This document shows, in pieces, positions 1 to 64,000 of a stretch of 64,000 nucleotides of DNA. The notes beneath the pieces are model-generated. The model did no database searches. It saw only the letters and a program-made list of their open reading frames with translations, and was not told where the DNA came from. Made by a program: the position numbers and the translations under genes. Positions within the stretch are counted from its first letter, which is position 1. Each line of letters opens with the position of its first letter. Location of the stretch: positions 180,148-244,147 of the forward strand of contig JAUIJE010000012.1 of the NCBI GenBank assembly GCA_030431455.1. The letters are read 5' to 3'. Source of the DNA: a bacterium (GTDB lineage: Bacteria > Myxococcota > UBA727 > JAUIJE01).

Positions 1-1
1 T

Positions 2-226
2 GGCCGGGCGCCCCAGCTGGTGGCGCGGTGGCTGGGGCCGCCCCGGGGCCTGGGGGTGCCGCGGGTGGTGAAGTTCGGGCAGGTGGGGGACAAAGCGGCG
101 GTGAAGGCGTTCTTTCGAGACCTTCCCGGTCGCTATTCCCCATTGCGCTGGGTGCTCAGCGCCCACGGCGAGGTGTTCGAGGGCGACGGGGCCGAGGCGT
201 TGGCCCTGGCCGCGGACCGGCTCTGA
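2..226 (+). CDS. C-terminal fragment, MBL-fold/DUF4336-like protein
   Basis: The open frame enters from the left edge of the window and stops at a TGA at 224-226, so only about the last 74 residues are present. A GTG at 20 is in frame but is probably internal. The end of the protein carries VLSAHGEVFEGDGAEAL, which resembles the final strand and helix of MBL-fold proteins of the DUF4336 type (HG followed by EGD and an Ala-rich helix). That assignment rests on one motif and is tentative. It converges with the minus-strand gene that ends at 237. Confidence 0.5.
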   Translation, partial: GRAPQLVARWLGPPRGLGVPRVVKFGQVGDKAAVKAFFRDLPGRYSPLRWVLSAHGEVFEGDGAEALALAADRL

Positions 227-236
227 CCGCAGGGGG

Positions 237-808
237 TCAGGTCCAGTGCAAGGTGAACCGCAGGGTCCGACCGTCGTCGACCGCGACCTGCGTGCGGCCC
301 CGCACCCCCACAACCCAAAGGACGCGTCGAACGCGCCGGCCATGCCCTCGACATAGGTCGCCGAGCCGGTCATCTCAGGGGGGGCGCCGTCGACGCACAG
401 CTCCACGGTCTGGTCGTCGAGCACGGTGCGCCGCATGACCCCGCAGTTGCGGTACAGGCCGTCGTAGCCGCGGGGAAAAATCTTCACCACCCCGCCCGGG
501 GTCAGGCCGAACACGCGCAGGGCCCCCACCAACGGGCGCAGCATGGGCGTGTCCGCCGCGCGCTCGAGCCCTTCCCGGGCCCAGTTGCGCACCGCCTCGA
601 CCCCACAGCGGGCGGCGATGGCGTGGGTGAGCTGGGTGTCGACATCGATCGACACCCACCGGTTGCCCGGCATGTACGAGACCTCGGCGAGGACCTCGGG
701 GTCGAGCGCCCGGCGCACGTCCGCCGCGACCTCCGCCCCCAACAGCGTCAACGCGTCGAGGTTAGACTGCAGCAGCATTGCGCGAATGAGGGGAGGGGAC
801 TCCGCCAT
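237..808 (-). pseudogene. Frameshifted small protein, possibly DUF2378-like
   Basis: From ATG 808 the minus strand reads MAESPPLIRAMLLQSNLDAL and continues in good coding style to about position 315 (EGMAGAFDASFG). The frame then runs into low-quality sequence with no nearby stop. In another frame the tail GRTQVAVDDGRTLRFTLHWT ends at a TGA at 237-239. The span is 572 nt, two over a multiple of three, so one missing base near 300-320 (runs of C and A) would restore a protein of about 190 residues. Its layout, a helical start, a conserved middle and a basic end, is like the myxobacterial DUF2378/TIGR02265 family, but I am not sure. It may be an assembly error or a real pseudogene. Confidence 0.6.
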
Positions 809-861
809 GCTTCACGGTACCAGCCGCGGGGCGGCCCCGGCGCGGGGGCGGGCGGCTTGCG

Positions 862-1347
862 TCAGCCTGAAGCAGCCCCGGACCCGTCCCGGGCGAGGAA
901 CTGGCGCAGGCCCTTGTCCGCTTGTTTTTGGACCTTGCCCTGCAGCATCGGCGTCCAGCCCAACAACAAGCCCGGCACCCCCAGGGCTTGGCGCGACCAC
1001 CGCCAAAAGCCGAAGTGGTCGGTGTGGCTTGTGATCTGCCCATCCTCGACGACAATGTCCGCGTCGATGATGTTGTGCACCTTCCGGCCGGTGGCGGAGA
1101 ACGTGTACCAGGCCTGCCAGCGCGTGCGCACGTGGCCGTCCTGCTGCGTGGGGGGCGTGTGCTCGATGCGCAGGTCATCGGCGCGCGCGGTGAGCATGCG
1201 CCACATCGCCCCCGCTTCGGCCCCGGTGAGCGCGGGGAAGACCGGATCGGAGAACCGACCCGAGGGGGCGTACAGGGCGGCCATCGCGTCCCCGTCGCGG
1301 GCGGCAAAGGCGGTGTACAGGCGGTCGACGACAGCAACAGGTTCCAT
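862..1347 (-). CDS. SnoaL/NTF2-like protein
   Basis: This 161-residue protein starts MEPVAVVDRLYTAFAARDGDAMAAL, the usual first helix pair of SnoaL/NTF2-like proteins. It continues with the strand-rich cone fold (RWQAWYTFSATGRKVHNIIDADIVVEDGQI). Length and layout fit a single NTF2-like domain followed by a C-terminal helical tail of about 40 residues. Such proteins are small-molecule isomerases or binding proteins, and nothing here shows the substrate. It has no signal peptide, so it is likely cytoplasmic. The start is the ATG that directly opens the domain. Confidence 0.8.
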   Translation of the reverse strand: MEPVAVVDRLYTAFAARDGDAMAALYAPSGRFSDPVFPALTGAEAGAMWRMLTARADDLRIEHTPPTQQDGHVRTRWQAWYTFSATGRKVHNIIDADIVVEDGQITSHTDHFGFWRWSRQALGVPGLLLGWTPMLQGKVQKQADKGLRQFLARDGSGAASG

Positions 1348-1532
1348 GGCGGCACGCTACGCCGGCCGGCGCGCAGATGCACGAGCGGAGCCGAGCAGCG
1401 TGAGAACTGCCGGGTACTTCCGGTCGCGGCACGGGTGGGCGCACCGGGCCCGGCCCGACCGTCCTGCACATACATTGTGGGCCCGGGGCGCGCCCCTCGC
1501 CGGCGAGGGCCCGCGCCTGGTCCGGTGCCGCC

Positions 1533-2210
1533 TCACTGGCTGAGGGTGAACACGCCGTCGATCGAGCAGCCGATGATCGGTTCCCAGCTGGTGAGGCCAA
1601 GAACCTCGCTGGCCACGGTGGGGCAGTCGTCGTCATCGGCGAGCGGCACCTCGTCGATGTCGATGAAAAACTCGATCTCGGCCTCGGTCCGCGACCGGAT
1701 GGTGCCGCGGAAATCGGTGCGGAACTCCAGGGTGCACACGTAGCCCTCGGGGCCGTAGTTGACCTCGTACTCGTTTTGGAACCGGAACTCGCCGTCGTCG
1801 TCGACTTCCCCCTCGTCGAGGCCCACCACCCGGATGGCCCGGGGCGAGGTCTCCAGCGTCGAGTTTTTGGGGAAGTAGCCGTTGTAGTCGATGCCACAGT
1901 TGTTGTCGGTGAACTGGCCAGACTCGGTGATGTAATTGCCCGAGAGGAGCACGGCCTCGTCGTGGCAGACCTCGTCCCACTCCCCCTCCCAGGTGCACAG
2001 CGACGACTGGTCGATGGTCTCTTCGCATTGCACCGCGTCGGTGTCGTTGCCGCAGGCGTAGAACATCTCGTTGAGGCAGCAGCGGTGCGCGGGCTCGCGG
2101 GGGCCCGCGTCCGCGGGATCGGGGTCGTCGCCGGGATCGATGCTGCCGGCACAGCCGCCCGCCACGACGAACACCGCCAGAACAAAACCCACCGCACGCG
2201 CACGTTCCAT
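1533..2210 (-). CDS. Hypothetical Cys-containing lipoprotein
   Basis: A 225-residue protein with a lipoprotein signal peptide (hydrophobic run, then VVAGGC) and a short Asp/Pro linker. The mature part is acidic and contains eight cysteines, including a CC pair near residue 44. The C-terminal half (FRTDFRGTIRSRTEAEIEFFIDIDE) looks like a beta-rich extracellular domain. I recognise no family. It is divergent from the Tat-exported phosphoesterase that follows on the plus strand, with about 160 bp between the starts. It should be anchored to the inner or outer membrane. Confidence 0.75.
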   Translation of the reverse strand: MERARAVGFVLAVFVVAGGCAGSIDPGDDPDPADAGPREPAHRCCLNEMFYACGNDTDAVQCEETIDQSSLCTWEGEWDEVCHDEAVLLSGNYITESGQFTDNNCGIDYNGYFPKNSTLETSPRAIRVVGLDEGEVDDDGEFRFQNEYEVNYGPEGYVCTLEFRTDFRGTIRSRTEAEIEFFIDIDEVPLADDDDCPTVASEVLGLTSWEPIIGCSIDGVFTLSQ

Positions 2211-2371
2211 GTGACCTCCGGGGCCAGTAGACCGCGCGCTGGCGGACGCGGCCAGACATTTTGCGCCAACCCGACCTGTCCGCGGCCGGCCGCGCCCCGG
2301 CGGCCCGACCCCGGCAGGCGACGCGGGGCAGGGGTGCTACAGGAGACCGGACCCCTTCCCCGGAGCCCGCG

Positions 2372-3832
2372 ATGACCAAGCGCCGCCCCCACGCCCCGAA
2401 GACGATCACCCGGCGCGACGCCCTCAAGACGATGTCCGCGGCGTCGGCCGCGGCGATGTGGCCGGCGGCGGGGTGTGGCCCCGGCGCCGATGGCGAGCCC
2501 CCCGCGCGGGTGCCCCTCGACGAGGCCATCGACACCGTGGTGGTGATCATGATGGAGAACCGCTCGTTTGATCACACCTACGGCGGGTTGACCGTCGACG
2601 AGGGGCGCACCGATCTCGACGGTCTGCGCGCGGACATGAGCAACCCGCTCAACGATGGCACCCCGGTGTTCCCCGCCCCGGTGACGACCCTCTGCGCCAA
2701 GGACCCGGCCCACGGATGGAACCCATCGCACCGGCAATGGGGCGAGGGGGCCAACGATGGGTTCGTGGCCGTGCATGAAAACCGATACGGCCTCGACGTG
2801 GCGCCCGAGGCGATGAGCTACCTGACCCGGACCGAGCAGCCCACGACCTACGCCCTCGCCGAGCAAGGCGCGATCTGCCAGCGCTGGTTCTCGTCGGTGA
2901 TGGGCCCCACCTGGCCCAATCGCTACTACGCGGGCTGCGCGACCTCGATGGGCAACAAGAGCAACGACGCCATCGTCGACGAAATCCCCACGCACTTCGA
3001 GCGGGTCTGGCGCAGCAAGCGCCCCTTCGCCAACTACTACGGCAACTTCCCGTTCTTCGCGCTCAACGCCCGGTTGCGGCTGTCCGACCCGGAGTTTCAA
3101 TACCTCGAGCAGTTTTACGTCGACGCGGCCGAGGGCAACCTCCCGCCCTTCGTGTGGATCGACCCCGTGTACGGTCGCAACGACGATCACCCCCCCGCGC
3201 ACCCTTTGGCCGGGCAGGTGCTGATTCAGAGCATCTACCAGGCTTTGGTGGACTCGCCCCACTGGGAGCGATGCCTATTCATTGTCACGTACGACGAGCA
3301 CGGGGGCTACTTTGACCACGTCTCGCCGCCGACCACCGCGGACGAGCGCGCCGGGGATGGGTTTGACCAGCTCGGCTTTCGGGTCCCGACGTTTATGGCC
3401 AGCCCCTGGATCAAGCCCGGGACGGTCGACGACACCGTGTACGACCACACGTCCATCTACGCGTCGCTGGCGTCGCTGTGGGAGCTGGAGCCGCTCACCG
3501 CCCGCGATGCCGCGGCCAACACCTTCTGGGACGTCATCGACCGGGACGCCATCGACCGGGGCGAGCCGTATCCCCCGGTGACCCTCGCGCCCATCGAAGC
3601 CAGCGACGACGAAATCTACGCCCCCGAGTGCTTGGCGCTCACCGACGTGGTGCCCACCTTCAGCGCGGGGGGCCCGGGGCCGGGGGGGCTCACCGGACAG
3701 CCGGAGCTCGAGCAGTTCGCCGCCGCCCACTACGCGGGCCACGAGAAGAACCGCATCGCCCAGACCGACGCGGTCTACCGAAGGCTCCTCGAGATCGCCG
3801 AGGCCCAAGGTGTGCTGGTTCGGAAAGGCTGA
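2372..3832 (+). CDS. Tat-exported phosphoesterase (phospholipase C family)
   Basis: This 486-residue protein belongs to the bacterial phosphoesterase family that includes acid phosphatase AcpA and phospholipase C (PF04185). The N-terminus has a twin-arginine signal (TRRDALKTMSAASAAAM) and a Cys at AAGC. The catalytic start IMMENRSFDHTYG holds the metal and nucleophile region, followed by the conserved segments GPTWPNRYY and IVTYDEHGGYFDHV. It probably hydrolyses phosphate or phospholipid esters outside the cytoplasm. The open frame begins earlier, but ATG 2372 is chosen because the Tat signal follows it directly. It is the last gene before the tRNA and repeat region. Confidence 0.9.
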   Translation: MTKRRPHAPKTITRRDALKTMSAASAAAMWPAAGCGPGADGEPPARVPLDEAIDTVVVIMMENRSFDHTYGGLTVDEGRTDLDGLRADMSNPLNDGTPVFPAPVTTLCAKDPAHGWNPSHRQWGEGANDGFVAVHENRYGLDVAPEAMSYLTRTEQPTTYALAEQGAICQRWFSSVMGPTWPNRYYAGCATSMGNKSNDAIVDEIPTHFERVWRSKRPFANYYGNFPFFALNARLRLSDPEFQYLEQFYVDAAEGNLPPFVWIDPVYGRNDDHPPAHPLAGQVLIQSIYQALVDSPHWERCLFIVTYDEHGGYFDHVSPPTTADERAGDGFDQLGFRVPTFMASPWIKPGTVDDTVYDHTSIYASLASLWELEPLTARDAAANTFWDVIDRDAIDRGEPYPPVTLAPIEASDDEIYAPECLALTDVVPTFSAGGPGPGGLTGQPELEQFAAAHYAGHEKNRIAQTDAVYRRLLEIAEAQGVLVRKG

Positions 3833-3850
3833 GCGAAGCGGACGAATCCC

Positions 3851-3879
3851 TTGACAAGGCCGCGTGCGGGGGCGATGAA
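3851..3879 (+). promoter_or_regulatory. Candidate promoter of tRNA-Arg
   Basis: A perfect TTGACA at 3851-3856, then a 17-nt spacer and a weak -10 (GATGAA, 3874-3879). Transcription would begin about five bases before the mature tRNA. The -35 is perfect but the -10 is poor. Confidence 0.45.
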
Positions 3880-3890
3880 GAAGCCGCGCT

Positions 3891-3967
3891 GCGCCCGTAG
3901 CTCAGCTGGATAGAGCATCTGACTACGAATCAGAAGGTCGGACGTTCGAATCGTTCCGGGCGCGCCA
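3891..3967 (+). tRNA. tRNA-Arg (anticodon ACG)
   Basis: A full cloverleaf of 77 nt with encoded CCA. The acceptor arms GCGCCCG (3891-3897) and CGGGCGC (3957-3963) pair, the discriminator is G3964, and CCA is 3965-3967. The anticodon stem TCTGA/TCAGA encloses loop CTACGAA, giving anticodon ACG at 3925-3927. This is the Arg isoacceptor whose first base is normally edited to inosine by TadA to read CGU, CGC and CGA. The T-arm has GTTCGAATC. A terminator hairpin follows within 10 nt. Confidence 0.97.
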
Positions 3968-4027
3968 ACACAAAACCTCCGCTTCGGCGGAGGTTTTGTT
4001 TTGGCGCGCCCGAAACGACTCGAACGT
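3942..4027. repeat. 41-bp inverted repeat mirroring the tRNA 3' end
   Basis: Left arm 3942-3982 covers the tRNA T-arm, acceptor 3' strand, CCA and the first half of the terminator. Right arm 3987-4027 is its reverse complement with three mismatches in 41, around a TTCG loop (3983-3986). The right half is therefore a minus-strand copy of a tRNA-Arg 3' end, with the variant T-loop GTTCGAGTC. It looks like a duplicated, inverted tRNA tail. Confidence 0.85.
3976..4002 (+). terminator. Intrinsic terminator after tRNA-Arg
   Basis: Stem CCTCCGC and GCGGAGG with a TTCG tetraloop, followed by TTTTGTTTT. A strong Rho-independent terminator starting 9 nt after the tRNA CCA. The same hairpin recurs three times downstream. 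Confidence 0.9.
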
Positions 4028-4135
4028 GTCCGCGCCTGCGGCGCGGCGTTCACGTTTTTTCATGGGGTCTTGGGAAGACCCCCTCGCCGTCTTCGCCGGC
4101 TCACCCCCAAAGGGGGTTCCGGTGCGCGACAGGAC

Positions 4136-4162
4136 CCTCCGCTTCGGCGGAGGTTTTGTTTT
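4136..4162 (+). terminator. Terminator-like hairpin, repeat copy 2
   Basis: Same CCTCCGC-TTCG-GCGGAGG stem and T tract as the tRNA terminator, 160 bp further on. Confidence 0.8.
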
Positions 4163-4270
4163 GGCGCGCCCGAAAAACGCGGCGTTCACGTCTTGTCAGG
4201 GGGTCTTGGGAAGACCCCCTCGCCGGCTTCGCCGGCTCACCCCCAAAGGGGTTCCGGTGCGCGACAGGAC

Positions 4271-4297
4271 CCTCCGCTTCGGCGGAGGTTTTGTTTT
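4271..4297 (+). terminator. Terminator-like hairpin, repeat copy 3
   Basis: Identical stem, TTCG loop and TTTTGTTTT tail, 135 bp after copy 2. Confidence 0.8.
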
Positions 4298-4430
4298 GGC
4301 GCGCCCGAAACGACTCGAACGTGTCCGCGCCTGCGGCGCGGCGTTCACGTTTTGTCAGGGGGTCTTGGGAAGACCCCCTCGCCGGCTTCGCCGGCTCACC
4401 CCCAAAAGGGGTTCCGGTGCGCGACAGGAC

Positions 4431-4457
4431 GCTCCGCTTCGGCGGAGGTTTTGTTTT
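4431..4457 (+). terminator. Terminator-like hairpin, repeat copy 4
   Basis: Fourth copy, 160 bp after copy 3. The first base of the stem has changed (GCTCCGC in place of CCTCCGC), so the stem is one pair shorter. Confidence 0.75.
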
Positions 4458-4490
4458 GGCGCGCCCGAAAAACGCGGCGTTCACGTCTCT

Positions 4491-4699
4491 GGGGGCGACA
4501 GCAATGTCATTGTGGTGTGGCGAAGCTGACGAAGCGGAATCTCTGAAACCCTCGCTTCGGACACCACCGGTTTGGAACACACGCGCGCGAAGGTTGCGGC
4601 GCCAAAGGCGGCGTGCCGTTCTGCGGGCAGAAGAGCCATCGCCGCGCGGCTCGCTATTCACATTTCGGTGGGCGGACGCGTGCTCGACTCGATCGTCGA
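4491..4699. other. Intergenic tail of the repeat region with one stem-loop
   Basis: No convincing gene. An imperfect inverted repeat at 4512-4567 pairs GTGGTGT with ACACCAC and CGAAGC with GCTTCG. The rest is unstructured to the eye up to the stop of the minus-strand lipoprotein gene at 4700. Confidence 0.5.
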
Positions 4700-5275
4700 C
4701 TACTGAGGCTGGCCCTCACACACCGGCGCCGCGCGTTTCCGAATATCCAGTAAATTCCAGGTATTGGAGCCGTGGTTGCCGATGTGAAAGCAGATGTTGG
4801 TCCCGGCGGGATACGCCGCCTCGATCGGCACCACCGCGTTGAGCAAGTCTCCTTCGCTGGGGATCGGCACGTCGGTGGTGAACACCACGTCGTCGTCGAG
4901 GGCCAACCCCACATGTGCGACCCCGCCCAAGAACGAGGTCTGGGAGAACCAGAACACCTCCATCGAAAGCTCGTCGCCGGGCTGGAGCGCCGCCGGAAGC
5001 CGCTGCTGGACCGTGGCCCAGTTGCAGGTGCCGGTCTCCAAAGTCCAGGAGTGGCGGCCGTCGATGTCCTCTATTTCGGTGTTCGACGCGTCGCAGGGCA
5101 TGATCGTCTGCCCGTCCGCCTGGGCGAAGGGATCCATCTCCATCGGGACCGCTTCCCAAAGCTCATGTTGGACCACCGAGTGTGCCGGCGGCTCCACACA
5201 GCGCCCCCCGCAGCCCCCGGCGCTTCCGGCGACGACGACGCAGAGCAAAGAACCGAGCGCTTGTTTGTTGCGCAT
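4700..5275 (-). CDS. Hypothetical lipoprotein
   Basis: A 191-residue protein starting MRNKQALGSLLCVVVAGSAGGC, a lipoprotein signal with AGGC. The mature part is acidic and looks like one beta-sandwich domain (GDELSMEVFWFSQTSFLGGVAHVGLALDDDVVFTTD). It has a few cysteines that could form disulfides. No family is recognised. The open frame extends further upstream, but ATG 5275 is chosen because it directly precedes the signal peptide. It is divergent from the lipoprotein gene at 5306, with 30 bp between the starts. Confidence 0.8.
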   Translation of the reverse strand: MRNKQALGSLLCVVVAGSAGGCGGRCVEPPAHSVVQHELWEAVPMEMDPFAQADGQTIMPCDASNTEIEDIDGRHSWTLETGTCNWATVQQRLPAALQPGDELSMEVFWFSQTSFLGGVAHVGLALDDDVVFTTDVPIPSEGDLLNAVVPIEAAYPAGTNICFHIGNHGSNTWNLLDIRKRAAPVCEGQPQ

Positions 5276-5305
5276 GGCACCATGGTAGCCTGATCGGGGA
5301 GAGAA

Positions 5306-6040
5306 ATGTCGAGGACGAAGGCACTGATCTGCGGGGTGTGGCTGTTGCTCTGCGGCGGCTGTCCGCCGGAAGAACCGAGCACCTGCGACCCGGAGTTTGT
5401 GGGCACCGAGGGCGAGCCGGTCGAGCTCAGCATCGTGCATCGCTCCGTCACCGGCGAGTTGATCGAGGCCGAGGAGGGCGGCGACGTGCAACTCTTCCGG
5501 CCCCCGCAGGGCGGCAAGGTGTTTCTCACCGCCGCGCGGGTCCGCAACGTCGAAAAGTGTGGGCTTCGGCTGCGGGCGGCGCTCATCGACAACGATTCCG
5601 GACGGGTGTTGGGCCTCGAAGGGCGGCCATATCCGGTGAAGACGGTGGACGGCTGGTTTGAGCCCTTGAGCGCGACCTCGTTGTCCAGCTGGGCCAATGT
5701 GCCTGCATGTCCCAGCCGGGCCGCCTCCAAGCAGGTCGATGGCAACAGCTACACGCTGAATGTGCACGTCGAAGACACCAACGGCAACGTCGGCGAGACC
5801 GAGATGCAGGTCGTGCCGCGGTGCGTGCAGCCCGGGTTCTTGGGCGAACAATGTCGTTGCGAATGCCGCGCGGACTACACCTTGGGCGACCGCTGCGAAG
5901 AGGACGGCGGGGTGCTGGACGGCGGCGGCCAGGACGCCGCCCAAGACGCGGCCCAGCCGGATGCGGCGCAATCACTCGATGCGGGGGCCCACGCCCTCGA
6001 CGCATCCGCGGTCGAGGACGCCGCGGGTGGCAACGGATAG
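5306..6040 (+). CDS. Hypothetical lipoprotein with Cys-rich segment and Asp-Ala tail
   Basis: This 244-residue protein has a signal peptide ending LLLCGGC. The mature domain is probably beta-sandwich (VELSIVHRSVTGELIEAEEGG, with a later NVHVEDTNGNVGETEMQV). It is followed by an EGF-like cysteine cluster (CVQPGFLGEQCRCECRADYTLGDRC), and the last 50 residues are DAAQ/DAG-type low complexity. It is the first of four plus-strand exported-protein genes (5306-8965) spaced by 26 nt, 23 nt and a 4-nt overlap, so it is probably co-transcribed with them. Confidence 0.8.
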   Translation: MSRTKALICGVWLLLCGGCPPEEPSTCDPEFVGTEGEPVELSIVHRSVTGELIEAEEGGDVQLFRPPQGGKVFLTAARVRNVEKCGLRLRAALIDNDSGRVLGLEGRPYPVKTVDGWFEPLSATSLSSWANVPACPSRAASKQVDGNSYTLNVHVEDTNGNVGETEMQVVPRCVQPGFLGEQCRCECRADYTLGDRCEEDGGVLDGGGQDAAQDAAQPDAAQSLDAGAHALDASAVEDAAGGNG

Positions 6041-6066
6041 GCCACCATCGTGGCAAGGGGGACGAG

Positions 6067-7161
6067 ATGAGGACCACCAACCAACGAAACCGCACCCTGC
6101 GCGTCGGCCCCGTGGTCGTCGGCGCGGCCATGGTCTGTTTGGCGCTGGCCACCGGATGCCCTCCCACCGAGTTCACGCTCGACATGGAAGAGCTCACCGC
6201 CGAGGAAGGCCTCAGCCTGCGCATCCCCGCCTTCGAGGTGCCCTACGGCGAAGAGGTCCAGGACTGCTATTTCATGGAGGTGCCCGACCTCAACGGCGAT
6301 GGTTCGGACATTTGGATCGGCCGCAGCCTGGTGGGCATGAATCCCGGTAGCCACCATTTCAACATCCACCGCGTCACCACCGAGACCGAGCTGCGCATGG
6401 AGGATGGGGTCGACTTCGACATGGGCGGTACCCCCACGAAGCTCGTCAAAGGGGGCCCTTGCTTCGACAGCTCCAACTTCAATGAGTGGCCCCTGGTGGT
6501 GAACAGCCAGACCTCCACCGAGGAGAACCCGTATCTGGACTGGACGCTCCCCGAGGGCGTCGCGTTCCGGCTGACCCCCGGCGAGATTCTCATGCTCCAA
6601 CCCCACTACGTGAACATCTCGCACCAGGACACGCCTTACATGGGCCGGGTGTACATCAACTTCTACCGGGACGAGGAGACCGACCCCGTCGAGCTCGGCA
6701 CGCTGTTCGGCACACAGCAGTCCATCCGGGTCTGCCAGTCATCGCCGGACAGCACCTACTACGGCACGTGTGCGTTCCCCGCCGCCGACAACATTCGCAT
6801 TGCCGCGATCAACGGCCACTTCCACCTCCGGGGCGAGCGGTTCTCCATCGCGACCTGGGACGGCGTCAGCCTCGACCCACCGCCCGAAGAGGACGAGTTC
6901 TATCTCAGCTATTCGTGGGAAGACCCGGTCATGGACGTCAACCTGGACATCCCCGTCGAGGAGGGTGGGGGCATCTGGTGGACGTGTGAATACGAGTGGC
7001 GAGAGCCGGCCACCGGCTGCGATATCGTGAACAGCGAGGACGACGAGCAGCAGGGTGATTGCTGTTATACGTTTGGGCCCCACGTGGAGTACCAGGAGCA
7101 TTGCAACATCTTCCTGTACTACTGGCCCAAACAAGAGAGCGGCGACATCTTCTGCAACTGA
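6067..7161 (+). CDS. PHM-like copper monooxygenase-fold lipoprotein
   Basis: A 364-residue lipoprotein (signal ending LALATGC). The mature part shows the histidine spacing of the copper type II ascorbate-dependent monooxygenase family (peptidylglycine alpha-hydroxylating type): an HH pair at 96-97 in GSHHFNIH, a lone His at 180 in QPHYVN, and HxH at 251-253 in NGHFHLRGERF. In that family HH plus the next His bind one copper, and HxH plus a Met binds the other. I could not place the Met ligand with confidence. It may oxidise a substrate outside the cell. ATG 6067 is chosen over the longer frame because of the signal peptide. Confidence 0.7.
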   Translation: MRTTNQRNRTLRVGPVVVGAAMVCLALATGCPPTEFTLDMEELTAEEGLSLRIPAFEVPYGEEVQDCYFMEVPDLNGDGSDIWIGRSLVGMNPGSHHFNIHRVTTETELRMEDGVDFDMGGTPTKLVKGGPCFDSSNFNEWPLVVNSQTSTEENPYLDWTLPEGVAFRLTPGEILMLQPHYVNISHQDTPYMGRVYINFYRDEETDPVELGTLFGTQQSIRVCQSSPDSTYYGTCAFPAADNIRIAAINGHFHLRGERFSIATWDGVSLDPPPEEDEFYLSYSWEDPVMDVNLDIPVEEGGGIWWTCEYEWREPATGCDIVNSEDDEQQGDCCYTFGPHVEYQEHCNIFLYYWPKQESGDIFCN

Positions 7162-7184
7162 GCGGGCCGCCGCAGGGGGAGACG

Positions 7185-8216
7185 ATGCACAGATGGTACG
7201 TGGGGCTGATCGCCTCGGCGCTGGTGGTTTGCGCGGCGTCCTGCGACGGAACGACCGAGCCCTTGGCCGAAGGTTGGCGGGTCGTCCTCGAGAACCAGCC
7301 GGGGGCGCTTCTGGCCGTGACCGGAAGCGGCACCGACGACATCTGGATCGTGGGCGCGGACCGCCAGGACGGGACCGGGCCCACGGTACTGCACTACAAC
7401 GGCAGCCAGTTCACGTCGCACCAGACCGGCGATGAGGGCGACCTGTGGTGGGTGGGGCGTTCGCCCCAGGGCACGATTTGGATGGCGGGCGATGGCGGCC
7501 GGGTGTTCCGCCACGTGCCCGGTGGGCGCTTTGAGGCGTTGCCCGCCCCGGAGCCGATCCGGCTGTTCGGCGTGCTCCCGTTTGCCGACGATGACGTGTG
7601 GGCGGTGGGGGGCGACGAGGAGACGGGCACGGCGGTGGTGTGGCGCTTCGACGGGACCTCGTGGTCGGTGCCCGACGACCTTGACCCGGCGTATTTGGAT
7701 CGCAGCGTGAACTTCAAGCTGTGGGGGGCATCCTCCGACGACCTCTGGATCGTCGGGGAGGGGGCCGGGGTATTGCACCGCACCCCCAGCGGGTGGGAGC
7801 GGCTGGTGGTGCCCGCGAGTGGGCGGCTTGTCACAGTTCATGGCAATGGCTCGACCATCATCGGGGTGGGCGGGTTCTTTGATGGGCTGATCGTCGAGTT
7901 GTCGCCGGGGCAGTGCCTGGAGGTGACCCCGGACGACTTGTTCCAGCTGCAGGGGGTTTTCGTCAGTGAGGACGGGACCGCGGTGGCGGTGGGCAACGAC
8001 GGGGCCATTTGGCAGCGCGACGTCGACGGGGGGTGGACCCCGGTGGATGACGCCCCGGAGACGGACCTGGACTACCACGCGGTGTTCCGCGACCCCGACG
8101 GCGGACACTGGGCGGTGGGGGGAGGCCTGCAGGGCTATCCACTGGACCAGGGCTACCTGACCTACACGGGGGATGGCCACCCCGAACTCGCCTTTTACGC
8201 GAAAGATGAGCAATGA
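7185..8216 (+). CDS. Beta-propeller lipoprotein
   Basis: A 343-residue lipoprotein (ALVVCAASC) built of repeats with the pattern (D/N)DIW(I/V)VG, WxVG and a downstream Trp, seen at least six times (DDIWIVG, DDVWAVGG, DDLWIVGE and others). This is the pattern of YCF48-like and galactose-oxidase-like beta-propellers, common as secreted proteins in myxobacteria. No catalytic residue stands out, so a binding or scaffold role is the safest inference. It lies 23 nt after the PHM-like gene and overlaps the next gene by ATGA. Confidence 0.8.
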   Translation: MHRWYVGLIASALVVCAASCDGTTEPLAEGWRVVLENQPGALLAVTGSGTDDIWIVGADRQDGTGPTVLHYNGSQFTSHQTGDEGDLWWVGRSPQGTIWMAGDGGRVFRHVPGGRFEALPAPEPIRLFGVLPFADDDVWAVGGDEETGTAVVWRFDGTSWSVPDDLDPAYLDRSVNFKLWGASSDDLWIVGEGAGVLHRTPSGWERLVVPASGRLVTVHGNGSTIIGVGGFFDGLIVELSPGQCLEVTPDDLFQLQGVFVSEDGTAVAVGNDGAIWQRDVDGGWTPVDDAPETDLDYHAVFRDPDGGHWAVGGGLQGYPLDQGYLTYTGDGHPELAFYAKDEQ

Positions 8217-8965
8217 CATTTGCAACGACGAAGACGCGCGGCGCCACCCTCCTGATGCTCGCCGCCCTCGCCGGCACAGGATGCAGCAGCACCAGCGATG
8301 ACGGCACCAGCGAAGAGGACGCCGGGACCGAGCCGGTGGATGAGCCCGGGACCTGCACCGACGGCGAACCCGCGGTGCACATTGGCTACATGGGCGTTTC
8401 GTCTTGTACCGACACCGGCTGTGCCTTTGGCGAAGAAGCCTGCGAGCGCGACGAGCAGTGTTTCTACCCCATGCCCACCGTGGCCACGATGCCGGGCTGG
8501 ATTCGGCCCCAAGGGGGCATCGGCACCCGCTACACCGTGAAGGTGAGCGGGGTCGCGGACGACGACGACAAGTTCGAGAGCGTGCGCACGCTGATGGTGC
8601 TGGACCGGTCGGGGGTCAGCTGCGAGCCCGCGTCATGCCCCGGGCCCGATTGCCCCTGCGACAACGGCACCAACGAGACGTGCCTGACCACCCCCGAGGG
8701 AAGCGAGTGCGCCCAGGTGCTGGCCGACCAGCTCAACCGGACGTTCCCCACCGAGTGCCGGGGGGACAACGCCGTGCATGTCGAAGAAATCCCCATCAAG
8801 TTTGGCGTGGGTTTTCAGCTCAACAGCCTCGATGGCCGCATGTTCGACCTCGAGACCCACGTGACCTACGACGGCGTTCTGTACCGGGCGGGGCCCAACG
8901 AGGTCACCCTCGACGTCGGGGACTTCATCTACCCCGCCAGCTTCGACCCGTTGGGCGAAGGCTGA
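8213..8965 (+). CDS. Hypothetical Cys-rich lipoprotein
   Basis: A 250-residue lipoprotein (AALAGTGC) with a short Asp/Glu linker. About 12 cysteines lie in the first half (CTDTGCAFGEEACERDEQC and CEPASCPGPDCPC), suggesting a disulfide-bonded domain. The second half (VHVEEIPIKFGVGFQLNSLDG) looks beta-rich. No known family. Its ATG overlaps the stop of the propeller gene (ATGA), which points to coupled translation. It converges with the cytochrome-like gene that ends at 8967. Confidence 0.75.
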   Translation: MTFATTKTRGATLLMLAALAGTGCSSTSDDGTSEEDAGTEPVDEPGTCTDGEPAVHIGYMGVSSCTDTGCAFGEEACERDEQCFYPMPTVATMPGWIRPQGGIGTRYTVKVSGVADDDDKFESVRTLMVLDRSGVSCEPASCPGPDCPCDNGTNETCLTTPEGSECAQVLADQLNRTFPTECRGDNAVHVEEIPIKFGVGFQLNSLDGRMFDLETHVTYDGVLYRAGPNEVTLDVGDFIYPASFDPLGEG

Positions 8966-8966
8966 C

Positions 8967-9365
8967 CTACTCGGCGGGCGCCCCGTCTTCGATCCACGCG
9001 CGCAGCAGGTCGACCTCCGCCGGCTCCAGATCGAACCCCACCGGCATCTTGCGCACCGCGCCCTGGGCCTGTTGGGTCACGAGGTAGACCAGGCTGTTGT
9101 CGGGGTCGCCGGGGACCACCCGCACCGTCCCCGGGACCGCCGCGGCGTCGACGTCCACGGTGTTGGCGTAGGCTTGGCCCGCCTCGAGGTTCAGGCCTTG
9201 CGATGGGTTGTCCCCCCCGTGACAGGCGGCGTTGGCACAACGGGGGGTGAACACCGTCTCCTGCACGTTGGCCAGCGTGGGCGCGGGCCCGCAGCCGGCC
9301 AAGGCCGAGGCTGCAGCAGCGAGCAGCAGCATTGTCGGCAGGGGGCGGCGGCGACGGGCGTTCAT
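8967..9365 (-). CDS. Haem-c-like lipoprotein with CX4CH motif
   Basis: A 132-residue lipoprotein (ASALAGC). Near the start of the mature part it has CANAACHGG, a C-x4-C-H variant of the haem-c attachment site, followed by a Met-containing region (RKMPVGFDLEPAEVDLLRAWIEDGA) typical of small cytochromes. It may shuttle electrons at the cell surface. Haem attachment at CX4CH is unproven. It is the last gene of a probable operon after the DUF4215 and multicopper oxidase genes (13-nt gap). A clear AGGAGG precedes the ATG. Confidence 0.7.
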   Translation of the reverse strand: MNARRRRPLPTMLLLAAAASALAGCGPAPTLANVQETVFTPRCANAACHGGDNPSQGLNLEAGQAYANTVDVDAAAVPGTVRVVPGDPDNSLVYLVTQQAQGAVRKMPVGFDLEPAEVDLLRAWIEDGAPAE

Positions 9366-9378
9366 GTGTCCTCCAAGT

Positions 9379-10881
9379 TCAGTCCGCAGGGGTGACCTCG
9401 ACCAAGGCCATCATTCCCGCCTCGGCGTGCTCGAGAATGTGGCAGTGGTACATCCACGTCCCAGGGTTGTCGAAGTAGGTCGCCACCGTCACCGAGCGCC
9501 CCGCGCCGGCAGGCAGCATCACGGTATCGCGCCAACCCGGCTCGTCCGTGGGCGCCCCGTCCCGGGCCACCACCTGGAAGAACTGGCCGTGGAGATGAAA
9601 GGGGTGGCCGTTTTGGGGCATGCGGTTGACGACCCTGATCACCTGAAGCTCGTCCTGGTTCACGTACCAGATTGGCGCCTGATCGAAGGGCGCACCCGCG
9701 ATCTGCATGACGATCTGGCCGCCAATGTTAAACGCCTCCAGCTCCATTGTCTTGTCGATGTCCAACCGGGCGGTGATGGGTTCTGCCGGCAGGTCGAAGG
9801 TGAAGCCGTTGAGGCGGTCAGCGGTCTCGACGGTGCCCGTGGCGTTGACCGTGATCATCTCAAACGGTGAGAGCACAACCTGGCCGGCGTTGTTCTGGGT
9901 CAGCACCAGGCTGTTCATGATGCCGCCGGTGGACCCCGGGGCCAAGCGAACCTCGAGTTCGGCCCGGGCCCCCACCGGCAACGAAAGCTGTTCGATCACA
10001 CGGGTGTCGGCCTGCGGCCAGAGTCCGCCGTCGGCGCCAATCTCTCGAACCTCGAGCCCGGGGAACTCCAGCAACATTTCTCGGGCGTTGGCGGTGTTGA
10101 CCAATCGCCAGCGCTCCACCGCGCCCTCGGCGAGGTCAAACACCAGCGGGTCGGTGCGCCCGTTGATGAGCAGCACGTTGCCGCTGCGGCCATGCACGAT
10201 GTCGGGCCCGGTGGCGGCGTGGGGGGCGATGCTGCCGTCTTCGGCCAAGCGAATGTCGTCGAGAACAAACGCGCGGTCGGTGTCTACTTCGGGGCGGATT
10301 TCGTCGGCTTCGTCGACGATGAACATGCCGTACAGCCCGCGCTCGACCTGGACCTGGGTGCGCATGTGAGGGTGGTACCAGTATGTGCCTGCATCGGGCG
10401 GGACGAATTCGTAAACGAAGGTCTCGCCGGGGGCGATGGCGGGGAGCTCGCCGTGGGCCACGCCGTCCATGCGCCAATCGATGCGGAGCCCGTGCCAGTG
10501 AATGGTGGTGGGCTCGGGGAGGTTGTTGGTGGCGATGATGCGCACCGTTTCGCCCACCCGGGCCCGGAGCAAGGGCCCGGGGATGGTGTCGTTGTAGGCG
10601 TAGACCAACGTGGGGTTGGTGCCGGGGTAGAGCGTCAGTGCCGTTTCATTGATGTCGAGGGTGTACTCGACCACGCCCACCGCGGGGGCTTCGTCTTCCA
10701 TGGGGGAGAGTCCCCACACGTCGGGGAGCGGGCCTTCGGTGGGGGCGGGCTCGGGCTCGGCCACCGGCTCGGGCTCGACGGTGGGTTGGGGCTCTGGCTC
10801 GACCGGGTCGCCAGAGCCGGTGTCGCAAGCGGAAGCACAGGTCAGGAGGGCACACGCGATGCCCCATACGGTCTTGTTCAT
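9379..10881 (-). CDS. Secreted multicopper oxidase
   Basis: A 500-residue lipoprotein (signal ending CASAC, then a Glu/Pro-rich linker to about residue 60). All four copper motifs are present: HWHG at 128-131, YWYHPHM, HPFHLHG from 426, and HCHILEH at 479-485 with the axial Met at 490. This is a complete laccase/CopA-type three-domain enzyme coupling one-electron oxidation of a substrate or Cu(I) to four-electron reduction of oxygen. The chosen ATG 10881 gives a clean signal peptide and lies one base past the previous gene's stop. It is probably in an operon with the DUF4215 and cytochrome-like genes. Confidence 0.93.
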   Translation of the reverse strand: MNKTVWGIACALLTCASACDTGSGDPVEPEPQPTVEPEPVAEPEPAPTEGPLPDVWGLSPMEDEAPAVGVVEYTLDINETALTLYPGTNPTLVYAYNDTIPGPLLRARVGETVRIIATNNLPEPTTIHWHGLRIDWRMDGVAHGELPAIAPGETFVYEFVPPDAGTYWYHPHMRTQVQVERGLYGMFIVDEADEIRPEVDTDRAFVLDDIRLAEDGSIAPHAATGPDIVHGRSGNVLLINGRTDPLVFDLAEGAVERWRLVNTANAREMLLEFPGLEVREIGADGGLWPQADTRVIEQLSLPVGARAELEVRLAPGSTGGIMNSLVLTQNNAGQVVLSPFEMITVNATGTVETADRLNGFTFDLPAEPITARLDIDKTMELEAFNIGGQIVMQIAGAPFDQAPIWYVNQDELQVIRVVNRMPQNGHPFHLHGQFFQVVARDGAPTDEPGWRDTVMLPAGAGRSVTVATYFDNPGTWMYHCHILEHAEAGMMALVEVTPAD

Positions 10882-10882
10882 G

Positions 10883-12124
10883 TCAGTCTCGTTTTCCGGT
10901 GAGGGCGGTTTTTCGTCGACGGGAGAGCCACAGGCAGCCAGCCCACGCCAGGCACCCCGAGAGGGGCCACGAGGCCCGGGGCACGTGTACGGCGCCGCAA
11001 TCCATCGGCTCTTCGTTTGCGTCCCCGGCGTCGGCGCCGACGCCGGCATCGGGGGGCGGCGCCATGCCACTGTCGAGGGTGCCGGCGTCCGGGGCCGCGG
11101 GCACGTCGGGGAGACATTGGCTGTGGTCGGTGGGATCGACGTGGGCGGGCCCGCGGCATTCATCAAACGCGCAGTCGGTCGCGGGGTCGAGAGCCAGGCC
11201 GGGACACGCCGGGTCAGGCGCGCCGCAGCCGCAGTCACATTCGGGGTCGAGCACGTACTCGGGGTTGCAGGTCCAGCCCGGCGGGGTCTCGATCACGCAT
11301 TGGGCATCGCACAGGTCACCGGCGGTGGTGTTGCCGTCGTCGCACTCTTCCGCCCCGACGGCGTACCCGTCGCCGCAGGTGTTGGCCACGCAGGCGGTGT
11401 TGTCGGTGGTGTCCGGCACGAAGGTCAACGTGTCCCACAAGATTTCGCCGTCCTGGTCCACCGCCGCCTCGGGGATGCACCCCAGGGGCAAGCCGTCGCA
11501 GAGCGCGGCGGGGTCTTCACAATCGGCGTCGAGAACACCGCAGCCACAGTCACAGAACATCCCGTCCCCGTACCGACCGTCGACGCAAAATGGCCCAATG
11601 GCACTGGACCATCCCGCGGGGACGGGGATGCAGGTCGTGGGGTCGGCGGTGCAGCTGTAGCCCGCTTCCGGTTTGCATCCCGGGCTGCACCCGTCGTAGG
11701 GCACGGTGTTGCCGTCGTCGCAGGTCTCGAGCGGGCTCTCGACCACCCCGTCGCCGCACCCGGGCAGTTCGCAATAGCCTTGGTCGGAGCAAGCGATGTC
11801 CGCCGGGCAGCCGTACACGACCTGGTTGGGCAGATCGCAGTCGGGGTCAGGGATGCCACATTCACAATCGCAGCCGTCGGCGGCGTTGTAGTAGCTGGGC
11901 TCGCAGGTCCACACCGGGTCGGGAATGGACGCGTCGGGGCCGGAGACCGCGGCGTCGGGGCCGTCGGCGTCGGGGAGGCCCGCGTCCAAGCTCGGGGTGG
12001 CCGCGTCGATCGGCCCGGCGTCGGGGCCGCCGTCCTGGGCCCAAGATCCCGGCGCGGAGGCCAGAGCGGCGAGCAAGAGCCCGGTCGGCATGGCTGCGCG
12101 CGTCGGCAGTAATGTGCGTCTCAT
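10883..12124 (-). CDS. DUF4215 Cys-rich repeat surface protein
   Basis: A 413-residue exported protein. After the signal peptide comes an Asp-Ala-Gly linker, then repeats of the myxobacterial disulfide type (DUF4215), recognisable by CGDGVVE...ETCDDGN and CGDGYAVGAEECDDGN. These are interleaved with CDCGCG segments that resemble calcium- or disulfide-stabilised modules. The C-terminus has a second Asp-Ala linker, a hydrophobic helix and a basic RRRK end, a layout like the MYXO-CTERM sorting signal. It probably sits at the cell surface. The start ATG 12124 is chosen because the signal follows it. The frame upstream is shadow. Confidence 0.85.
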   Translation of the reverse strand: MRRTLLPTRAAMPTGLLLAALASAPGSWAQDGGPDAGPIDAATPSLDAGLPDADGPDAAVSGPDASIPDPVWTCEPSYYNAADGCDCECGIPDPDCDLPNQVVYGCPADIACSDQGYCELPGCGDGVVESPLETCDDGNTVPYDGCSPGCKPEAGYSCTADPTTCIPVPAGWSSAIGPFCVDGRYGDGMFCDCGCGVLDADCEDPAALCDGLPLGCIPEAAVDQDGEILWDTLTFVPDTTDNTACVANTCGDGYAVGAEECDDGNTTAGDLCDAQCVIETPPGWTCNPEYVLDPECDCGCGAPDPACPGLALDPATDCAFDECRGPAHVDPTDHSQCLPDVPAAPDAGTLDSGMAPPPDAGVGADAGDANEEPMDCGAVHVPRASWPLSGCLAWAGCLWLSRRRKTALTGKRD

Positions 12125-12197
12125 GCCTACATCCGTGGCACGCCCGGAAAGGAACGTAAAGGCAGGGGGGTGTGGCATAGTCGTCGACGGAGGCGAG

Positions 12198-13409
12198 ATG
12201 AAATCGATGACGACATGGGCCGGGGCGGCGATGGCCGCGCTCTTGGCCGTCCCCGCTGTGGCCCACATCCAACTCGAGTTGCCGGTGCCCCGGTACCCCG
12301 ACCAAAAAAGCGGCCCCTGCGGCAAGAACAACGATGTCCGCACCGACAACGTCACGACGTTCTTGCCCGGTGAGACCATCACCGTGCGGTGGGCCGAGAC
12401 CATCAACCACCCCGGACACTTCCGCATCTCGTTCGACGCTGATGGGCAGGACAGCTTCTATGTGCCCACCGGGTACGACGACGTGATCACCGATGGGTCC
12501 AACCCGACCATCCTGCTCGACAACATCGCCGACCAGAACGGCGGCATCTATGAAGAGCAGGTGACCCTGCCCAACATCGAGTGCGACAACTGCACGCTTC
12601 AGGTCATTCAGGTGATGACCGACAAGGCGCCCTACGACGTGACCGGCTACTTCGCCACCGGCAACGACCTGTACTACCAGTGTGCGGATTTGGTGCTGGC
12701 CGCGCCCGACGGGCCGGACGCGGGTCTGCCGGACAGTGGCATCGATGCCGGCCCGATCGACGCGGGCGATGGCGACGGCGATGGGGATGGAGACGGTGAC
12801 GGTGACGGCGACGGGGACGGCGACGGGGACGGCGATGGGGACGGCGACGGCGACGGCGATGGGGACGGCGACGGCGACCCGCCTCCGGGGTGCGACGACG
12901 AGTGTTCCTTGATGCAATACACCGCTTGTACGTGTCACCCGAGCGATCCGTGCGGGTGGCAAGCCGACGGCTACTGCGACGCCCTGTGCGGCCGCTGGGC
13001 CAGCCCCACGTTCGACGATGCCGGGGACTGCGCGGCGGCGCCCACGTCGTGCGTGGACCTCTGCGGGGATGAACCTCTGTACGGCGCGCAATGCCAATGC
13101 GACCCTGAATGCGCATCCTACGGGGACTGCTGTGCCGACTACGCCGCCGCGTGCGGGGGCGGTGATGGTGACGGCGACGGCGATGGTGACGGGGACGGCG
13201 ATGGCGATGGCGATGGCGATGGCGACGGTGATGGCGACGGTGATGGCGACGGCGGTGATGGAGACGGTGGCGACGGGGACGGCGACGGCGATGGCGGGGG
13301 CTCGTTCCTCGGCTGCGGCGGGGTCGCGCCCCCCTCGTGGGTGGGGCTGTTGGCCCTGGCCCTGGTGGGGGGCATGTGGACGCGGCGCCGGCGGCGCGCC
13401 GGGCCGTGA
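12198..13409 (+). CDS. SCE4755-type LPMO-like surface protein with GD linkers
   Basis: A 403-residue protein. The signal peptide ends AVA, leaving His23 as the mature N-terminus. A second His lies in NHPGHFRISF (71-74). A free N-terminal His plus an internal His is the copper-binding histidine brace of lytic polysaccharide monooxygenases, and the overall form matches the SCE4755 family known from myxobacteria. A (GD)n linker, a Cys-rich module, a somatomedin-B-like Cys pattern (CQCDPECASYGDCC) and a second GD linker follow. The end has a hydrophobic helix and RRRRRAG, a surface-sorting-like tail. It is divergent from the DUF4215 gene. Confidence 0.85.
   Translation: MKSMTTWAGAAMAALLAVPAVAHIQLELPVPRYPDQKSGPCGKNNDVRTDNVTTFLPGETITVRWAETINHPGHFRISFDADGQDSFYVPTGYDDVITDGSNPTILLDNIADQNGGIYEEQVTLPNIECDNCTLQVIQVMTDKAPYDVTGYFATGNDLYYQCADLVLAAPDGPDAGLPDSGIDAGPIDAGDGDGDGDGDGDGDGDGDGDGDGDGDGDGDGDGDGDGDPPPGCDDECSLMQYTACTCHPSDPCGWQADGYCDALCGRWASPTFDDAGDCAAAPTSCVDLCGDEPLYGAQCQCDPECASYGDCCADYAAACGGGDGDGDGDGDGDGDGDGDGDGDGDGDGDGDGGDGDGGDGDGDGDGGGSFLGCGGVAPPSWVGLLALALVGGMWTRRRRRAGP
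12768..12879. repeat. Gly-Asp coding hexamer repeat (first linker)
   Basis: An array of GGCGAC/GGGGAC/GGCGAT codon pairs inside the LPMO-like gene, encoding a (Gly-Asp)n spacer of about 37 residues. Its six-base unit makes length change in-frame. Confidence 0.9.
13162..13296. repeat. Gly-Asp coding hexamer repeat (second linker)
   Basis: A second GD-coding array in the same gene, with occasional extra Gly codons, separating the somatomedin-B-like module from the membrane tail. Confidence 0.9.
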
Positions 13410-13451
13410 GCGTCGGGTGCTGCGGTCATCGGTCCGCGGGAGCGTGATCGT

Positions 13452-13999
13452 CTAGGGCGCGTCGATGACCGCGCCTTGGACAATCCAGTCGTAGATGCGC
13501 TGCGCCTCGTCGGGCGCGCCCTGTAAAAGCGGCCCTCGGGTTGGCCGAGCGGCATTTCGCGACCGCACTCCAACGAGAAGTCGAGGTCGGCGATCTTGAT
13601 CCAGAGCAGGCTGTTGTCGGGCTCGCCCGGGTCGACCCGGGGGCTGGTCACCGTCGTGCCGTTTTCAAAACAAGTGTTTTGCGGGGGCTGAAAGAGACTG
13701 TCCCCCGCGTGTTCGGGCGTGAGGTCGAGATAGGCCCCGGTGAAGTGGCAGTCGAGACAATGCCCTTGAAAAATGGGCACGATGTCCTGCTGAAACGAGA
13801 CCAGGCCCGCGTCCGCGTCTTGCGCGCCCGCGTCTTGCGCGCCCGCGTCTTGCGCGCCCGCGTCGTGCGCGCCCGCGTCTTGCGCGCCCGCGTCTAGCGC
13901 GCCCGCGTCTTGCGCGCCCGCGTCGCCGGGACCGGCCCCGTCCGGGCACCCGCCCAGGAGCAGCACCAGCCATCCCACGAACCCGACGCGACCCACCAT
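13452..13999 (-). pseudogene. Frameshifted cytochrome-like lipoprotein
   Basis: ATG 13999 follows a perfect AGGAGG. The protein begins MVGRVGFVGWLVLLLGGC (lipoprotein signal), then DAG-rich repeats of a 15-bp unit, then a haem-c-type CLDCH motif and a planctomycete-cytochrome-like body up to MPLGQPEG near 13545. There the frame breaks. In the +1 frame the expected end LQGAPDEAQRIYDWIVQGAVIDAP runs to TAG 13452-13454. The span is 548 nt, one short of 183 codons, so a single missing base in the GGGCC run explains it. It may be an assembly error. The annotated 888-nt open frame across it is not real. Confidence 0.75.
13800..13925. repeat. 15-bp repeat encoding DAGAQ/DAGAH
   Basis: Eight or so tandem 15-bp units of the CGCGCCCGCGTCTTG type. 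Read on the minus strand they encode DAGAQ, DAGAL, DAGAH, the low-complexity linker of the lipoprotein above. Confidence 0.9.
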
Positions 14000-14098
14000 A
14001 CGAACCTCCTGTTCGCAGGGTGCCAAGCCCCGGCCCGCAGGGAAGCGGGGATCCGCGACGAACCGTGTCCGCCTGCGCCGTACAATCGCGCCTGGCCG

Positions 14099-14491
14099 CT
14101 AGGCGCCGCCGGCTTCGCGCGCGCGGATGGCGGCGAGCACATCTGCGACCTCTTGATCGCTGAGCTCGTCGCCGAAGCCGGGCATGCGGATGAACAGCCC
14201 GTGCAACACGACGTCGACGTACTCGTCGTCCGCGTGGGCGTCGCCGCCCCCTTCGCGAAAGTCGGGCGCGCCCATGGTCCCCGCATCGTGGCACTCTGCG
14301 CACGAGGTCTCGTACACGTCCTCGCCCCGCGCAATGCTGCTGCTCCACGCGCTCTCGGTCTCCTGGACCGCCGCGTACAGTCCCACGACGCCGTCGATGC
14401 GATCGCTGTGATCGGTGCCGCCGCACCCGCCGGCCACGGCCACGGCCACGGTCAGGCTGCTCCAGATTGCCCAGGTCCAAGTCACGCGCAT
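14099..14491 (-). CDS. Haem-c lipoprotein
   Basis: A 130-residue lipoprotein (AVAVAGGC) with a classical haem-c site CAECH, followed by an Asp/His-rich loop and MPGFGDELSDQEVADVLAAIRA. In class I cytochrome c the Met after the haem site is the axial ligand, and the final helix is DxExxDVxAYIR-like, as here. It should carry electrons near the membrane. The longer upstream frame is shadow, since the ATG 14491 start opens the signal peptide. It precedes the frameshifted cytochrome-like gene on the same strand, with about 100 bp between. Confidence 0.85.
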   Translation of the reverse strand: MRVTWTWAIWSSLTVAVAVAGGCGGTDHSDRIDGVVGLYAAVQETESAWSSSIARGEDVYETSCAECHDAGTMGAPDFREGGGDAHADDEYVDVVLHGLFIRMPGFGDELSDQEVADVLAAIRAREAGGA

Positions 14492-14555
14492 GGTCACCTC
14501 CGGCCCGAGGCTACCCGTCTGCGATGAACAATTCATTAATGAAATAACCCTGGCC

Positions 14556-15995
14556 TCAGAGCGCGCCCGCCTCCCGGGCGGCCACGAACGCGGCGTGGTC
14601 GGCCACCACCTGGGTCGCGTATTGATCGGCCCACTGCACGATTTCGGTCTCGAACGCGCGCTCGTCAAAACTCTTGAGGATGCGCGTCTCGATCTCGTGG
14701 GGGTCCCCTCCGATTTCGCCCCGCGCGTGCGCGTGGGCCAGGGCCCGGCCGCAGGCCGCGGCGTAGTCGCGGAGCGCCCCCGCGTCGAGCTTGTCGACGT
14801 TGACGCTGGCTTTGTGCGGGCTCCGCTCCCGCACCAAGAACGTCTTGCCGTCGACGACGGTGTGCCCGGAGACGCCGGCGCTGTCCGCGAGCTGGGTGTG
14901 CCGGGCGTGCACCACCCGCTGGGCGTGCTGCAGCCGGGTGTGGAACAGCGATTGGTTCTTGGTCCGGTCGATCACGCTGCGGCCCTCCTCCTTGAACTCG
15001 AGGATCACATCGTCGTCGCCCTTTTTGCTCGGGCCCTCCACGAGCACGTAGTAGCGCGCCTTGTCGAGCGCGCCGGTGCCGCTGTTCTTCTTGATCGCGA
15101 CGTCCTTCACCACCGGGCGTTTGCCCGTCGACGTCAGCCCGTTGACCAAGCGCAGGTTGTTCGCATCGCGCACCGCGCGCAACGCGAAGGCGAAGGCCGG
15201 CGCGCGGTCGGACACCGGGGTCAGGTCCTCACTCGACACGAAGCGTCCGTCGTCGACGAAGCGCTCCAGCAGGCCGTCGCGGTCTTTCTTGGCCGCCTTC
15301 TTAAACAGGTCTTCGATCACCGCGGGGGCGTTCTTCTTGTCGAACGCGGGCGCCTCCTCGTCGTGGTTCTTGGCGAACTCCTGCAGGCCGTCGACGTAGC
15401 CGTCGACAAAGGCGTCCACCGCCGCGGCCTTGTCGTCGTCGGACATCCCGCGTTGGTGGGCGAGCAGGTCGAAGCCCACCGCGCCGCGCCGCACATCGAA
15501 GGTGAACGGCCCCGGCGTGGCCTCATCAAAATCGTTCACCCCGAACTGGAGCGCACCGTGCGCGTCGGTGACGATGCCGAAGTTCTCGGGGTGTACGTCC
15601 CCGTTGAGCAGCACGTGGGGCGCGGTGGTGTCGAGGCCGGCGAGGTCCCGGTAGAACACCGCCGCGGTCCCCCGAAAGAACACAAAGGCATTGTCCTCGA
15701 GCTTTTTCAGTTTGGCCGCCACCCCCTCGGGGTTGTCGACCCGGGCCGCGGCGTGGTCCGCCCACAGCACCGAGACCACGTGGGCGCGCCGGGCGCCCTC
15801 ATCCAGCGACAGCGGGTGCCCCGCCCCCGGCCGCTCGACGAAGCCGGGGCTGCGTTCGTACCGCGTGCCCGGGGCGAGCCCCGGGGGTGAACCGGTCTCG
15901 ACCGTCGTCGGGGTCGTCCCCGGCCCTGCGGCGGGACCGGGCGCGGCCACCGGCTTGCGCCGCGGCACGTTCGGTCGGGGGCCCACCTTGGTCAT
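14556..15995 (-). CDS. DUF2252 family protein
   Basis: A 479-residue protein with the features of DUF2252: LLNGDVHPENFGIV (kinase-like HxxNxG loop), FGVNDFDEATPGPF (DFD-like), FDLLAHQRGMS, and the C-terminal RxLAxAHA segment (CGRALAHAHARGEIGGDPHEIETRI). The family has a kinase-like fold of unknown function, and the sequence here agrees with it in length and motif order. No signal peptide, so it is cytoplasmic. An N-terminal Pro-rich stretch of about 40 residues precedes the domain. Confidence 0.85.
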   Translation of the reverse strand: MTKVGPRPNVPRRKPVAAPGPAAGPGTTPTTVETGSPPGLAPGTRYERSPGFVERPGAGHPLSLDEGARRAHVVSVLWADHAAARVDNPEGVAAKLKKLEDNAFVFFRGTAAVFYRDLAGLDTTAPHVLLNGDVHPENFGIVTDAHGALQFGVNDFDEATPGPFTFDVRRGAVGFDLLAHQRGMSDDDKAAAVDAFVDGYVDGLQEFAKNHDEEAPAFDKKNAPAVIEDLFKKAAKKDRDGLLERFVDDGRFVSSEDLTPVSDRAPAFAFALRAVRDANNLRLVNGLTSTGKRPVVKDVAIKKNSGTGALDKARYYVLVEGPSKKGDDDVILEFKEEGRSVIDRTKNQSLFHTRLQHAQRVVHARHTQLADSAGVSGHTVVDGKTFLVRERSPHKASVNVDKLDAGALRDYAAACGRALAHAHARGEIGGDPHEIETRILKSFDERAFETEIVQWADQYATQVVADHAAFVAAREAGAL

Positions 15996-16044
15996 GGGCC
16001 ATCTTAGCCGGCGTCATGCCGGCACACCACACCGGCCTCGCCGG

Positions 16045-17403
16045 CTACTCGTCGCCGTCGAGCAGCGCGTCGATCTTCTTTTCGGGATCGTTGCCGTCGT
16101 CTTTGAAAAACCACGGGGTGCCCGGCGGCGGCATCGCCCCGTACGCGACGGGCACGAGGATGGGGCGCAAGAACCGCGGAATCTCACGCGCCAACAACAA
16201 CACCACCCCGGTGCCGGCGCTGAGCACCCCCACCGCCCCGATGCCGAGGAGCAGGCCCGCGTAGAGCTGCACGTTCTGGGTCTGGCCGTAGGACGCCGCC
16301 GCCACCACCGATCCCCCCGCGAACGCCACGCCCCCGGCGAGCAGCAGCACGTCGGCGAGCGCGGCCAAGCTCCCTTCGGTGTAGGCGAGCACGTCGATCA
16401 TCGTGTCCATGCCCGCGAGGCTCTCGTCGTCGCGGTCCTCGTGCAGCCCGTCGCGGGCGACCTGGCGCATGTCCGTCTTCAGCTCTTCACTCATGGCGTA
16501 CGCCTTGCCGTACCGCCCCGCGATGGGAATCATGTACCACCAGCTCCGGTCCGGGTCTGAGCCCCCGGCCATCGCCGCCAACGCCCACAAGCGCTCGGCG
16601 CCGTTGAGGGGCGGGTACATCCAGGCCTCGTCCTGGGCCGCTTGCTGTTGCTGGGGCGAGTCGAAGTCGTCGGCGAGCAGGCCGTACACGATGTCGAAGA
16701 TCTTCGCTTGTCCCCATTTGCGGAGCTTGCGCATCACGATGAAGGTCGCTCCGCTGCCCACGAGGATGCCCGTCAATGCCACTGGAGCATACTCGGGCGG
16801 AACCCCCAGGATGTTGGCCTGCGGCACCAGCGCCCCGGTGACGGCGAGGGCGATGACCACCGCCGCGGCGGTGAGCCCGAGGGCGCCGATGCCGATCACC
16901 ACCGGCCACCGGGTGAGGTCGCGCCAGAGCTTGGCCAACACCAGGGCGACCCCGGCCTCCCACACGTCACCGTCCTTGCCGCCGTGGTAGAGCTGGGTGT
17001 AGTCCATGGCCAGCGCGCCCGGCACCAGACACGCCCACTCGAGCACGAACCCCATGGCACTGCCCACGGTGGGAATGAGCCCCAACGGCGCGGTCAGGGT
17101 GTCGCAGATCTCGATGCTGCCCGCGGCGAGCTTGCCCCCCTGGGCCTCGGGGTGTTCGACCCGGGGCTGCGAGCGCCGGGGGTGTTCGGGGTCGTAGGTG
17201 GGGTTGGCGCCCGGCGGCGGCGGCGGGGCGGGCGGCGGATCCGGGTCCAGCTCCGCCGCGTCCGGGGCCACGGGCTCGTCGGGCGCGGGGGGCGCAATGT
17301 CTGTGGAGGTCGCCGCGGGTGCGGGCGGCGGGGGCGGGCCTTCGAGGTCGGGGGATTGGGCCGCCACCCACAGCAGCGCGGCGAGGCAATGTGACGACAA
17401 CAT
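16045..17403 (-). CDS. Multi-pass membrane protein, unknown function
   Basis: A 452-residue protein with a likely signal peptide, a Pro/Ala/Asp-rich stretch to about residue 70, then hydrophobic helices near 85-105, 155-205, 210-235, 325-350 and 360-390. The tail is soluble and acidic. The middle (GGKDGDVWEAGVALVLAKLWRDL) and the acidic loop (LADDFDSPQQQQAAQDEAWM) do not match a family I know. I cannot infer a role. It is followed by a lipoprotein gene on the same strand. Confidence 0.75.
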   Translation of the reverse strand: MLSSHCLAALLWVAAQSPDLEGPPPPPAPAATSTDIAPPAPDEPVAPDAAELDPDPPPAPPPPPGANPTYDPEHPRRSQPRVEHPEAQGGKLAAGSIEICDTLTAPLGLIPTVGSAMGFVLEWACLVPGALAMDYTQLYHGGKDGDVWEAGVALVLAKLWRDLTRWPVVIGIGALGLTAAAVVIALAVTGALVPQANILGVPPEYAPVALTGILVGSGATFIVMRKLRKWGQAKIFDIVYGLLADDFDSPQQQQAAQDEAWMYPPLNGAERLWALAAMAGGSDPDRSWWYMIPIAGRYGKAYAMSEELKTDMRQVARDGLHEDRDDESLAGMDTMIDVLAYTEGSLAALADVLLLAGGVAFAGGSVVAAASYGQTQNVQLYAGLLLGIGAVGVLSAGTGVVLLLAREIPRFLRPILVPVAYGAMPPPGTPWFFKDDGNDPEKKIDALLDGDE

Positions 17404-17504
17404 AGACGACCCTCCGCGGCGACGTTCTCAGAGTCGGGCGCGGAGGGTCAAGCGGGGCGTGCGGGCGCGCGGGGTTGTCGGCCACCGCCCGCCCCCGCGG
17501 GCGA

Positions 17505-17948
17505 TCAGGAGTTGGATTCGTCGGTCACTTGGTTCTCCAAACCGCTCAGGCGGGCGTCGATCTCGTCGAGCTCACCGTTGATGCTCTCCCATTCGTCTTG
17601 CACCTCCATGTCCGCCATCTCGTCGGCGTTTTCGCGGAGGTAGCGGGCGCGGCTTTGCAGGGCGTCCTGGCGGGTCTCCATCGCCTGGATCACGTCGGCG
17701 TACTCGGCCTTGACCAGGCCGTCTTCGCCTTGGCAAAGGTCGCGCACCGCCACGATCTTGCCGTCGAGGTCATCGATGCGCTGTTCGATCACCCCCGCGG
17801 TGTGGAGGGCTTTGTCTTTGACGTACGCCTCCTGGGTCTCCTGGGCGACTTCGTTGGACGCCTGGACGTCTTCGCGGGTGGTGCTGCATCCGGCGACGAC
17901 GAGGGCGGCGGTGGAGGCGAGGGCGGTGAGGGGGATCAAGCGGGTCAT
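17505..17948 (-). CDS. Coiled-coil lipoprotein
   Basis: A 147-residue lipoprotein (AALVVAGC) whose mature part is almost wholly helical, with heptad-like spacing of Leu, Ile and Val and many charged residues (HTAGVIEQRIDDLDGKIVAV). No signature of Lpp or LysM is present. It is probably a periplasmic coiled-coil protein of unknown role. ATG 17948 opens the signal peptide. The longer frame upstream has no coding character. Confidence 0.8.
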   Translation of the reverse strand: MTRLIPLTALASTAALVVAGCSTTREDVQASNEVAQETQEAYVKDKALHTAGVIEQRIDDLDGKIVAVRDLCQGEDGLVKAEYADVIQAMETRQDALQSRARYLRENADEMADMEVQDEWESINGELDEIDARLSGLENQVTDESNS

Positions 17949-18424
17949 GTCATTCCTTTCGTGCGGCAATGTAAATGCATTCCGTGTTCCGTTCGAACCG
18001 GCCATCGACGCGCGCAGGCCGCGATCGCCGAAGGTGGCTGGCCGCATCCGGCCACGGCCCTGATCGATGCAGGACGCGGGCCACCCGCGCCCCCGCCCCG
18101 CCAGGCGCGGGCGGGGAGAGTGGGCGCTCCCGTCCGGGACAAAACGCACCGGCCGGGACATCGCGGCCCGGTGGTGCCACCTCATGCAGGGACATGGGGG
18201 CGCGCCCCCGCGACAAATCGACGATTGGCCGGTTGCGCAGGCCCTGCACTTTTGACAGGGATGCAATCCCGGCGCGGGCTGCGGTCTCACCGGTACCGAA
18301 AAACAGTATTGTTTTTCACCGGTTATGGTAGTTGAGCGCGAATCAGCGATTTGTTCGCTGGCCACTGGGGCGAAAGTTCGGTACAGCCCCGCGGTGACGA
18401 CCCTTAGTTAATAGGTATGCCTCT
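17949..18424. other. 476-bp intergenic region before topA
   Basis: No gene is convincing on either strand, although several short open frames cross it. A perfect inverted repeat lies at 18298-18317 (GAAAAACA, GTAT loop, TGTTTTTC). The region after 18290 is less GC-rich than its surroundings and probably contains the topA promoter. Supercoiling control of topA would act here, but I see no clear -10. Confidence 0.5.
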
Positions 18425-21286
18425 GTGTCCAAAGCCTTGGTGATTGTCGAGTCTCCGGCCAAAGCCCGCACGATTTCCCGCTTCTTGGGACGTGATTTTG
18501 TCGTGGAGAGCTCCATCGGCCACATCCGCGATCTGCCCAGCAAGGCGGACGAAATCCCAGCGGTGCACAAGAAAAAGCCCTGGGCCCGGACCGGCGTCGA
18601 CGTCGACAACGGTTTCAAGCCTCTGTACATCGTGCCCGCGACCAAAAAGCAGCAGGTCAAGCGGCTCAAAGACCTGCTCGCCGACGCGGACGAGCTCTAC
18701 CTGGCCACTGACGAGGATCGCGAAGGCGAGGCCATCGCGTGGCACCTCAAAGAGGTTTTGCAGCCCACCGTGCCGGTCAAGCGCATGGTGTTTCACGAGA
18801 TCACCGAGAAGGCGATCCAAGCCGCGCTGTCGGCCCCGCGCGACATCGACGACCGTTTGGTCGATGCCCAGGAAGCGCGGCGCATCCTCGACCGCCTGTA
18901 CGGCTATGAAGTCAGCCCGGTGCTGTGGAAAAAGGTGCGGCCGCGCCTGTCCGCGGGCCGGGTGCAGTCGGTGGCCACCCGGCTCATCGTCGAGCGCGAG
19001 CGCCTGCGCATGAAGTTCCGCTCGGGCGAGTACTGGTCTGTGTCCGCGTTGCTCGACGGGGACAAGGCGGTGCTGTCCAATCTGCAAGAGCTGGCCGGGC
19101 GCCGCATCGCCATCGGCAAGGACTTCAACCCCGACACCGGCGAGCTGTCCGAGCAGGCCCAAAAATCCAACATCCTGCTCCTCGGGGGCCAGGCTGCAGA
19201 AGCATTGCGCGAGGGGCTCACCGGCGCCACCTTCACCGTGGCCGACGTCCAGCAGCGGCCGTTCACCCAGAAGCCCGCCGCGCCCTTCATCACCTCCAGC
19301 CTGCAGCAGGACGCGGCCCGCAAGCTGCGCTTCACCGCCAAGCGCACCATGCGGGTGGCCCAGCGCCTCTACGAAAACGGCTACATCACGTACATGCGGA
19401 CGGACTCGACCACGCTGTCCGAGCAGGCGATCAACGCCGCCCGCAGCCAGATCGCGGCGATGTACGGCGCGGAGAATCTGCCCGAGAGCCCGCGGGTGTA
19501 CACGAAGAAAGCCAAAGGCGCGCAGGAGGCGCACGAGGCCATCCGCCCCGCGGGCGAAGAGTTCCGCACCCCGGACAGCCTGCGCGGCGAGCTCGACGAG
19601 GAGAGCTGGAAGCTCTACGACCTCATTTGGAAGCGCACCGTGGCCAGCCAGATGAAGGACGCCAAAGGTGAGCGCACCAGCGTCAAGCTCCACGTCGACA
19701 TCGACCAAGGTTTGGCCGACAAAGCGGGCCAGCCGATCCAGGGCACCGCGCAATTTGGCGCCACCGGCAAGGTCATTACCTTTCCCGGCTTTTTGCGCGC
19801 CTACGTCGAGGGCACCGACGATCCCGATCAAGAGCTCGAAGAAAAAGAGCGCATCTTGCCCCCGATGAAGGTGGGGCAAAAGCTCAACGCCAAGAGCCTC
19901 GAGGCCAAGCGCAGCGAGACCCAACCCCCGGCGCGCTACACCGAGGCGAGCCTGGTCAAAGAGCTCGAAGAACGCGGCATCGGTCGTCCCTCGACGTACG
20001 CGTCGATCATCCAGACGGTGCAAGACCGCGGCTATGTCTGGAAGAAGGGCACCGCCTTGGTGCCCACCCTCACCGCGTTCGCGGTGACCAATCTCCTCGA
20101 GCTGCACTTTTCCGAGCTCGTGGACTACGAGTTCACCGCCAAAATGGAGTCCGACCTCGACCAGATTTCGAGCGGGGAGAAAAAGGCCCGGCCGTGGCTG
20201 AGCCGGTTCTACTTCGGCGAGAAGAAGGACATCGCGGCCAACGAGGACATCGAAAAGCTGCCTCTCAACGAGGTGGGCTTGAAGCGCAAGATTGGCTCCG
20301 GCGTCGAGGACATCGACGCCCGCGCGGTGTGCAGCTTCCCGGTGGGCCAGACCAAAGATGGCCAGACCATCGAGGCCCGGGTGGGGCGCTACGGTCCCTA
20401 CCTCCAGGTCGGCGACACCGATCGCCGGGCCAACATCCCCGAAGACCTCGCCCCCGATGAGCTCAACAGCGAACACGCCCAAGAGCTGATTCGACAAAGT
20501 GACATTGCCAACCGCGAGCTCGGGACCCACCCCGAGTCGGGCAAGCCGGTGTACCTGAAGACCGGTCGCTACGGGCCGTACGTGCAGCACGGCGACCCCG
20601 AGCTGACCCCCAAGGGCAACATCAAAAAGGGCAGCAAGCCGCGCATGGCCAGCCTGTGGCCGGGCATGTCCATCGAGACCATCGGCCTCGACGAGGCGGT
20701 GTTCCTGCTGAGCTACCCCAAGGTGCTCGGCGTGCATCCCGAGACCGGCGCCGAGGTGGTGGTCCAGGACGGGCAGTTCGGTCCGTACCTCTCGATGGAG
20801 CTCGACACCGGCAAGCGCGACACGCGTTCGCTCGACGACCACGAAGCGCTGCGGACCATGACCTTGGAAAAGGCCATCGAGCTGTACAAGCAGCCCAAAC
20901 AACGTGGCCGGTCGAGGGTGCAAGGCCCGATGAACACCCTGGGCGAGAGCCCGGTGACGAAAAAGCCCATCGAGGTGCGCAACGGTCGCTTCGGTCCTTA
21001 CGTCACCGACGGGCAGGTCAACGCCACCATCCCGTCGGCCCGGGACCCGATGAAGATCACGTACGACGACGCGCTTGAGTTCATCGCCGCTCGCGAAGAG
21101 CGCATGCGCGCCCAGGGCAAGGATCCCCGCCCGGTGAAAAAGACCCGCACCAAAAAGGCCCCCGCGAAAAAGGCGGCCAAAAAGGCCGGGACCAAAAAGG
21201 CCACCAAGAAAAAGGCGGCCAAGAAGACGACCAAGAAAAAAGCGGCCAAGAAGACCGCGAAGAAAAAGACCGCCAACAAGAAGTAG
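18425..21286 (+). CDS. topA: DNA topoisomerase I (type IA)
   Basis: The 953-residue enzyme relaxes negative supercoils. It has the TOPRIM domain (VIVESPAKA at the N-terminus, DEDREGEA acidic cluster) and the catalytic Tyr323 in YITYMRTDS. Three to four C-terminal repeats follow with GRYGPYLQ/GRFGPY cores (topoisomerase C-terminal repeat), and a Lys/Ala-rich tail of about 50 residues. No CxxC zinc fingers were seen, unlike E. coli TopA. The basic tail probably raises DNA affinity. GTG 18425 is chosen because the protein starts as other TopA proteins do (MSKALVIVESPAKA). Confidence 0.97.
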   Translation: MSKALVIVESPAKARTISRFLGRDFVVESSIGHIRDLPSKADEIPAVHKKKPWARTGVDVDNGFKPLYIVPATKKQQVKRLKDLLADADELYLATDEDREGEAIAWHLKEVLQPTVPVKRMVFHEITEKAIQAALSAPRDIDDRLVDAQEARRILDRLYGYEVSPVLWKKVRPRLSAGRVQSVATRLIVERERLRMKFRSGEYWSVSALLDGDKAVLSNLQELAGRRIAIGKDFNPDTGELSEQAQKSNILLLGGQAAEALREGLTGATFTVADVQQRPFTQKPAAPFITSSLQQDAARKLRFTAKRTMRVAQRLYENGYITYMRTDSTTLSEQAINAARSQIAAMYGAENLPESPRVYTKKAKGAQEAHEAIRPAGEEFRTPDSLRGELDEESWKLYDLIWKRTVASQMKDAKGERTSVKLHVDIDQGLADKAGQPIQGTAQFGATGKVITFPGFLRAYVEGTDDPDQELEEKERILPPMKVGQKLNAKSLEAKRSETQPPARYTEASLVKELEERGIGRPSTYASIIQTVQDRGYVWKKGTALVPTLTAFAVTNLLELHFSELVDYEFTAKMESDLDQISSGEKKARPWLSRFYFGEKKDIAANEDIEKLPLNEVGLKRKIGSGVEDIDARAVCSFPVGQTKDGQTIEARVGRYGPYLQVGDTDRRANIPEDLAPDELNSEHAQELIRQSDIANRELGTHPESGKPVYLKTGRYGPYVQHGDPELTPKGNIKKGSKPRMASLWPGMSIETIGLDEAVFLLSYPKVLGVHPETGAEVVVQDGQFGPYLSMELDTGKRDTRSLDDHEALRTMTLEKAIELYKQPKQRGRSRVQGPMNTLGESPVTKKPIEVRNGRFGPYVTDGQVNATIPSARDPMKITYDDALEFIAAREERMRAQGKDPRPVKKTRTKKAPAKKAAKKAGTKKATKKKAAKKTTKKKAAKKTAKKKTANKK

Positions 21287-21387
21287 CGAGCGTGCGCTCT
21301 GGTGTCCCGCGCCAAGACGCCCCATGGGTCGCTCTTCGCGGGCCGGCCGCGCGCTGCGTCTTTGATGCCGAGAGGGGCTGGATGCGC

Positions 21388-22653
21388 TTACAGCTTGAGC
21401 GCCCAGCGCTCGAGGTCGAGGGCGCCCGGCCCGTGCAACCTGACCTTGACGTCGCGCGGCACCGGGGGGCGCCACAGCTCCCGCAGCTGTTGTCGCACCA
21501 CCGCGGCCCGGTCGGGGTACACCGCGGGATCGACCCGCAGCTCGGCGTGAATGGTGCGGTCCCGCAGCACGACCTTGGGCACCCCGATGCCCGATCCCGG
21601 CGGGATGCGGCCGAGCCGCTCGGCGGGGTGCGGGACCTGTCCGACCTCGACGCTCATCTCGCCCCACTCGAGCAGATCGCGGCCCCCCACCACCAGGTGC
21701 GCGCGGCCCGCCCGCCGGGTCACGAGGCTGTCGGTGGTCCGTCCGCAAAAGCGCAGCCCCGCTTCGCCCTGGCGTGGACACCGCGGTCCCTTTTTGACGA
21801 GGTCGCCCGTGCGGTACCGCACGAGGGGCATGAGCTTGACCTCGGGGGGCAGGGTGGTGGCCACCAGCTCGCCCCATCGCGCCCGGGTGGGACGCAATGT
21901 CACAGGGTCGATCAGCTCGAACAGGGTGGGGGCGCCATCCCAATGTTGGTGCCCGCAGGCTTCGCAGGTGAAGGCGTAGCCGGGCAGCTCTGAGAGGCTG
22001 TAGTTGTCGTACAGCGGCACGTTCCACACCCGCTCCATCCAGGCCCGGGCGTGGGCGGTGAGGGGGTAGCCGGTCGTGCCAATGCCCTTGAGTCGATGTC
22101 GCACCGGCTGGCCGCGCCGGGCCAAGACCACGGTGATGAACTTGAGGCTCGACACCGGCGCCACCAGGCCGCGCACGGGGTCCTTGGTCTCGGCCAGCAG
22201 CTCGCACAACACGTCGACGGTGTTGTCGTGCCAGGTCGCGGGCAGGAGCACTTGGTTGTCGCGGGTGGGCCACTGCACCCCGTGGCGGGGGCTGGCGATG
22301 CGCACCGTGCGCTCCACCGCGGGGGGCGGGGCGGGGGGGTGGCCTGCGGGGTCATGGCCCGCGGGCCCCTCGTCGGGGGAGCGCAGGATGCGCAGGGGCC
22401 GGCCCTCGCGGGTGGTGGCGGACGAGACCGTGCCCGCCGCGCTCATCGCGTCGGGGCCGCGCACGCCTTTGACCCGCAGCTGTTCTTGGTGGGCCGCGGC
22501 GGTGGCTTTGTCGAGCAACGGCCACCGCGCGAACGCGGCCAGGCTCGAGGGGGGCTTGTCCGGCAGCCGCTTGGCATAAAAGGGCGCGCCCCGGGCGTGC
22601 TCGATGGCCGCATCCAGGGCGCGCCGGGTCGCGCTTGTGTCCCGCGCAAACAT
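21388..22653 (-). CDS. PaaK-like adenylate-forming enzyme
   Basis: A 421-residue protein resembling phenylacetate-CoA ligase and related adenylate-forming enzymes. The start MFARDTSATRRALDAAIEHARGAPFYAKRL is typical, and LYDNYSLSELPGYAFTC is the A4/A5-like core with a zinc-knuckle-like CEACGH. RYRTGDLVKKGPRC and GRTTDSLVTRR follow, with the C-terminal subdomain LEWGEMSVEVGQVPHPAERL. The usual TSGTTG-like P-loop is only loosely matched (SAAGTVSSATTREGR), so activity is uncertain. It probably activates a carboxylic acid as an acyl-adenylate or CoA ester. Confidence 0.75.
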   Translation of the reverse strand: MFARDTSATRRALDAAIEHARGAPFYAKRLPDKPPSSLAAFARWPLLDKATAAAHQEQLRVKGVRGPDAMSAAGTVSSATTREGRPLRILRSPDEGPAGHDPAGHPPAPPPAVERTVRIASPRHGVQWPTRDNQVLLPATWHDNTVDVLCELLAETKDPVRGLVAPVSSLKFITVVLARRGQPVRHRLKGIGTTGYPLTAHARAWMERVWNVPLYDNYSLSELPGYAFTCEACGHQHWDGAPTLFELIDPVTLRPTRARWGELVATTLPPEVKLMPLVRYRTGDLVKKGPRCPRQGEAGLRFCGRTTDSLVTRRAGRAHLVVGGRDLLEWGEMSVEVGQVPHPAERLGRIPPGSGIGVPKVVLRDRTIHAELRVDPAVYPDRAAVVRQQLRELWRPPVPRDVKVRLHGPGALDLERWALKL

Positions 22654-22665
22654 CGTCCGGCTACG

Positions 22666-23199
22666 TCACTCTCCGCCGCCGTAGGAGTACGACGAGTAGG
22701 AGCTGTACGACGGGCGGTAGGAGGGGCGCGGGCTGTATTCGCCGCCGCCGGTGGAGCGCCGGGTGGGCCGGCTGGGGGTTCGGCTGCTTTCGCCGCCGCC
22801 GGACGTGCGGCTGCGCGACGACGAGGCTTCGCCGCCGCCCGAGGTGCGGCCCCGGGTGGACGAGGCTTCGCCCCCGCCGCTGCTGCGGCCGGTGTAGATG
22901 CCGAGCCGGGGGTCGGCCGCGAACAGCGCTTGGAGGTCGGCGTCGTCGAAGTTCGGGAGGTGGACTTCTTTGGTGTTCGACCAGCTGCGTCCCATTTTGC
23001 TCAGGAACCGATCGAACGCGGCCCCGGCCGCGGCGGTGAACTTGTCGCCGTGTTCGGCCCGGATTTTTTTCAGCTCCGCGGCCTCGGTCTTGGTGACGCC
23101 TTTGCCGTCGATGGCGCTTTTGATCAGCTGCTCGACTTCTTTTTTGCCCACCCGACCGTCGCGGGAGATTTGGCGGAACGTGTTCTTGATGCTGGCCAT
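22666..23199 (-). CDS. Helical protein with GGGE repeats
   Basis: A 177-residue protein. Residues 1-75 form a helical domain (MASIKNTFRQISRDGRVGKKEVEQL, then GKGVTKTEAAELKKIRAEHG). The last 75 residues are low complexity with five (S/T)GGGE blocks, separated by Ser/Arg/Thr spacers and, at the end, RPSYRPSYSSYSSYSYGGGE before the stop. The tail is basic and intrinsically disordered. I recognise no family. It could bind DNA or the cell envelope. It ends 12 bp before the PaaK-like gene begins on the same strand. Confidence 0.75.
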   Translation of the reverse strand: MASIKNTFRQISRDGRVGKKEVEQLIKSAIDGKGVTKTEAAELKKIRAEHGDKFTAAAGAAFDRFLSKMGRSWSNTKEVHLPNFDDADLQALFAADPRLGIYTGRSSGGGEASSTRGRTSGGGEASSSRSRTSGGGESSRTPSRPTRRSTGGGEYSPRPSYRPSYSSYSSYSYGGGE

Positions 23200-23279
23200 G
23201 GGACCCTCCGGGGAAGAACCGAAAGTCTCCGCGCGCGGGCCGCCGGCGTCAATGGGTCACGCGGCGCTCGGGGGCGGGC

Positions 23280-24757
<1,478 letters not shown>

Positions 24758-24761
<4 letters not shown>

Positions 24762-25507
24762 GCGCCACCTCCGGCTTCGGGGCGGGGCATCGGCGTGATG
24801 GGGCCGGACGGCTCCTTCGGCGCCCCGGGGGCGGGGGCCGGGTCGCTCGCTCCGTCGTCGCCCGCGGTGTCGTCGCCCGCGGTGTCGTCGCCCGCGTCGG
24901 GGGGCGCGGGGGCGGCGTCGGGGGGCGGCGTGGGGGCGGTCTTGGGTGCAGCGGCATTGGGCGCGGGCGCGGGCTCGGCGGGGACCTTCTTGATCTGGAT
25001 GCGCGGCTGCGGCTTGGCCTCGGGCGATGGGGGGGCGGGCGCTTTTTGGGCCGGCGCCTCGGGGGCGGGCTTTTTCTTGATGATCACGTTGGGGTTGCCC
25101 GACGGGGGCGCCTCTTGCGGCGGGGGATTGACCGCGGGCTGTGGCGCGGGCTCGGCGGTGGGCTCGTCGCCGGAATCGGGCACGCCCTCGGGGGGGAGCT
25201 CTTTTTCTTTGCGCTTTTTGGCCTCCACCCGGCCGCGCTCGGCGAGGTCTTGGGCCTTGAACGCAAACTCGATCGCGGGTTGAAAATGGGCGTAGCCCTG
25301 CTCTTCGCGGGCCTTGTGCAGGTACTGCTCGGCGGCGGCGTATTCATAGGGCGCGTATTTTTCGGCCTCGGCCGCTTCCGCGCCGTCGAGCTCGGCTTGC
25401 GCAGACAAGATGAGGTAGCTGGAAATCACCGGGCCACAGCCGGTCGACAGCGCGAGCATGGTCAGCGTCGCGAATGCCACAACCCCGCGTCTGTACAAAA
25501 CAAACAT
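24758..25507 (-). CDS. DUF4398-like lipoprotein
   Basis: A 249-residue lipoprotein (ALSTGC) with a helical DUF4398-type domain (LILSAQAELDGAEAAEAEKYAPYEYAAAEQYLHKAREEQ), followed by a long Pro/Ala/Lys/Glu-rich disordered tail. DUF4398 proteins commonly precede OmpA-family proteins, and here the two overlap by ATGA. The pair probably forms an envelope-bridging unit. A second, shorter repeat unit (AGDDTAGDD) occurs near the C-terminus. Confidence 0.85.
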
Positions 25508-25598
25508 CGACCCTGGGATTATCGCCTCCCGCCCATCAGCGTCAAATTTGGCCCGACGAATCCGGGGGTTGGCCGGTCGGGTGCGCTAACGTCCGCGG

Positions 25599-26012
25599 GT
25601 GCAGAGCGCCCGCCACCTCAGCCTCCACGCCGGCCCGTTCCGGGTGGCGCTTCCGCTGTCTTCGGTGCGGCAAATCCTCGACGCGGGCGGGCCCCGTTCC
25701 ACCGCGCCCACCGACCCCCGCGCCCTCGGGGTCATGCCCGTGCCGCTGGCCGAGGTGCTCGGGGCCAAGAGCGACGCGGCGCACCCGGCCCTGTTGCTGT
25801 TCGACGGGTACCCCGGGCCGGTGGTCCTGTCCTGCGACGGCCTGCGCGGGGTCGTGGCCGGGGCCGAGGTGCGGCCGTTGCCCGCCACCGTGATCACCCG
25901 CTGGCCGGGGCTGTGCCGGGGCACGCTGCGCAGCGACCGCCTGCAGCTCGTGCTCGATGCCGAGGTCCTGATCGGGGTGGTCGAGGCCTTCACCGACGGG
26001 GACGCGCGGTGA
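25599..26012 (+). CDS. CheW-like protein
   Basis: A 137-residue single-domain protein with the CheW-like fold. It has the N-terminal strand pair (HLSLHAGPFRVALPLSSVRQIL), VMPVPLAEVLG, the LLFDGYPGPVVLSCDGLRGVV core and the C-terminal LVLDAEVLIGVVE. It would couple a chemoreceptor array to a CheA-type kinase. Its stop overlaps the GTG of the second CheW-like gene (GTGA), and a response regulator follows. GTG 25599 is the best start. No kinase or receptor gene is in the window. Confidence 0.8.
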   Translation: MQSARHLSLHAGPFRVALPLSSVRQILDAGGPRSTAPTDPRALGVMPVPLAEVLGAKSDAAHPALLLFDGYPGPVVLSCDGLRGVVAGAEVRPLPATVITRWPGLCRGTLRSDRLQLVLDAEVLIGVVEAFTDGDAR

Positions 26013-26491
26013 GCGGACCCAATGCCCCGGCGTTGCTGTTCGAGGCCGGCGGGCATCGGTTGGCGGTGTTTGTGCCCGAGGTGGGGCGCATCGTGACCGA
26101 GACCCGGGTGTTGCGGGTGCCCTTTGCCCACCCCGCGCTCGCGGGTCTGCTCGACGACACCGAGACCGAACCGGTGCCGGTGTTCGACCTGCTCGGCCTC
26201 GCCGGGGCCGCGCGGGACTCGGTCCCGGGGGCGCGGGTGGCGCTGTTCGACACCGACAAGGGCCCGGTGGGGCTGCGCCTCGAGCGGTTGCTCGGCACCA
26301 GCGCCACCTACCGCATCATCACCGACGCCGACGAGGTGGGGGCCGCGCGCGCCCCGCTCCCCGACCGGCTCGCGTCCTCGGTGACCGCGTTGGCCGAGGA
26401 CGAGCGGGGCCGGTTCTTTTTCTTTTCCCCGGACGCGTTTTTGGCCCGACTCGATTTGTCCCAGGCGGCCCGGCCCGGACCGGTTTCTTGA
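26009..26491 (+). CDS. Second CheW-like protein
   Basis: A 160-residue protein with a CheW-type layout: LFEAGGHRLAVFVPEVGRIV, VPVFDLLGLAG, VALFDTDKGPVGLRLERLLG and a C-terminal helix (FFFFSPDAFLARL). It starts at GTG 26009, overlapping the stop of the preceding CheW-like gene by four bases. The much longer upstream frame is shadow. The pair of adjacent CheW genes, with a response regulator downstream, is a fragment of a chemosensory locus of the Frz/Dif/Che type. Confidence 0.75.
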   Translation: MSGPNAPALLFEAGGHRLAVFVPEVGRIVTETRVLRVPFAHPALAGLLDDTETEPVPVFDLLGLAGAARDSVPGARVALFDTDKGPVGLRLERLLGTSATYRIITDADEVGAARAPLPDRLASSVTALAEDERGRFFFFSPDAFLARLDLSQAARPGPVS

Positions 26492-26631
26492 GCGCGGGGC
26501 CGCGGCGCGGTACTCATGGGCTCCTCGCCGAGGCGCCTCCTGGCGGTCGGCGGTGTCTTGGCGGTTTGCATCGCAAACGCGCGTGGATCCTTGGCCCTGT
26601 TTCTGGCGGCCAAAATTGCTGAGGGCGAACA

Positions 26632-27411
26632 ATGGCGCACACCATTCTTGTGGCCGATGACTCCAAAACCATCCGGCGCGCGATCGAAATCGCGTTCGAA
26701 AAAGAACCGTTCGAGCTCGCGTTCGCGCAGACCGGCGACGAGGCCATCGCCAAGGCCAAGCAGGTGATGCCGTCGCTGGTGCTCGCCGACCACGTCATGC
26801 CAGGCAAGGACGGCTACGAAGTCGCCCAAGCGCTCAAGGGCGATCCCACCACCGCGCAGATCCCGGTGCTGTTGTTGTCCGGGAGTGCGGCCCCCTTCGA
26901 CGAGGGCAAGTGCTCGTCGTCGGGCGCGGCCGGTCACATCAAAAAACCCTTCGAGTGCGCCCAGCTCATCGACCGCGTGCGCGAGGCGGTCGGCGCCGAA
27001 GCCGGCCCCGACGCGATGCCGAGCCGGGCCCCCCTGCAACCGGTGACCTCGAGCCCGGCCCCGACCCCGGTGGCGGCGAGCCCGGCCCCGGCCCCCACGC
27101 CGGCCGCGCCCACGAGCCGCCCCGACCCGTTTGGTCTCGGGGTGCCGAGCGCCCCCTCGTCGCCGCCCGGCGTGTCCAACCCCACCCCGGCCCCGTCGCC
27201 GGCGCCGGTGGCCGCCCCCATGGCCGCGTCGGTGCAAGCCTCGGCCGAGCAGCTCGTCGAGCAACAGGTCTCCGCCGCCGGCGTGCCCTCGACCGAGGCG
27301 GTCAACGCCGCCACCCGCGAAATCATCGAGCGCGTGGTGTGGGAGGTCGTGCCCGAGCTCGCCGAGACCCTGATCCGCGAGGAGATTCAGCGCCTGCTCC
27401 AGGACCGCTGA
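26632..27411 (+). CDS. Response regulator with Pro/Ala-rich tail
   Basis: A 259-residue protein with a canonical receiver domain at 1-125: DD at 9-10, phospho-acceptor Asp in VLADHVMPG, Thr/Ser in LLSGSA and Lys in IKKPF. After it comes a Pro/Ser/Ala-rich linker (about 130-205) and a C-terminal conserved helix (NAATREIIERVVWEVVPEL, then ETLIREEIQRLL). That helix is seen in myxobacterial regulators with no DNA-binding domain, so an interaction role is likely. It lies 140 nt after the CheW pair and probably belongs to the same pathway. Confidence 0.9.
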   Translation: MAHTILVADDSKTIRRAIEIAFEKEPFELAFAQTGDEAIAKAKQVMPSLVLADHVMPGKDGYEVAQALKGDPTTAQIPVLLLSGSAAPFDEGKCSSSGAAGHIKKPFECAQLIDRVREAVGAEAGPDAMPSRAPLQPVTSSPAPTPVAASPAPAPTPAAPTSRPDPFGLGVPSAPSSPPGVSNPTPAPSPAPVAAPMAASVQASAEQLVEQQVSAAGVPSTEAVNAATREIIERVVWEVVPELAETLIREEIQRLLQDR

Positions 27412-27457
27412 GCCCGCAGACAGCCACATTGTGGCCGCGGTTGTTACACTCTTGTCC

Positions 27458-28333
27458 ATGGGCCGCGCCCCGTCCCTGGTCTTGCTCGTCGCCCTCACCG
27501 GGGCGTCCACCGCCGTCGCTGGCCCCATCTTCGTCGACGTCCAGGCGGTCGCTCCCGCCCTGCGCACCCCCGCGGGACCGGTCTCGGTGATCGACACCCG
27601 GGGGCCGGTGGATTTCGCGGTGGGGCACATCCCCGGCGCGGTGCGCATGGCCTGGACCGACACCGCCCGGTCCGGCCTGCGCGAGGGCCGCCTCCGGGAT
27701 ACCAAAGCATTGGCGGCGCGGTTTCGCGCCGCGGGCGTGGACAACGCCCGGCCGGTGCTGGTGTGCGGGGACGCCGCCGCGGGCTGGGGCGAAGAGGGCC
27801 GCGTGGCTTGGGCCCTGATCGTGCTGGGGCACCCCCAGGTCCAGGTCCTCGACGGGGGCTGCGCGGTCTGGGGCGAAGCCGGCCGGCGGGTGGAGCGGGG
27901 CCTCGGCCACGACCCCGCCCCGGGAAAGTTCGTGGCCCGGCCCACGACGGGGCCGCTGTCCACCAAAGCGGACCTGGCAAAAGCCCTCGAAGAGGTCACC
28001 GTGCTCGATGTGCGCACCGCGGCCGAGTACGCGGGGGCCACGCCCTATTTCGCCGCCCGCGGGGGTCACGTGCCGGGGGCGCGGCATCTGCATTTCAAAG
28101 ACCTGCTCGATGCCCGCGGCCGGGTGAAAAAGGGCAAAGCCCTCGACAAAGTCCTGCAGCAACATGGCGTGGCCCGCGACCGTCCGGTGATCAGCTACTG
28201 CACCGGGGGGGTGCGGTCCGCGTTCGTGACCCTGGTGTTGCGGGACGCGGGCATCGAGGCGGCCAACTACGCCGGGTCTTGGTGGGAATGGGCCGCCGAC
28301 GAGCGCTTGCCCATCACCGTCCCCGTGCCCTGA
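27458..28333 (+). CDS. Exported tandem rhodanese
   Basis: A 291-residue protein with a signal peptide (MGRAPSLVLLVALTGASTAVAG). It has two rhodanese domains, with active-site loops VLVCGD in the first and YCTGGVRSA in the second, so each keeps a Cys. The second is a normal thiosulfate/3-mercaptopyruvate sulfurtransferase type. It would transfer sulfane sulfur to cyanide or a thiol in the periplasm. ATG 27458 is preferred over GTG 27431 because it opens directly at the signal peptide. Confidence 0.88.
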   Translation: MGRAPSLVLLVALTGASTAVAGPIFVDVQAVAPALRTPAGPVSVIDTRGPVDFAVGHIPGAVRMAWTDTARSGLREGRLRDTKALAARFRAAGVDNARPVLVCGDAAAGWGEEGRVAWALIVLGHPQVQVLDGGCAVWGEAGRRVERGLGHDPAPGKFVARPTTGPLSTKADLAKALEEVTVLDVRTAAEYAGATPYFAARGGHVPGARHLHFKDLLDARGRVKKGKALDKVLQQHGVARDRPVISYCTGGVRSAFVTLVLRDAGIEAANYAGSWWEWAADERLPITVPVP

Positions 28334-28396
28334 CAGTGTGCGCGGGGGGCACGCGGCGGCACCGTGCGCCGAGCGCACACCCGTAACATCCTGAAA

Positions 28397-28402
28397 TATA
28401 AT
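28397..28402 (+). promoter_or_regulatory. Candidate -10 element, AT-rich gap
   Basis: A consensus TATAAT in an A/T-rich patch (about 28390-28412, with a run of seven A). It could drive the serine hydrolase gene that starts 76 nt downstream. No -35 of the sigma-70 type was found. Confidence 0.35.
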
Positions 28403-28477
28403 AAAAAAATTGCGGATCCGGGCATGGTCCGGCTCTTGAAATAGCAACGCCCACGCTCCCCCAAGCGCGAGGTGATC

Positions 28478-30067
28478 ATGACCAGCGAACGACGCGTCAG
28501 CGTGACGTGGGGGGCTCTTTGCCTGTGGGCGGTTCTTGTCGTGGGGGGCTGCGGTCCCGCAGCGCCGGGGGGCGATCCCGGGGGGGACGCGGGGCGACCC
28601 GACGCCGGCGGCGCCGGGCTCGATGCCGGGACCGAGACCGACGGCGGCGGGCCCGACGCGGGCCTTCCCCCCGACGCCGGGGGGCCAGCGCCCGATGCCG
28701 GGCCCCCGGTGGCGTGGGACGCGCTCGATGCCGACCTCGCCGCCTGGCAAGAGGCCGAGGCGGTCCCGGGCATGGCGGTGGTGGTGCGCACCGGGGGGCA
28801 GAGCCACATCTACACCGCGGGGGTGCGGCGGCAGGGCCAGGTCGCGCCGGTCAATGCAGACACATGGTTTCAGACCGCGTCGGTGACCAAGCCCTTCACC
28901 GCCATGGCCCTGCTGCGCCAGGCCGACCGGGGGGCGTTGAGCCTCGCGTCGACGGTGGGCGCCCTGGGCCCCGAGACCGCGACCGGTCTCGCCCCCGAAT
29001 CCAGTGACGTTGCGGTGGGCCACCTGCTCGATCACTCGTCGGGCCTCGGCTACCCCGCGTACCTGTTCGACCCCGGGGCGGTGACCTACCAGGGCAGCCA
29101 CCGCGCCACCCGGGCCCAAGGTTTTGCCGACCACGCCTTCCCCGTGTGGGTGCCGCCGGGGGTGGTCCACAACTACAACAACCAGGGCTATTCCCTGTTG
29201 GCCCACCTGGTCGAGGAGACGGCGGACACGCCCTTCGAGACCTTGCTCGTCGAGGACCTGCTCACCCCGCTGGGGATCGACGCCACCATGGCCGGCTACC
29301 TCGAGGGCCAAGCGCTGTCCGGGGCCAACATCGTGCACAACCACAGCACCGGGGTGTCGCCCACCCCGCCGCTGGCCTGGGCGGTGATGGGCCGCGGGCA
29401 TGGGGGGCTGTACCTCTCTGCCCGCGGGGTGGAGCGGCTGCTCACCGCGTGGCTCGACCGGCCCGAGGAGGTCCTGTCCCCCGCGTCGTGGAGCGCGCTC
29501 CTCGACGAGGGGACCATCTCGGTCGCGGGGGCGGGCTTTCCCGCGGAGGGGACGTGGGGGCCGGGCCTGCGCCACCAGACCGCCGACGGCGTCGAGTGGG
29601 CGATCCACTCGGGCGGCTACCCCGGGGTCGCGGCCTTGGTGCTCGTGGCCCCAGACATCGACCTCGCGGTGGGGGTGATGCTCAACTGCGATTGGGTGTC
29701 GCCCTGGGAGGCGGCGGGGGTGGCCCTCGGCGCCTTCGACCTCGCGTTCCCCCCCGCCGACCCGGACATCGCCGGCTTCGACGAGTTCACCACCGTGTTC
29801 GACGCGCCCGGCACCTTCGGGTTGTTCGCCGCCTCGCACGTGGGCAGCACCTTCGCGGCCCAGTTTGATCAATGGGACCATTTCGCCGAGCTCATCCCCG
29901 TGGCCGCCAATGTCTTTTACTTCGAGATGAGCGACGAGATGGCGCTCGCCCTCACCGGCAGCAGCGCCTACCCCTATGGATTTGCCTCGCTGTACGACGC
30001 CGCCGACGGCGCGCGCTATTTTGTCAGCCGGCTCGGGGTGGGGGTGCCCATCGACCCCGGTCCCTGA
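28478..30067 (+). CDS. Exported class C beta-lactamase-family serine hydrolase
   Basis: A 529-residue lipoprotein (VLVVGGC) with a long Asp-Ala-Gly linker to about residue 80. It has the three motifs of the class C beta-lactamase/DD-peptidase superfamily: S135-V-T-K in TASVTKPF, YNN in VHNYNNQGY, and HSGG in place of KTG. The Ser and Lys are present, so it may be an active esterase or peptidase, but the substrate is unknown. A C-terminal domain of about 110 residues follows. ATG 28478 is preferred because GAGGTG precedes it at a normal distance. Confidence 0.88.
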   Translation: MTSERRVSVTWGALCLWAVLVVGGCGPAAPGGDPGGDAGRPDAGGAGLDAGTETDGGGPDAGLPPDAGGPAPDAGPPVAWDALDADLAAWQEAEAVPGMAVVVRTGGQSHIYTAGVRRQGQVAPVNADTWFQTASVTKPFTAMALLRQADRGALSLASTVGALGPETATGLAPESSDVAVGHLLDHSSGLGYPAYLFDPGAVTYQGSHRATRAQGFADHAFPVWVPPGVVHNYNNQGYSLLAHLVEETADTPFETLLVEDLLTPLGIDATMAGYLEGQALSGANIVHNHSTGVSPTPPLAWAVMGRGHGGLYLSARGVERLLTAWLDRPEEVLSPASWSALLDEGTISVAGAGFPAEGTWGPGLRHQTADGVEWAIHSGGYPGVAALVLVAPDIDLAVGVMLNCDWVSPWEAAGVALGAFDLAFPPADPDIAGFDEFTTVFDAPGTFGLFAASHVGSTFAAQFDQWDHFAELIPVAANVFYFEMSDEMALALTGSSAYPYGFASLYDAADGARYFVSRLGVGVPIDPGP

Positions 30068-30203
30068 CGTTGCGACATGTCTCAACACGTTGCCGGGGCC
30101 GGGCCCGAGGGTCTACAAACACCGAGTAAAAACAAAGGGTTGGCCTGTCTGGGGCGCTGGCCCGATCCTCGCTATGTCCATGGTGTACAACCAGGAGGAA
30201 CCC

Positions 30204-30332
30204 ATGTGTGTCCGCACCGTTTGCCCCAAGTGCCAACGCCCCACCTACGCCGGTTGTGGTGCCCACGTCGAGCAAGTGCTCGGTGATGTGCCCGAACCCC
30301 AGCGCTGCCAATGCCAGAAGAAGAAGCGCTGA
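30204..30332 (+). CDS. Zinc-ribbon-like miniprotein
   Basis: A 42-residue protein with CPKC, GCGAH and CQC, in the order MCVRTVCPKCQRPTYAGCGAH, then EQVLGDVPEPQRC. Proteins of this form, with CPxC, GCG and a final CxC, occur as small conserved proteins in other bacteria and probably bind zinc. Perfect AGGAGG lies 5 nt before the ATG. The last 22 nt overlap the TlpA-like gene, so the pair may be translated together. Confidence 0.8.
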   Translation: MCVRTVCPKCQRPTYAGCGAHVEQVLGDVPEPQRCQCQKKKR

Positions 30333-30844
30333 GCCCCCCGCCGCGCGCCCCTTGGCCGCGCCGGCTCGGCCGGCTGCTCAGGGACATTGTGGTGGCCGGG
30401 GTCGCGCTGCTGTTGCTCTCCACTGTGCTCGGCCGGCTGCGCGCCCCCGATCTGCCGCCGGCCGCGCCCGCGTTCGCCTTGCCCACCTTGGCCGGAGACC
30501 AGGTCAGCTTGGCACAGTTCTCCGGCCAGACCGTGGTGCTCAACTTCTGGGCGAGCTGGTGCGGGCCGTGCCGGGCGGAGATCCCCATGCTCAACGCCTT
30601 CGCGGCCGACCACCCCGAGGTGCCCCTGCTCGGCATCGCCATCGACCGCGATCCCCGGGCCGCGCGCGCCGCGGCACAAGACTGGGGCATTGACTACCCC
30701 GTGCTCGTCGGCGGCCCCGCGATGGCGAAGCTCTACGACGCGACCACCGTCCCCACCACCGTGGTCGTCGGTCCCGGCGGCGAGGTCAAAGGCGCCCACG
30801 TCGGCATCATCACCAACCCCCAACTGTGGTGGATGACGCGCTGA
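30311..30844 (+). CDS. TlpA-like membrane-anchored thioredoxin
   Basis: A 177-residue protein with a single hydrophobic N-terminal helix (DIVVAGVALLLLSTVLG), then a thioredoxin domain of the TlpA/ResA type. It has the CGPC active site in NFWASWCGPCRAE and the cis-Pro region TTVPTTVVV. It would reduce or isomerise disulfides on exported proteins such as c-type cytochromes. It begins inside the miniprotein gene (22-nt overlap). The inferred topology is N-in with the domain in the periplasm. Confidence 0.9.
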   Translation: MPEEEALSPPPRAPWPRRLGRLLRDIVVAGVALLLLSTVLGRLRAPDLPPAAPAFALPTLAGDQVSLAQFSGQTVVLNFWASWCGPCRAEIPMLNAFAADHPEVPLLGIAIDRDPRAARAAAQDWGIDYPVLVGGPAMAKLYDATTVPTTVVVGPGGEVKGAHVGIITNPQLWWMTR

Positions 30845-30923
30845 GCGCCGCGTGACGTCGGGCGTCAGCGCCCACCCCTTGCCCGAACCGGAAAAGAACG
30901 GTGTCCTGGTCCCCGGAGGAACC

Positions 30924-31682
30924 ATGGAACCGTCCGCCGCCGTCGCCCCGTCCGCCCCCGTCCCCGTGCGCCCGCGTCCCCCGCGTTGGCTCGCGCGCTG
31001 GGCCGCCGTGGTCGCTTACCTGTCCGAGGACCTGTTCGGCGGACCGCGGGTATTGAAGTTCGCTTGGGTCATCAACTTCCAAAAAGGCGCCACCGGACTG
31101 TTCGTGCTCGCCTTGATGTGGGCCTACGACAACTGGAGCATCGACGCGTGGGTCTACCTCGCGCTGCACGGAAGCTACGGGGTGTTGTGGTGCCTCAAGC
31201 ACCTCGCGTTCCCCGATCCCGGATGGGAAAAGCGCATCACCTTGGCCGGGGCGGTCATGGCCTGGGCCGGCGTGTTGGGGCCGTATTGGGTGGCCCCCTT
31301 CCTGTTGGTCTCGGGCGTGCTCGGTCCGCGCCCGGGGGCTTCGGCCCCGCTGATCGCGGGGTGCATTGCCCTGTACGTGTTCGGGGTGGTGTTGATGATG
31401 TGCGCCGATTGCCAGAAGTACTTCACGCTCAAGTATCGCCGGGGACTCATCGACGAAGGCATGTTCAAGGTGGTGCGGCACACCAACTACGTCGGAGAAA
31501 TGATGTTGTATGCCTCGTTCGCCCTCTTGGTGCGGCATTGGGTGCCCTGGGCGATCTTGGCCACGGTGTGGATCGTGGTGTTCGCCAAGAACATCATGAT
31601 GAAAGAGGTGTCGCTGTCCCGCTACCCCGGGTTCGCGGCCTACAAGAAGCGTTCGGGCCTGCTGGTGCCGTATATCGGGTAG
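30924..31682 (+). CDS. DUF1295/ICMT-like membrane methyltransferase or reductase
   Basis: A 252-residue protein with a Pro-rich start and about five membrane helices. It ends in the motif region RRGLIDEGMFKVVRHTNYVGEMMLYASF and YPGFAAYKKRSG, which matches the steroid 5-alpha-reductase C-terminal/DUF1295 and isoprenylcysteine methyltransferase-like group. These bind SAM or NADPH at the RHxNYxGE region and act on lipids. ATG 30924 follows GGAGG and is preferred over GTG 30852. It is followed by a minus-strand terminator. Confidence 0.85.
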   Translation: MEPSAAVAPSAPVPVRPRPPRWLARWAAVVAYLSEDLFGGPRVLKFAWVINFQKGATGLFVLALMWAYDNWSIDAWVYLALHGSYGVLWCLKHLAFPDPGWEKRITLAGAVMAWAGVLGPYWVAPFLLVSGVLGPRPGASAPLIAGCIALYVFGVVLMMCADCQKYFTLKYRRGLIDEGMFKVVRHTNYVGEMMLYASFALLVRHWVPWAILATVWIVVFAKNIMMKEVSLSRYPGFAAYKKRSGLLVPYIG

Positions 31683-31718
31683 AGCGGCCCGGACCGCGCG
31701 CCCTCCTTCGCCGCCCAC

Positions 31719-31755
31719 AAAAAACCCCGGTGAGCGCCTGGGCCTCCCACCGGGG
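31719..31755 (-). terminator. Intrinsic terminator of the H1-like gene
   Basis: Read on the minus strand: CCCCGGTG arm, 15-nt loop, CACCGGGG arm, then a run of T. It lies 20 nt after the stop of the histone-like gene, and plus-strand transcription from the methyltransferase-like gene meets it from the other side. Confidence 0.8.
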
Positions 31756-31773
31756 TCTTCGAGAACGAGACCG

Positions 31774-32277
31774 TCAGCGCTTGCGCTTTTTGGTCTTCTT
31801 CTTGGCCTTTTTCTTGGTGGCCTTCTTCTTCGCGGCCTTCTTTTTGGCCTTTTTCTTGGTGGTTTTCTTCTTGGCCGCCTTCTTGCGGGTGGCCTTCTTG
31901 GCCGCCTTCTTCCGGACGGTCTTCTTGGTCACCTTCTTCTTGGTCTTTTTGCGGGCGACCTTCTTCTTGGCCTTTTTCTTGGTGGCCTTCTTCTTCGCGG
32001 CCTTCTTCTTCGCGGCCTTCTTCTTGGTCGTCTTGCGCTTCGCGGTGCGCTTCTTCGACGACTGGGCCCCGGGCTTACGGCCAGGCTTGCCATAGGTCGT
32101 CCGCGGGGCGGGCTTGATGCCACGGGTCAGCCGGGCGCTGCGCACGCTGGTGCGGGACACGCCCAGCTTCGCGGCGAGGACTTTGTCCGGGACCTTGCCG
32201 AGGGGCTGCTTGTCCCAGTCAATGCCGACGTTGATCGTGTTCGCCTTTTTGCGTCTTTTCTTTTTCTTGGTTGCCAA
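31774..32277 (-). CDS. Histone H1-like DNA-binding protein
   Basis: A 167-residue, very basic protein. Residues 1-55 form a small domain with an HTH-like segment (PDKVLAAKLGVSRTSVRSARLTRGI). The remainder is a Lys/Ala/Arg-rich tail of KKKAAKKK-type repeats, as in histone H1 and HC1/HC2-like bacterial proteins. It should bind and compact DNA. TTG 32277 is the chosen start because GGAG lies 8-11 nt upstream. The longer in-frame ATG at 32343 lies in non-coding, AT-rich sequence. A terminator follows the gene. Confidence 0.85.
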   Translation of the reverse strand: MATKKKKRRKKANTINVGIDWDKQPLGKVPDKVLAAKLGVSRTSVRSARLTRGIKPAPRTTYGKPGRKPGAQSSKKRTAKRKTTKKKAAKKKAAKKKATKKKAKKKVARKKTKKKVTKKTVRKKAAKKATRKKAAKKKTTKKKAKKKAAKKKATKKKAKKKTKKRKR

Positions 32278-32282
32278 GTTTG

Positions 32283-32380
32283 CACTCCATCGAAAGTCAC
32301 TGTGTATAATTATGCACAGCCATAGCCAATCTATGCCAAGCAAGCTCGGCTGTACACTGTTTGGTCAAAATATGTAAAGC
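32283..32380 (-). promoter_or_regulatory. AT-rich promoter region of the H1-like gene
   Basis: This 98-bp stretch is markedly AT-rich compared with the rest of the window. On the minus strand it has TTGGCA, TTGGCT and a TAATTATACA block that could act as -35/-10 elements in more than one spacing. I cannot choose one. No gene is present. Confidence 0.5.
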
Positions 32381-32455
32381 TGGAAAGGCAAGACCCCTCT
32401 CAGCACCGGCCCGAAGGGGTGGGAAGAAGTGAGGGGTCGAGGTAGCATCGGGGGG

Positions 32456-33298
32456 ATGGCTTTTCGCTATACCCGCCCGCCCTGGTCCCAGCACGCATTG
32501 ACGTTGGGGTTGGTCGCCCTCGCGTTGGTGGCGTGGTCGCGGCCCGAGGTGGCCGCGGTCTGGGCCGACATCACCGCCCACACCTCGGCCCCCGCGCTCT
32601 TCATCGGCGGGTTGTGGGCGCTCCACCAAGCGGTGTTTTGGTTGGTGACGGCGTTCTTTTTGGTCGTCGACCACACCGACCGCCCGGGGTGGGTCAGCCG
32701 GCATCGAATCCAAGACGGGGACGTGCGGCGCCCGCCCACCCGGCGGGTGCTCCGGGTGCTGTTCATCAATCAGTTTGTGCTCAGCCCGGTGATGTTGGCG
32801 CTGGTGTACCAATGTCTGGTGTGGCGCGGCTGGACCCTCGATGCCCGCCTGCCGGGGCCCGTGACCACGCTGTGGCAGTTGGCGGTGATGAGCGCGCTGA
32901 GTGTGGTGTTCTTTTATGTGAGCCACCGGTTCCTGCACCGGAAATGGTGGATGGCCAAGGTGCACCGGGTGCACCACGAGTTTCGGTCCACCACCGCCTG
33001 GGCCAGTGAATATGCACACCCGGTGGAGTTCGTGGTGGGCAACTTCGGCACCCTCGCCATCGGGGTGGTGGCCCTCGCGCCGTCGCTGCCGGTGATCTAC
33101 CTGTTCACCCTGGTCTCGATGACCGTGTTTTTGGTTCACCACGCCGGGTACGCCATCCCCTGGGCCCCGTGGTCGGTGCACCACGATTGGCACCATTTCC
33201 GGTACCGCGAGGCGTTCGGGACCACGGGGCTGCTCGACCGTTGGTTTTCCACCGACCGCGAGTTCCGCACGCTGCGCCACGGGGACGTGCGCCGCTGA
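32456..33298 (+). CDS. Sterol desaturase/fatty acid hydroxylase family protein
   Basis: A 280-residue membrane protein with the three His clusters of the fatty acid hydroxylase superfamily: SHRFLHRKWW, KVHRVHHEF and VHHDWHHFRY. These bind a di-iron centre. Three to four hydrophobic helices precede and separate them. It would hydroxylate or desaturate a lipid, perhaps a carotenoid, fatty acid or sterol. ATG 32456 is the start that lies before the first helix. Confidence 0.9.
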   Translation: MAFRYTRPPWSQHALTLGLVALALVAWSRPEVAAVWADITAHTSAPALFIGGLWALHQAVFWLVTAFFLVVDHTDRPGWVSRHRIQDGDVRRPPTRRVLRVLFINQFVLSPVMLALVYQCLVWRGWTLDARLPGPVTTLWQLAVMSALSVVFFYVSHRFLHRKWWMAKVHRVHHEFRSTTAWASEYAHPVEFVVGNFGTLAIGVVALAPSLPVIYLFTLVSMTVFLVHHAGYAIPWAPWSVHHDWHHFRYREAFGTTGLLDRWFSTDREFRTLRHGDVRR

Positions 33299-33414
33299 CC
33301 CATAACGTTGCAACGTGTTGCGACGTATTTTGTCTTCGACCAGGCCAAACGTCGATACACGGCCCGTCGGGTCCTTGGCCCGGAACTTGGACCTCCGCTG
33401 CCGGAGGACAAACC

Positions 33415-34875
33415 ATGGCCACATCCCGCACGGTACCCCTTCTCCCGCTTGGCATCGCCGCCCTGGCGCTGGGCGCGGCGGCTTGTCACAAATCAAACCC
33501 GCCGCCGGCACCGGGCCGCGCCACCCCGCTGTCCACCGCCTGCACCCCGTCGCCCGACTTTGTCATGCCGTCGATCGAGCGGGCCCCCGGCGGCGTGCCC
33601 GAGGTGGACCTCGCGTTCTTGGCCGCCCACCATTGCCAAGTCCGGGTCGTGGACGTGCGCGAACCCCAGGAGGTCGCGGCCGGCCGGCTGCCCTTCGGGG
33701 AGCACATCCCCCTGGCCCAGGTGGGCGCGGCCGCGGCCCGGTGGGACCCGGACGAGCCGGTGTTGCTGGTCTGCCGGTCGGGCCGGCGCTCCGCCCGGGC
33801 TGCGTTGACATTGGAGAAGATGGGCTTTTCGCACGCGGCCTCCGTCAATGGCGGGGTGCTGGCCTGGGAGCGCGCCGGCGGCCCGGTGGTGCGCGGGGAC
33901 GCCTCGCCCCCGGCGCCTTCGCCCCCGCCCCCCGCTTCGCCCCGGGATGGGCCGCTGGGCAAAGTCGACGTCCAAGAGCATTTGGGGGACCAAGCCCAGA
34001 CCACATGGATGAAGGCGGCCGCGCTGCTGTTGCACGGGAGCGAATCGTGCGTCGATGGGCGCGATGCGCGCCGGGTGGTCGGCACCCCCGGGGGGGACGC
34101 GGGAGAGCTGCTGTTGGCGTTGGCCGCGTTGGAGCACGTGCGGGGCACCGAACTCGGTGCCGAGGACATTGACGCGCTGTTCGATGCCTACCTCGACGCG
34201 TTCGGTCGCTTTTACATGCACACCGACGAGCACGCCGTGGCACCTCTGGCCCAGGATCCCCGCTATGCCCCGTGGATCGAGGACGTGGGCATGCCTCGTT
34301 TTTTGCGCCACCCCCCGCGGACCCTGGAGCCGGCCTTGCTCGACGACTTGAGCCGCTCCGACCACGTGGGGTGCGGTCACTTGCGGCTGATCCTGGAGCA
34401 CCCCGACGAGTACGAGGTCCGGCCCGCGCTCGCCCGGTCGACGATCCAGGCCGCGATCCAACGCTGGTGGCAGGGGGGCCCGATCGACTTTGTGATCCTC
34501 GAGGGCGACCACCACGAAGGCGCGGTGGTCAACGTTCGGCTGGGCCACGAGGTCCACGCGTTTTCCCGGGTGCCCACCGTGGCCCCGCGCATCGGGAGCC
34601 GCGCGATGTTCGTGAACCATCCCGAGGTCGCGGCGTGGCTGCGGCAGGAGAACGCCGCGTTCTTGTTCGAGGTGGTGCCGGCCCTGCGTGATCGGCCCGC
34701 GTCACAACAGGCGTATGCCGATACATTGGCCCGGCTCGGCCAAGTTCAGCTGCGCGCGACCCTGACGCACCTCGCCGCGCACCTCCCGGTGTTTGACGCG
34801 GTGTACACCGCCGATGGGGTGCGGGTGGCCCGGGCGGAAATGCCCCGCGTCGCCCAACGTCCGGTGCGCGACTAA
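33415..34875 (+). CDS. Lipoprotein fusion: rhodanese domain plus unknown domain
   Basis: A 486-residue lipoprotein (ALGAAAC). Residues about 65-160 are a rhodanese domain with an active-site loop CRSGRRS. A Pro/Ser-rich linker (about 165-190) joins it to a 290-residue domain I do not recognise (VDVQEHLGDQAQTTWMKAA, then HLRLILEHPDEYEVRPALARS). That domain has a few conserved-looking His and Cys residues but no known active site. CCGGAGG precedes the ATG. Its stop overlaps the stop of the SMP-30 gene on the other strand by 4 nt. Confidence 0.85.
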   Translation: MATSRTVPLLPLGIAALALGAAACHKSNPPPAPGRATPLSTACTPSPDFVMPSIERAPGGVPEVDLAFLAAHHCQVRVVDVREPQEVAAGRLPFGEHIPLAQVGAAAARWDPDEPVLLVCRSGRRSARAALTLEKMGFSHAASVNGGVLAWERAGGPVVRGDASPPAPSPPPPASPRDGPLGKVDVQEHLGDQAQTTWMKAAALLLHGSESCVDGRDARRVVGTPGGDAGELLLALAALEHVRGTELGAEDIDALFDAYLDAFGRFYMHTDEHAVAPLAQDPRYAPWIEDVGMPRFLRHPPRTLEPALLDDLSRSDHVGCGHLRLILEHPDEYEVRPALARSTIQAAIQRWWQGGPIDFVILEGDHHEGAVVNVRLGHEVHAFSRVPTVAPRIGSRAMFVNHPEVAAWLRQENAAFLFEVVPALRDRPASQQAYADTLARLGQVQLRATLTHLAAHLPVFDAVYTADGVRVARAEMPRVAQRPVRD

Positions 34876-36668
34876 AACGCCCCCGCGTAGGGGAGCGGCA
34901 CCCGATAGAGCCCCTCGCGGGCGGTGATGAACAGCATCCGGCCGTTGGGGCCGCCGAAGGTGCAGTTCGCGGGGGTTCGGTCCACCGGGATCGCGCCATA
35001 GGGGGTGCCGTCGGGCGCGATCACCGCAATGCCATTGCCGCTGGCCACGTAGAGGTTGCCCGCTTCGTCGATGGTCATGCCGTCGGGGTTGGGGACGCCG
35101 CTGACAAAGACGCGTTCGTTGTCGAGGCTCCCGTCCGGGTTGATGTCGAACGCCCGCACCTCGTTGGCCGCGGTGTCGGCCAGATACAGCACCGCCTCGT
35201 CGGGGGACAAGACCACGCCGTTGGGGCGGCTGGCCAACGGGCCCATCCACTCGGCGCTCAGGGTGCCATCCGGGGTGCGGCGGAACAAACCGTTGAAGGG
35301 CAGCTCCTGGTCGCCGGGGCTGGGGAGCCCGTAAGGCGGGTCGGTGAAGTACAGGGTCCCGTCGCTCCGCGCCGCAATGTCATTGGGTGAGTTGAGGCTC
35401 ATGCCCTGGTAGCTGTCGGCCACGGGGGTGACGGTGCCGTCGGGGCTGGTGCGGGTCACCGACCGTGAGCCGTGTTCGCACGCGAGCAGCCCGCCGCCGG
35501 GGGCATTGAGCAGGCCGTTGCTGTTGCGGGACGGGGTGACGAACACGTCGACCGTGTTGGGCGGGGTCAGCTGGTAGATGGTGTCGGCGGGGATGTCCGA
35601 GAACAGCAGCGTCCCGTTGGGGCGCCAGACCGGGCCCTCGGTGAACTGAAAGGTTTCCGCCACCAACGTGGTGGGGGCGAGGTCGGCCAGCGGGTTGCAG
35701 AGCGGGGCCCCCGCGATGTCGTCGACGAAGGTGTGGGCGGTGATGGGGTCGGCGGTGAACGAACTCCAAGAATCGACCGCGACACCGCCGGCGAGGTTTT
35801 GCAGGGCGGGGGTGGTGTCGGTGACGGTGACGTTCCAGGCGGCGGGTTCGGCCGTGCCCGCGGGCCAGATCTTGGCCCGGAGCCGCGTGGTGGTGGGGTC
35901 CACCTGGTGAACACGAAAACGCACCCGATAGGGCGTGGCGTCGTCGAGGGCCAACCCTTGATCGATGTCGATCGCGGACTCCACCCCGTCGACCTCGCGC
36001 CACACGCCGATGCCCTCAAACCCGCGAAACCCTTCCACGAACACGGCATAGCCGAGGCCGGTGGGGTCGGTGTCGGCCAGGTATCCGCCGTTTTGTCGGA
36101 CGTAGAACCCGACGCCCTGCGTGCTCAGGTCTTCGAACGCGAGGGTAAACCGCACCTCCACGTCCACCACGTCGCCGGGCCGGGTCATGCGAGCCAGTGA
36201 ATAGCCACTCGGGCTGGGCCGCAACCGCGCCCGGCCGCCCTGCAGGTCGGCCGCGGCCACCCCCCCGGCCACACTCCAAGGCGCGGGCCAGGCATCGCCG
36301 TCCATCCCGGCGAAGGACTCCGCCCATGTGACGACATCACAGCCCAAATCGCCATCCCCGTCACCGTCGCCATCTCCATCTCCATCTCCATCTCCATCTC
36401 CATCGCCGTCGCCATCTCCATCGCCGTCTCCATCTCCATCTCCATCTCCATCTCCGTCCCCATCCCCATCCCCATCCCCGTCGCCGTCGCCATCGCCGTC
36501 ACCATCGCCGTCTCCATCGCCGTCGCCGTCTCCATCGCCGTCTCCATCTCCATCTCCATCCCCATCTCCATCGCCGTCGCCATCCCCATCGCCCGGCCCC
36601 GGCGATGTGGGGCAACCGGTGGGGGACAACGACAGCAGGGCGACGAACAACCAAGAGATTTTGCGCAT
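34872..36668 (-). CDS. SMP-30/gluconolactonase-family lipoprotein
   Basis: A 598-residue lipoprotein (LSPTGC). After the signal comes a long (GD)n linker of about 80 residues. Then there is a beta-sandwich domain (about 110-290, LQGGRARLRPSPSGYSLARM), and a C-terminal propeller of the SMP-30/gluconolactonase/LRE family (GMSLNSPNDIAARSDGTLYFTD, DGMTIDEAGNLYVAS). The family hydrolyses lactones and binds a divalent metal, but the sugar is unknown. It converges with the rhodanese fusion. Confidence 0.88.
   Translation of the reverse strand: MRKISWLFVALLSLSPTGCPTSPGPGDGDGDGDGDGDGDGDGDGDGDGDGDGDGDGDGDGDGDGDGDGDGDGDGDGDGDGDGDGDGDGDGDGDGDGDGDGDGDGDGDLGCDVVTWAESFAGMDGDAWPAPWSVAGGVAAADLQGGRARLRPSPSGYSLARMTRPGDVVDVEVRFTLAFEDLSTQGVGFYVRQNGGYLADTDPTGLGYAVFVEGFRGFEGIGVWREVDGVESAIDIDQGLALDDATPYRVRFRVHQVDPTTTRLRAKIWPAGTAEPAAWNVTVTDTTPALQNLAGGVAVDSWSSFTADPITAHTFVDDIAGAPLCNPLADLAPTTLVAETFQFTEGPVWRPNGTLLFSDIPADTIYQLTPPNTVDVFVTPSRNSNGLLNAPGGGLLACEHGSRSVTRTSPDGTVTPVADSYQGMSLNSPNDIAARSDGTLYFTDPPYGLPSPGDQELPFNGLFRRTPDGTLSAEWMGPLASRPNGVVLSPDEAVLYLADTAANEVRAFDINPDGSLDNERVFVSGVPNPDGMTIDEAGNLYVASGNGIAVIAPDGTPYGAIPVDRTPANCTFGGPNGRMLFITAREGLYRVPLPYAGAF
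36349..36597. repeat. Hexamer repeat encoding the GD linker
   Basis: About 40 copies of GATGGC/GATGGA/GACGGC-type hexamers on the minus strand. They encode the Gly-Asp linker of the SMP-30 protein. The opposite strand reads SPSPSP, which is not a gene. Confidence 0.9.
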
Positions 36669-36692
36669 GCCGAAGCATAGCGCGGTCCGGCG

Positions 36693-39600
36693 CTAGTTCG
36701 CGTGTTGGTCGGCGGCCCGCCGCTCGTGCACGAGCTGCAGCACGAGGGCGAGCAGCACGTGGGCGTCGATGGGCTTTTTCAGCTGGTGCACCCCTTCGGG
36801 GAGCGCGGGGACCGCGTCGGGGTCGGCGACATACCCCGACAGCAGCACAAGGGGCACGTCGGGCGATCGCTGTCGCACCTCCCGGATCAACACATCCCCG
36901 TTTTCGCCTGGCATCACAAAGTCCGTGAGCACCAGGTCGGGCAAGGGATCGAGCAGGGGGCGGGCGGCGGCCACGCTGGCCGCGGGCAAGGGCTCGCATC
37001 CGCCCGCGCGCAGCACCGCGGACAGCCCGTTGAGCAGGGAGGGCTCGTCGTCGACGATGAGGATGCGCGGCGGTGTGCCCAGCGACGGCGCGGCGCTCTG
37101 GGCCGCGGCCGCGAGGGACGATCGGGGCGCGGGCCGGGGCCGGGCGACATCGGCGGGGGGATGCGTGCGCGGGAAGGCCAGGGACACGGTGGTGCCTTTT
37201 TGGGGCCCGGTCTGCACGCTCAGCGAAGCAGAGGCATTGTGGGCGATGCCGTGCACCACCGTCAGACCAAGCCCCGTGCCCTGGCCGGCGTCCTTCAGCG
37301 TGTAAAAGGGCTCAAAGGCGGCGTCGAGGACCTCGTCGGCCATGCCCACGCCCTGGTCCGCGACCGAGAGCGTGACCGTGTTCGTGGCCGGCCCGGGTAT
37401 GATCGTGCGGCCCCGGGGGGTGTCGTCGCACCGGGTGCGAATGGTGATGGTGCCGCGGTCCAGGGTGGCGTCCTGGGCGTTGACCACCAGGTTGAGCAAC
37501 AGCTGGTCGACGTGCACAGGGTCGATCTCGATGTAGGCGTCGGGGGCGCCGAGATCGAGCACGAGTTCGATCCGGGGCAGGAGCAGGCGGCGCAGCAAAG
37601 GCTCGGCGTCGCGGACCTGGTCGTCGAGCTTGACCGTGTCTGCGGCGGGGTGGTCCTGGCCGAACACCATGAACCGGTTGGTGAGGGCTTTGCCCTTTTC
37701 CAGCGCCGACTTCATTTCGTCCAAGGAGGCCTGCCGGTCCTCCTCCGGGATGGTCTCGTCGACGAGAAGCTCGGTGTGCAGGGTGAGCGCGGCGAGCACG
37801 TTGTTGAAGTCGTGGGCGATGCCGCCCGCGAGGCGGCCGAGGCCTTCGAGGCGTTGGGCGCTGGCGCTGCGTTCCAGGAGCATGCGGCGCTCGCGCTCCG
37901 CGGCGCGTTCTTGGGTGAGGTCGGTGGCGCCGAGCAGGATGTGCGGGGCCCCGCCGAACGAGAACCGGGCGAGGTGGAGGTGGACGTCGTGGGGCCGCCC
38001 GTCCTTGCCGGTGAACACCGCGTCGGCTTCGGGGGCGTCCCCGGCCAACAGCGCGGTGAACTTTTCGCGGTGGGCGGCGGGCACGAACCCCGGGACGCCA
38101 TCGTGGGCGCGGCCGTCGTCGCCGACCAAGGCGCGGGCGGCGCGGTTGCGGTCGACGAGCCGGTGGCGCGCATCGAACAGAAACAGCGGCGAGGGCGAGC
38201 CCCGGAACACGGTCTCGTACACCCGGTCGCGCTCGCGCCGCGCGCGCTCGGCGGCTTGCCGCTCGTCGAGCTCCTTTTGCAGCGCGCGGGCCCGGCCTCG
38301 GTGGACGTCGACCCACCGGCGCAGCAGCAACCCGATGAGCAGCAGCCCGAGCAGGGGCAGGCCCAGCCTGACCACGGTGCGCTCGGTCCAGCTCGGGGCG
38401 AGCACAAACGACACCCCCGCGGGGGGGCCGCGGGTGCCGTCTGGGTGCCGGCGGCGGGCGGTCAATGTATAGGCACCGGGCGACAACCCGACGTAGCGCT
38501 GTTCGGGTCCCCCCCGCTGCACGATGTGACGGTCCTCGGACACGAGGGTGACCTCGAACTGCGGGGGGCGCGTCTCGTGAAACCGGGGGGTGGCGAACTC
38601 GACCACCAGGTCGCGGTGACCGGGGGGCAGGGGGCTGGCCGCGTCGGTGAGCACCGAGCGCCCGTCGACGTCGGCGCGTTCGATCACGGTCGCGTCGGTG
38701 CGGTGGGCGCCGCGCCCCCCCACGTGGTCGGCGGGGTTGACCCGGACCACCCCCCGCGTGGTGGGCACGAGGAGGCGGCCCCGGGCATCGATGCCCCCGG
38801 CGGGCATGACCCCGCCATTGCCCTCGCCGGTGGGCACAAAGTGACAGGCCAGCTCGGCCCGTTCGCCGCGCGCGAACGCCACCAGCGCGGCCCGGTCGAC
38901 CCAGAACAGGCCCCGGTTGCCGTTGAACCACATCACCTCCGGCTCGTCGGGGTGACGAAAGACGCGCGAGAGGTTGTCGTCACAAAAGCCGTGGTGCTCG
39001 TCGAGCCAGCGTCCTGTGCGCTGGGTCGTCGTGGCCGCCGGGGCATACAGCAGGCCGGCGCCGTAGGTCGCCGCCCACAGCGTGTCGTCGATGTCCACCA
39101 GGATGTCGCGGATCCGCGCGGGCCGGTCGGTGGCGGCGGTGAGCACGGGCCGCACCGCCCCGGCGCGCAGCTCGACGAGCCCGCCGCCGGTGCCGAGGTA
39201 GGCCCCGTCCCCGTTCGCCAACGCGCGGATCACCGCCACCCCCTCGTCGGGCAAGCCTTGGTCCCGCCCCCACGACCGCACCCACACGAGCCCGTCGGGC
39301 GTCGGCGACAGCTCGAGCACACCCGCGCGGGCGGTGCCGAACCACAATGTGTCTGGAAGCGCGGCGTAGGACAAAAACCCGCCCACGCGCAGTTCGTGGC
39401 CATCGAACACCGGCCGTATCCCGCCGTCCGCGAAATGTTGCAGGGTCTCGTCGATCCCCAGCCAGAGGCCGCGGCCCTGCGCGCTGGCGATGAGCTGCAC
39501 ACACGCGTCGGGCGGCACCGCCGCCACCGGGACCAACCGGTCGGCGGGGCCGAGCCGTTGCAGGCCGTCGCAGTACCCGGCCACCAGCGGGGCGTCGTGG

Positions 39601-40595
39601 CCCGCGGCGTACACCGTGAGCTTGGACGACAGGCCCCGCCCCGCCTCCGGGGCGATCTGTTGGACGCCGCGGTCCCGCACCCCGAACAAGCCCTCGTTGT
39701 CGGAGCCCACCCAGAGCGTGCCCTCGGCGGTGGCGTGCAACACCCGAACCTTGAGCCGGTCCCCGGGCTCCGGCCCGCCGATGGCGTGCCGCGTGGGCAG
39801 GCGCACCCGGCGGCGGGGACCCGCGTCGGTGAGCTCGACCAGGCCGAAGGTGCCGGCCACCCAGAGGCGCCCGGCCACATCCAGGGCCACGTCGGCCGCG
39901 CCCGGGAGCGCGCCCCAAAGCCGCCAACCCGTGGCCGCCAGACGCCACACCCCCCGCCGGTCCACCGCGACCAGGTGCGGGCCGAGGCGGCGCAGGGCGC
40001 TGACGGTGTCCCCGTCGAGGGCGGGGCCGGCGCAGCCCGCGGACACACACCGCACGCCGTCGTCTTCCCGGACCCAGAGCCGGCCCTGGTCGTCGAGCAC
40101 GGTGGCGCGGACCGGTGGGTCCATCCGGCGCTCCACCGGCGCGACCCCCGGGGTGACCGACAGCTCGACGAGGTGCGGACCGATCGCGGCCCGGAGCTGG
40201 CCGGGGCCGAAGGGGGTCAGGTCGGTGACCGGGGCGGGTGGGGAGGCGGCGTACAGGACCCGGGACGCGTCGCGGTCGAAGAGGACGACGTGGCCACGCT
40301 CGGTGCCCGCGACCACTTGGTGGCCGAGCGCGGCGACGGACACGAAGCGCCCGCCGTCGAGAGTGAGGCCCTCGGGGCGAATGGGGGTGAAGGTGACCCC
40401 GTCGAACCGGGCCACGCCGCCAAAAGTGGAGAGGAGGAGAAAGCCGGCGTCGTCTTCGGCGATGTCGGTGACCGACACCTGGGGCAACCCGTCGCGCACC
40501 GTCCAGACGTCGGCCACGTGGCGTGCCGAGTAGGGAACCTCTTCGAGTTGTCCGGGCAGCGCGGCCGACAATGCCAACGCACAGAGGACGATCAT
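36693..40595 (-). CDS. Hybrid sensor kinase with propeller input and receiver
   Basis: A 1300-residue protein, one of the largest in the window. From N to C it has a signal-like start and a two-component-regulator propeller (about 25-620, repeats of DGLPQ, TLWVGSDNEGLF and similar). A Y_Y_Y-like domain (about 650-730), one membrane helix (about 735-755) and a PAS-like domain (about 790-900) follow. The HisKA has H928 in GGIAHDFNNVL. A HATPase has NLVVNAQDATLD and DQGVGMADEVL, and the receiver has D1225 in LTDFVMPGE. It should sense an extracytoplasmic signal. No adjacent partner gene stands out. Confidence 0.92.
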   Translation of the reverse strand: MIVLCALALSAALPGQLEEVPYSARHVADVWTVRDGLPQVSVTDIAEDDAGFLLLSTFGGVARFDGVTFTPIRPEGLTLDGGRFVSVAALGHQVVAGTERGHVVLFDRDASRVLYAASPPAPVTDLTPFGPGQLRAAIGPHLVELSVTPGVAPVERRMDPPVRATVLDDQGRLWVREDDGVRCVSAGCAGPALDGDTVSALRRLGPHLVAVDRRGVWRLAATGWRLWGALPGAADVALDVAGRLWVAGTFGLVELTDAGPRRRVRLPTRHAIGGPEPGDRLKVRVLHATAEGTLWVGSDNEGLFGVRDRGVQQIAPEAGRGLSSKLTVYAAGHDAPLVAGYCDGLQRLGPADRLVPVAAVPPDACVQLIASAQGRGLWLGIDETLQHFADGGIRPVFDGHELRVGGFLSYAALPDTLWFGTARAGVLELSPTPDGLVWVRSWGRDQGLPDEGVAVIRALANGDGAYLGTGGGLVELRAGAVRPVLTAATDRPARIRDILVDIDDTLWAATYGAGLLYAPAATTTQRTGRWLDEHHGFCDDNLSRVFRHPDEPEVMWFNGNRGLFWVDRAALVAFARGERAELACHFVPTGEGNGGVMPAGGIDARGRLLVPTTRGVVRVNPADHVGGRGAHRTDATVIERADVDGRSVLTDAASPLPPGHRDLVVEFATPRFHETRPPQFEVTLVSEDRHIVQRGGPEQRYVGLSPGAYTLTARRRHPDGTRGPPAGVSFVLAPSWTERTVVRLGLPLLGLLLIGLLLRRWVDVHRGRARALQKELDERQAAERARRERDRVYETVFRGSPSPLFLFDARHRLVDRNRAARALVGDDGRAHDGVPGFVPAAHREKFTALLAGDAPEADAVFTGKDGRPHDVHLHLARFSFGGAPHILLGATDLTQERAAERERRMLLERSASAQRLEGLGRLAGGIAHDFNNVLAALTLHTELLVDETIPEEDRQASLDEMKSALEKGKALTNRFMVFGQDHPAADTVKLDDQVRDAEPLLRRLLLPRIELVLDLGAPDAYIEIDPVHVDQLLLNLVVNAQDATLDRGTITIRTRCDDTPRGRTIIPGPATNTVTLSVADQGVGMADEVLDAAFEPFYTLKDAGQGTGLGLTVVHGIAHNASASLSVQTGPQKGTTVSLAFPRTHPPADVARPRPAPRSSLAAAAQSAAPSLGTPPRILIVDDEPSLLNGLSAVLRAGGCEPLPAASVAAARPLLDPLPDLVLTDFVMPGENGDVLIREVRQRSPDVPLVLLSGYVADPDAVPALPEGVHQLKKPIDAHVLLALVLQLVHERRAADQHAN

Positions 40596-40671
40596 CGCTC
40601 TCAGTCTAGTCGGCCGCCCTCGTCGAGGAAAGGAACGTGTGAGACCGGGTCGAGATCAGCCGCATTGCGGC

Positions 40672-40938
40672 TCAGTCCACGAACGCCCGAAACACGTCCG
40701 GCACCGGGGTGGTGACATTGGTGGTCAGGAGCAGCTCGCTGGCGAGCTCGCCGGCGCGGTCGCCGATCCAGGCCCGCACCAGGGGGTCGCGGTGCAGCGC
40801 CTCGAGCACGTCGTCGTGCACGATGTCGTAGGGGCGGCGCTGGCCGCGCACCGTCTCGATGGCGGCGATGGTCGTCGGGCGAAGGGTGCCCTGGTTGTGG
40901 CTCGGGGACAGAAGGGGGACGGACGCGACGGGGATCAT
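40672..40938 (-). CDS. Small hypothetical protein
   Basis: An 88-residue protein starting MIPVASVPLLSPSHNQG, with a helical C-terminal half (LASELLLTTNVTTPVPDVFRAF). The ATG follows GGAGCC. No known family. It is the next gene before the hybrid kinase on the same strand, but a role is not inferred. Confidence 0.6.
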   Translation of the reverse strand: MIPVASVPLLSPSHNQGTLRPTTIAAIETVRGQRRPYDIVHDDVLEALHRDPLVRAWIGDRAGELASELLLTTNVTTPVPDVFRAFVD

Positions 40939-41113
40939 GGGGGCTCCTGCGGGACGGTTGGTCAGCCTGATGTGCACGACCGTTATCGCCCGGCGGGACG
41001 GGGGCGGCCTGTGACCGGTCGCGGGATGTGGGCACACCCACAACGTGAGGTCCGTCCCGCGCCGGACCGGGGCAATAGTTCCACAAAATCAGGGGCTTAC
41101 CGCGTCTTGGTCC

Positions 41114-44041
41114 CTACGCGGCCAGGCGCTGCTGCGCCGCCTCCAGCCGCGCCAGCTTGTCGGTCAACGTGCGCTGGTTGGCTTTGACCTCTTCGATCAC
41201 CTCTACAGGGGCATTGGAGAGGAACTTCTCATTGTTGAGCCGGCCGGACAGCGATTTCAGCTCCTTTTGGGCTTTCTCGATCACCTTGGCCAGGCGCTCC
41301 CGCTCCTTGTCCACGTCGATGAGCCCCTCAAGGGGAATCACCACCTCGATTTGGCCGTCGCTGTTCATGGCTGCGAGCCTCGGCACCGCGAACCCTTCTT
41401 TGAGCTGCACGTCCAGGGACGTCAGGTGCGCCAGCCGGGTCAACGCCGGGCCGAGGTCGGTGAGCTCATCGCGCTGGGCCGCGTCGTTGCACAGCACGTG
41501 CACGTCGACCTTTTGTTGCGCCCCGAGGTCTGACTCTTGGCGTGCGTTGCGGATCATCACCACCGTGGACATGAACCGCTCAAAGGTGGCCTCGGCCCCG
41601 TCGTCGACGAGCGCGGGTTCGGACGCGGGGTAGGCGGCTTGGGCGCAAAACGCCACCCCGGGGTGGCGGGTCTCGCGACCGGGCAGCCGCTGCCAAATCT
41701 CTTCGGACTGGAACGGGCAAAGCGGGTGCAGCAGCCGCATGCTCGCGTCGAGCACATGCACCAAGGTGGCCACCGCCGCGCGGCGCTCGGCCGCGGGCGC
41801 GCCCTCGGACAGCGCGCCCTTGACGTACTCGATGTACCAATCGCAAAGCTCGGTCCAGAAGAACTGGTAAATCACATTGGCGGTCTCGTCGAAGCGGTAG
41901 GTCTCGATGCCTTTGCGGGCTTTGTCGGTGGCTTGTTGGAGCCGGCTGAGAATCCAGCGGTCGCCCACCGACAGGTCGCCTTTGACCTCGTCGAGGGCCG
42001 GGACCGCGTCGTCGCCGATGCGCATGAGGGCGAAGCGGGTGGCGTTCCAGATCTTGTTCAAGAAGGCGCGGTAGCCGGCCACCCGGGGAATCGCGAGCTT
42101 CACGTCGCGGCCTTGGCCACTCAAGGCGGCGAGGGAGAAGCGGAGGCCATCGGCCCCGGACGGGGGAATGCCTTGGGGGTATTCCTTCTCGAGGCCCTTG
42201 AGCACCTTGGGCAGCATTTTTTCCGGCACCGGGTAGGTCTTGGTCTTCTCGACGAGATCGTCCTTGCTGATGCCGTTCACCACGTCGAGGGGATCGATGG
42301 CGTTGCCCAACGATTTGCTCATCTTGCGGCCGTGGGAGTCGCGCACCATCGCGTGCAAAAACACGTCGGCGAAGGGGGCTTTGCCCATGAAGTAGCAGCC
42401 CATCATCATCATGCGCGCGACCCAGAAGAACAGGATGTCGAAGCCGGTCTCGAGGACCGCGCCGGGGTAGAACGCGCGGAGGTCGTCGGTGTCGTCGGGC
42501 CAGCCCAGGGTCGAAAACGGCCACAGCCCGGCCGAGAACCAGGTGTCGAGCACGTCCTCTTCCTGGACGAAACGATCGGGTTGTTGCTGCTCGAGGTCTT
42601 CGATGGAGGCCACGGACATCTTGCGCACGAGCTGGTCGTCGACGATGAACAGGGCGGTGCGGAGCAGCTCCCGGCGATCGCCGCCGGCCTCGAGCAACTC
42701 GGAGGCGGAGGTGGCGTGACCCTTGCGCTTGGCGTCCTCGCGGATGGTCTCGTCGAGGAGGGTGAGGTCGTAGAACACGGGGATGCGATGGCCCCACCAC
42801 AGCTGGCGGCTGATGCACCAGTCGCGGATGTTCTCCATGAAGTGGTTCCAGGTGGACTCCCACGACGAGGGCACGATGCGGGTCTCGCCGCTCTTCACCG
42901 CGTCCATGGCGAGCTTGGCCAGGGGCTTGCCCTCGACAAAATATTGCCGGCTGAGCATGGGCTCGATGGCCACCCCGCTGCGCTGCGAGATGCTCACGTT
43001 GTGTTTGATCTTGTCGGTGCCGCGGAACAGGCCGAGGGCTTCGATGTCCTCCTTCACCTTCTTGCGCGCGGCGAAGCGGTCGAGGCCTTTGTAGGCGCCG
43101 CCGTTTTCGTTCACCCGGGCCTCGAAGTCGAAGATGTTGATCATCGCGAGGTCGTGGCGCTGGCCGATGTCGAAGTCGTTGGGGTCGTGGGCGGGGGTGA
43201 TCTTCACCGCCCCGGTGCCGAACTCGCGGTCGACGTAATCGTCGGCCACCACCTTGATGTCACGGTCGGCAAAGAAGGGGTGCACCAACGCCTTGCCGAT
43301 CACGTCTTGGTAGCGTTCGTCGTCGGGGTGCACCGCCACCGCGGTGTCGCCGAGCATGGTCTCGGGGCGGGTGGTGGCCACCACCATCTCGCCGTCGCCC
43401 TCTTTGAACTTGTAGGCGAACTGCCACAGCTCGCCGTCTTTCTCCTCGTACTCGACCTCTTCGTTGGAGAGCGCGGTCTGGGTCGCGGGGTCCCAGTTCA
43501 CCAGGCGCTCGCCCCGGTAGATGAGCCCGTCGTCCCACATGCGCACGAACGCCTCGCGCACCGCGCGGTTGCACTGCTCGTCCATGGTGAAGCGCTCGCG
43601 GGTCCAGTCCGCGGACGCGCCCAGGGTCTGCAGCTGGTGCACGATGCGGTCGCCGTTCTTGGCTTTCCACGCCCACACCCGCTCGAGAAACGCCTCGCGG
43701 CCCACGTCGTGGCGCGACTTGCCCTCGTGGCGTTTGAGCTCGCGCTCGACCACGGCTTGGGTGGCGATGCCGGCGTGGTCGACCCCGGGCAGCCACATCG
43801 CGTTCTTGCCGAGCATGCGGTGGTAGCGGATGAGGATGTCCTGCAAGGTGACGAACAGCGCGTGACCATTGTGCAGCGATCCCGTCACATTGGGCGGCGG
43901 CATCATGATCACGTAGGGCTCTTTTTGACCCTCTAGGCTGTCTTGGGCCGACGCGCCGAACACCCCGCCGTCGTTCCACTTTTTGTACCAGCGGGCCTCG
44001 ACCTCTTGGGCCTCGTACTCCTTGGGCAGCTCGTTCGCCAT
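41114..44041 (-). CDS. valS: Valyl-tRNA synthetase
   Basis: A 975-residue class I aminoacyl-tRNA synthetase. It carries HIGH as HNGH (57-60), KMSKS at 573-577, and the editing domain with GTGAVKITPAHDPNDF. The WTERFTMDE-type region, the C-terminal anticodon domain and a coiled-coil C-terminal end (VDKERERLAKVIEKAQKEL) complete it. The full set is as in other bacterial ValS. It charges tRNA-Val and edits mischarged Thr. The start is MANELPKEYEAQEVEARWYKKW. It is divergent from nadC. Confidence 0.97.
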   Translation of the reverse strand: MANELPKEYEAQEVEARWYKKWNDGGVFGASAQDSLEGQKEPYVIMMPPPNVTGSLHNGHALFVTLQDILIRYHRMLGKNAMWLPGVDHAGIATQAVVERELKRHEGKSRHDVGREAFLERVWAWKAKNGDRIVHQLQTLGASADWTRERFTMDEQCNRAVREAFVRMWDDGLIYRGERLVNWDPATQTALSNEEVEYEEKDGELWQFAYKFKEGDGEMVVATTRPETMLGDTAVAVHPDDERYQDVIGKALVHPFFADRDIKVVADDYVDREFGTGAVKITPAHDPNDFDIGQRHDLAMINIFDFEARVNENGGAYKGLDRFAARKKVKEDIEALGLFRGTDKIKHNVSISQRSGVAIEPMLSRQYFVEGKPLAKLAMDAVKSGETRIVPSSWESTWNHFMENIRDWCISRQLWWGHRIPVFYDLTLLDETIREDAKRKGHATSASELLEAGGDRRELLRTALFIVDDQLVRKMSVASIEDLEQQQPDRFVQEEDVLDTWFSAGLWPFSTLGWPDDTDDLRAFYPGAVLETGFDILFFWVARMMMMGCYFMGKAPFADVFLHAMVRDSHGRKMSKSLGNAIDPLDVVNGISKDDLVEKTKTYPVPEKMLPKVLKGLEKEYPQGIPPSGADGLRFSLAALSGQGRDVKLAIPRVAGYRAFLNKIWNATRFALMRIGDDAVPALDEVKGDLSVGDRWILSRLQQATDKARKGIETYRFDETANVIYQFFWTELCDWYIEYVKGALSEGAPAAERRAAVATLVHVLDASMRLLHPLCPFQSEEIWQRLPGRETRHPGVAFCAQAAYPASEPALVDDGAEATFERFMSTVVMIRNARQESDLGAQQKVDVHVLCNDAAQRDELTDLGPALTRLAHLTSLDVQLKEGFAVPRLAAMNSDGQIEVVIPLEGLIDVDKERERLAKVIEKAQKELKSLSGRLNNEKFLSNAPVEVIEEVKANQRTLTDKLARLEAAQQRLAA

Positions 44042-44145
44042 CTGTGTACCCCTCGATTCAATCTGACTCCGCTAGCAGGATTTTCCCGATCAAAACAGGC
44101 CGGGCACGTCTTGACCGGGGAGAAGCGGCGGGCGATCGAGGGACC

Positions 44146-45000
44146 ATGAGCCACATCGACCCCCACCTCGACGCCTTATTGGACATCTGCTTTTCCGAGG
44201 ACGTCGCCGCCGGCGACGTCACCACCGCGGCGTGCGTGCCCGAGGGCACCCGGGCCCAGGCCCGGGTGGTGGCCAAGCAGGACTTTGTGCTCGCGGGCAT
44301 GCGGCCCTTCGCCGCGGTGTTCGCCCGCTTCGGCGACGCGGTGACGCTGACCGCGCACTTCTCCGACGGGGACCGGATCAAAAAAGGCGACATCGTGGTC
44401 GAACTCGCGGGCGACGCCCACAGCCTGCTCATCGGCGAGCGCCCCGCGCTCAACTTCATGATGCGGCTGTCCGGGGTCGCCACCAAGACCGCGGACATCG
44501 TGGCCGGGACCCGGGAATTCCCCACCCGCATCGTCGACACCCGCAAGACCACGCCGGGGTGGCGCAACCTCGAGAAGGCCGCGGTCCGGGCCGGCGGGGG
44601 GCACAACCACCGCTATGCGCTGTTTGACGGGGTCTTGATCAAAGAGAACCACATCGCGTGCGCGGGGGGCATCACCGCCGCGGTGCAGCGGGCCCAACAG
44701 ACCGCCCACCACCTGCTCAAGATCGAGGTCGAGACCACCACCCTCGAGGAGGTCGACGAGGCCATCGCCGCGGGCGCGGACGTGATCATGCTCGACAACA
44801 TGGACAACGACATGACCAAGGCCGCGGTGGCGAAGATCCGCGCCGCCAAGCGGCCGATTCTCGTCGAGGCCTCGGGCAACATGACCAAAGAAAGACTGCC
44901 CGAGGTGTGTGCCCTCGGGGTGGACATCATCAGCATGGGCGCGCTCACCCATTCCGCGGTGGCGGTGGACGTGTCCATGAAAATGGAACTGCAACGGTGA
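44146..45000 (+). CDS. nadC: Nicotinate-nucleotide pyrophosphorylase (carboxylating)
   Basis: The 284-residue enzyme converts quinolinate and PRPP to nicotinate mononucleotide in de novo NAD synthesis. It shows EDVAAGDVTTAA, LNFMMRLSGVATKTADI, DTRKTTPGWRNLEKAAVRAGGG, KENHIACAGG and SGNMTKE, all diagnostic. ATG 44146 is the start. The upstream frame has no signal of coding. It is coupled to birA by a GTGA overlap. Confidence 0.97.
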   Translation: MSHIDPHLDALLDICFSEDVAAGDVTTAACVPEGTRAQARVVAKQDFVLAGMRPFAAVFARFGDAVTLTAHFSDGDRIKKGDIVVELAGDAHSLLIGERPALNFMMRLSGVATKTADIVAGTREFPTRIVDTRKTTPGWRNLEKAAVRAGGGHNHRYALFDGVLIKENHIACAGGITAAVQRAQQTAHHLLKIEVETTTLEEVDEAIAAGADVIMLDNMDNDMTKAAVAKIRAAKRPILVEASGNMTKERLPEVCALGVDIISMGALTHSAVAVDVSMKMELQR

Positions 45001-45767
45001 GCTCGACCGGCGGGTTCGACATCCACGTCGTCGAGGATGTGTCGTCGAGCCAGGACGAAGCCCTGCGCCGGGCCCAGGCGGGGGCGCCCGCGGGCACGGT
45101 GGTGTGGGCCCAGGCGCAGTCGGCCGGGCGTGGTCGACGGGGGCGCAGCTGGGTGACCCACGCGGGCAGCCTCGCGTTTTCGCTCGTGTGGCGGGGCACC
45201 CTGGTCCCCGAAAAGCTCCCGCGCCTGACCTTGTGCACCGCCGCGGGGGTGGCGTCGGCGTTCGCCGACGAGGACATCTGGATCAAGTGGCCCAACGATT
45301 TGATGGTGCCGCACGCCCAGCCGGGGGTGTTTGGGCCGTTTCGCAAGTGGGGCGGCATCCTCGTCGAGGGAAGCTTCGCCGGCGGGCGGCTGGACGCGGT
45401 GATCATCGGGGTGGGGCTCAATCTCGTGCCCCCCCCGGGCGGCTTCGACCCCGCGCTGTCCGGTCGCGCCGGGTCCCTGTGGCCCCAGGGCACGCGCCCC
45501 GACGACGAGGCGGTGCTGCACGCGGTCCTGAATGGCATCGCAGCGGCCAGCGTCCGAGCCGGTGACGACGAGGCCTTCGCCGCGGTGGGGCGGGGGCTGT
45601 GGGCGCGATCGATCCTGGCCGGACGGCAGGTCGTGGTCGACGGGGTGCACGGTCGCGCCCGGGGGATCGGCCCCAATGGGGCGCTCCTCGTCGAGCAGGA
45701 CGGTGGCCAGGTGGTGCCGGTCAGCGCCGGCGAGGTGAGCCTGGCAGAACATCCGCCGACGACATGA
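44997..45767 (+). CDS. birA: Biotin protein ligase
   Basis: A 256-residue single-domain biotin ligase lacking the N-terminal DNA-binding domain of E. coli BirA. It has the GRGRRGRSW biotin-binding loop, KWPNDLMV and KWGGILVEG, plus a C-terminal SH3-like part (GRQVVVDGVHGRARGIGPNGALLVE). It joins biotin to the carboxyl carrier protein of acetyl-CoA carboxylase. The GTG start overlaps the nadC stop by 4 nt. Without the HTH it should not be a repressor. Confidence 0.95.
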   Translation: MSSTGGFDIHVVEDVSSSQDEALRRAQAGAPAGTVVWAQAQSAGRGRRGRSWVTHAGSLAFSLVWRGTLVPEKLPRLTLCTAAGVASAFADEDIWIKWPNDLMVPHAQPGVFGPFRKWGGILVEGSFAGGRLDAVIIGVGLNLVPPPGGFDPALSGRAGSLWPQGTRPDDEAVLHAVLNGIAAASVRAGDDEAFAAVGRGLWARSILAGRQVVVDGVHGRARGIGPNGALLVEQDGGQVVPVSAGEVSLAEHPPTT

Positions 45768-45779
45768 TAGGTTGAACGC

Positions 45780-46406
45780 ATGAAACGCGCGTGGATGTGG
45801 ACCCTGACGATCGCCGTGGCCTTGGCTTGGTCGGCCTCGGCCAAAGAGATGAACCCCATGCAGTTTTTCGGCGGGGGGCCCAAGCCTTACCTCGAGCCGG
45901 ACGGCTATTACCGGGTGGTGTTGCCCTCGGGCTTTGACTGCGAGCAGACCAAGCCCGGTCACCTCGAGTGTGCGGGCAACCGGGGCCACCGGGCGCTGCT
46001 GTCCATCGACGTCAAGAGCGTGCCCCAGAGCGCGACCGCGGACTTGTTTGCGCTCAACCAGATGGAGCGGTTCAAAAAGAAAGAACACTTCAAGGACCTG
46101 GGACGGGAGCGGGTCACCTTGAACGGCGTGGAGGGCGTGGCCGCGACGTTCTCGTACGACTACTATGGCAATGTGCAGATCCCGGTGGGGGTCAAGGCGC
46201 TGTACCTGGTGCAGAACGGCAAGCTCATCGTCGTGCACTTCGAGTCGCGGCTCGAGTTTTTTGGCCGGTACGTGAAGGACTTGAAGACGTTCTTTGAGAC
46301 CTTTCGGCCCACCCGGCTCGACGCGGGCGGCAACCCGATCCTGAGCGACCTCGAGAACAGCAAGCCGCGTGAGAAGTCTCTGATCAGACTGCCCAAGAAC
46401 TACTGA
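45780..46406 (+). CDS. Exported hypothetical protein
   Basis: A 208-residue protein with a signal peptide (MKRAWMWTLTIAVALAWSASA). Its mature domain, beta-alpha-beta in pattern (YYRVVLPSGFDCEQTK, ALYLVQNGKLIVVHFESRLEFFGRYVKD), resembles DcrB/PsbP-like domains, though this is only a guess. It starts 13 nt after birA and may be in the same transcript, followed 7 nt later by the DUF1801 gene. Confidence 0.75.
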   Translation: MKRAWMWTLTIAVALAWSASAKEMNPMQFFGGGPKPYLEPDGYYRVVLPSGFDCEQTKPGHLECAGNRGHRALLSIDVKSVPQSATADLFALNQMERFKKKEHFKDLGRERVTLNGVEGVAATFSYDYYGNVQIPVGVKALYLVQNGKLIVVHFESRLEFFGRYVKDLKTFFETFRPTRLDAGGNPILSDLENSKPREKSLIRLPKNY

Positions 46407-46412
46407 GGGCCC

Positions 46413-46958
46413 ATGGCGACCCAGAAGAAAGCCGCGGCGAAGAAAAAGCCCGCGACGAAAAAGCCCGCGGCGAAGAAGAAGCCCGTGGCGAAGAAGAAGC
46501 CCGCGGCGAAGAAGAAGCCCGCGGCGAAGAAGGCCCGGGACAACACCGGCAACAAGACCAAGGCGACCGGCCACGACGTGGACACGTTCTTGCGCGGGGT
46601 GGCCGACGAGGCCAGACGGCGCGACGCAGAGGTGGTGCACGCGTTGATGGCCCGGGTCACCGGCGCGCGCGGCCGGCTGTGGGGCAGCAGCATTGTGGGC
46701 TACGGGGACGTGACCATGACCTACGCCACCGGGCGGGTGGTGGATTGGTTCTTGGTGGGCTTTTCGCCGCGAAAGCAGGCGCTCACCCTTTACATCATGG
46801 AGGGATTCAGCGGGCACGCGGGGTTGATGGCCAAGCTCGGGACATACAAGACGGGCAAGTCGTGCCTGTACGTGAAGCGCCTCGAGGACATCGACCTGGC
46901 CGTCCTCGAGCGCTTGGTCAAAAAGTCCGTCGCGTACATGAAAAAGACCTACGCCTGA
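46413..46958 (+). CDS. DUF1801 protein with histone-like N-terminal tail
   Basis: A 181-residue protein. Residues 1-50 are a Lys/Ala/Pro-rich repeat (AKKKPATKKPAAKKKP), as in H1-like tails. Residues 60-181 form a DUF1801/YdhG-like domain (HALMARVTGARGRLWGSSIVGYGDV, FSPRKQALTLYIM, TGKSCLYVKRLEDIDL). This domain often has a role in intracellular iron or stress response, but its chemistry is unknown. The tail suggests it is directed to DNA. It follows the exported protein gene closely. Confidence 0.85.
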   Translation: MATQKKAAAKKKPATKKPAAKKKPVAKKKPAAKKKPAAKKARDNTGNKTKATGHDVDTFLRGVADEARRRDAEVVHALMARVTGARGRLWGSSIVGYGDVTMTYATGRVVDWFLVGFSPRKQALTLYIMEGFSGHAGLMAKLGTYKTGKSCLYVKRLEDIDLAVLERLVKKSVAYMKKTYA

Positions 46959-46988
46959 GCGCGCGGCGGGCGGTGTAGCATCGCCGCG

Positions 46989-49511
46989 GTGAGTGAGCGC
47001 GTCGTCGCCGGTCGGTACCGCATCCTGCGCCCCCTGGGCGCCGGGGGCATGGGCAGCGTGTTTGTCGCGCGCCAAGAACCGCTGGGGCGCGAGGTCGCGC
47101 TCAAGCTGCTCCGGCACGTGACCGGACCCCACCAGCAAGAACACGCCGAACGGTTCCGCCGGGAGGCCGCGGCGTTGGCCCGCTTGAGCAACCCACACGT
47201 GCTCACCGTGTTCGATTATGGGTTCGACGACGATGGGGCGCCCTTTTTGGCCACCGAGCTCGTCGAGGGCCTGTCCCTTCGGGAGCGGCTGCGGCAAGGA
47301 CCGCTCTCCGAGGACGACACCCTGCGTTTGCTCCGCGCGGTGGGGCGTGGTCTGCAGGCCGCGCACCAGGCGGGTCTGGTGCACCGGGACCTCAAACCCG
47401 CGAACATCGTGCTGCCGGGCGGCGACCCCGGCGCGGCCAAGATTCTCGACTTCGGCTTGGTCAAGCAAGGCACGCACATCGATGACGGGGCGACGCTGGA
47501 CGCGATCAGCCTCACCGGGGACCGCATCCTCGTGGGCACCCCCGGGTACATCGCGCCGGAGTATGCGGTGGACGGGGTCAGCGACGACCCCCGCAGCGAC
47601 CTCTACGCGCTGGGGGTGGTGGCCTACGAGTGCCTGGCGGGGGCCCAGCCCTTCGATGCCCCGACCCCGGTGGGGCTGGTGATGGCGCACGCGATGAAAC
47701 CGCGCCCGGTGGTGTCCGACAATGTCACTGTGTCTGACAGCACCGCCGTGCTCGTGAACCGGCTGCTGGCGATCCACCCCGACGAGCGGGTGCAATCGGC
47801 GGACGACCTGTTGGCGGTGTTGGACGCGCCGGCGTCCCTGGCCCCGTCGTCGTCGTCGTCGCCGCGGGCCGCGTCGCGGGTCCGGCCCCCGGTGCGCGCG
47901 GCCGGGATCGCGCTCGGCCTGCTGCTCTTGTTCGGGGTCGGGCTCGGGCTGGCTTGGTGGCTCGCGGCCCCGGCGGGCACCCAACGCGCGCGGGCCGGGT
48001 CTTCGGCGCGGCCGGTGCGGGTGGGTTTTTGGCAGGGGCAGGGACATTGGCGCGTCGACAGCGGCACCTTTTCGGTGCGGCGCAGCATCTTTCGGCGCTT
48101 GCTGGGCGAGACTTTGGTGCGGCGAAACGCGGACCACACCCTGGCGGGCGGGGCCTTGGGCAGCTTTTCCCTCGACGAGAGCCAACGCCACCTGGACCTG
48201 CGGTTGCGCCCGGGGGCGGCGTTCGCGCCCCACCCGACGTGTTTTCCCGCGGGGCGGCCGGCGACCGCCCAGGATCTGGTGGCGAGCTTGGCCCTGGCCG
48301 CCGAGGAACTCGCCGCGTTGCGGGTCGTGGTCGAGCACGCCGCGGTCACCGGGCCCGACCGGGTGGACGTGACCCTGCGCCACCCCAACGCCCAGGCCTT
48401 GGCCGCCCTGCGCGAGGTGTTGCTCATCCCCGCCGAGCTCACCGCCGACGGGGCCTGCGATGACCCCACCCACCTCGCGCACCCCGCGGGCAGCGGCCCC
48501 TACCGGCTCGTCGACGACCAGGACGATCGCATCGTGCTCGCCCCGCGCGACGCCTCCGCCGGGCTGGTGCCGTTGACGTATGTGCGGGTGGCGGACCCCG
48601 CGGACTGCCTCGCGGGTTTGGTCCGGGACCGGGTCGATTACTGCGACGTGCCGTTCCCGGCGGCGGCGGCGTTTGTGACCCGGAGCGGCCCGGACCTCAC
48701 CCTGCGCGCGCCCTGGGCCGAACGGCTCGAGGGGGTCGCGTTCGGCGAGCGGCTGGGGCTCGGCCGCTACCGTTGGCAGTTGATGCTGCCCGCGGTGGGC
48801 GCGGGCTCGCCGCTCGCGGCGGCGGAGACGCGGCGGCTTCTGTCCGCGGCCCTCGACCGTGGCCCCCTGTGCACCGCCTACGGGTTTCAGACGAGCCAGA
48901 CCACGAGCACGCCGCTGCCGTCGTTTTTGTGGGCCGCGGCGGTGCCGGCCCCCGCGGCCCCCGACGTTGAGGTCGCGCGCCGCGGCTTGGCCCAGGCGGT
49001 GCGACGGGCCGGCCGCCCCCTCAAGCTCGGTTCGTTAAACAATCACAAAGGCATCGAACTGATGTGCGCCCAGCTCCGGGAGGCGGCCATCCCCTGCACC
49101 CACGTGCCCCTGCCCTCGGGCGACCTGGCCCAGAGCTTGGCCGATGGCGTCGTCGACGCGGTGCCGGTGGCATTGGTGGACAGCCTGCGCGACCCCTTTG
49201 TGCGTTTGACCACCTTGCTCGGTTATCTCGAGGCCCGGGGCGCGCCGCATCCGGGCCTGGCCGCGCAGGTGGCCGCCATCGACGAGGAAGTGAAGCCCGA
49301 GCGCCGGCGGGGGTTGCTCGAGGCCCTGGTCGAACAAATCGCCGAACAGATGCCGTACATCGCCATGTGTATGCGGCCCCCGGACGCGCACGAAGCGGCG
49401 GTGTTCACCCGCGCCGGCCTGGGCGGGGTGTTCGACGACGTGACCCGCCGGGTGTGGGCCCGGGCCCCGGAGAGCAACGTGCCCCCCGCCACGGTTCATT
49501 GGGGGGACTGA
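46989..49511 (+). CDS. Ser/Thr kinase fused to SBP_bac_5-type domain
   Basis: This 840-residue protein has a Hanks kinase at about 8-280 (GAGGMGSVF, VALK, H132-R-D-L-K-P-A-N, DFG, GTPGYIAPE). One membrane helix follows at about 304-327. The C-terminal half (about 335-840) reads like an oligopeptide/nickel-binding solute-binding protein of ABC family 5 (FSLDESQRHLDLRLRPGAAF, VASLALAAEELAAL, DRVDVTLRHPNAQALAALREV, HPAGSGPYRLVDDQ). The kinase would be cytoplasmic and the ligand-binding domain outside, so it may be a peptide- or nutrient-sensing kinase. GTG 46989 is the start. Confidence 0.9.
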   Translation: MSERVVAGRYRILRPLGAGGMGSVFVARQEPLGREVALKLLRHVTGPHQQEHAERFRREAAALARLSNPHVLTVFDYGFDDDGAPFLATELVEGLSLRERLRQGPLSEDDTLRLLRAVGRGLQAAHQAGLVHRDLKPANIVLPGGDPGAAKILDFGLVKQGTHIDDGATLDAISLTGDRILVGTPGYIAPEYAVDGVSDDPRSDLYALGVVAYECLAGAQPFDAPTPVGLVMAHAMKPRPVVSDNVTVSDSTAVLVNRLLAIHPDERVQSADDLLAVLDAPASLAPSSSSSPRAASRVRPPVRAAGIALGLLLLFGVGLGLAWWLAAPAGTQRARAGSSARPVRVGFWQGQGHWRVDSGTFSVRRSIFRRLLGETLVRRNADHTLAGGALGSFSLDESQRHLDLRLRPGAAFAPHPTCFPAGRPATAQDLVASLALAAEELAALRVVVEHAAVTGPDRVDVTLRHPNAQALAALREVLLIPAELTADGACDDPTHLAHPAGSGPYRLVDDQDDRIVLAPRDASAGLVPLTYVRVADPADCLAGLVRDRVDYCDVPFPAAAAFVTRSGPDLTLRAPWAERLEGVAFGERLGLGRYRWQLMLPAVGAGSPLAAAETRRLLSAALDRGPLCTAYGFQTSQTTSTPLPSFLWAAAVPAPAAPDVEVARRGLAQAVRRAGRPLKLGSLNNHKGIELMCAQLREAAIPCTHVPLPSGDLAQSLADGVVDAVPVALVDSLRDPFVRLTTLLGYLEARGAPHPGLAAQVAAIDEEVKPERRRGLLEALVEQIAEQMPYIAMCMRPPDAHEAAVFTRAGLGGVFDDVTRRVWARAPESNVPPATVHWGD

Positions 49512-50644
49512 GCCCGCTCCCGGGCCCGGGCCTCGTCGAGCACGGCGCGCTGGGCCGCGGCGGCGAACACCACCGGGCCGGTGTGGGCGGCCCCGGGCCG
49601 GGCCGCGGCGTGGGGCAGGGCCGCGCACTCGTAGGTGAGGTCGACGATGACGTGGTCGCGGACCGCGCGCACGTAGTGGCGACCGCGCAGGACCTCATCG
49701 GCCACCGCGGGGCCGATGGGCGTGCCCCAGCTGAACAGGGCATAGCCGGCCTCGTCGAGGAGGGCCAAGCCGCGGCGCACCCGGTCGAGGTCCGGGGCCA
49801 CCAACAGATCGATGTCGTGGGGCACGCGCGCGCCCCCGTCGAGGCGCGCGGCCCAGCTTCCGATCAACACCGGGTCGAGCCCGGCCGGGGCCAACGTCGC
49901 CCACACCTCGTCGAGGTCGGCGCGGGCGGGGCCGGGGGCCTTTTCCCCGCACAAGGCGTACTCGTGCGCGCGGTTGGTGCGCCACACGTCGCCGTCGTCG
50001 GGCACGGGGCGGTCGTAGACCAACACGCGCTCCTCTTTGAGCACAAACCGGCGGGCCAAGGCCGCGCCCCAATCCCATGCCTGGGGCACGAGCCGGCCGT
50101 GGCGGGTGACGTTTTGGGCCATGAACACCACCCGGCCCCCGGGGGGCAACACCCGCCAGGCCTCGTCGACGACCGCGTCCATTCGCGCCCGGTAGGCGTC
50201 GTAGCCGGACAGGGCGTAGACCTGGGCCGCGTCGTCGGGACCGGGCCCCCGGGCGGCGCCGCCTTCAAAGTAAGGCACATTGGTGAGCACCAGGTGGGCG
50301 GCCTGGTCGTCGAAGGGCAGGGCGGTGGCGTCCCCTGGGCATACCTCGAGCGCATCGTGGCCGAGCCGGCGCAGGCGTTCGGTGGCGAGGGCGGCCCGGG
50401 CCGCGGACAGCTCCACCCCCAAGGCCCGGCGGCCGAGGTGGGCGGCCGCGACCAAGGTGGTGCCGAGCCCCGCGAAGGGGTCGAGCACGACCTCGCCTTC
50501 GGCGGTGAACATCTCGATGAAGGGCAACATCTGTTCGGCCCAGCCCACGTCCACCGCCGCCCGCCCATCGCGGGCGGCGAGGTCTCGCGGGAGCGCGAGC
50601 CCGGCCACGCGGGCCTGCAGGTGCAGCCAGCTGCGGTGGGCCAC
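49496..50644 (-). CDS. DNA methyltransferase fused to nucleotidyltransferase-like domain
   Basis: A 382-residue protein. The N-terminal half is a SAM-dependent beta-type DNA methyltransferase with motif I DPFAGLGTT (55-63) and TNVPYF (121-126) in place of the usual S/N/DPPY. It is closest to N4-cytosine/N6-adenine enzymes. The C-terminal part (about 255-382) resembles a nucleotidyltransferase, with GSWAARLDGG and DID at 277-279. GTG 50644 starts 2 nt after the radical SAM stop (TGAAAGTG). It converges with the kinase fusion over 16 nt. The two activities together are unusual. Confidence 0.82.
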   Translation of the reverse strand: MAHRSWLHLQARVAGLALPRDLAARDGRAAVDVGWAEQMLPFIEMFTAEGEVVLDPFAGLGTTLVAAAHLGRRALGVELSAARAALATERLRRLGHDALEVCPGDATALPFDDQAAHLVLTNVPYFEGGAARGPGPDDAAQVYALSGYDAYRARMDAVVDEAWRVLPPGGRVVFMAQNVTRHGRLVPQAWDWGAALARRFVLKEERVLVYDRPVPDDGDVWRTNRAHEYALCGEKAPGPARADLDEVWATLAPAGLDPVLIGSWAARLDGGARVPHDIDLLVAPDLDRVRRGLALLDEAGYALFSWGTPIGPAVADEVLRGRHYVRAVRDHVIVDLTYECAALPHAAARPGAAHTGPVVFAAAAQRAVLDEARARERAQSPQ

Positions 50645-50646
50645 TT

Positions 50647-51765
50647 TCAGCGCCCCCCCAGGGACACGAGGGGGTCCTCGTCGGTGCGCAACAAGACCTG
50701 GGTGTTGGGGTCCCAGTCCGCGCACAGGTTGCCGTTGGCGTGGAACACCAGCTTGTGCACCATGTCGCTCTGGTGGCGCGCCTTCATCTCGGTGTAGTCG
50801 GAGGTCTCGAAGGTCACCTGCACCCCCTGCATCGTTCCATAGACATTGTAGTAGTAGTAGCCGGCCACCGCGCCCGCGGGGACAAAGCCCTCGGTGGGGC
50901 CGCGGGCCGGCCAGAGGGCGTCGAGCAACGGGTCGAGGGGGGCCCGGGCCTGCGCCACGTACCGCCAGGGGGCGTTGGGCACGTAGCCGTCGCCGAGCCG
51001 GGAGAGCTCGCGGAACACCACGTCGGTGACGCCGAGGTCGCGGGCGAAGCGGAGGTAGTCGCGGACCTCGTCGAGGCTGGCCACGCCGCCCCGTTGGAGC
51101 ACGCACACCAGGCGCACGTGGGCCGCGGTCGCGGCCGCGTGCACCGCTTGGGCGAACGCGCGGTTGTCGGCGACCTGGGCGCTCGACCGAAAGCGCATGA
51201 TCGCTTGGTTGCGCGCGTCGTCGGCGGCGTGGCGCGAGATCTCCACCCGGTCGAGCCCAAACCGCGACAGGCGCGCCACCAGGGCGGGGCCGTCTCCGCG
51301 GGGAAAGAACCCATTGGCATTGGAATACATGACCTTGGACACGAACCGGCCGCCGGCGGCTTGGTGGGCATCGGCCGCGTCCAGGACCCCGGACAGCCAG
51401 GCCAGGTCGTCGCTGGCCTCGAGGCCGGACAGGGACAGACCGAGGGGCACCGGACGCACCGCGGCCAGGGCACGGGCGAGCTTCTCGGCGTGGCCGGGGC
51501 CAGGCCGCAACGCGGCGGTGAGCTGCGTGGCGTCTTTGTGCACCAGGGTCTCGGAACAAAACCGGCACCGGGCCGAGCACGCCCGGGCGGACGCAAACGG
51601 GGTGAAGGTCGTGCCCGGGGCGAAGGTGCGCGCCGTGCCCCCGACGGTGCACGTCACCGGGGGGTCTTGGCTGACGAGCCGGGCCTCGATGGGCACCCCC
51701 GCGTCCAGGAGCCGGCCTTTGATGGGGGCGCGGTCGAGCAGGCCGAGGTCAGGGGAATGGGACAT
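50647..51765 (-). CDS. Radical SAM protein
   Basis: A 372-residue protein with CSARCRFC (Cys63, Cys67, Cys70), the CX3CX2C signature binding a 4Fe-4S cluster for reductive SAM cleavage. The following LGLSLSGLEASDDLA and VEISRHAADDARNQAIM are the usual barrel motifs. The C-terminal part (about 250-372) has no SPASM Cys cluster. It may modify a nucleobase, peptide or other small molecule. ATG 51765 follows AAGGAGG and is preferred to GTG 51780. It is co-transcribed with the Nudix gene upstream and the methyltransferase fusion downstream. Confidence 0.9.
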   Translation of the reverse strand: MSHSPDLGLLDRAPIKGRLLDAGVPIEARLVSQDPPVTCTVGGTARTFAPGTTFTPFASARACSARCRFCSETLVHKDATQLTAALRPGPGHAEKLARALAAVRPVPLGLSLSGLEASDDLAWLSGVLDAADAHQAAGGRFVSKVMYSNANGFFPRGDGPALVARLSRFGLDRVEISRHAADDARNQAIMRFRSSAQVADNRAFAQAVHAAATAAHVRLVCVLQRGGVASLDEVRDYLRFARDLGVTDVVFRELSRLGDGYVPNAPWRYVAQARAPLDPLLDALWPARGPTEGFVPAGAVAGYYYYNVYGTMQGVQVTFETSDYTEMKARHQSDMVHKLVFHANGNLCADWDPNTQVLLRTDEDPLVSLGGR

Positions 51766-51776
51766 GGCGGCCTCCT

Positions 51777-52478
51777 TCACAGTTGAAACTCTTGGCCGGC
51801 CTTTTTGGCCCGCCGGTAGCGGCGCTCGTCAAAGCGGTACAGGCGCGCGGCCCGGTGGGCGACGTCCTTTTGTACCTCGTCGAGCTCGTCGAGAATGTCC
51901 ATGGACAGCACCTTCTTGCGGAAGTTGCGTTTGTCGAGCGGTTGCTCGAGCACCACCTCGTACAGCCGCTGCAACTGGGACAAGGCGAACTTGCGCGGCA
52001 ACAGCTCAAAGCCGATCGGCTCGTACCGCAGCTTGCCCTGGAGCCGCCGGTGGGCGGTCTCGATGATGTCCGCATGGTCAAACGCGAGGGGGGGCAGATC
52101 GTCGAGGGCGAACCAGGCCGCGTCGCGGGCGTCGGTGGCCGCGGCCACCTGGTGGGAGCTGAGCTTGACCAACGCGTAGTAGGCCACGCTCACCACCCGC
52201 TCCCGGGGGTCGCGGTCCACACCCCCAAATGTGTAGAGCTGCTCGAGATAGACCCGGTCGACGCCGGTCTCTTCGTGCAGCTCCCGGCGCGCGGCTTCGT
52301 CGAGGGTCTCGTCGATGCGCACAAAGCCCCCCGGCAACGCCCACCCCCCGGCGAAGGGGGGCAGGTCGCGCTGGATGAGCAGCACCCGCAGCTGGTCTTC
52401 GTCGAAGCCAAACACCACGCAGTCCACCGCCAGGGCGGGCCGGGCATGGGCGTAGGCGTGTCTCTTCGTGTCTTGCAT
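51777..52478 (-). CDS. NrtR-family Nudix regulator
   Basis: A 233-residue protein with an intact Nudix box at residues 51-73 ([23 protein letters not shown]), a catalytic pattern G-x5-E-x7-REUxEExGU. A winged-helix C-terminal domain of the NrtR type follows ([46 protein letters not shown]-like [11 protein letters not shown]). NrtR proteins repress NAD-related genes and sense ADP-ribose. The intact catalytic Glu residues suggest retained hydrolase activity. An operator-like palindrome lies just upstream. ATG 52478 is preferred to GTG 52505, which would overlap it. Confidence 0.9.
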
Positions 52479-52489
52479 ACACAAAGGAT

Positions 52490-52506
52490 AGTGTCGGACA
52501 AACACT
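52490..52506. promoter_or_regulatory. Candidate NrtR operator
   Basis: A dyad AGTGT-N7-ACACT lies just upstream of the Nudix/NrtR start and overlaps the alternative GTG start. NrtR proteins commonly autoregulate through palindromes of this kind. Site identity is inferred from position and symmetry only. Confidence 0.45.
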
Positions 52507-52688
52507 TAGGCAAGGCCCGGACCCGGGATCGCCCCGAAATGCCCCACCCGGGTCACAACGGGACGCGGCCGAACGCCCCGCGGGGCCCGGGGGTGGGCCG
52601 CCCCTCGCGCTCCAAGGGCATTTGGCCGGGCCCCCGCGCCTGGGCACGCGGGCTGCAGAGGCGCCCACAACCCCTGCCAGAGGAGCAC

Positions 52689-53231
52689 ATGCACCCTCAC
52701 ATCGTCGTCGGCACCGGCCCCCATGGGCGCGGCTTGTTCGCCACCGGCCCCATCTCCGCGGGCGAACTGGTCCTGGTCTTTGTCGGCCCCCATTTGACCC
52801 GGGCCGAGACCATCGACTCCCCCATCGAGGCCTACACCGTCCAGGTCGGCCCCGACGATTACATCAACCCGGCGCCCCCGGGGTGTTTCATCAACCACTC
52901 CTGCCAACCCAACACCCGGTTCTCCGCGTCTGACCGGCTGGTGGCCAGCCGGGACATTCGTCCCGGCGAGGAGCTGTTCTTCGACTACTCCACGTCGATG
53001 GACGAGGACCACTGGACCTTGCTGTGCGAGTGCGGGGTCCCCGGCTGCCGCGGGCGCATCACCGACTTCAAATGGCTCGCCCCGGATGTGCAGCAACATT
53101 ACCTGGCCCGCGGCATGGTGCCCACCTGGCTGGTGGTCCACCTCGGCGGGGCGCGCCCGGCGCCCCCGGTGACCAAGCGGCACCACCGCCAGACCGGGCT
53201 GCCCGCCCACCGACGAGCAGCCCGGGTCTGA
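52689..53231 (+). CDS. SET-domain protein methyltransferase
   Basis: A 180-residue protein with [17 protein letters not shown] (the SET N-flank), [13 protein letters not shown] (NHS-x-PN, SAM-binding), the final catalytic EELFFDYST, and a post-SET Cys group ([12 protein letters not shown]). SET proteins transfer methyl groups from SAM to a protein lysine. The substrate here is unknown. Its start follows AGGAGC. It is divergent from the NrtR operon. Confidence 0.92.
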
Positions 53232-53258
53232 CCGCGGGCGTCGACTGACCGGTGGTGG

Positions 53259-54122
53259 CTATTTCGCCGCCACCGGGATCTTCAGGTAGCGCATGCCGTT
53301 GCCGGCCGGCTTCGGCAGCTCGCCGGCGTCGATGTTCACCTGCACCGACGGGTAGAGCAGGCGCGGGGCGTTGAGGGTCTTGTCCCGGCTGGTGCGCATC
53401 TCGACGAACGCGGCCTCGGACGTCTCGGCCGCGAGGTGCACGTTCTTGGCTTTGCTTTGGCCGATGGTGGTCTCCCAGGCCACCGCCCGGCCGCCGGGCT
53501 GGTAGTCGTGGCCCACGAACACCCGGGTGTCGTCGGGCAAAGCGTACAGCACGTCGTGGACCGAGTGGTAGAGCGCGGCGGCGTCGCCCTTGGGGAAGTC
53601 GCACCGGCCCACCCCGTAGTCGGGCATGAACAGGGCATCACCGGTGAACACCGCGTCTTCGATCACAAAGCTCATGCACGCGGGGGTGTGCCCGGGGGTG
53701 TGCAAGGCCTGGATCGACAATGAGCCTGCAGCGAAGGTCTCGCCGGGCTCGATGAGCTTGTCGAACTGTGACCCGTCGGTGGGGAAGTCAGGGTCGAGGG
53801 CGAACACCCCTTTGAACGTCTCTTGCACCAGGGTGATGGGGGCGCCGATGGCGGTCTTGGTGCCAAACCGTTCCTTGAAGTAGGGCGAGCCCGACAGGTG
53901 GTCGGCGTGGGCGTGGGTCTCGAGCACAAACCGCGGCTTGAGCCCTTGCTGCCCGATCCAGTCGCCGACGACCTTGGCCGAGGCGTCGCTCACCGACGAG
54001 CCCACCGGGTTGTAGTCGCGCACCGGGTCGATGATCACCGCGTCCTTGGTCGCGGGGTCGCTGACCACGTAGGTCAGGGTGTAGGTGTCGGGGTCGTAGA
54101 ACGACTTGATGTCGATGGTCAT
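53259..54122 (-). CDS. MBL-fold persulfide dioxygenase-like enzyme
   Basis: A 287-residue metallo-beta-lactamase-fold protein with [10 protein letters not shown] (the metal-binding HxHxDH), [28 protein letters not shown] and the late-domain GHDYQPGGR. These match ETHE1/Blh-type enzymes that oxidise glutathione persulfide to sulfite. Other rhodanese-like proteins in the window make a sulfur role plausible. Substrate is not proved by sequence alone. Confidence 0.88.
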
Positions 54123-54209
54123 GGAAAGCTCCTGTGGTTTTGGTCTTGCCCCAAGGAGCCAGGCAGGGCGCGTTTTGTGGCAAACGGATCCGGCTGCGCG
54201 GGGTGGGGC

Positions 54210-54773
54210 TCAGCCCTCGGGGCCGCCCAGTCGCTCGCGCACGCGTCGACGGGCGCGGGTGAGCCGCGAACGCACCGCCTGCGCGGTGAGGCCGACGACC
54301 TCGGCGGTCTCGGCCGTGCTCAGCTCTTGGCCGTCGCGCAACAGCAGCACCCGCCGGTCGAGGGTGGAGAGGTCCTGCAGGGCTTGGGCGAAACCGCCCA
54401 GGCGCGTCTCGAGCAGGGACTCCACGCGCGCGGCCCCGTCGTAGCTCAGGTGGGCGTCGACGAGGCCGGTGTGCACCGCCGGGTTGTTTTTCTTGGTCCG
54501 GAACCGGCGCGTGCACGCATTTTGGGCAATGCGGCGCAGCCAGCCGTACAGCGACCCCTCGGCGCGAAAGTCCCCGATGTGCGCGAAGGCGGCGGCGAAC
54601 GCGTCTTGGAGCGCGTCGTCGGCGTCGGCGGGGGTGCGGCAGCGTTGGGTCAGGTAGGCGCGCAGGTCGTCGCCCATACACCGGAACAAGGCATCGAGAA
54701 CGTGCGCATCGCCCGCGAGGGCCCGCTCATGGAGCGTCTCATGATCACAAGGGGAGAGAGAGGAGGAAGACAT
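54210..54773 (-). CDS. ECF-family RNA polymerase sigma factor
   Basis: A 187-residue protein with region 2 (YLTQRCRTPADADDALQDAFAAAF and GSLYGWLRRIAQNACTRRFR) and region 4 (LDRRVLLLRDGQELSTAETAEVVGL, TAQAVRSRLTRARRRVRE) of a sigma-70 ECF protein. It directs transcription of a regulon, probably under an anti-sigma or other control. No adjacent anti-sigma gene was recognised. It is divergent from the hemerythrin gene. Confidence 0.93.
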   Translation of the reverse strand: MSSSSLSPCDHETLHERALAGDAHVLDALFRCMGDDLRAYLTQRCRTPADADDALQDAFAAAFAHIGDFRAEGSLYGWLRRIAQNACTRRFRTKKNNPAVHTGLVDAHLSYDGAARVESLLETRLGGFAQALQDLSTLDRRVLLLRDGQELSTAETAEVVGLTAQAVRSRLTRARRRVRERLGGPEG

Positions 54774-54871
54774 GAGGATGCGCCCTGAAGACCTAGCGCG
54801 ATCCGTGCCAACCGCCCGGGCGCGTCGGGCGCGGCATGGATCTCGCAGTCTGGTGATGCACGGGAGGGTCC

Positions 54872-55279
54872 ATGAACATTGACCAAACCACCCACGATCA
54901 CACCCTTGTCGAACACTGCGCGCTCGCGTTGCGCCGCGTGGTCCGCGAGGGCCGCGCCGACGACGTGTCGGTGGCGTACAGCGCGCTGCGGGACGCGTTG
55001 TTGACCCATCTGGCCGACGAGGAGGGCGCGCTGTTTCCGTACATCCGCCGCCAGAGCCCGGGCTGGGGGGACGAGCTCGACGCGCTTGTCGCCGACCACG
55101 AGGCGTTGCGGCGCCTGCTCGGCGACGTCGGCGCGGCGGTGGACGCGGCCGAGACCGCCGCGGTGGAGCCCGCGGTGATGCGTTTTTATGCGCTGCTCGA
55201 GGCGCACTCGTTGCGGGAGGCGGACCTGTTGTCCAAGACCTACACCGAGCTGTTTCCGGAGCGGTTCGTGGGGGGCTGA
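54872..55279 (+). CDS. Hemerythrin-like protein
   Basis: A 135-residue four-helix protein with HDHTLVEHC, HLADEEGALFPYI, DHEALRRLL and AHSLREADLL, the His/Glu pattern of hemerythrin-like (HHE) domains that bind a di-iron centre. It may sense or store oxygen or handle redox stress. It is divergent from the ECF sigma gene and could be a target of it. Confidence 0.88.
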   Translation: MNIDQTTHDHTLVEHCALALRRVVREGRADDVSVAYSALRDALLTHLADEEGALFPYIRRQSPGWGDELDALVADHEALRRLLGDVGAAVDAAETAAVEPAVMRFYALLEAHSLREADLLSKTYTELFPERFVGG

Positions 55280-55332
55280 CGGGTCAAAAACCGGGCGAGA
55301 TCGCCCAACCCGGCGGGCGATATGGCCCGTGC

Positions 55333-56925
55333 TCAGCGTCGACGACAGGTCCGTTCGCAGCTGCGGACCTCCGACGCGAACTTGAGCTTCCGGGTGCGCG
55401 AGAGCTTGCTGTACCGGCTCACTTTTTTGCGCAGGCTCTTGGCGCAGGTGGACTTGCACCGCTTGAGTTTGCCCACCCGCCGTTTGATCGAGGACGTCGC
55501 GGGGGCGCGGCGTTTCTTTTTCTTCTTCACCTCGGGGTCGTCGTCTTCGTCGTCCGCGTCGTTGTCGTCGCCGTCCTCGGGGTCTTCCTGGGCCGCCACC
55601 GCGTTGTCGTCGGCGGGGGCGTCGCCGTCGGGCCAGAGCATGATCACCCCGCCGAGCAGGGCGAGCACCACCGCGGCGAGGGCGGCCCACACCACCGGGC
55701 TGATGCCGCGCGACGCGACGGGGTTTTGCACCGACGTGCGCGAGCTCGGCTCGATGATGCCGGCGTGAAAGCGCGGGGCGCGGCGGGCCACGATCTCGGT
55801 GGCCTCGAGCACGAGCTGTTTTTCGCGGGTGGTGAGGATGCTGTGCTCGCTGCCGTGAATCTGGGGGTCGGCTTGGTCGCGGCCGATCTCGGGGGCCTCC
55901 GCCGGCCCAAAGTCACTGAATCGAATCGCGTCCACCGCCTCGAGCCGCGCCTTCTCGACGCGGATCTCCTCGCCGAACAGGCTGGTGACCTCGCGGTGCA
56001 AGGCCTCCTCGCCGGACTCGGCAAAGTGGGCGTGCAAATACTCGACGAGCAGCTTGCGGAACGTCCGGCAGTCCTTCGGTCGTTTGCGCGACTTGGGTTG
56101 TAGCCCTTTGCCCAAAATCTCTTGCAGCTCGGGCTCGATGTCGGAAAAGCGCCGGGGGACAAAACCGCCCTTGCCCACGGTGTTCCAGATTTCGTTGGGG
56201 GTGAGCCCGGCGTAATAGCGCTCGCCGGCGAGCAGCTCGTAGAGCACCACCGCCACCGAGAACAGGTCCGCCCGTCCGTCGACGGTGTCGCCCCGTGCCT
56301 GCTCCGGGCCCATGTACGCCATTTTGCCCATCACCACGTTGGGCTCGGTTTTTTCGATCTTCAGCCGCGAGCTCGCGAGACCGAAGTCGATGAGCTTCAC
56401 CCCGCCGTTGTAGTCGACCACGATGTTGTGCGGGGAGATGTCGCGGTGGACCAACTCCATCTTCTCTTTGGTCAGCGGGTGTCGTCGACGGTGGGCGTAG
56501 TCGCAGGCCGCGAGGGTGTCGATCACGATCTGGAGCGCGGCGGGGATCGCGAGGGGGTGGCCGCGGGCCGAGCAGCGCTCGGCGATGGACTTGACGTCGG
56601 TGCCGGAGACGTACTCCATGGCGAGGTAGTACTCGCGCCCGGCGCGGCCGACGTCGAAGACCTCGGCGATGTTCTCGTGCTCGAGGGTGACCACCACCCG
56701 CGCCTCGTCGACGAAGCGGGTCACGTACTCGCGGTCGCGGGTCAGCTCCTTGAGGAGCTTCTTGACCACGCACGTGCCCTCTTCCCCATTGAACTGGTAC
56801 TTGGCGAGGTACACCTCGCCCATGCCGCCCTGCGCCAGCGATTGAACGAGTACGTAGTTCCCGAATCGACGCGGCAGAACCTGCGGTTCCATCTCGCCGA
56901 CGGGCTGGCGGAGCCGCCTCGACAT
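55333..56925 (-). CDS. Membrane-anchored Ser/Thr protein kinase
   Basis: A 530-residue kinase with AQGGMGEVYLAKY, VKKLLKE, H160-R-D-I-S-P-H-N (a myxobacterial variant of the catalytic loop), DFGLASS and APE as GPEQ. One membrane helix is at about 420-440 (VVWAALAAVVLALLGGVIML), followed by an acidic stretch and a Lys/Arg-rich Cys-containing end (KKKKKRRAPATSSIKRR, CKSTCAKS, CERTCRRR). The basic tail may lie outside the cytoplasm. ATG 56925 is used. An internal ATG at 56892 is possible. Confidence 0.9.
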   Translation of the reverse strand: MSRRLRQPVGEMEPQVLPRRFGNYVLVQSLAQGGMGEVYLAKYQFNGEEGTCVVKKLLKELTRDREYVTRFVDEARVVVTLEHENIAEVFDVGRAGREYYLAMEYVSGTDVKSIAERCSARGHPLAIPAALQIVIDTLAACDYAHRRRHPLTKEKMELVHRDISPHNIVVDYNGGVKLIDFGLASSRLKIEKTEPNVVMGKMAYMGPEQARGDTVDGRADLFSVAVVLYELLAGERYYAGLTPNEIWNTVGKGGFVPRRFSDIEPELQEILGKGLQPKSRKRPKDCRTFRKLLVEYLHAHFAESGEEALHREVTSLFGEEIRVEKARLEAVDAIRFSDFGPAEAPEIGRDQADPQIHGSEHSILTTREKQLVLEATEIVARRAPRFHAGIIEPSSRTSVQNPVASRGISPVVWAALAAVVLALLGGVIMLWPDGDAPADDNAVAAQEDPEDGDDNDADDEDDDPEVKKKKKRRAPATSSIKRRVGKLKRCKSTCAKSLRKKVSRYSKLSRTRKLKFASEVRSCERTCRRR

Positions 56926-56980
56926 AGACGGACCTTACCAACACTTGAGGGTCGCTGCGGAGGGGCCAAAACCTTTTTTA

Positions 56981-57015
56981 TCAAAGGGGGTTAGGCGCCT
57001 TCGCGCCCCCTTTGA
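56981..57015. other. Inverted repeat in the kinase/miaE intergenic region
   Basis: 10-bp arms TCAAAGGGGG and CCCCCTTTGA with a GC-rich loop, ending 19 nt before the miaE ATG. It follows a short T run on the plus strand and is not a normal terminator in either direction. It may be a 5' leader structure. Confidence 0.5.
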
Positions 57016-57034
57016 ACACACGCGATGGCCGGCT

Positions 57035-57649
57035 ATGACCGGCCGCGTGCTGTCGCTGAAGTCCAAGACCGACCCCGCCTGGGTGCACACCGCGCTCGCC
57101 AACCTCGACGCGGTGGTCGTCGACCATGCCCACTGCGAACACAAAGCCGCGATCACCGCGCTGTCCTTCGTGTCCAAATATCCCGACGACCCCGAGCTGG
57201 TGGGGCGCCTGTCCGCCCTCGCGGCCGAGGAGGCCAGCCACCTCAAGATGATGGTGGACGTGGTCAACGCCCGCGGCCTGACCCTCGGCCACCCCGACAA
57301 GGACGAGTACGTGCAAGGCCTGCTGCGCGCCACCCGCGAGGGCATCTGGGAACACCGCGTGGACCGGCTTCTGATCTGTGCGCTCATCGAGGCCCGGTCC
57401 TGCGAACGGCTCCAGCTGTTGGCCGAGCACCTCGAGGACGCCACGCTGCGGCCGCTGTACGACGAGCTGTGGCGGGTCGAAGCCGGTCACCACACGCTCT
57501 TTGTCGACCTCGCGATCCGCGCCTGCGAGCGGGTGGGCAAAAAGCCCCGCGCGGCGGCCGAGGCCTTGGTCCGGGCCCGGCTCGACGAGCTCGCGACGCT
57601 GGAGGCCCGGCTGCTCGACGAGCTGCCCGTGCGGCCGCGCATTCACTGA
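57035..57649 (+). CDS. miaE: tRNA ms2io6A-hydroxylase
   Basis: A 204-residue di-iron protein matching MiaE. It has VDHAHCEHKAAITALSFV, AAEEASHLKMMVDVV, IEARSCERLQLLAEHL and RVEAGHHTLFVDLA, the Glu and ExxH ligands of the non-haem di-iron centre. It hydroxylates the isopentenyl group of 2-methylthio-N6-isopentenyladenosine at position 37. ATG 57035 is chosen. The upstream part of the open frame lacks coding character. The end overlaps the GDPD gene by 7 nt. Confidence 0.92.
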   Translation: MTGRVLSLKSKTDPAWVHTALANLDAVVVDHAHCEHKAAITALSFVSKYPDDPELVGRLSALAAEEASHLKMMVDVVNARGLTLGHPDKDEYVQGLLRATREGIWEHRVDRLLICALIEARSCERLQLLAEHLEDATLRPLYDELWRVEAGHHTLFVDLAIRACERVGKKPRAAAEALVRARLDELATLEARLLDELPVRPRIH

Positions 57650-58578
57650 GCGGGCGCGGACACGCCGCGGCCGCTTCGGGCCAAAATCGCCGCGAACGCC
57701 GCCCGCGGGGTGTCGGTGGCGAGACAGTCCACGCCCCGGTCGAGCAGCCCCCCATAGGCGTGGCCCGCGTCCCCGCGCGCGGCCCGGTCGACGTCGCCAA
57801 ACGTGCCCGCGATGGTGGGCAGGCCGGCCGCCCGCAACGCCTGGACCCAGTCGGCGCGCACGTCGCCGACCCCGACGAACACCGCGGTGTGGCCGTCGGC
57901 GGCCGCGACCAACCGCTCGACGTCGCGCACACCATCGACGTCCACCGAGACCGTGGCCGCGGGGTACTTGTGGCGTACGTGGGCCCAGTCGCGCAGGTTG
58001 TAGACGATGATTTGGGCATAGCCAAACGCGTCGCGGGCCGCGATGTGGTCGACGACCACGTCGAGGGGGTCGGTCTTGATGTCCACCGCGAGGTAGGCGC
58101 GGGCTTGGGCCCAGGTGAGCACCTCGTCGAAGGTGGGCACACCCTCGTCGAGCACGCGGCCGGTGCGGGATGTGAGCTTGAGCTTCTGCACCCGGAGGTG
58201 GGACATCGCGCCGAGGTGTCCGGTGCCGTCCGTGGTCCGGGCCACGTCGTCGTCGTGCATGAGCACGAGCACGCCATCGCGGGTGGCGCGTACATCGATC
58301 TCGAGCATCACCGGCGCGCCCCCGGCCGCGCGCCAGGTGGCCTGGAGGGTCGAGAGGGCGTTCTCGGCTTGGTCGCGGGTGGGCCCGCCCCGGTGGGCCG
58401 AGACCCGCGGCCAAGCGGGGTGGCCGGCGCGGGTGATCTCGTCCAACTGTGGCAAGCGGGCCTTGCCCGGGTCGGGCGCGACCCCCTCCGGGGGCGCGGG
58501 GTCGACCGCGCGGGTACACGCGGCCCCCGCCCCGACGAGCAGGGCGAGCGCCAGGGCGAGCACGAGCCCGCGGCTCAC
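57643..58578 (-). CDS. Glycerophosphodiester phosphodiesterase
   Basis: A 311-residue protein with a signal peptide (LALALALLVGAGAACTRA) and the GDPD motif set: SAHRGGPTRDQAENA, EIDVRATRDGVLVLMHDDDVARTTDGTG and YLAVDIKTD. It hydrolyses glycerophosphodiesters to glycerol-3-phosphate and an alcohol, probably as a lipoprotein in the periplasm. GTG 58578 overlaps the SDR stop by 4 nt, so it is translationally coupled. It is the third gene of the operon from 59937. Confidence 0.92.
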   Translation of the reverse strand: MSRGLVLALALALLVGAGAACTRAVDPAPPEGVAPDPGKARLPQLDEITRAGHPAWPRVSAHRGGPTRDQAENALSTLQATWRAAGGAPVMLEIDVRATRDGVLVLMHDDDVARTTDGTGHLGAMSHLRVQKLKLTSRTGRVLDEGVPTFDEVLTWAQARAYLAVDIKTDPLDVVVDHIAARDAFGYAQIIVYNLRDWAHVRHKYPAATVSVDVDGVRDVERLVAAADGHTAVFVGVGDVRADWVQALRAAGLPTIAGTFGDVDRAARGDAGHAYGGLLDRGVDCLATDTPRAAFAAILARSGRGVSAPAQ

Positions 58579-59261
58579 CAGTCGATGGCCTTTCCGTCCC
58601 GGAAAAAGCCCTGGTGCGGCCCGTCGACGTCGAGGGTCGCGGCCCACACGATGCCGGCCACGCCTTGGTCGAGGTCGCGTGGCGCGCTTTGGCCGCCCAT
58701 GCGGGTGCGGACCCAGCCGGGACAGACCGCGTTGACCTTGACGTTGGTCCCCGCTTCGTGGCCGAGCACGATGGTGCAGGCGTTGAGCGCGGCCTTGCTC
58801 AACCGATACGCGGCATAGCCCCCGCCCATGTCACTGAGCGCGCCCATGCCCGAGCTGACGTTGACCACCCGGCCGTAGCCGCGCTCGTTCATGCCCGGCA
58901 GGGCCCGGCGGATGGTGCGGTAGGCCCCGAGGGTGTTGATGTTGAACGCCGTTTGCAATGTCTTTGGGTCGTCGGGCCCGTCGAACACCGCGCCGGCGTT
59001 GTTGACCAGGATGTCGACCTGGCCGGGCCCTTCGGTGGCGAGCCAGGCGAAGAAGGCGTCCACCGACGCGTCGTCGCCCACGTCGAGCCCGGCGGGGATG
59101 ACGGCGAGGCCCTTGTCCTTCAGCTCCTTTGCCGCCGCCGCCGCGTCTTCGCGGTGGCGGGCGGTGAGCACCACGGTGTGGCCGAGGGCGGCGAGTTTTT
59201 CGGTGGTGTGAAGGCCGAGGCCACGGTTGGCGCCGGTGACGACGGCGATGCGCGATGACAT
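58575..59261 (-). CDS. Short-chain dehydrogenase/reductase
   Basis: A 228-residue classical SDR with TGANRGLG at the NAD(P) site, NNAG as LVNNAGAVF, catalytic Ser in VNVSSGMG and YRLSK in YAAYRLSKAA. It would reduce a carbonyl or oxidise an alcohol using NAD(P)H. The substrate is unknown. It is in the middle of the F420-type reductase, SDR and GDPD operon, after a 19-nt gap. Confidence 0.92.
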   Translation of the reverse strand: MSSRIAVVTGANRGLGLHTTEKLAALGHTVVLTARHREDAAAAAKELKDKGLAVIPAGLDVGDDASVDAFFAWLATEGPGQVDILVNNAGAVFDGPDDPKTLQTAFNINTLGAYRTIRRALPGMNERGYGRVVNVSSGMGALSDMGGGYAAYRLSKAALNACTIVLGHEAGTNVKVNAVCPGWVRTRMGGQSAPRDLDQGVAGIVWAATLDVDGPHQGFFRDGKAIDW

Positions 59262-59280
59262 ATGGACTCCTGGGGGCAGA

Positions 59281-59937
59281 CTACGCCCGGACGACGTGAA
59301 GGTTAAAGTCCCCGGTGCCGAGGGTGCCGTACAGACGCACCCACAGGGGCAGCCACTGCTCGGTGCCGCGGGCGGTGGTGATGTCCCCGAGGTCGATGAT
59401 GAGGTTCTTTTTCCAGCCGAACCACTCGGTGAGGATCTGCGTGACCTGGGTCTTGGCCCCCGCGTCATTGCCGGAGACAAACACATTGTGATCGCCGGGC
59501 ACGCGGCTGGGGTCCACCATCACCGGGCAGGCCATGGTGTTGAGGGTCTTGACCACCAACGTGTCGGGGAACGCGCGCTGGATGGCTTCGCCCAGCGAGT
59601 CGGTGTTGGCGATGGACAGCGAGGGGGGAAAGCCCTGGGAAAAATCGAGGGGGTTGGAGATGTCGAGCAGGACCTTGCCCCGCAGGTTGTCGGCGCCCGC
59701 GGCTTGCAGCGCCTCGAGGCTGCCCACCCCCGCGGTGCAGTTGAACACGAGGTCGGCGTCGCGGGTGGCATCCTGGAAGGTGGCGAGGGCGGCGTGGTCA
59801 CCGTGGGCGTCGGCCCAGGCTTTGCCCTTTTCGTGGTCGGCGGTGCGGGAGCCGAGGGTGACGTGGTGGCCGAGCGAGAGGAGCTTTTCCCCGATGGTTT
59901 GGCCGACGGTGCCGGTGCCGAGAACTGCGATGCGCAT
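59281..59937 (-). CDS. NADP-binding F420-dependent-type oxidoreductase
   Basis: A 218-residue protein starting MRIAVLGTGTVGQTIGEKLLSLGHHVTLGSR, a Rossmann domain of the NADPH:F420 oxidoreductase and NAD(P)-binding group. It has NCTAGVGSLEAL, VLLDISNPLDFS and FNLHVVRA at the end. The family is used by both F420 and other partners, and I cannot say which. The gene is divergent from LysR and is probably regulated by it. It starts the operon with SDR and GDPD. Confidence 0.85.
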   Translation of the reverse strand: MRIAVLGTGTVGQTIGEKLLSLGHHVTLGSRTADHEKGKAWADAHGDHAALATFQDATRDADLVFNCTAGVGSLEALQAAGADNLRGKVLLDISNPLDFSQGFPPSLSIANTDSLGEAIQRAFPDTLVVKTLNTMACPVMVDPSRVPGDHNVFVSGNDAGAKTQVTQILTEWFGWKKNLIIDLGDITTARGTEQWLPLWVRLYGTLGTGDFNLHVVRA

Positions 59938-59950
59938 GATGAGCCTCCTG

Positions 59951-59965
59951 GTTGGTGCTTCCAAC
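59951..59965. promoter_or_regulatory. Candidate LysR operator (T-N11-A)
   Basis: GTTGG-TGCTT-CCAAC forms a perfect 5-bp dyad, and TTGGTGCTTCCAA fits the LysR T-N11-A rule. It lies between the divergent F420-type reductase gene and the LysR gene, 14 nt upstream of the former's start. Confidence 0.5.
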
Positions 59966-60030
59966 ATACGCCCGGTGGGGGGGAGAAAAAGACCGGCCGG
60001 GGTGGGTTCATTCATGAGAAAAGGTTATGA

Positions 60031-60954
60031 ATGGGGATGAGCGATCCCTTCGCCGGATTTCCCGCGTTCGTCGCCGTGGCTGAAGAGGGCAGCTTCGTGG
60101 CCGCGGGCGAGCGCCTCTCGATTAGTGGGGCTGCGGTCAGTAAAGCGGTGGCCCGGCTCGAAGACGAGATGGGGGCGCGGCTGTTTGTGCGGACCACGCG
60201 TTCGGTGCGGCTGTCGCCTGAGGGGGCGGCGCTGCTGCCCGCGGCCCAGGCCGCGTTGCGGGCGGCCCAGGCCGGGCGGGAGGCGGTGGCGGTGCTGAGC
60301 GGGGCGGTCACCGGGCCGCTCTCGGTGTCGATGTCGCCGGTGTTGGGCCGCTACTTGACCGGGGGGTGGACCGACTTTCTCAGCCTGCACCCCGGGGTGC
60401 AGCTCGAGGTGCGGCTCTCGGACCGGCTGAGCCGGCTGGTCGACGACCGGGTGGACGTGGCCGTGCGCATCGGGGCGCTGAACGACTCGAGCTTGGTGCA
60501 GCGAAATTTGGCCGACACCCGGTGGGTCACCGCCGCGTCGCCGGCCTATCTCGCCCGGGCCGGCACCCCCGCGACGGTGGACGCGCTGGGCCGCCATCAC
60601 CTGGTGCAGTACCTTTCGCCCCGCGGCATCGCCGCCCCGTGGCACTTTGTCGTGGAGGGAGAGCGGGTCACGCCGCCGCTGGCCGCGGCGTTGCGCATCG
60701 ACCACGGGGACCTGGTGGTCCAGGCCGCGCGCGAGGGGGGCGGGGTGGTGCAGGCGATGGACTTCATGGTCGAGGAGGACCTGCGCGCGGGCCGCCTGGT
60801 CGAGGTGCTGGCCGACTGCGCGGCCCCGGGGCCGCCCATTCACGCCCTGTGTCTGCCCGGCCAGCGCCACACCCCGCGGGTGCGGGCGCTGATGGATCAC
60901 TTGTCGTCGAGGTTCGACGGGTCTGGCCGCAAGAAGAACGCGGTGATGGTGTAG
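60031..60954 (+). CDS. LysR-family transcriptional regulator
   Basis: A 307-residue protein with an N-terminal winged HTH (AFVAVAEEGSFVAAGERLSISGAAVSKAVARLEDEMGARLFVRTTRSVRLS) and a LysR substrate-binding domain (SVSMSPVLGRYLTG, DVAVRIGAL, VVQAAREGGGVVQAMDFMVEEDLRAGRLV). It probably controls the divergent F420-type operon. Its final 58 nt overlap the 3' end of the 2OG oxygenase gene on the other strand. Confidence 0.93.
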   Translation: MGMSDPFAGFPAFVAVAEEGSFVAAGERLSISGAAVSKAVARLEDEMGARLFVRTTRSVRLSPEGAALLPAAQAALRAAQAGREAVAVLSGAVTGPLSVSMSPVLGRYLTGGWTDFLSLHPGVQLEVRLSDRLSRLVDDRVDVAVRIGALNDSSLVQRNLADTRWVTAASPAYLARAGTPATVDALGRHHLVQYLSPRGIAAPWHFVVEGERVTPPLAAALRIDHGDLVVQAAREGGGVVQAMDFMVEEDLRAGRLVEVLADCAAPGPPIHALCLPGQRHTPRVRALMDHLSSRFDGSGRKKNAVMV

Positions 60955-61625
60955 CGCGGCCCGGGCGCGTCGGCGGCCACGTCGGTGACGGTGTGGCGCA
61001 CCCCCGCGGGCCGGAACACAAACGCGGTGTTGAACACCGGGGGCACGGCGATGACCGGTACCGTCCCCGCGGGCACAAACGCGAGCGCGCCCCCATGGGC
61101 GGCGGCGTAGCCCCGCGTGAACTGGAACACCACGGTCACGCCGTCGTCGAGGGTGTCCACGTGGGGGGCGAAGCCCTGGCCGGTGACCATGCGCGAGATC
61201 TGCACCTGCCGGGGCACCAAGCCGCGCAAGGAGGGGGGCGCGCCGAACAGGGCCTGTATCCATGTCACTGCACCGGCGCTGGCCAGCCAGGTGAAAAACC
61301 GGCCCAGCACCGAGCCCGGCGCGGGCCGGCGGCACACATCGATGCGGTAGGCCGCGTGGTGGTGGGGGGCGAACGCGGCCTGGGCGAGGTCTCTGGCGAT
61401 CGCCGCGGCCACCTCGGGGCGCAGCGCGGGGGCGAGCGAGAGGTGGGGCACGTGGGGCGCATGTTGGAACACCGGCCACAACCGGCGCGCGGGCCGACCA
61501 TGCACAAACGCGGGGGCGATGAAGGTCGCGGCCTGGTCACGCCTCTGCGCGTCCACGTCGAGCGAGCGGCAGAAAAAACCGTCCGGCGCGGTGGGCAACG
61601 GGGGCGCAGGGTCGTCCCAGATCAT
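60897..61625 (-). CDS. 2OG-Fe(II) oxygenase, probable graspetide tailoring enzyme
   Basis: A 242-residue protein with a prolyl-4-hydroxylase-type cupin motif: HVD (H155, D157), distal His211 in VRHTV and an Arg in PRYTITAFF. These bind iron and 2-oxoglutarate. It would hydroxylate or otherwise oxidise a substrate at an unactivated carbon. ATG 61625 overlaps the stop of the second ATP-grasp ligase (ATGA), so it is coupled to the graspetide enzymes. This suggests it works on the modified precursor, though that is inference. It overlaps LysR at the 3' end. Confidence 0.88.
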   Translation of the reverse strand: MIWDDPAPPLPTAPDGFFCRSLDVDAQRRDQAATFIAPAFVHGRPARRLWPVFQHAPHVPHLSLAPALRPEVAAAIARDLAQAAFAPHHHAAYRIDVCRRPAPGSVLGRFFTWLASAGAVTWIQALFGAPPSLRGLVPRQVQISRMVTGQGFAPHVDTLDDGVTVVFQFTRGYAAAHGGALAFVPAGTVPVIAVPPVFNTAFVFRPAGVRHTVTDVAADAPGPRYTITAFFLRPDPSNLDDK

Positions 61626-62578
61626 GCCGCCCCCCCGAGCAAAAGGCGTGTGAGCGCGGCGGTGACCGCGTCCTGCACGGGGGCGGGATAAAAACGGATG
61701 GCGGGCGCGGGGTTGACCTCGAGGAGCACGGGGCCGTCTGGGCTCTGCCGCACGTCGCAGGCCGCGTACAGCAACCCGAGATGGGCCACGGCTTTTGTGC
61801 AGAGCTGCCCGGTGGTCTCGTCCACCGCCACGGGCGTGGCCGAGGCGAGATTGTCGCGCGCGTCGATGACGTCGGTGGTGTCGAGCTCGGCGGCGGCGAC
61901 CACATGGCCGTTCACCACGTAGACGCGCCATTCGGGCCCAGGGATGCGGCGCTGAAACAGCACCGGCGCGTTTTGTAATTGGGCCAAGCGGACCTCGTCG
62001 AGGTCGGCCGGGGTGAGCAACGCGGCCTGGCCCCCGCCGGACAGGGGTTTGTAGATGACCCCCGCGTCCTGGTGCGCGGCGAAAAACGCGCGCACCGCGC
62101 CGGGGTCCGAGGTCCCGAGCGACGGGGGCACGGGCAGGCCGGCGCGATGCAGTTGCATGGCTTGGTCGAGCTTCTCGGTGTGGCGCAGCACCCGGTCGGG
62201 GGGGTTGACCACGGTGGTGCCGCGTCGTTCGAGCTCGAGCAGGGCGGTGCGCACCAGCGAGGCGCGTTCGCGGGCGGCCACGAAACGCGCGCGCAGGGTG
62301 CGGCCGTTGCGCTCCTCGACGTCGGCGAGGTGAGCGGGGGGGAACGAGAAGTACAGCTTGCGGACCAACAGGCCGCGCAGGCCGCCGAGGCTGCGATCCC
62401 CGAGGCGCACATCGTCGAGGTCGACGGTGAGGGCCAGGCGCTCGGGCACCGCCCGGAACCACAGCCGCACCACCTCGGCCCCGGCGCGTTCGAGCGCGGC
62501 GGCGTACACATCCGCGTCGGGGTCGTTCGGCGGGGCGAGCACCCCGACGCGCGGGGATGGCTCAGGCGAGGAGGGCAT
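61622..62578 (-). CDS. ATP-grasp ligase 2 (graspetide macrocyclase-like)
   Basis: A 318-residue protein with an N-terminal pre-ATP-grasp domain (RVGVLAPPNDPDADVYAAALERAGAEVVRLWF) and a C-terminal ATP-grasp domain. Its ATP-binding Lys177 is in IYKPLSGGG, and the metal-binding set is D275, E287 and N289 in LLEVNPAP. Graspetide ligases activate core Glu or Asp side chains as acyl phosphates for attack by Thr, Ser or Lys. Its ATG lies inside the upstream ligase gene (17-nt overlap). The neighbouring precursor supports this function. It has the same length as ligase 1. Confidence 0.87.
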   Translation of the reverse strand: MPSSPEPSPRVGVLAPPNDPDADVYAAALERAGAEVVRLWFRAVPERLALTVDLDDVRLGDRSLGGLRGLLVRKLYFSFPPAHLADVEERNGRTLRARFVAARERASLVRTALLELERRGTTVVNPPDRVLRHTEKLDQAMQLHRAGLPVPPSLGTSDPGAVRAFFAAHQDAGVIYKPLSGGGQAALLTPADLDEVRLAQLQNAPVLFQRRIPGPEWRVYVVNGHVVAAAELDTTDVIDARDNLASATPVAVDETTGQLCTKAVAHLGLLYAACDVRQSPDGPVLLEVNPAPAIRFYPAPVQDAVTAALTRLLLGGAA

Positions 62579-63518
62579 CGAGCAGTCGTGCGGTGATGGG
62601 GTGGCCGAGCTTGCGCTCGACATCGAGGTAGATGGGGCTCGAGTTGACCTCGAGGAACACGTAGCGGCCCTCGGCGGTGCGTTTGATGTCGACCCCGCCG
62701 AACACGAGCCCCATGGTGGACACGAAGCGCACCGCGTCGTGCGCGACGTCATCGGGCAGGGTGGCGTCCTCGTAGGTGATGCGGCCTGTGCGGTAGGTGT
62801 CGTCCTCGCGGAAGTCGAGCGTTCCGTCGGGCACATCGATGCCCGCGCAGGAGACGACCTCGTCCCCCACGACCATCACGCGCAGGTCTTTGCCGTCGAT
62901 GCGCTCTTGAAAGATCGCCGGGCTTTGGCGCAGGTACGCGAGGTCGTGGTCGGACAGCCGGTGCGCGTTTTGTGTGAGCGCGCCGCCGGCGGCGGGTTTG
63001 ACGATGGCGTGGGGGACCTCGTCGAGGAACGCGCGGGCCTCGTCCGAGCGGTTGGTGATCACGGTGCGCGGGTGGGTGATGCCCAGGCGCCGCAGGGTGT
63101 CGAGCTGGAATGGTTTGCGGCGGGAAAAATGCGACGCGCGCGGGTTGTTCACCAGGCGGCCCCCGCGGGCCTCGACGCTGAGCAGCCAACTGTAGAGCAC
63201 ATCGTGGCGGTCACGCTGCAGGCACGACCGCTGAAACCAGTTGGCGTAATCGGTGCGCCCGTCGACGGAGGCGGCGAACACCTCAGGGCCGGGGACCACC
63301 GCAGGCAGCTGTCGCACCAGCACCGCGTCGGCGTCGTCGAGCCGCACGCCGCTGACGGCAAGACCGCGCTCGTCCCAGGTCACGGCGTGGGCGGGTGATG
63401 TGGCGGTCGGCGACACGCAGTACAGCTCGACGTCGCGGCGGGCGAGGGCGTCGAGCAGATGTCTGGTCTGCACCATCGGGGCGTGGGCGAGCACAAAAAT
63501 GCGGCGTCGGCGGGTCAC
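62562..63518 (-). CDS. ATP-grasp ligase 1 (graspetide macrocyclase-like)
   Basis: A 318-residue ligase paralogous to ligase 2. It starts RRRRIFVLAHAPMVQTRHLLDAL and has ATP-binding Lys174 in AIVKPAAGG. Its D277, E290 and N292 triad lies in GVDIKRTAEGRYVFLEVNSSP. It should form ester or amide cross-links in the precursor. GTG 63518 is the chosen start because the in-frame ATG at 63581 lies inside the terminator stem. It is the first gene after the precursor. Confidence 0.88.
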   Translation of the reverse strand: MTRRRRIFVLAHAPMVQTRHLLDALARRDVELYCVSPTATSPAHAVTWDERGLAVSGVRLDDADAVLVRQLPAVVPGPEVFAASVDGRTDYANWFQRSCLQRDRHDVLYSWLLSVEARGGRLVNNPRASHFSRRKPFQLDTLRRLGITHPRTVITNRSDEARAFLDEVPHAIVKPAAGGALTQNAHRLSDHDLAYLRQSPAIFQERIDGKDLRVMVVGDEVVSCAGIDVPDGTLDFREDDTYRTGRITYEDATLPDDVAHDAVRFVSTMGLVFGGVDIKRTAEGRYVFLEVNSSPIYLDVERKLGHPITARLLDALLA

Positions 63519-63558
63519 AGCGGGGCCTCGGCGGAGGAGGTGCACAGGGTCGGGCCCA

Positions 63559-63588
63559 AGAAAAACGGACGGTGCGAACACCGTCCGT
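63559..63588 (-). terminator. Intrinsic terminator between precursor and ligase genes
   Basis: On the minus strand: ACGGACGGT stem (9 bp), 6-nt loop, ACCGTCCGT stem, then TTTTTCTT. It would end most transcripts after the precursor gene and let some read into the ligase genes, giving more precursor than enzyme. Confidence 0.8.
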
Positions 63589-63611
63589 GATTGGAAAGCC
63601 GCGGGGACGGA

Positions 63612-64000
63612 TCAGGTATCGCCGCCGTCTTCTTCCCCCACCGCCATGGTGGTGAACAGGCCGCCGTCTTCCTCGCCGACCGCTTCGGTGGTGAAGCCAC
63701 CATCCTCTTCGCCCAACGCCATGGTGGTGATGTCGATGGGATCGTCGGCGCGGACCTTGATGACGCCGCCGTCTTCTTCGCCGACGGCTTCGGTGGTGGC
63801 GCCGCCGCCACCGTCTTCTTCACCCAATGCCATGGTGGTGGCGCCGCCGCCGCCGTCCTCTTCGCCGAGGGCCTCGGTGGTGAACCCGCCGTCCTCTTCG
63901 CCGACGGCCATGGTGGTGACGTCGATGGGATCGTCAGCGCGGACCTTGATGACGCCGCCGTCTTCTTCGCCGACCGCTTCGGTGGTGGCGCCGCCGCCGC
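63612..64000 (-). CDS. Plesiocin-like graspetide precursor (5' end outside window)
   Basis: The frame enters from the right edge and stops at TGA 63612-63614. It has no Ser, Cys or Trp and contains eight TTxAxGEEDGG motifs: 63986-63954, 63917-63885, 63881-63849, 63839-63807, 63797-63765, 63728-63696, 63692-63660 and 63653-63621. The third residue alternates Glu and Met without a break. The motif fits TTxxxxEE, the core motif of plesiocin, in which two Thr form esters with two Glu. Two linkers VIKVRADDPID and short F, LF or GGA spacers separate motifs. The leader lies outside the window. The Met at 63911 is an internal residue and not a start. Confidence 0.9.
   Translation of the reverse strand, partial: GGGATTEAVGEEDGGVIKVRADDPIDVTTMAVGEEDGGFTTEALGEEDGGGGATTMALGEEDGGGGATTEAVGEEDGGVIKVRADDPIDITTMALGEEDGGFTTEAVGEEDGGLFTTMAVGEEDGGDT

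What the first reader, a model, noticed from the sequence alone, without database searches (positions are those of the whole stretch)
60897..64000. Plesiocin-like graspetide cluster with two ligases and an oxygenase
At least eight TTxAxGEEDGG motifs in one precursor, two paralogous ATP-grasp ligases of equal length and a 2OG-Fe(II) oxygenase are in one minus-strand unit with overlapping genes. Plesiocin, from the myxobacterium Plesiocystis pacifica, uses the TTxxxxEE motif and, to my knowledge, a single ATP-grasp enzyme. This set suggests a larger, further oxidised graspetide not described before.
Basis: partly seen in the sequence, partly recalled or inferred. Interest (0 to 1): 0.95.

Follow-up and report, generated by a model that had tools for sequence, protein, structure and literature searches.

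The report
Two-motif hybrid graspetide gene cluster
A bacterial gene cluster encodes a long repetitive peptide that carries two different motifs interleaved, with two ligases from different family branches that likely each close one motif into rings and an oxygenase predicted to hydroxylate one kind of ring; in the relatives examined the two motif systems sit in separate gene clusters.

Summary
In detail: 8 TTxAxGEEDGG motifs, two 318-aa ATP-grasp ligases and a 2OG-Fe(II) oxygenase lie in one minus-strand unit. The contig ends at 64000; another contig of the same genome begins inside what is very likely the other half of the precursor (start, ~195-aa leader, 5 more motifs). That resembles the substrate motif of corallotide (KIVADDP: Lys-Asp isopeptide by CorB, then Lys delta-hydroxylation by CorC; PMC13097080). 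Ligase 2 falls in the CorB clade (100/99), next to PsnB; the oxygenase is 30-42% identical to CorC-type enzymes. Of 22 other oxygenase loci in the phylum, 21 pair it with a ligase-2-type enzyme and a KxxxD[DE]P precursor, none with a TTxAxGEE array. Ligase-1-type loci carry TTxAxGEE arrays (15 of 35; 15 of the 20 closest), none a KxxxD[DE]P array. Ligases 1 and 2 as sisters is rejected (p-AU 5e-6). Best reading: a hybrid graspetide merging a plesiocin-type ester pathway and a corallotide-type hydroxy-isopeptide pathway on one precursor. Expected -36 Da per TT motif, -2 Da per KVRAD motif. Products are untested.

The parts
63612..64000 (-). 3' half of the precursor gene (frame 63612-63998, stop included), cut by the contig end; the likely other half (start, leader, 5 TT and 4 K motifs) is outside the window at L007:2-955 (-) = G000:C24:2-955
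   Evidence: 13 TTxxxxEE and 6 KVRADDP in the two halves together
63627..63986 (-). eight TTxAxGEED motifs: 63627-63653, 63666-63692, 63702-63728, 63771-63797, 63813-63839, 63855-63881, 63891-63917, 63960-63986
   Evidence: pattern search (contig positions minus 180147)
63739..63758 (-). KVRADDP (corallotide-type) motif copy 1
63928..63947 (-). KVRADDP (corallotide-type) motif copy 2
63565..63588 (-). terminator-like hairpin (10 bp stem, then TTTTTCTT) between precursor and ligase genes; possibly an attenuator that favours precursor over enzyme mRNA (inference)
62562..63518 (-). ligase 1, ATP-grasp, 318 aa; predicted ester ligase for TTxAxGEE
   Evidence: RimK PF08443 E 7e-13; tree; motif association
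61622..62578 (-). ligase 2, ATP-grasp, 318 aa; CorB clade; predicted isopeptide ligase for KVRAD
60897..61625 (-). 2OG-Fe(II) oxygenase, 242 aa (PF13640), CorC-like; H155, D157, H211 and R224 invariant in 20 aligned relatives; predicted Lys delta-hydroxylase of the closed KVRAD ring

Best explanation
This is a graspetide-type gene cluster whose precursor, read from two contig ends that very likely belong to one gene, interleaves at least 13 TTxxxxEE motifs, on each of which ligase 1 is predicted to make two Thr-Glu esters, with at least six KVRADDP motifs, on each of which ligase 2 is predicted to join Lys to Asp as an isopeptide that the CorC-like oxygenase would then hydroxylate on the lysine. 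A terminator-like hairpin separates the precursor from the enzyme genes (shown as sequence; its role, more precursor than enzyme, is inferred). Ligase 2 and the oxygenase probably act as a complex, as CorB and CorC do; in one same-order genome the two are a single ORF. The two ligases come from different branches of the ligase family, so the cluster looks like a merger of a TTxxxxEE pathway and a corallotide pathway onto one peptide. Shown: the motifs, genes, clade membership and the motif-enzyme association across loci. Inferred: substrate assignment, chemistry, order of steps, one gene across the contig gap. Unknown: leader removal, export and biological role.
For: Motifs: 13 TTxxxxEE and 6 KVRADDP, order TTKTKTKTK and TKTTTTKTTT on the two halves. 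Oxygenase search of 195 genomes of the phylum (own included): own + 22; 21 of 22 have a ligase-2-type gene and a precursor ORF with 2-8 KxxxD[DE]P, 1 of 22 (G121) is a partial oxygenase with neither, 0 of 22 have an ORF with two TTxAxGEE. Table of 63 loci: lig1-type 35 (TT array 15, K array 0, oxygenase 0), lig2-type 26 (TT 0, K 21, oxygenase 21), 2 without a ligase hit; Fisher 1.8e-10, loci not independent. Tree: ligase 2 in CorB clade 100/99; ligase 1 in another clade 99/98 with L087, whose precursor repeats TSQAVGEEDG. Sisters rejected (four long or doubtful rows left out of that tree). Ligase-oxygenase in one 587-aa ORF in G008 beside a KIRADDP precursor. Both ligases keep D, E and N of the ATP-grasp metal site (roles recalled). 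Oxygenase model matches PolD and PHD2 folds (mean pLDDT 74.9).
Against: The two precursor halves share no exact overlap of 8 or more bases at the contig ends, so one gene is inferred, not assembled. Ligase 2 is a long branch, 36-40% identical to CorB-type enzymes. Ligase 1's nearest relative (P0004, 70%) has no context. Leader similarity to CorA leaders is not significant, and the leader of L092, a TT-type precursor, scored higher than ours. 20 of 35 lig1-type loci show fewer than two TTxAxGEE motifs in an ORF within 3 kb; these include distant ligases, two of them beside microviridin-like cores. 5 of 26 lig2-type loci lack the K array; one of them (G006:C7) has a single KIRADDP with a CorB-like ligase and no detected oxygenase. 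No beta-lactamase, known transporter or peptidase family among 12 neighbouring proteins scanned; one of these had no Pfam match and one is a DUF3556 membrane protein. No chemistry was tested.
Confidence: 0.8

Rival explanations
1. Plesiocin-like cluster with duplicated ligases: both ligases act on TTxxxxEE (one per ester) and the oxygenase oxidises that motif; KVRADDPI is only a linker.
For: Both ligases have PsnB as best solved relative; TTxxxxEE is the more frequent motif.
Against: Ligase 2 and the oxygenase belong to families seen with KxxxD[DE]P precursors (21 of 22 oxygenase loci) and not with TTxAxGEE arrays (0 of 22); sister ligases rejected; plesiocin needs a single ligase for all links (PMC8939145, passage).
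Confidence: 0.1
2. Ligase 2 and oxygenase modify KVRAD, but the C24 half belongs to a second, separate precursor gene; the window has its own hybrid precursor. (Compatible with the main chemistry; it changes only the gene count.)
For: No exact overlap at the contig ends; repeat units differ in part between halves (GEEDDGGG and PPGHA only on C24).
Against: One half has a start and no stop, the other a stop and no start, same strand, both at contig ends; no other array found in the genome; nearest ligase match on C24 is 105 kb away. The window half alone already has both motifs.
Confidence: 0.08
3. Decayed or repurposed cluster: one of the ligases or the oxygenase is inactive and the product is a plain plesiocin-like peptide.
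For: Ligase 2 has a long branch (1.43 and 1.32 changes per column).
Against: Open frames, GC-rich third positions 0.88-0.91, catalytic residues kept in all three.
Confidence: 0.06

Closest known systems
Corallotide (CorA/CorB/CorC/CorD; graspetide group 15; PMC13097080)
   Same: Repeated KxxxDDP motif, CorB-clade ligase, CorC-type PF13640 oxygenase, gene order precursor-ligase-oxygenase
   Different: Here a second ligase sits between precursor and CorB-like gene and a second motif is interleaved; no CorD next to it; not Corallococcus (the paper found the group only there)
Plesiocin (PsnB ligase; graspetide group 2)
   Same: Tandem TTxxxxEE motifs (recalled) with two esters per repeat (PMC12291112 passage) in one precursor; ATP-grasp ligase
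   Different: Two ligases; ligase 1 lies outside the PsnB clade; oxygenase and KVRADDP motif
TTxAxGEEG array loci of related genomes (L162-L173, L176, L178; this work)
   Same: Nearly the same motif, ligases 41-48% identical to ligase 1, long arrays
   Different: Precursor on the strand opposite to the ligase, no K motif in it, no oxygenase match
Microviridin (two paralogous ATP-grasp ligases; PMC8939145 passage)
   Same: Logic: esters and an amide made by two ligases on one precursor (which ligase makes which is recalled)
   Different: Different core (TxKYPSDxED, recalled), interlocked rings within one core, other ligase lineage

Membership tests
Graspetide | ATP-grasp peptide ligase encoded beside the precursor | tested here: met
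   Best NCBIfam model TIGR04187 for both (118 and 78 bits, under the curated cut-off of 350); PsnB best solved relative
Graspetide | Precursor with leader and repeated Thr/Lys-Glu/Asp core motifs | tested here: met
   (leader on C24)
Graspetide | Side chain ester/amide links in the product | not testable with these tools
   needs mass spectrometry
Plesiocin group (group 2) | Repeated TTxxxxEE (motif recalled; hairpin repeats in the text) | tested here: met
   13 copies on the two halves
Plesiocin group (group 2) | One ligase makes all links (PMC8939145 passage) | tested here: not met
   two ligases of different clades
Plesiocin group (group 2) | Ligase in PsnB clade | tested here: not met
   ligase 1 in another clade (99/98); ligase 2 in the CorB clade, sister to PsnB
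Corallotide group (group 15) | Repeated KxxxD motif, as in CorA | tested here: met
   6 KVRADDP
Corallotide group (group 15) | CorB-clade ligase | tested here: met
   ligase 2, 100/99
Corallotide group (group 15) | CorC-type 2OG-Fe(II) oxygenase | tested here: met
   30-42% identity across two alignments, catalytic residues conserved
Corallotide group (group 15) | CorD beta-lactamase in the cluster | tested here: not met
   none among 12 flanking proteins scanned; called non-essential in PMC13097080
Corallotide group (group 15) | 5-hydroxylysine isopeptide in the product | not testable with these tools
   needs MS/NMR

The most novel reading that the evidence does not exclude
A natural two-code graspetide: two orthogonal ligase systems read two different motifs interleaved on one chain, giving a long polymer-like peptide in which Thr-Glu bicyclic hairpins alternate with hydroxylated Lys-Asp isopeptide rings; formed in evolution by merging a TTxxxxEE pathway with a corallotide pathway that relatives keep in separate clusters.
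Probability: 0.72. Interest if true: 0.82.

Novelty: new variant of a known kind. Interest (0 to 1): 0.72.

Why it matters
If true, it shows that graspetide ligases are selective enough to share one precursor without confusion, so motifs can be mixed as modules in nature. It gives a directly testable pair of ligases for what makes an ATP-grasp enzyme choose ester on TTxxxxEE or isopeptide on KxxxD, since the CorB and PsnB clades are neighbours in the tree. It also puts corallotide-type gene sets beyond Corallococcus (two Archangium MAGs and other Myxococcota records) and gives a fused ligase-oxygenase (G008) for studying the CorB-CorC complex.

Tried and rejected
Simple plesiocin duplication: rejected by tree and AU test. 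The tree left out four rows of the 74 (three with long branches and one partner). A further AU test (ligase 1 + ligase 2 + CorB as one clade) did not finish and is not used. Leader homology to CorA: hhalign probability 4.7%, E 0.008; 40 shuffles reached at best 2.5%; the L092 leader reached 14.2%; inconclusive. Same-strand search for TT precursors beside ligase-1-type genes found none in 20 loci (12 of them read by eye); a search of both strands found the motif on the opposite strand in 15 of 20. The phylum pattern TTxAxGEED (12 sites in the own array, one single site in each of two other genomes) was too narrow, since relatives carry GEEG; it does not show that the motif is unique. The one array motif it misses is TTEAIGEES on C24. 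Pattern for K[IMV][RS]ADDP: 19 sites in 8 of 195 genomes; 12 in the arrays of own, G104 and G008:C104, 1 in G006:C7 beside a CorB-like ligase, 6 single sites, of which I looked at two (own C26, G008:C36: ORFs with no array). Phosphotransferase (PF01636) 62 bp upstream of the precursor: no homologue at any of 65 loci searched, so not counted as part. Protein search with the C24 half (only the 7998 candidates sharing most words were scored): 7 hits; the 6 read (P0081-P0086) have TTxAxGEE-type arrays without KxRADDP, P0087 was not read. The oxygenase alone as protein query found only itself. No sigma-70 promoter match. Not used: second fold job, scans of viral contigs.
Full report
Observation. 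The minus-strand unit is as described: a precursor end (63612-64000), ligase 1 (62562-63518, 318 aa from a GTG), ligase 2 (61622-62578, 318 aa) and an oxygenase (60897-61625, 242 aa), with 17- and 4-bp overlaps between the enzyme genes. Pfam gives RimK/ATP-grasp for both ligases and PF13640 for the oxygenase. The NCBIfam model that fits both ligases best is the peptide maturase TIGR04187, below its curated cut-off.

The missing half. The window is G000:C20:180148-244147 and the contig ends there. A second contig, C24, begins inside matching repeats on the same strand, with an ORF of 318 codons open to its first bases: ATG start, about 195 residues of leader, then 5 TTxxxxEE and 4 KVRADDP. One half has a start and no stop, the other a stop and no start, and no other array was found in the genome. 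No exact overlap of 8 or more bases joins them, so the single gene is an inference, and 13 + 6 motifs is a lower bound if repeats were lost in the gap.

The second motif. The segments between many of the TT motifs are [VI][IV]KVRADDPI. Corallotide is modified at KxxxD: in the fragment NPDDGVIVKIVADDPLR the ligase CorB joins Lys9 to Asp13 and the 2OG-Fe(II) oxygenase CorC then hydroxylates the lysine delta carbon (PMC13097080; abstract and sections 7, 10 and 11 read, other passages seen). That paper found the group only in Corallococcus.

Oxygenase and ligase 2. A search of 195 genomes of the phylum (own included) with the oxygenase gave own + 22 at E <= 1e-5. In 21 of the 22 it lies beside a ligase that matches ligase 2 better than ligase 1 and beside a precursor ORF with 2 to 8 KxxxD[DE]P; the remaining one (G121) is a partial oxygenase with neither. 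None has an ORF with two TTxAxGEE. The 13 named loci are nine Corallococcus (one of them, L127, the remnant), two Archangium MAGs, a Myxococcaceae MAG and a Myxococcales MAG. In the last (G008, same order as the window) ligase and oxygenase are one 587-aa ORF. G006:C7 has a single-KIRADDP precursor with a CorB-like ligase and no detected oxygenase.

Ligase 1. Its closest relative with known surroundings (G004, 48%) lies beside an array of TSQAVGEEDG. One search listed 33 places in other genomes at E <= 1e-35; surroundings of 26 were fetched, 7 were not. In the 20 (36-48% identity) a search of both strands found at least one motif of this type on the opposite strand in 15, with up to 18 TTxAxGEE per ORF. 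Counting the 63 loci put into one table, ligase-1-type loci (35) have the TT array in 15 and the K array in 0; ligase-2-type loci (26) have the K array in 21 and the TT array in 0; two loci had no ligase hit. Fisher's p is 1.8e-10, but the loci share ancestry, so it is a description and not a test of independent events. G103 carries both systems in one genome at separate loci (L075, L162).

Tree. In a 44-row maximum-likelihood tree (8 of the 21 CorB-type ligases, 19 of the 20 loci; L180 left out, its genome hit holds a stop), ligase 2 is in the CorB clade (100/99), this clade with the PsnB clade is 100/98, and ligase 1 is in a separate clade with P0004, L087 and five further database proteins (8 rows, 99/98). 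PsnB is represented by residues 42-330. The TTxAxGEE ligases of the relatives form yet another clade (18 rows, 100/100), so the TT motif is served by several branches and the K motif, as far as sampled, by one. The 74-row tree gave the same two placements. Ligases 1 and 2 as sisters is rejected (p-AU 5.1e-6, 70-row tree).

Catalysis. D275/E287/N289 of ligase 2 and D277/E290/N292 of ligase 1 are invariant in their alignments (their role as metal site is recalled). The oxygenase keeps H155, D157, H211 and R224 in all 20 aligned sequences; its model (mean pLDDT 74.9) matches PolD and PHD2-type 2OG oxygenases. A 10-bp hairpin with a T run lies between precursor and ligase 1 (z-score of the whole 93 nt only -1.9).

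Novelty. Searches of the held library for corallotide, plesiocin, and graspetide with oxygenase, hydroxylysine, myxobacteri or macrocyclase listed no title or abstract that reports a precursor with both motifs; I read parts of three of these papers only, and most subscription papers are not held, so this is not proof. In the sequence data searched, no other locus or protein seen had both motifs as arrays. Microviridin already has esters and an amide made by two ligases (PMC8939145 passage), so the logic has a precedent; the combination of motif types, lineages and hydroxylation does not, as far as I found. I rate it a new variant of a known kind.

Noticed in passing
G000:C8 (L081:8194-11799): The same genome has a second graspetide cluster: two ATP-grasp ligases and a precursor ORF with ten microviridin-like cores (TxK[YFA]PSDxED type; core motif recalled). 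L083 (G008:C78) has a similar pair with TxKYPSD cores.
   Followed up: partly
L162-L173, L176, L178: Relatives carry TTxAxGEEG arrays, 2 to 18 motifs per ORF, on the strand opposite to the ligase gene.
   Followed up: partly
L076:2850-4613 (G008:C104): CorB-like ligase and CorC-like oxygenase fused in one 587-aa ORF, beside a KIRADDP precursor (470 aa from the start I chose) with a long non-repeat carrier.
   Followed up: partly
L148 (G006:C7): Single-KIRADDP precursor with CorB-like ligase and no detected oxygenase: would give an unhydroxylated isopeptide.
   Followed up: partly
L181:4459-4947 (G176): Small ORF with repeated TLAIPENPxD-type units directly before a ligase-1-type gene; possibly another core motif.
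   Followed up: no
L007:1018-2061 (C24): APH-type phosphotransferase 62 bp upstream of the precursor on the same strand; no homologue at 65 loci searched.
   Followed up: partly
L087: G004 locus has further repeat ORFs near the ligase (VTIQPIEEDDD and SLYFEGSEGSGEPV repeats).
   Followed up: no
G000:C24:105310-105948 (L082): A further lone ligase of this type in the same genome with neither motif array within 3 kb.
   Followed up: no
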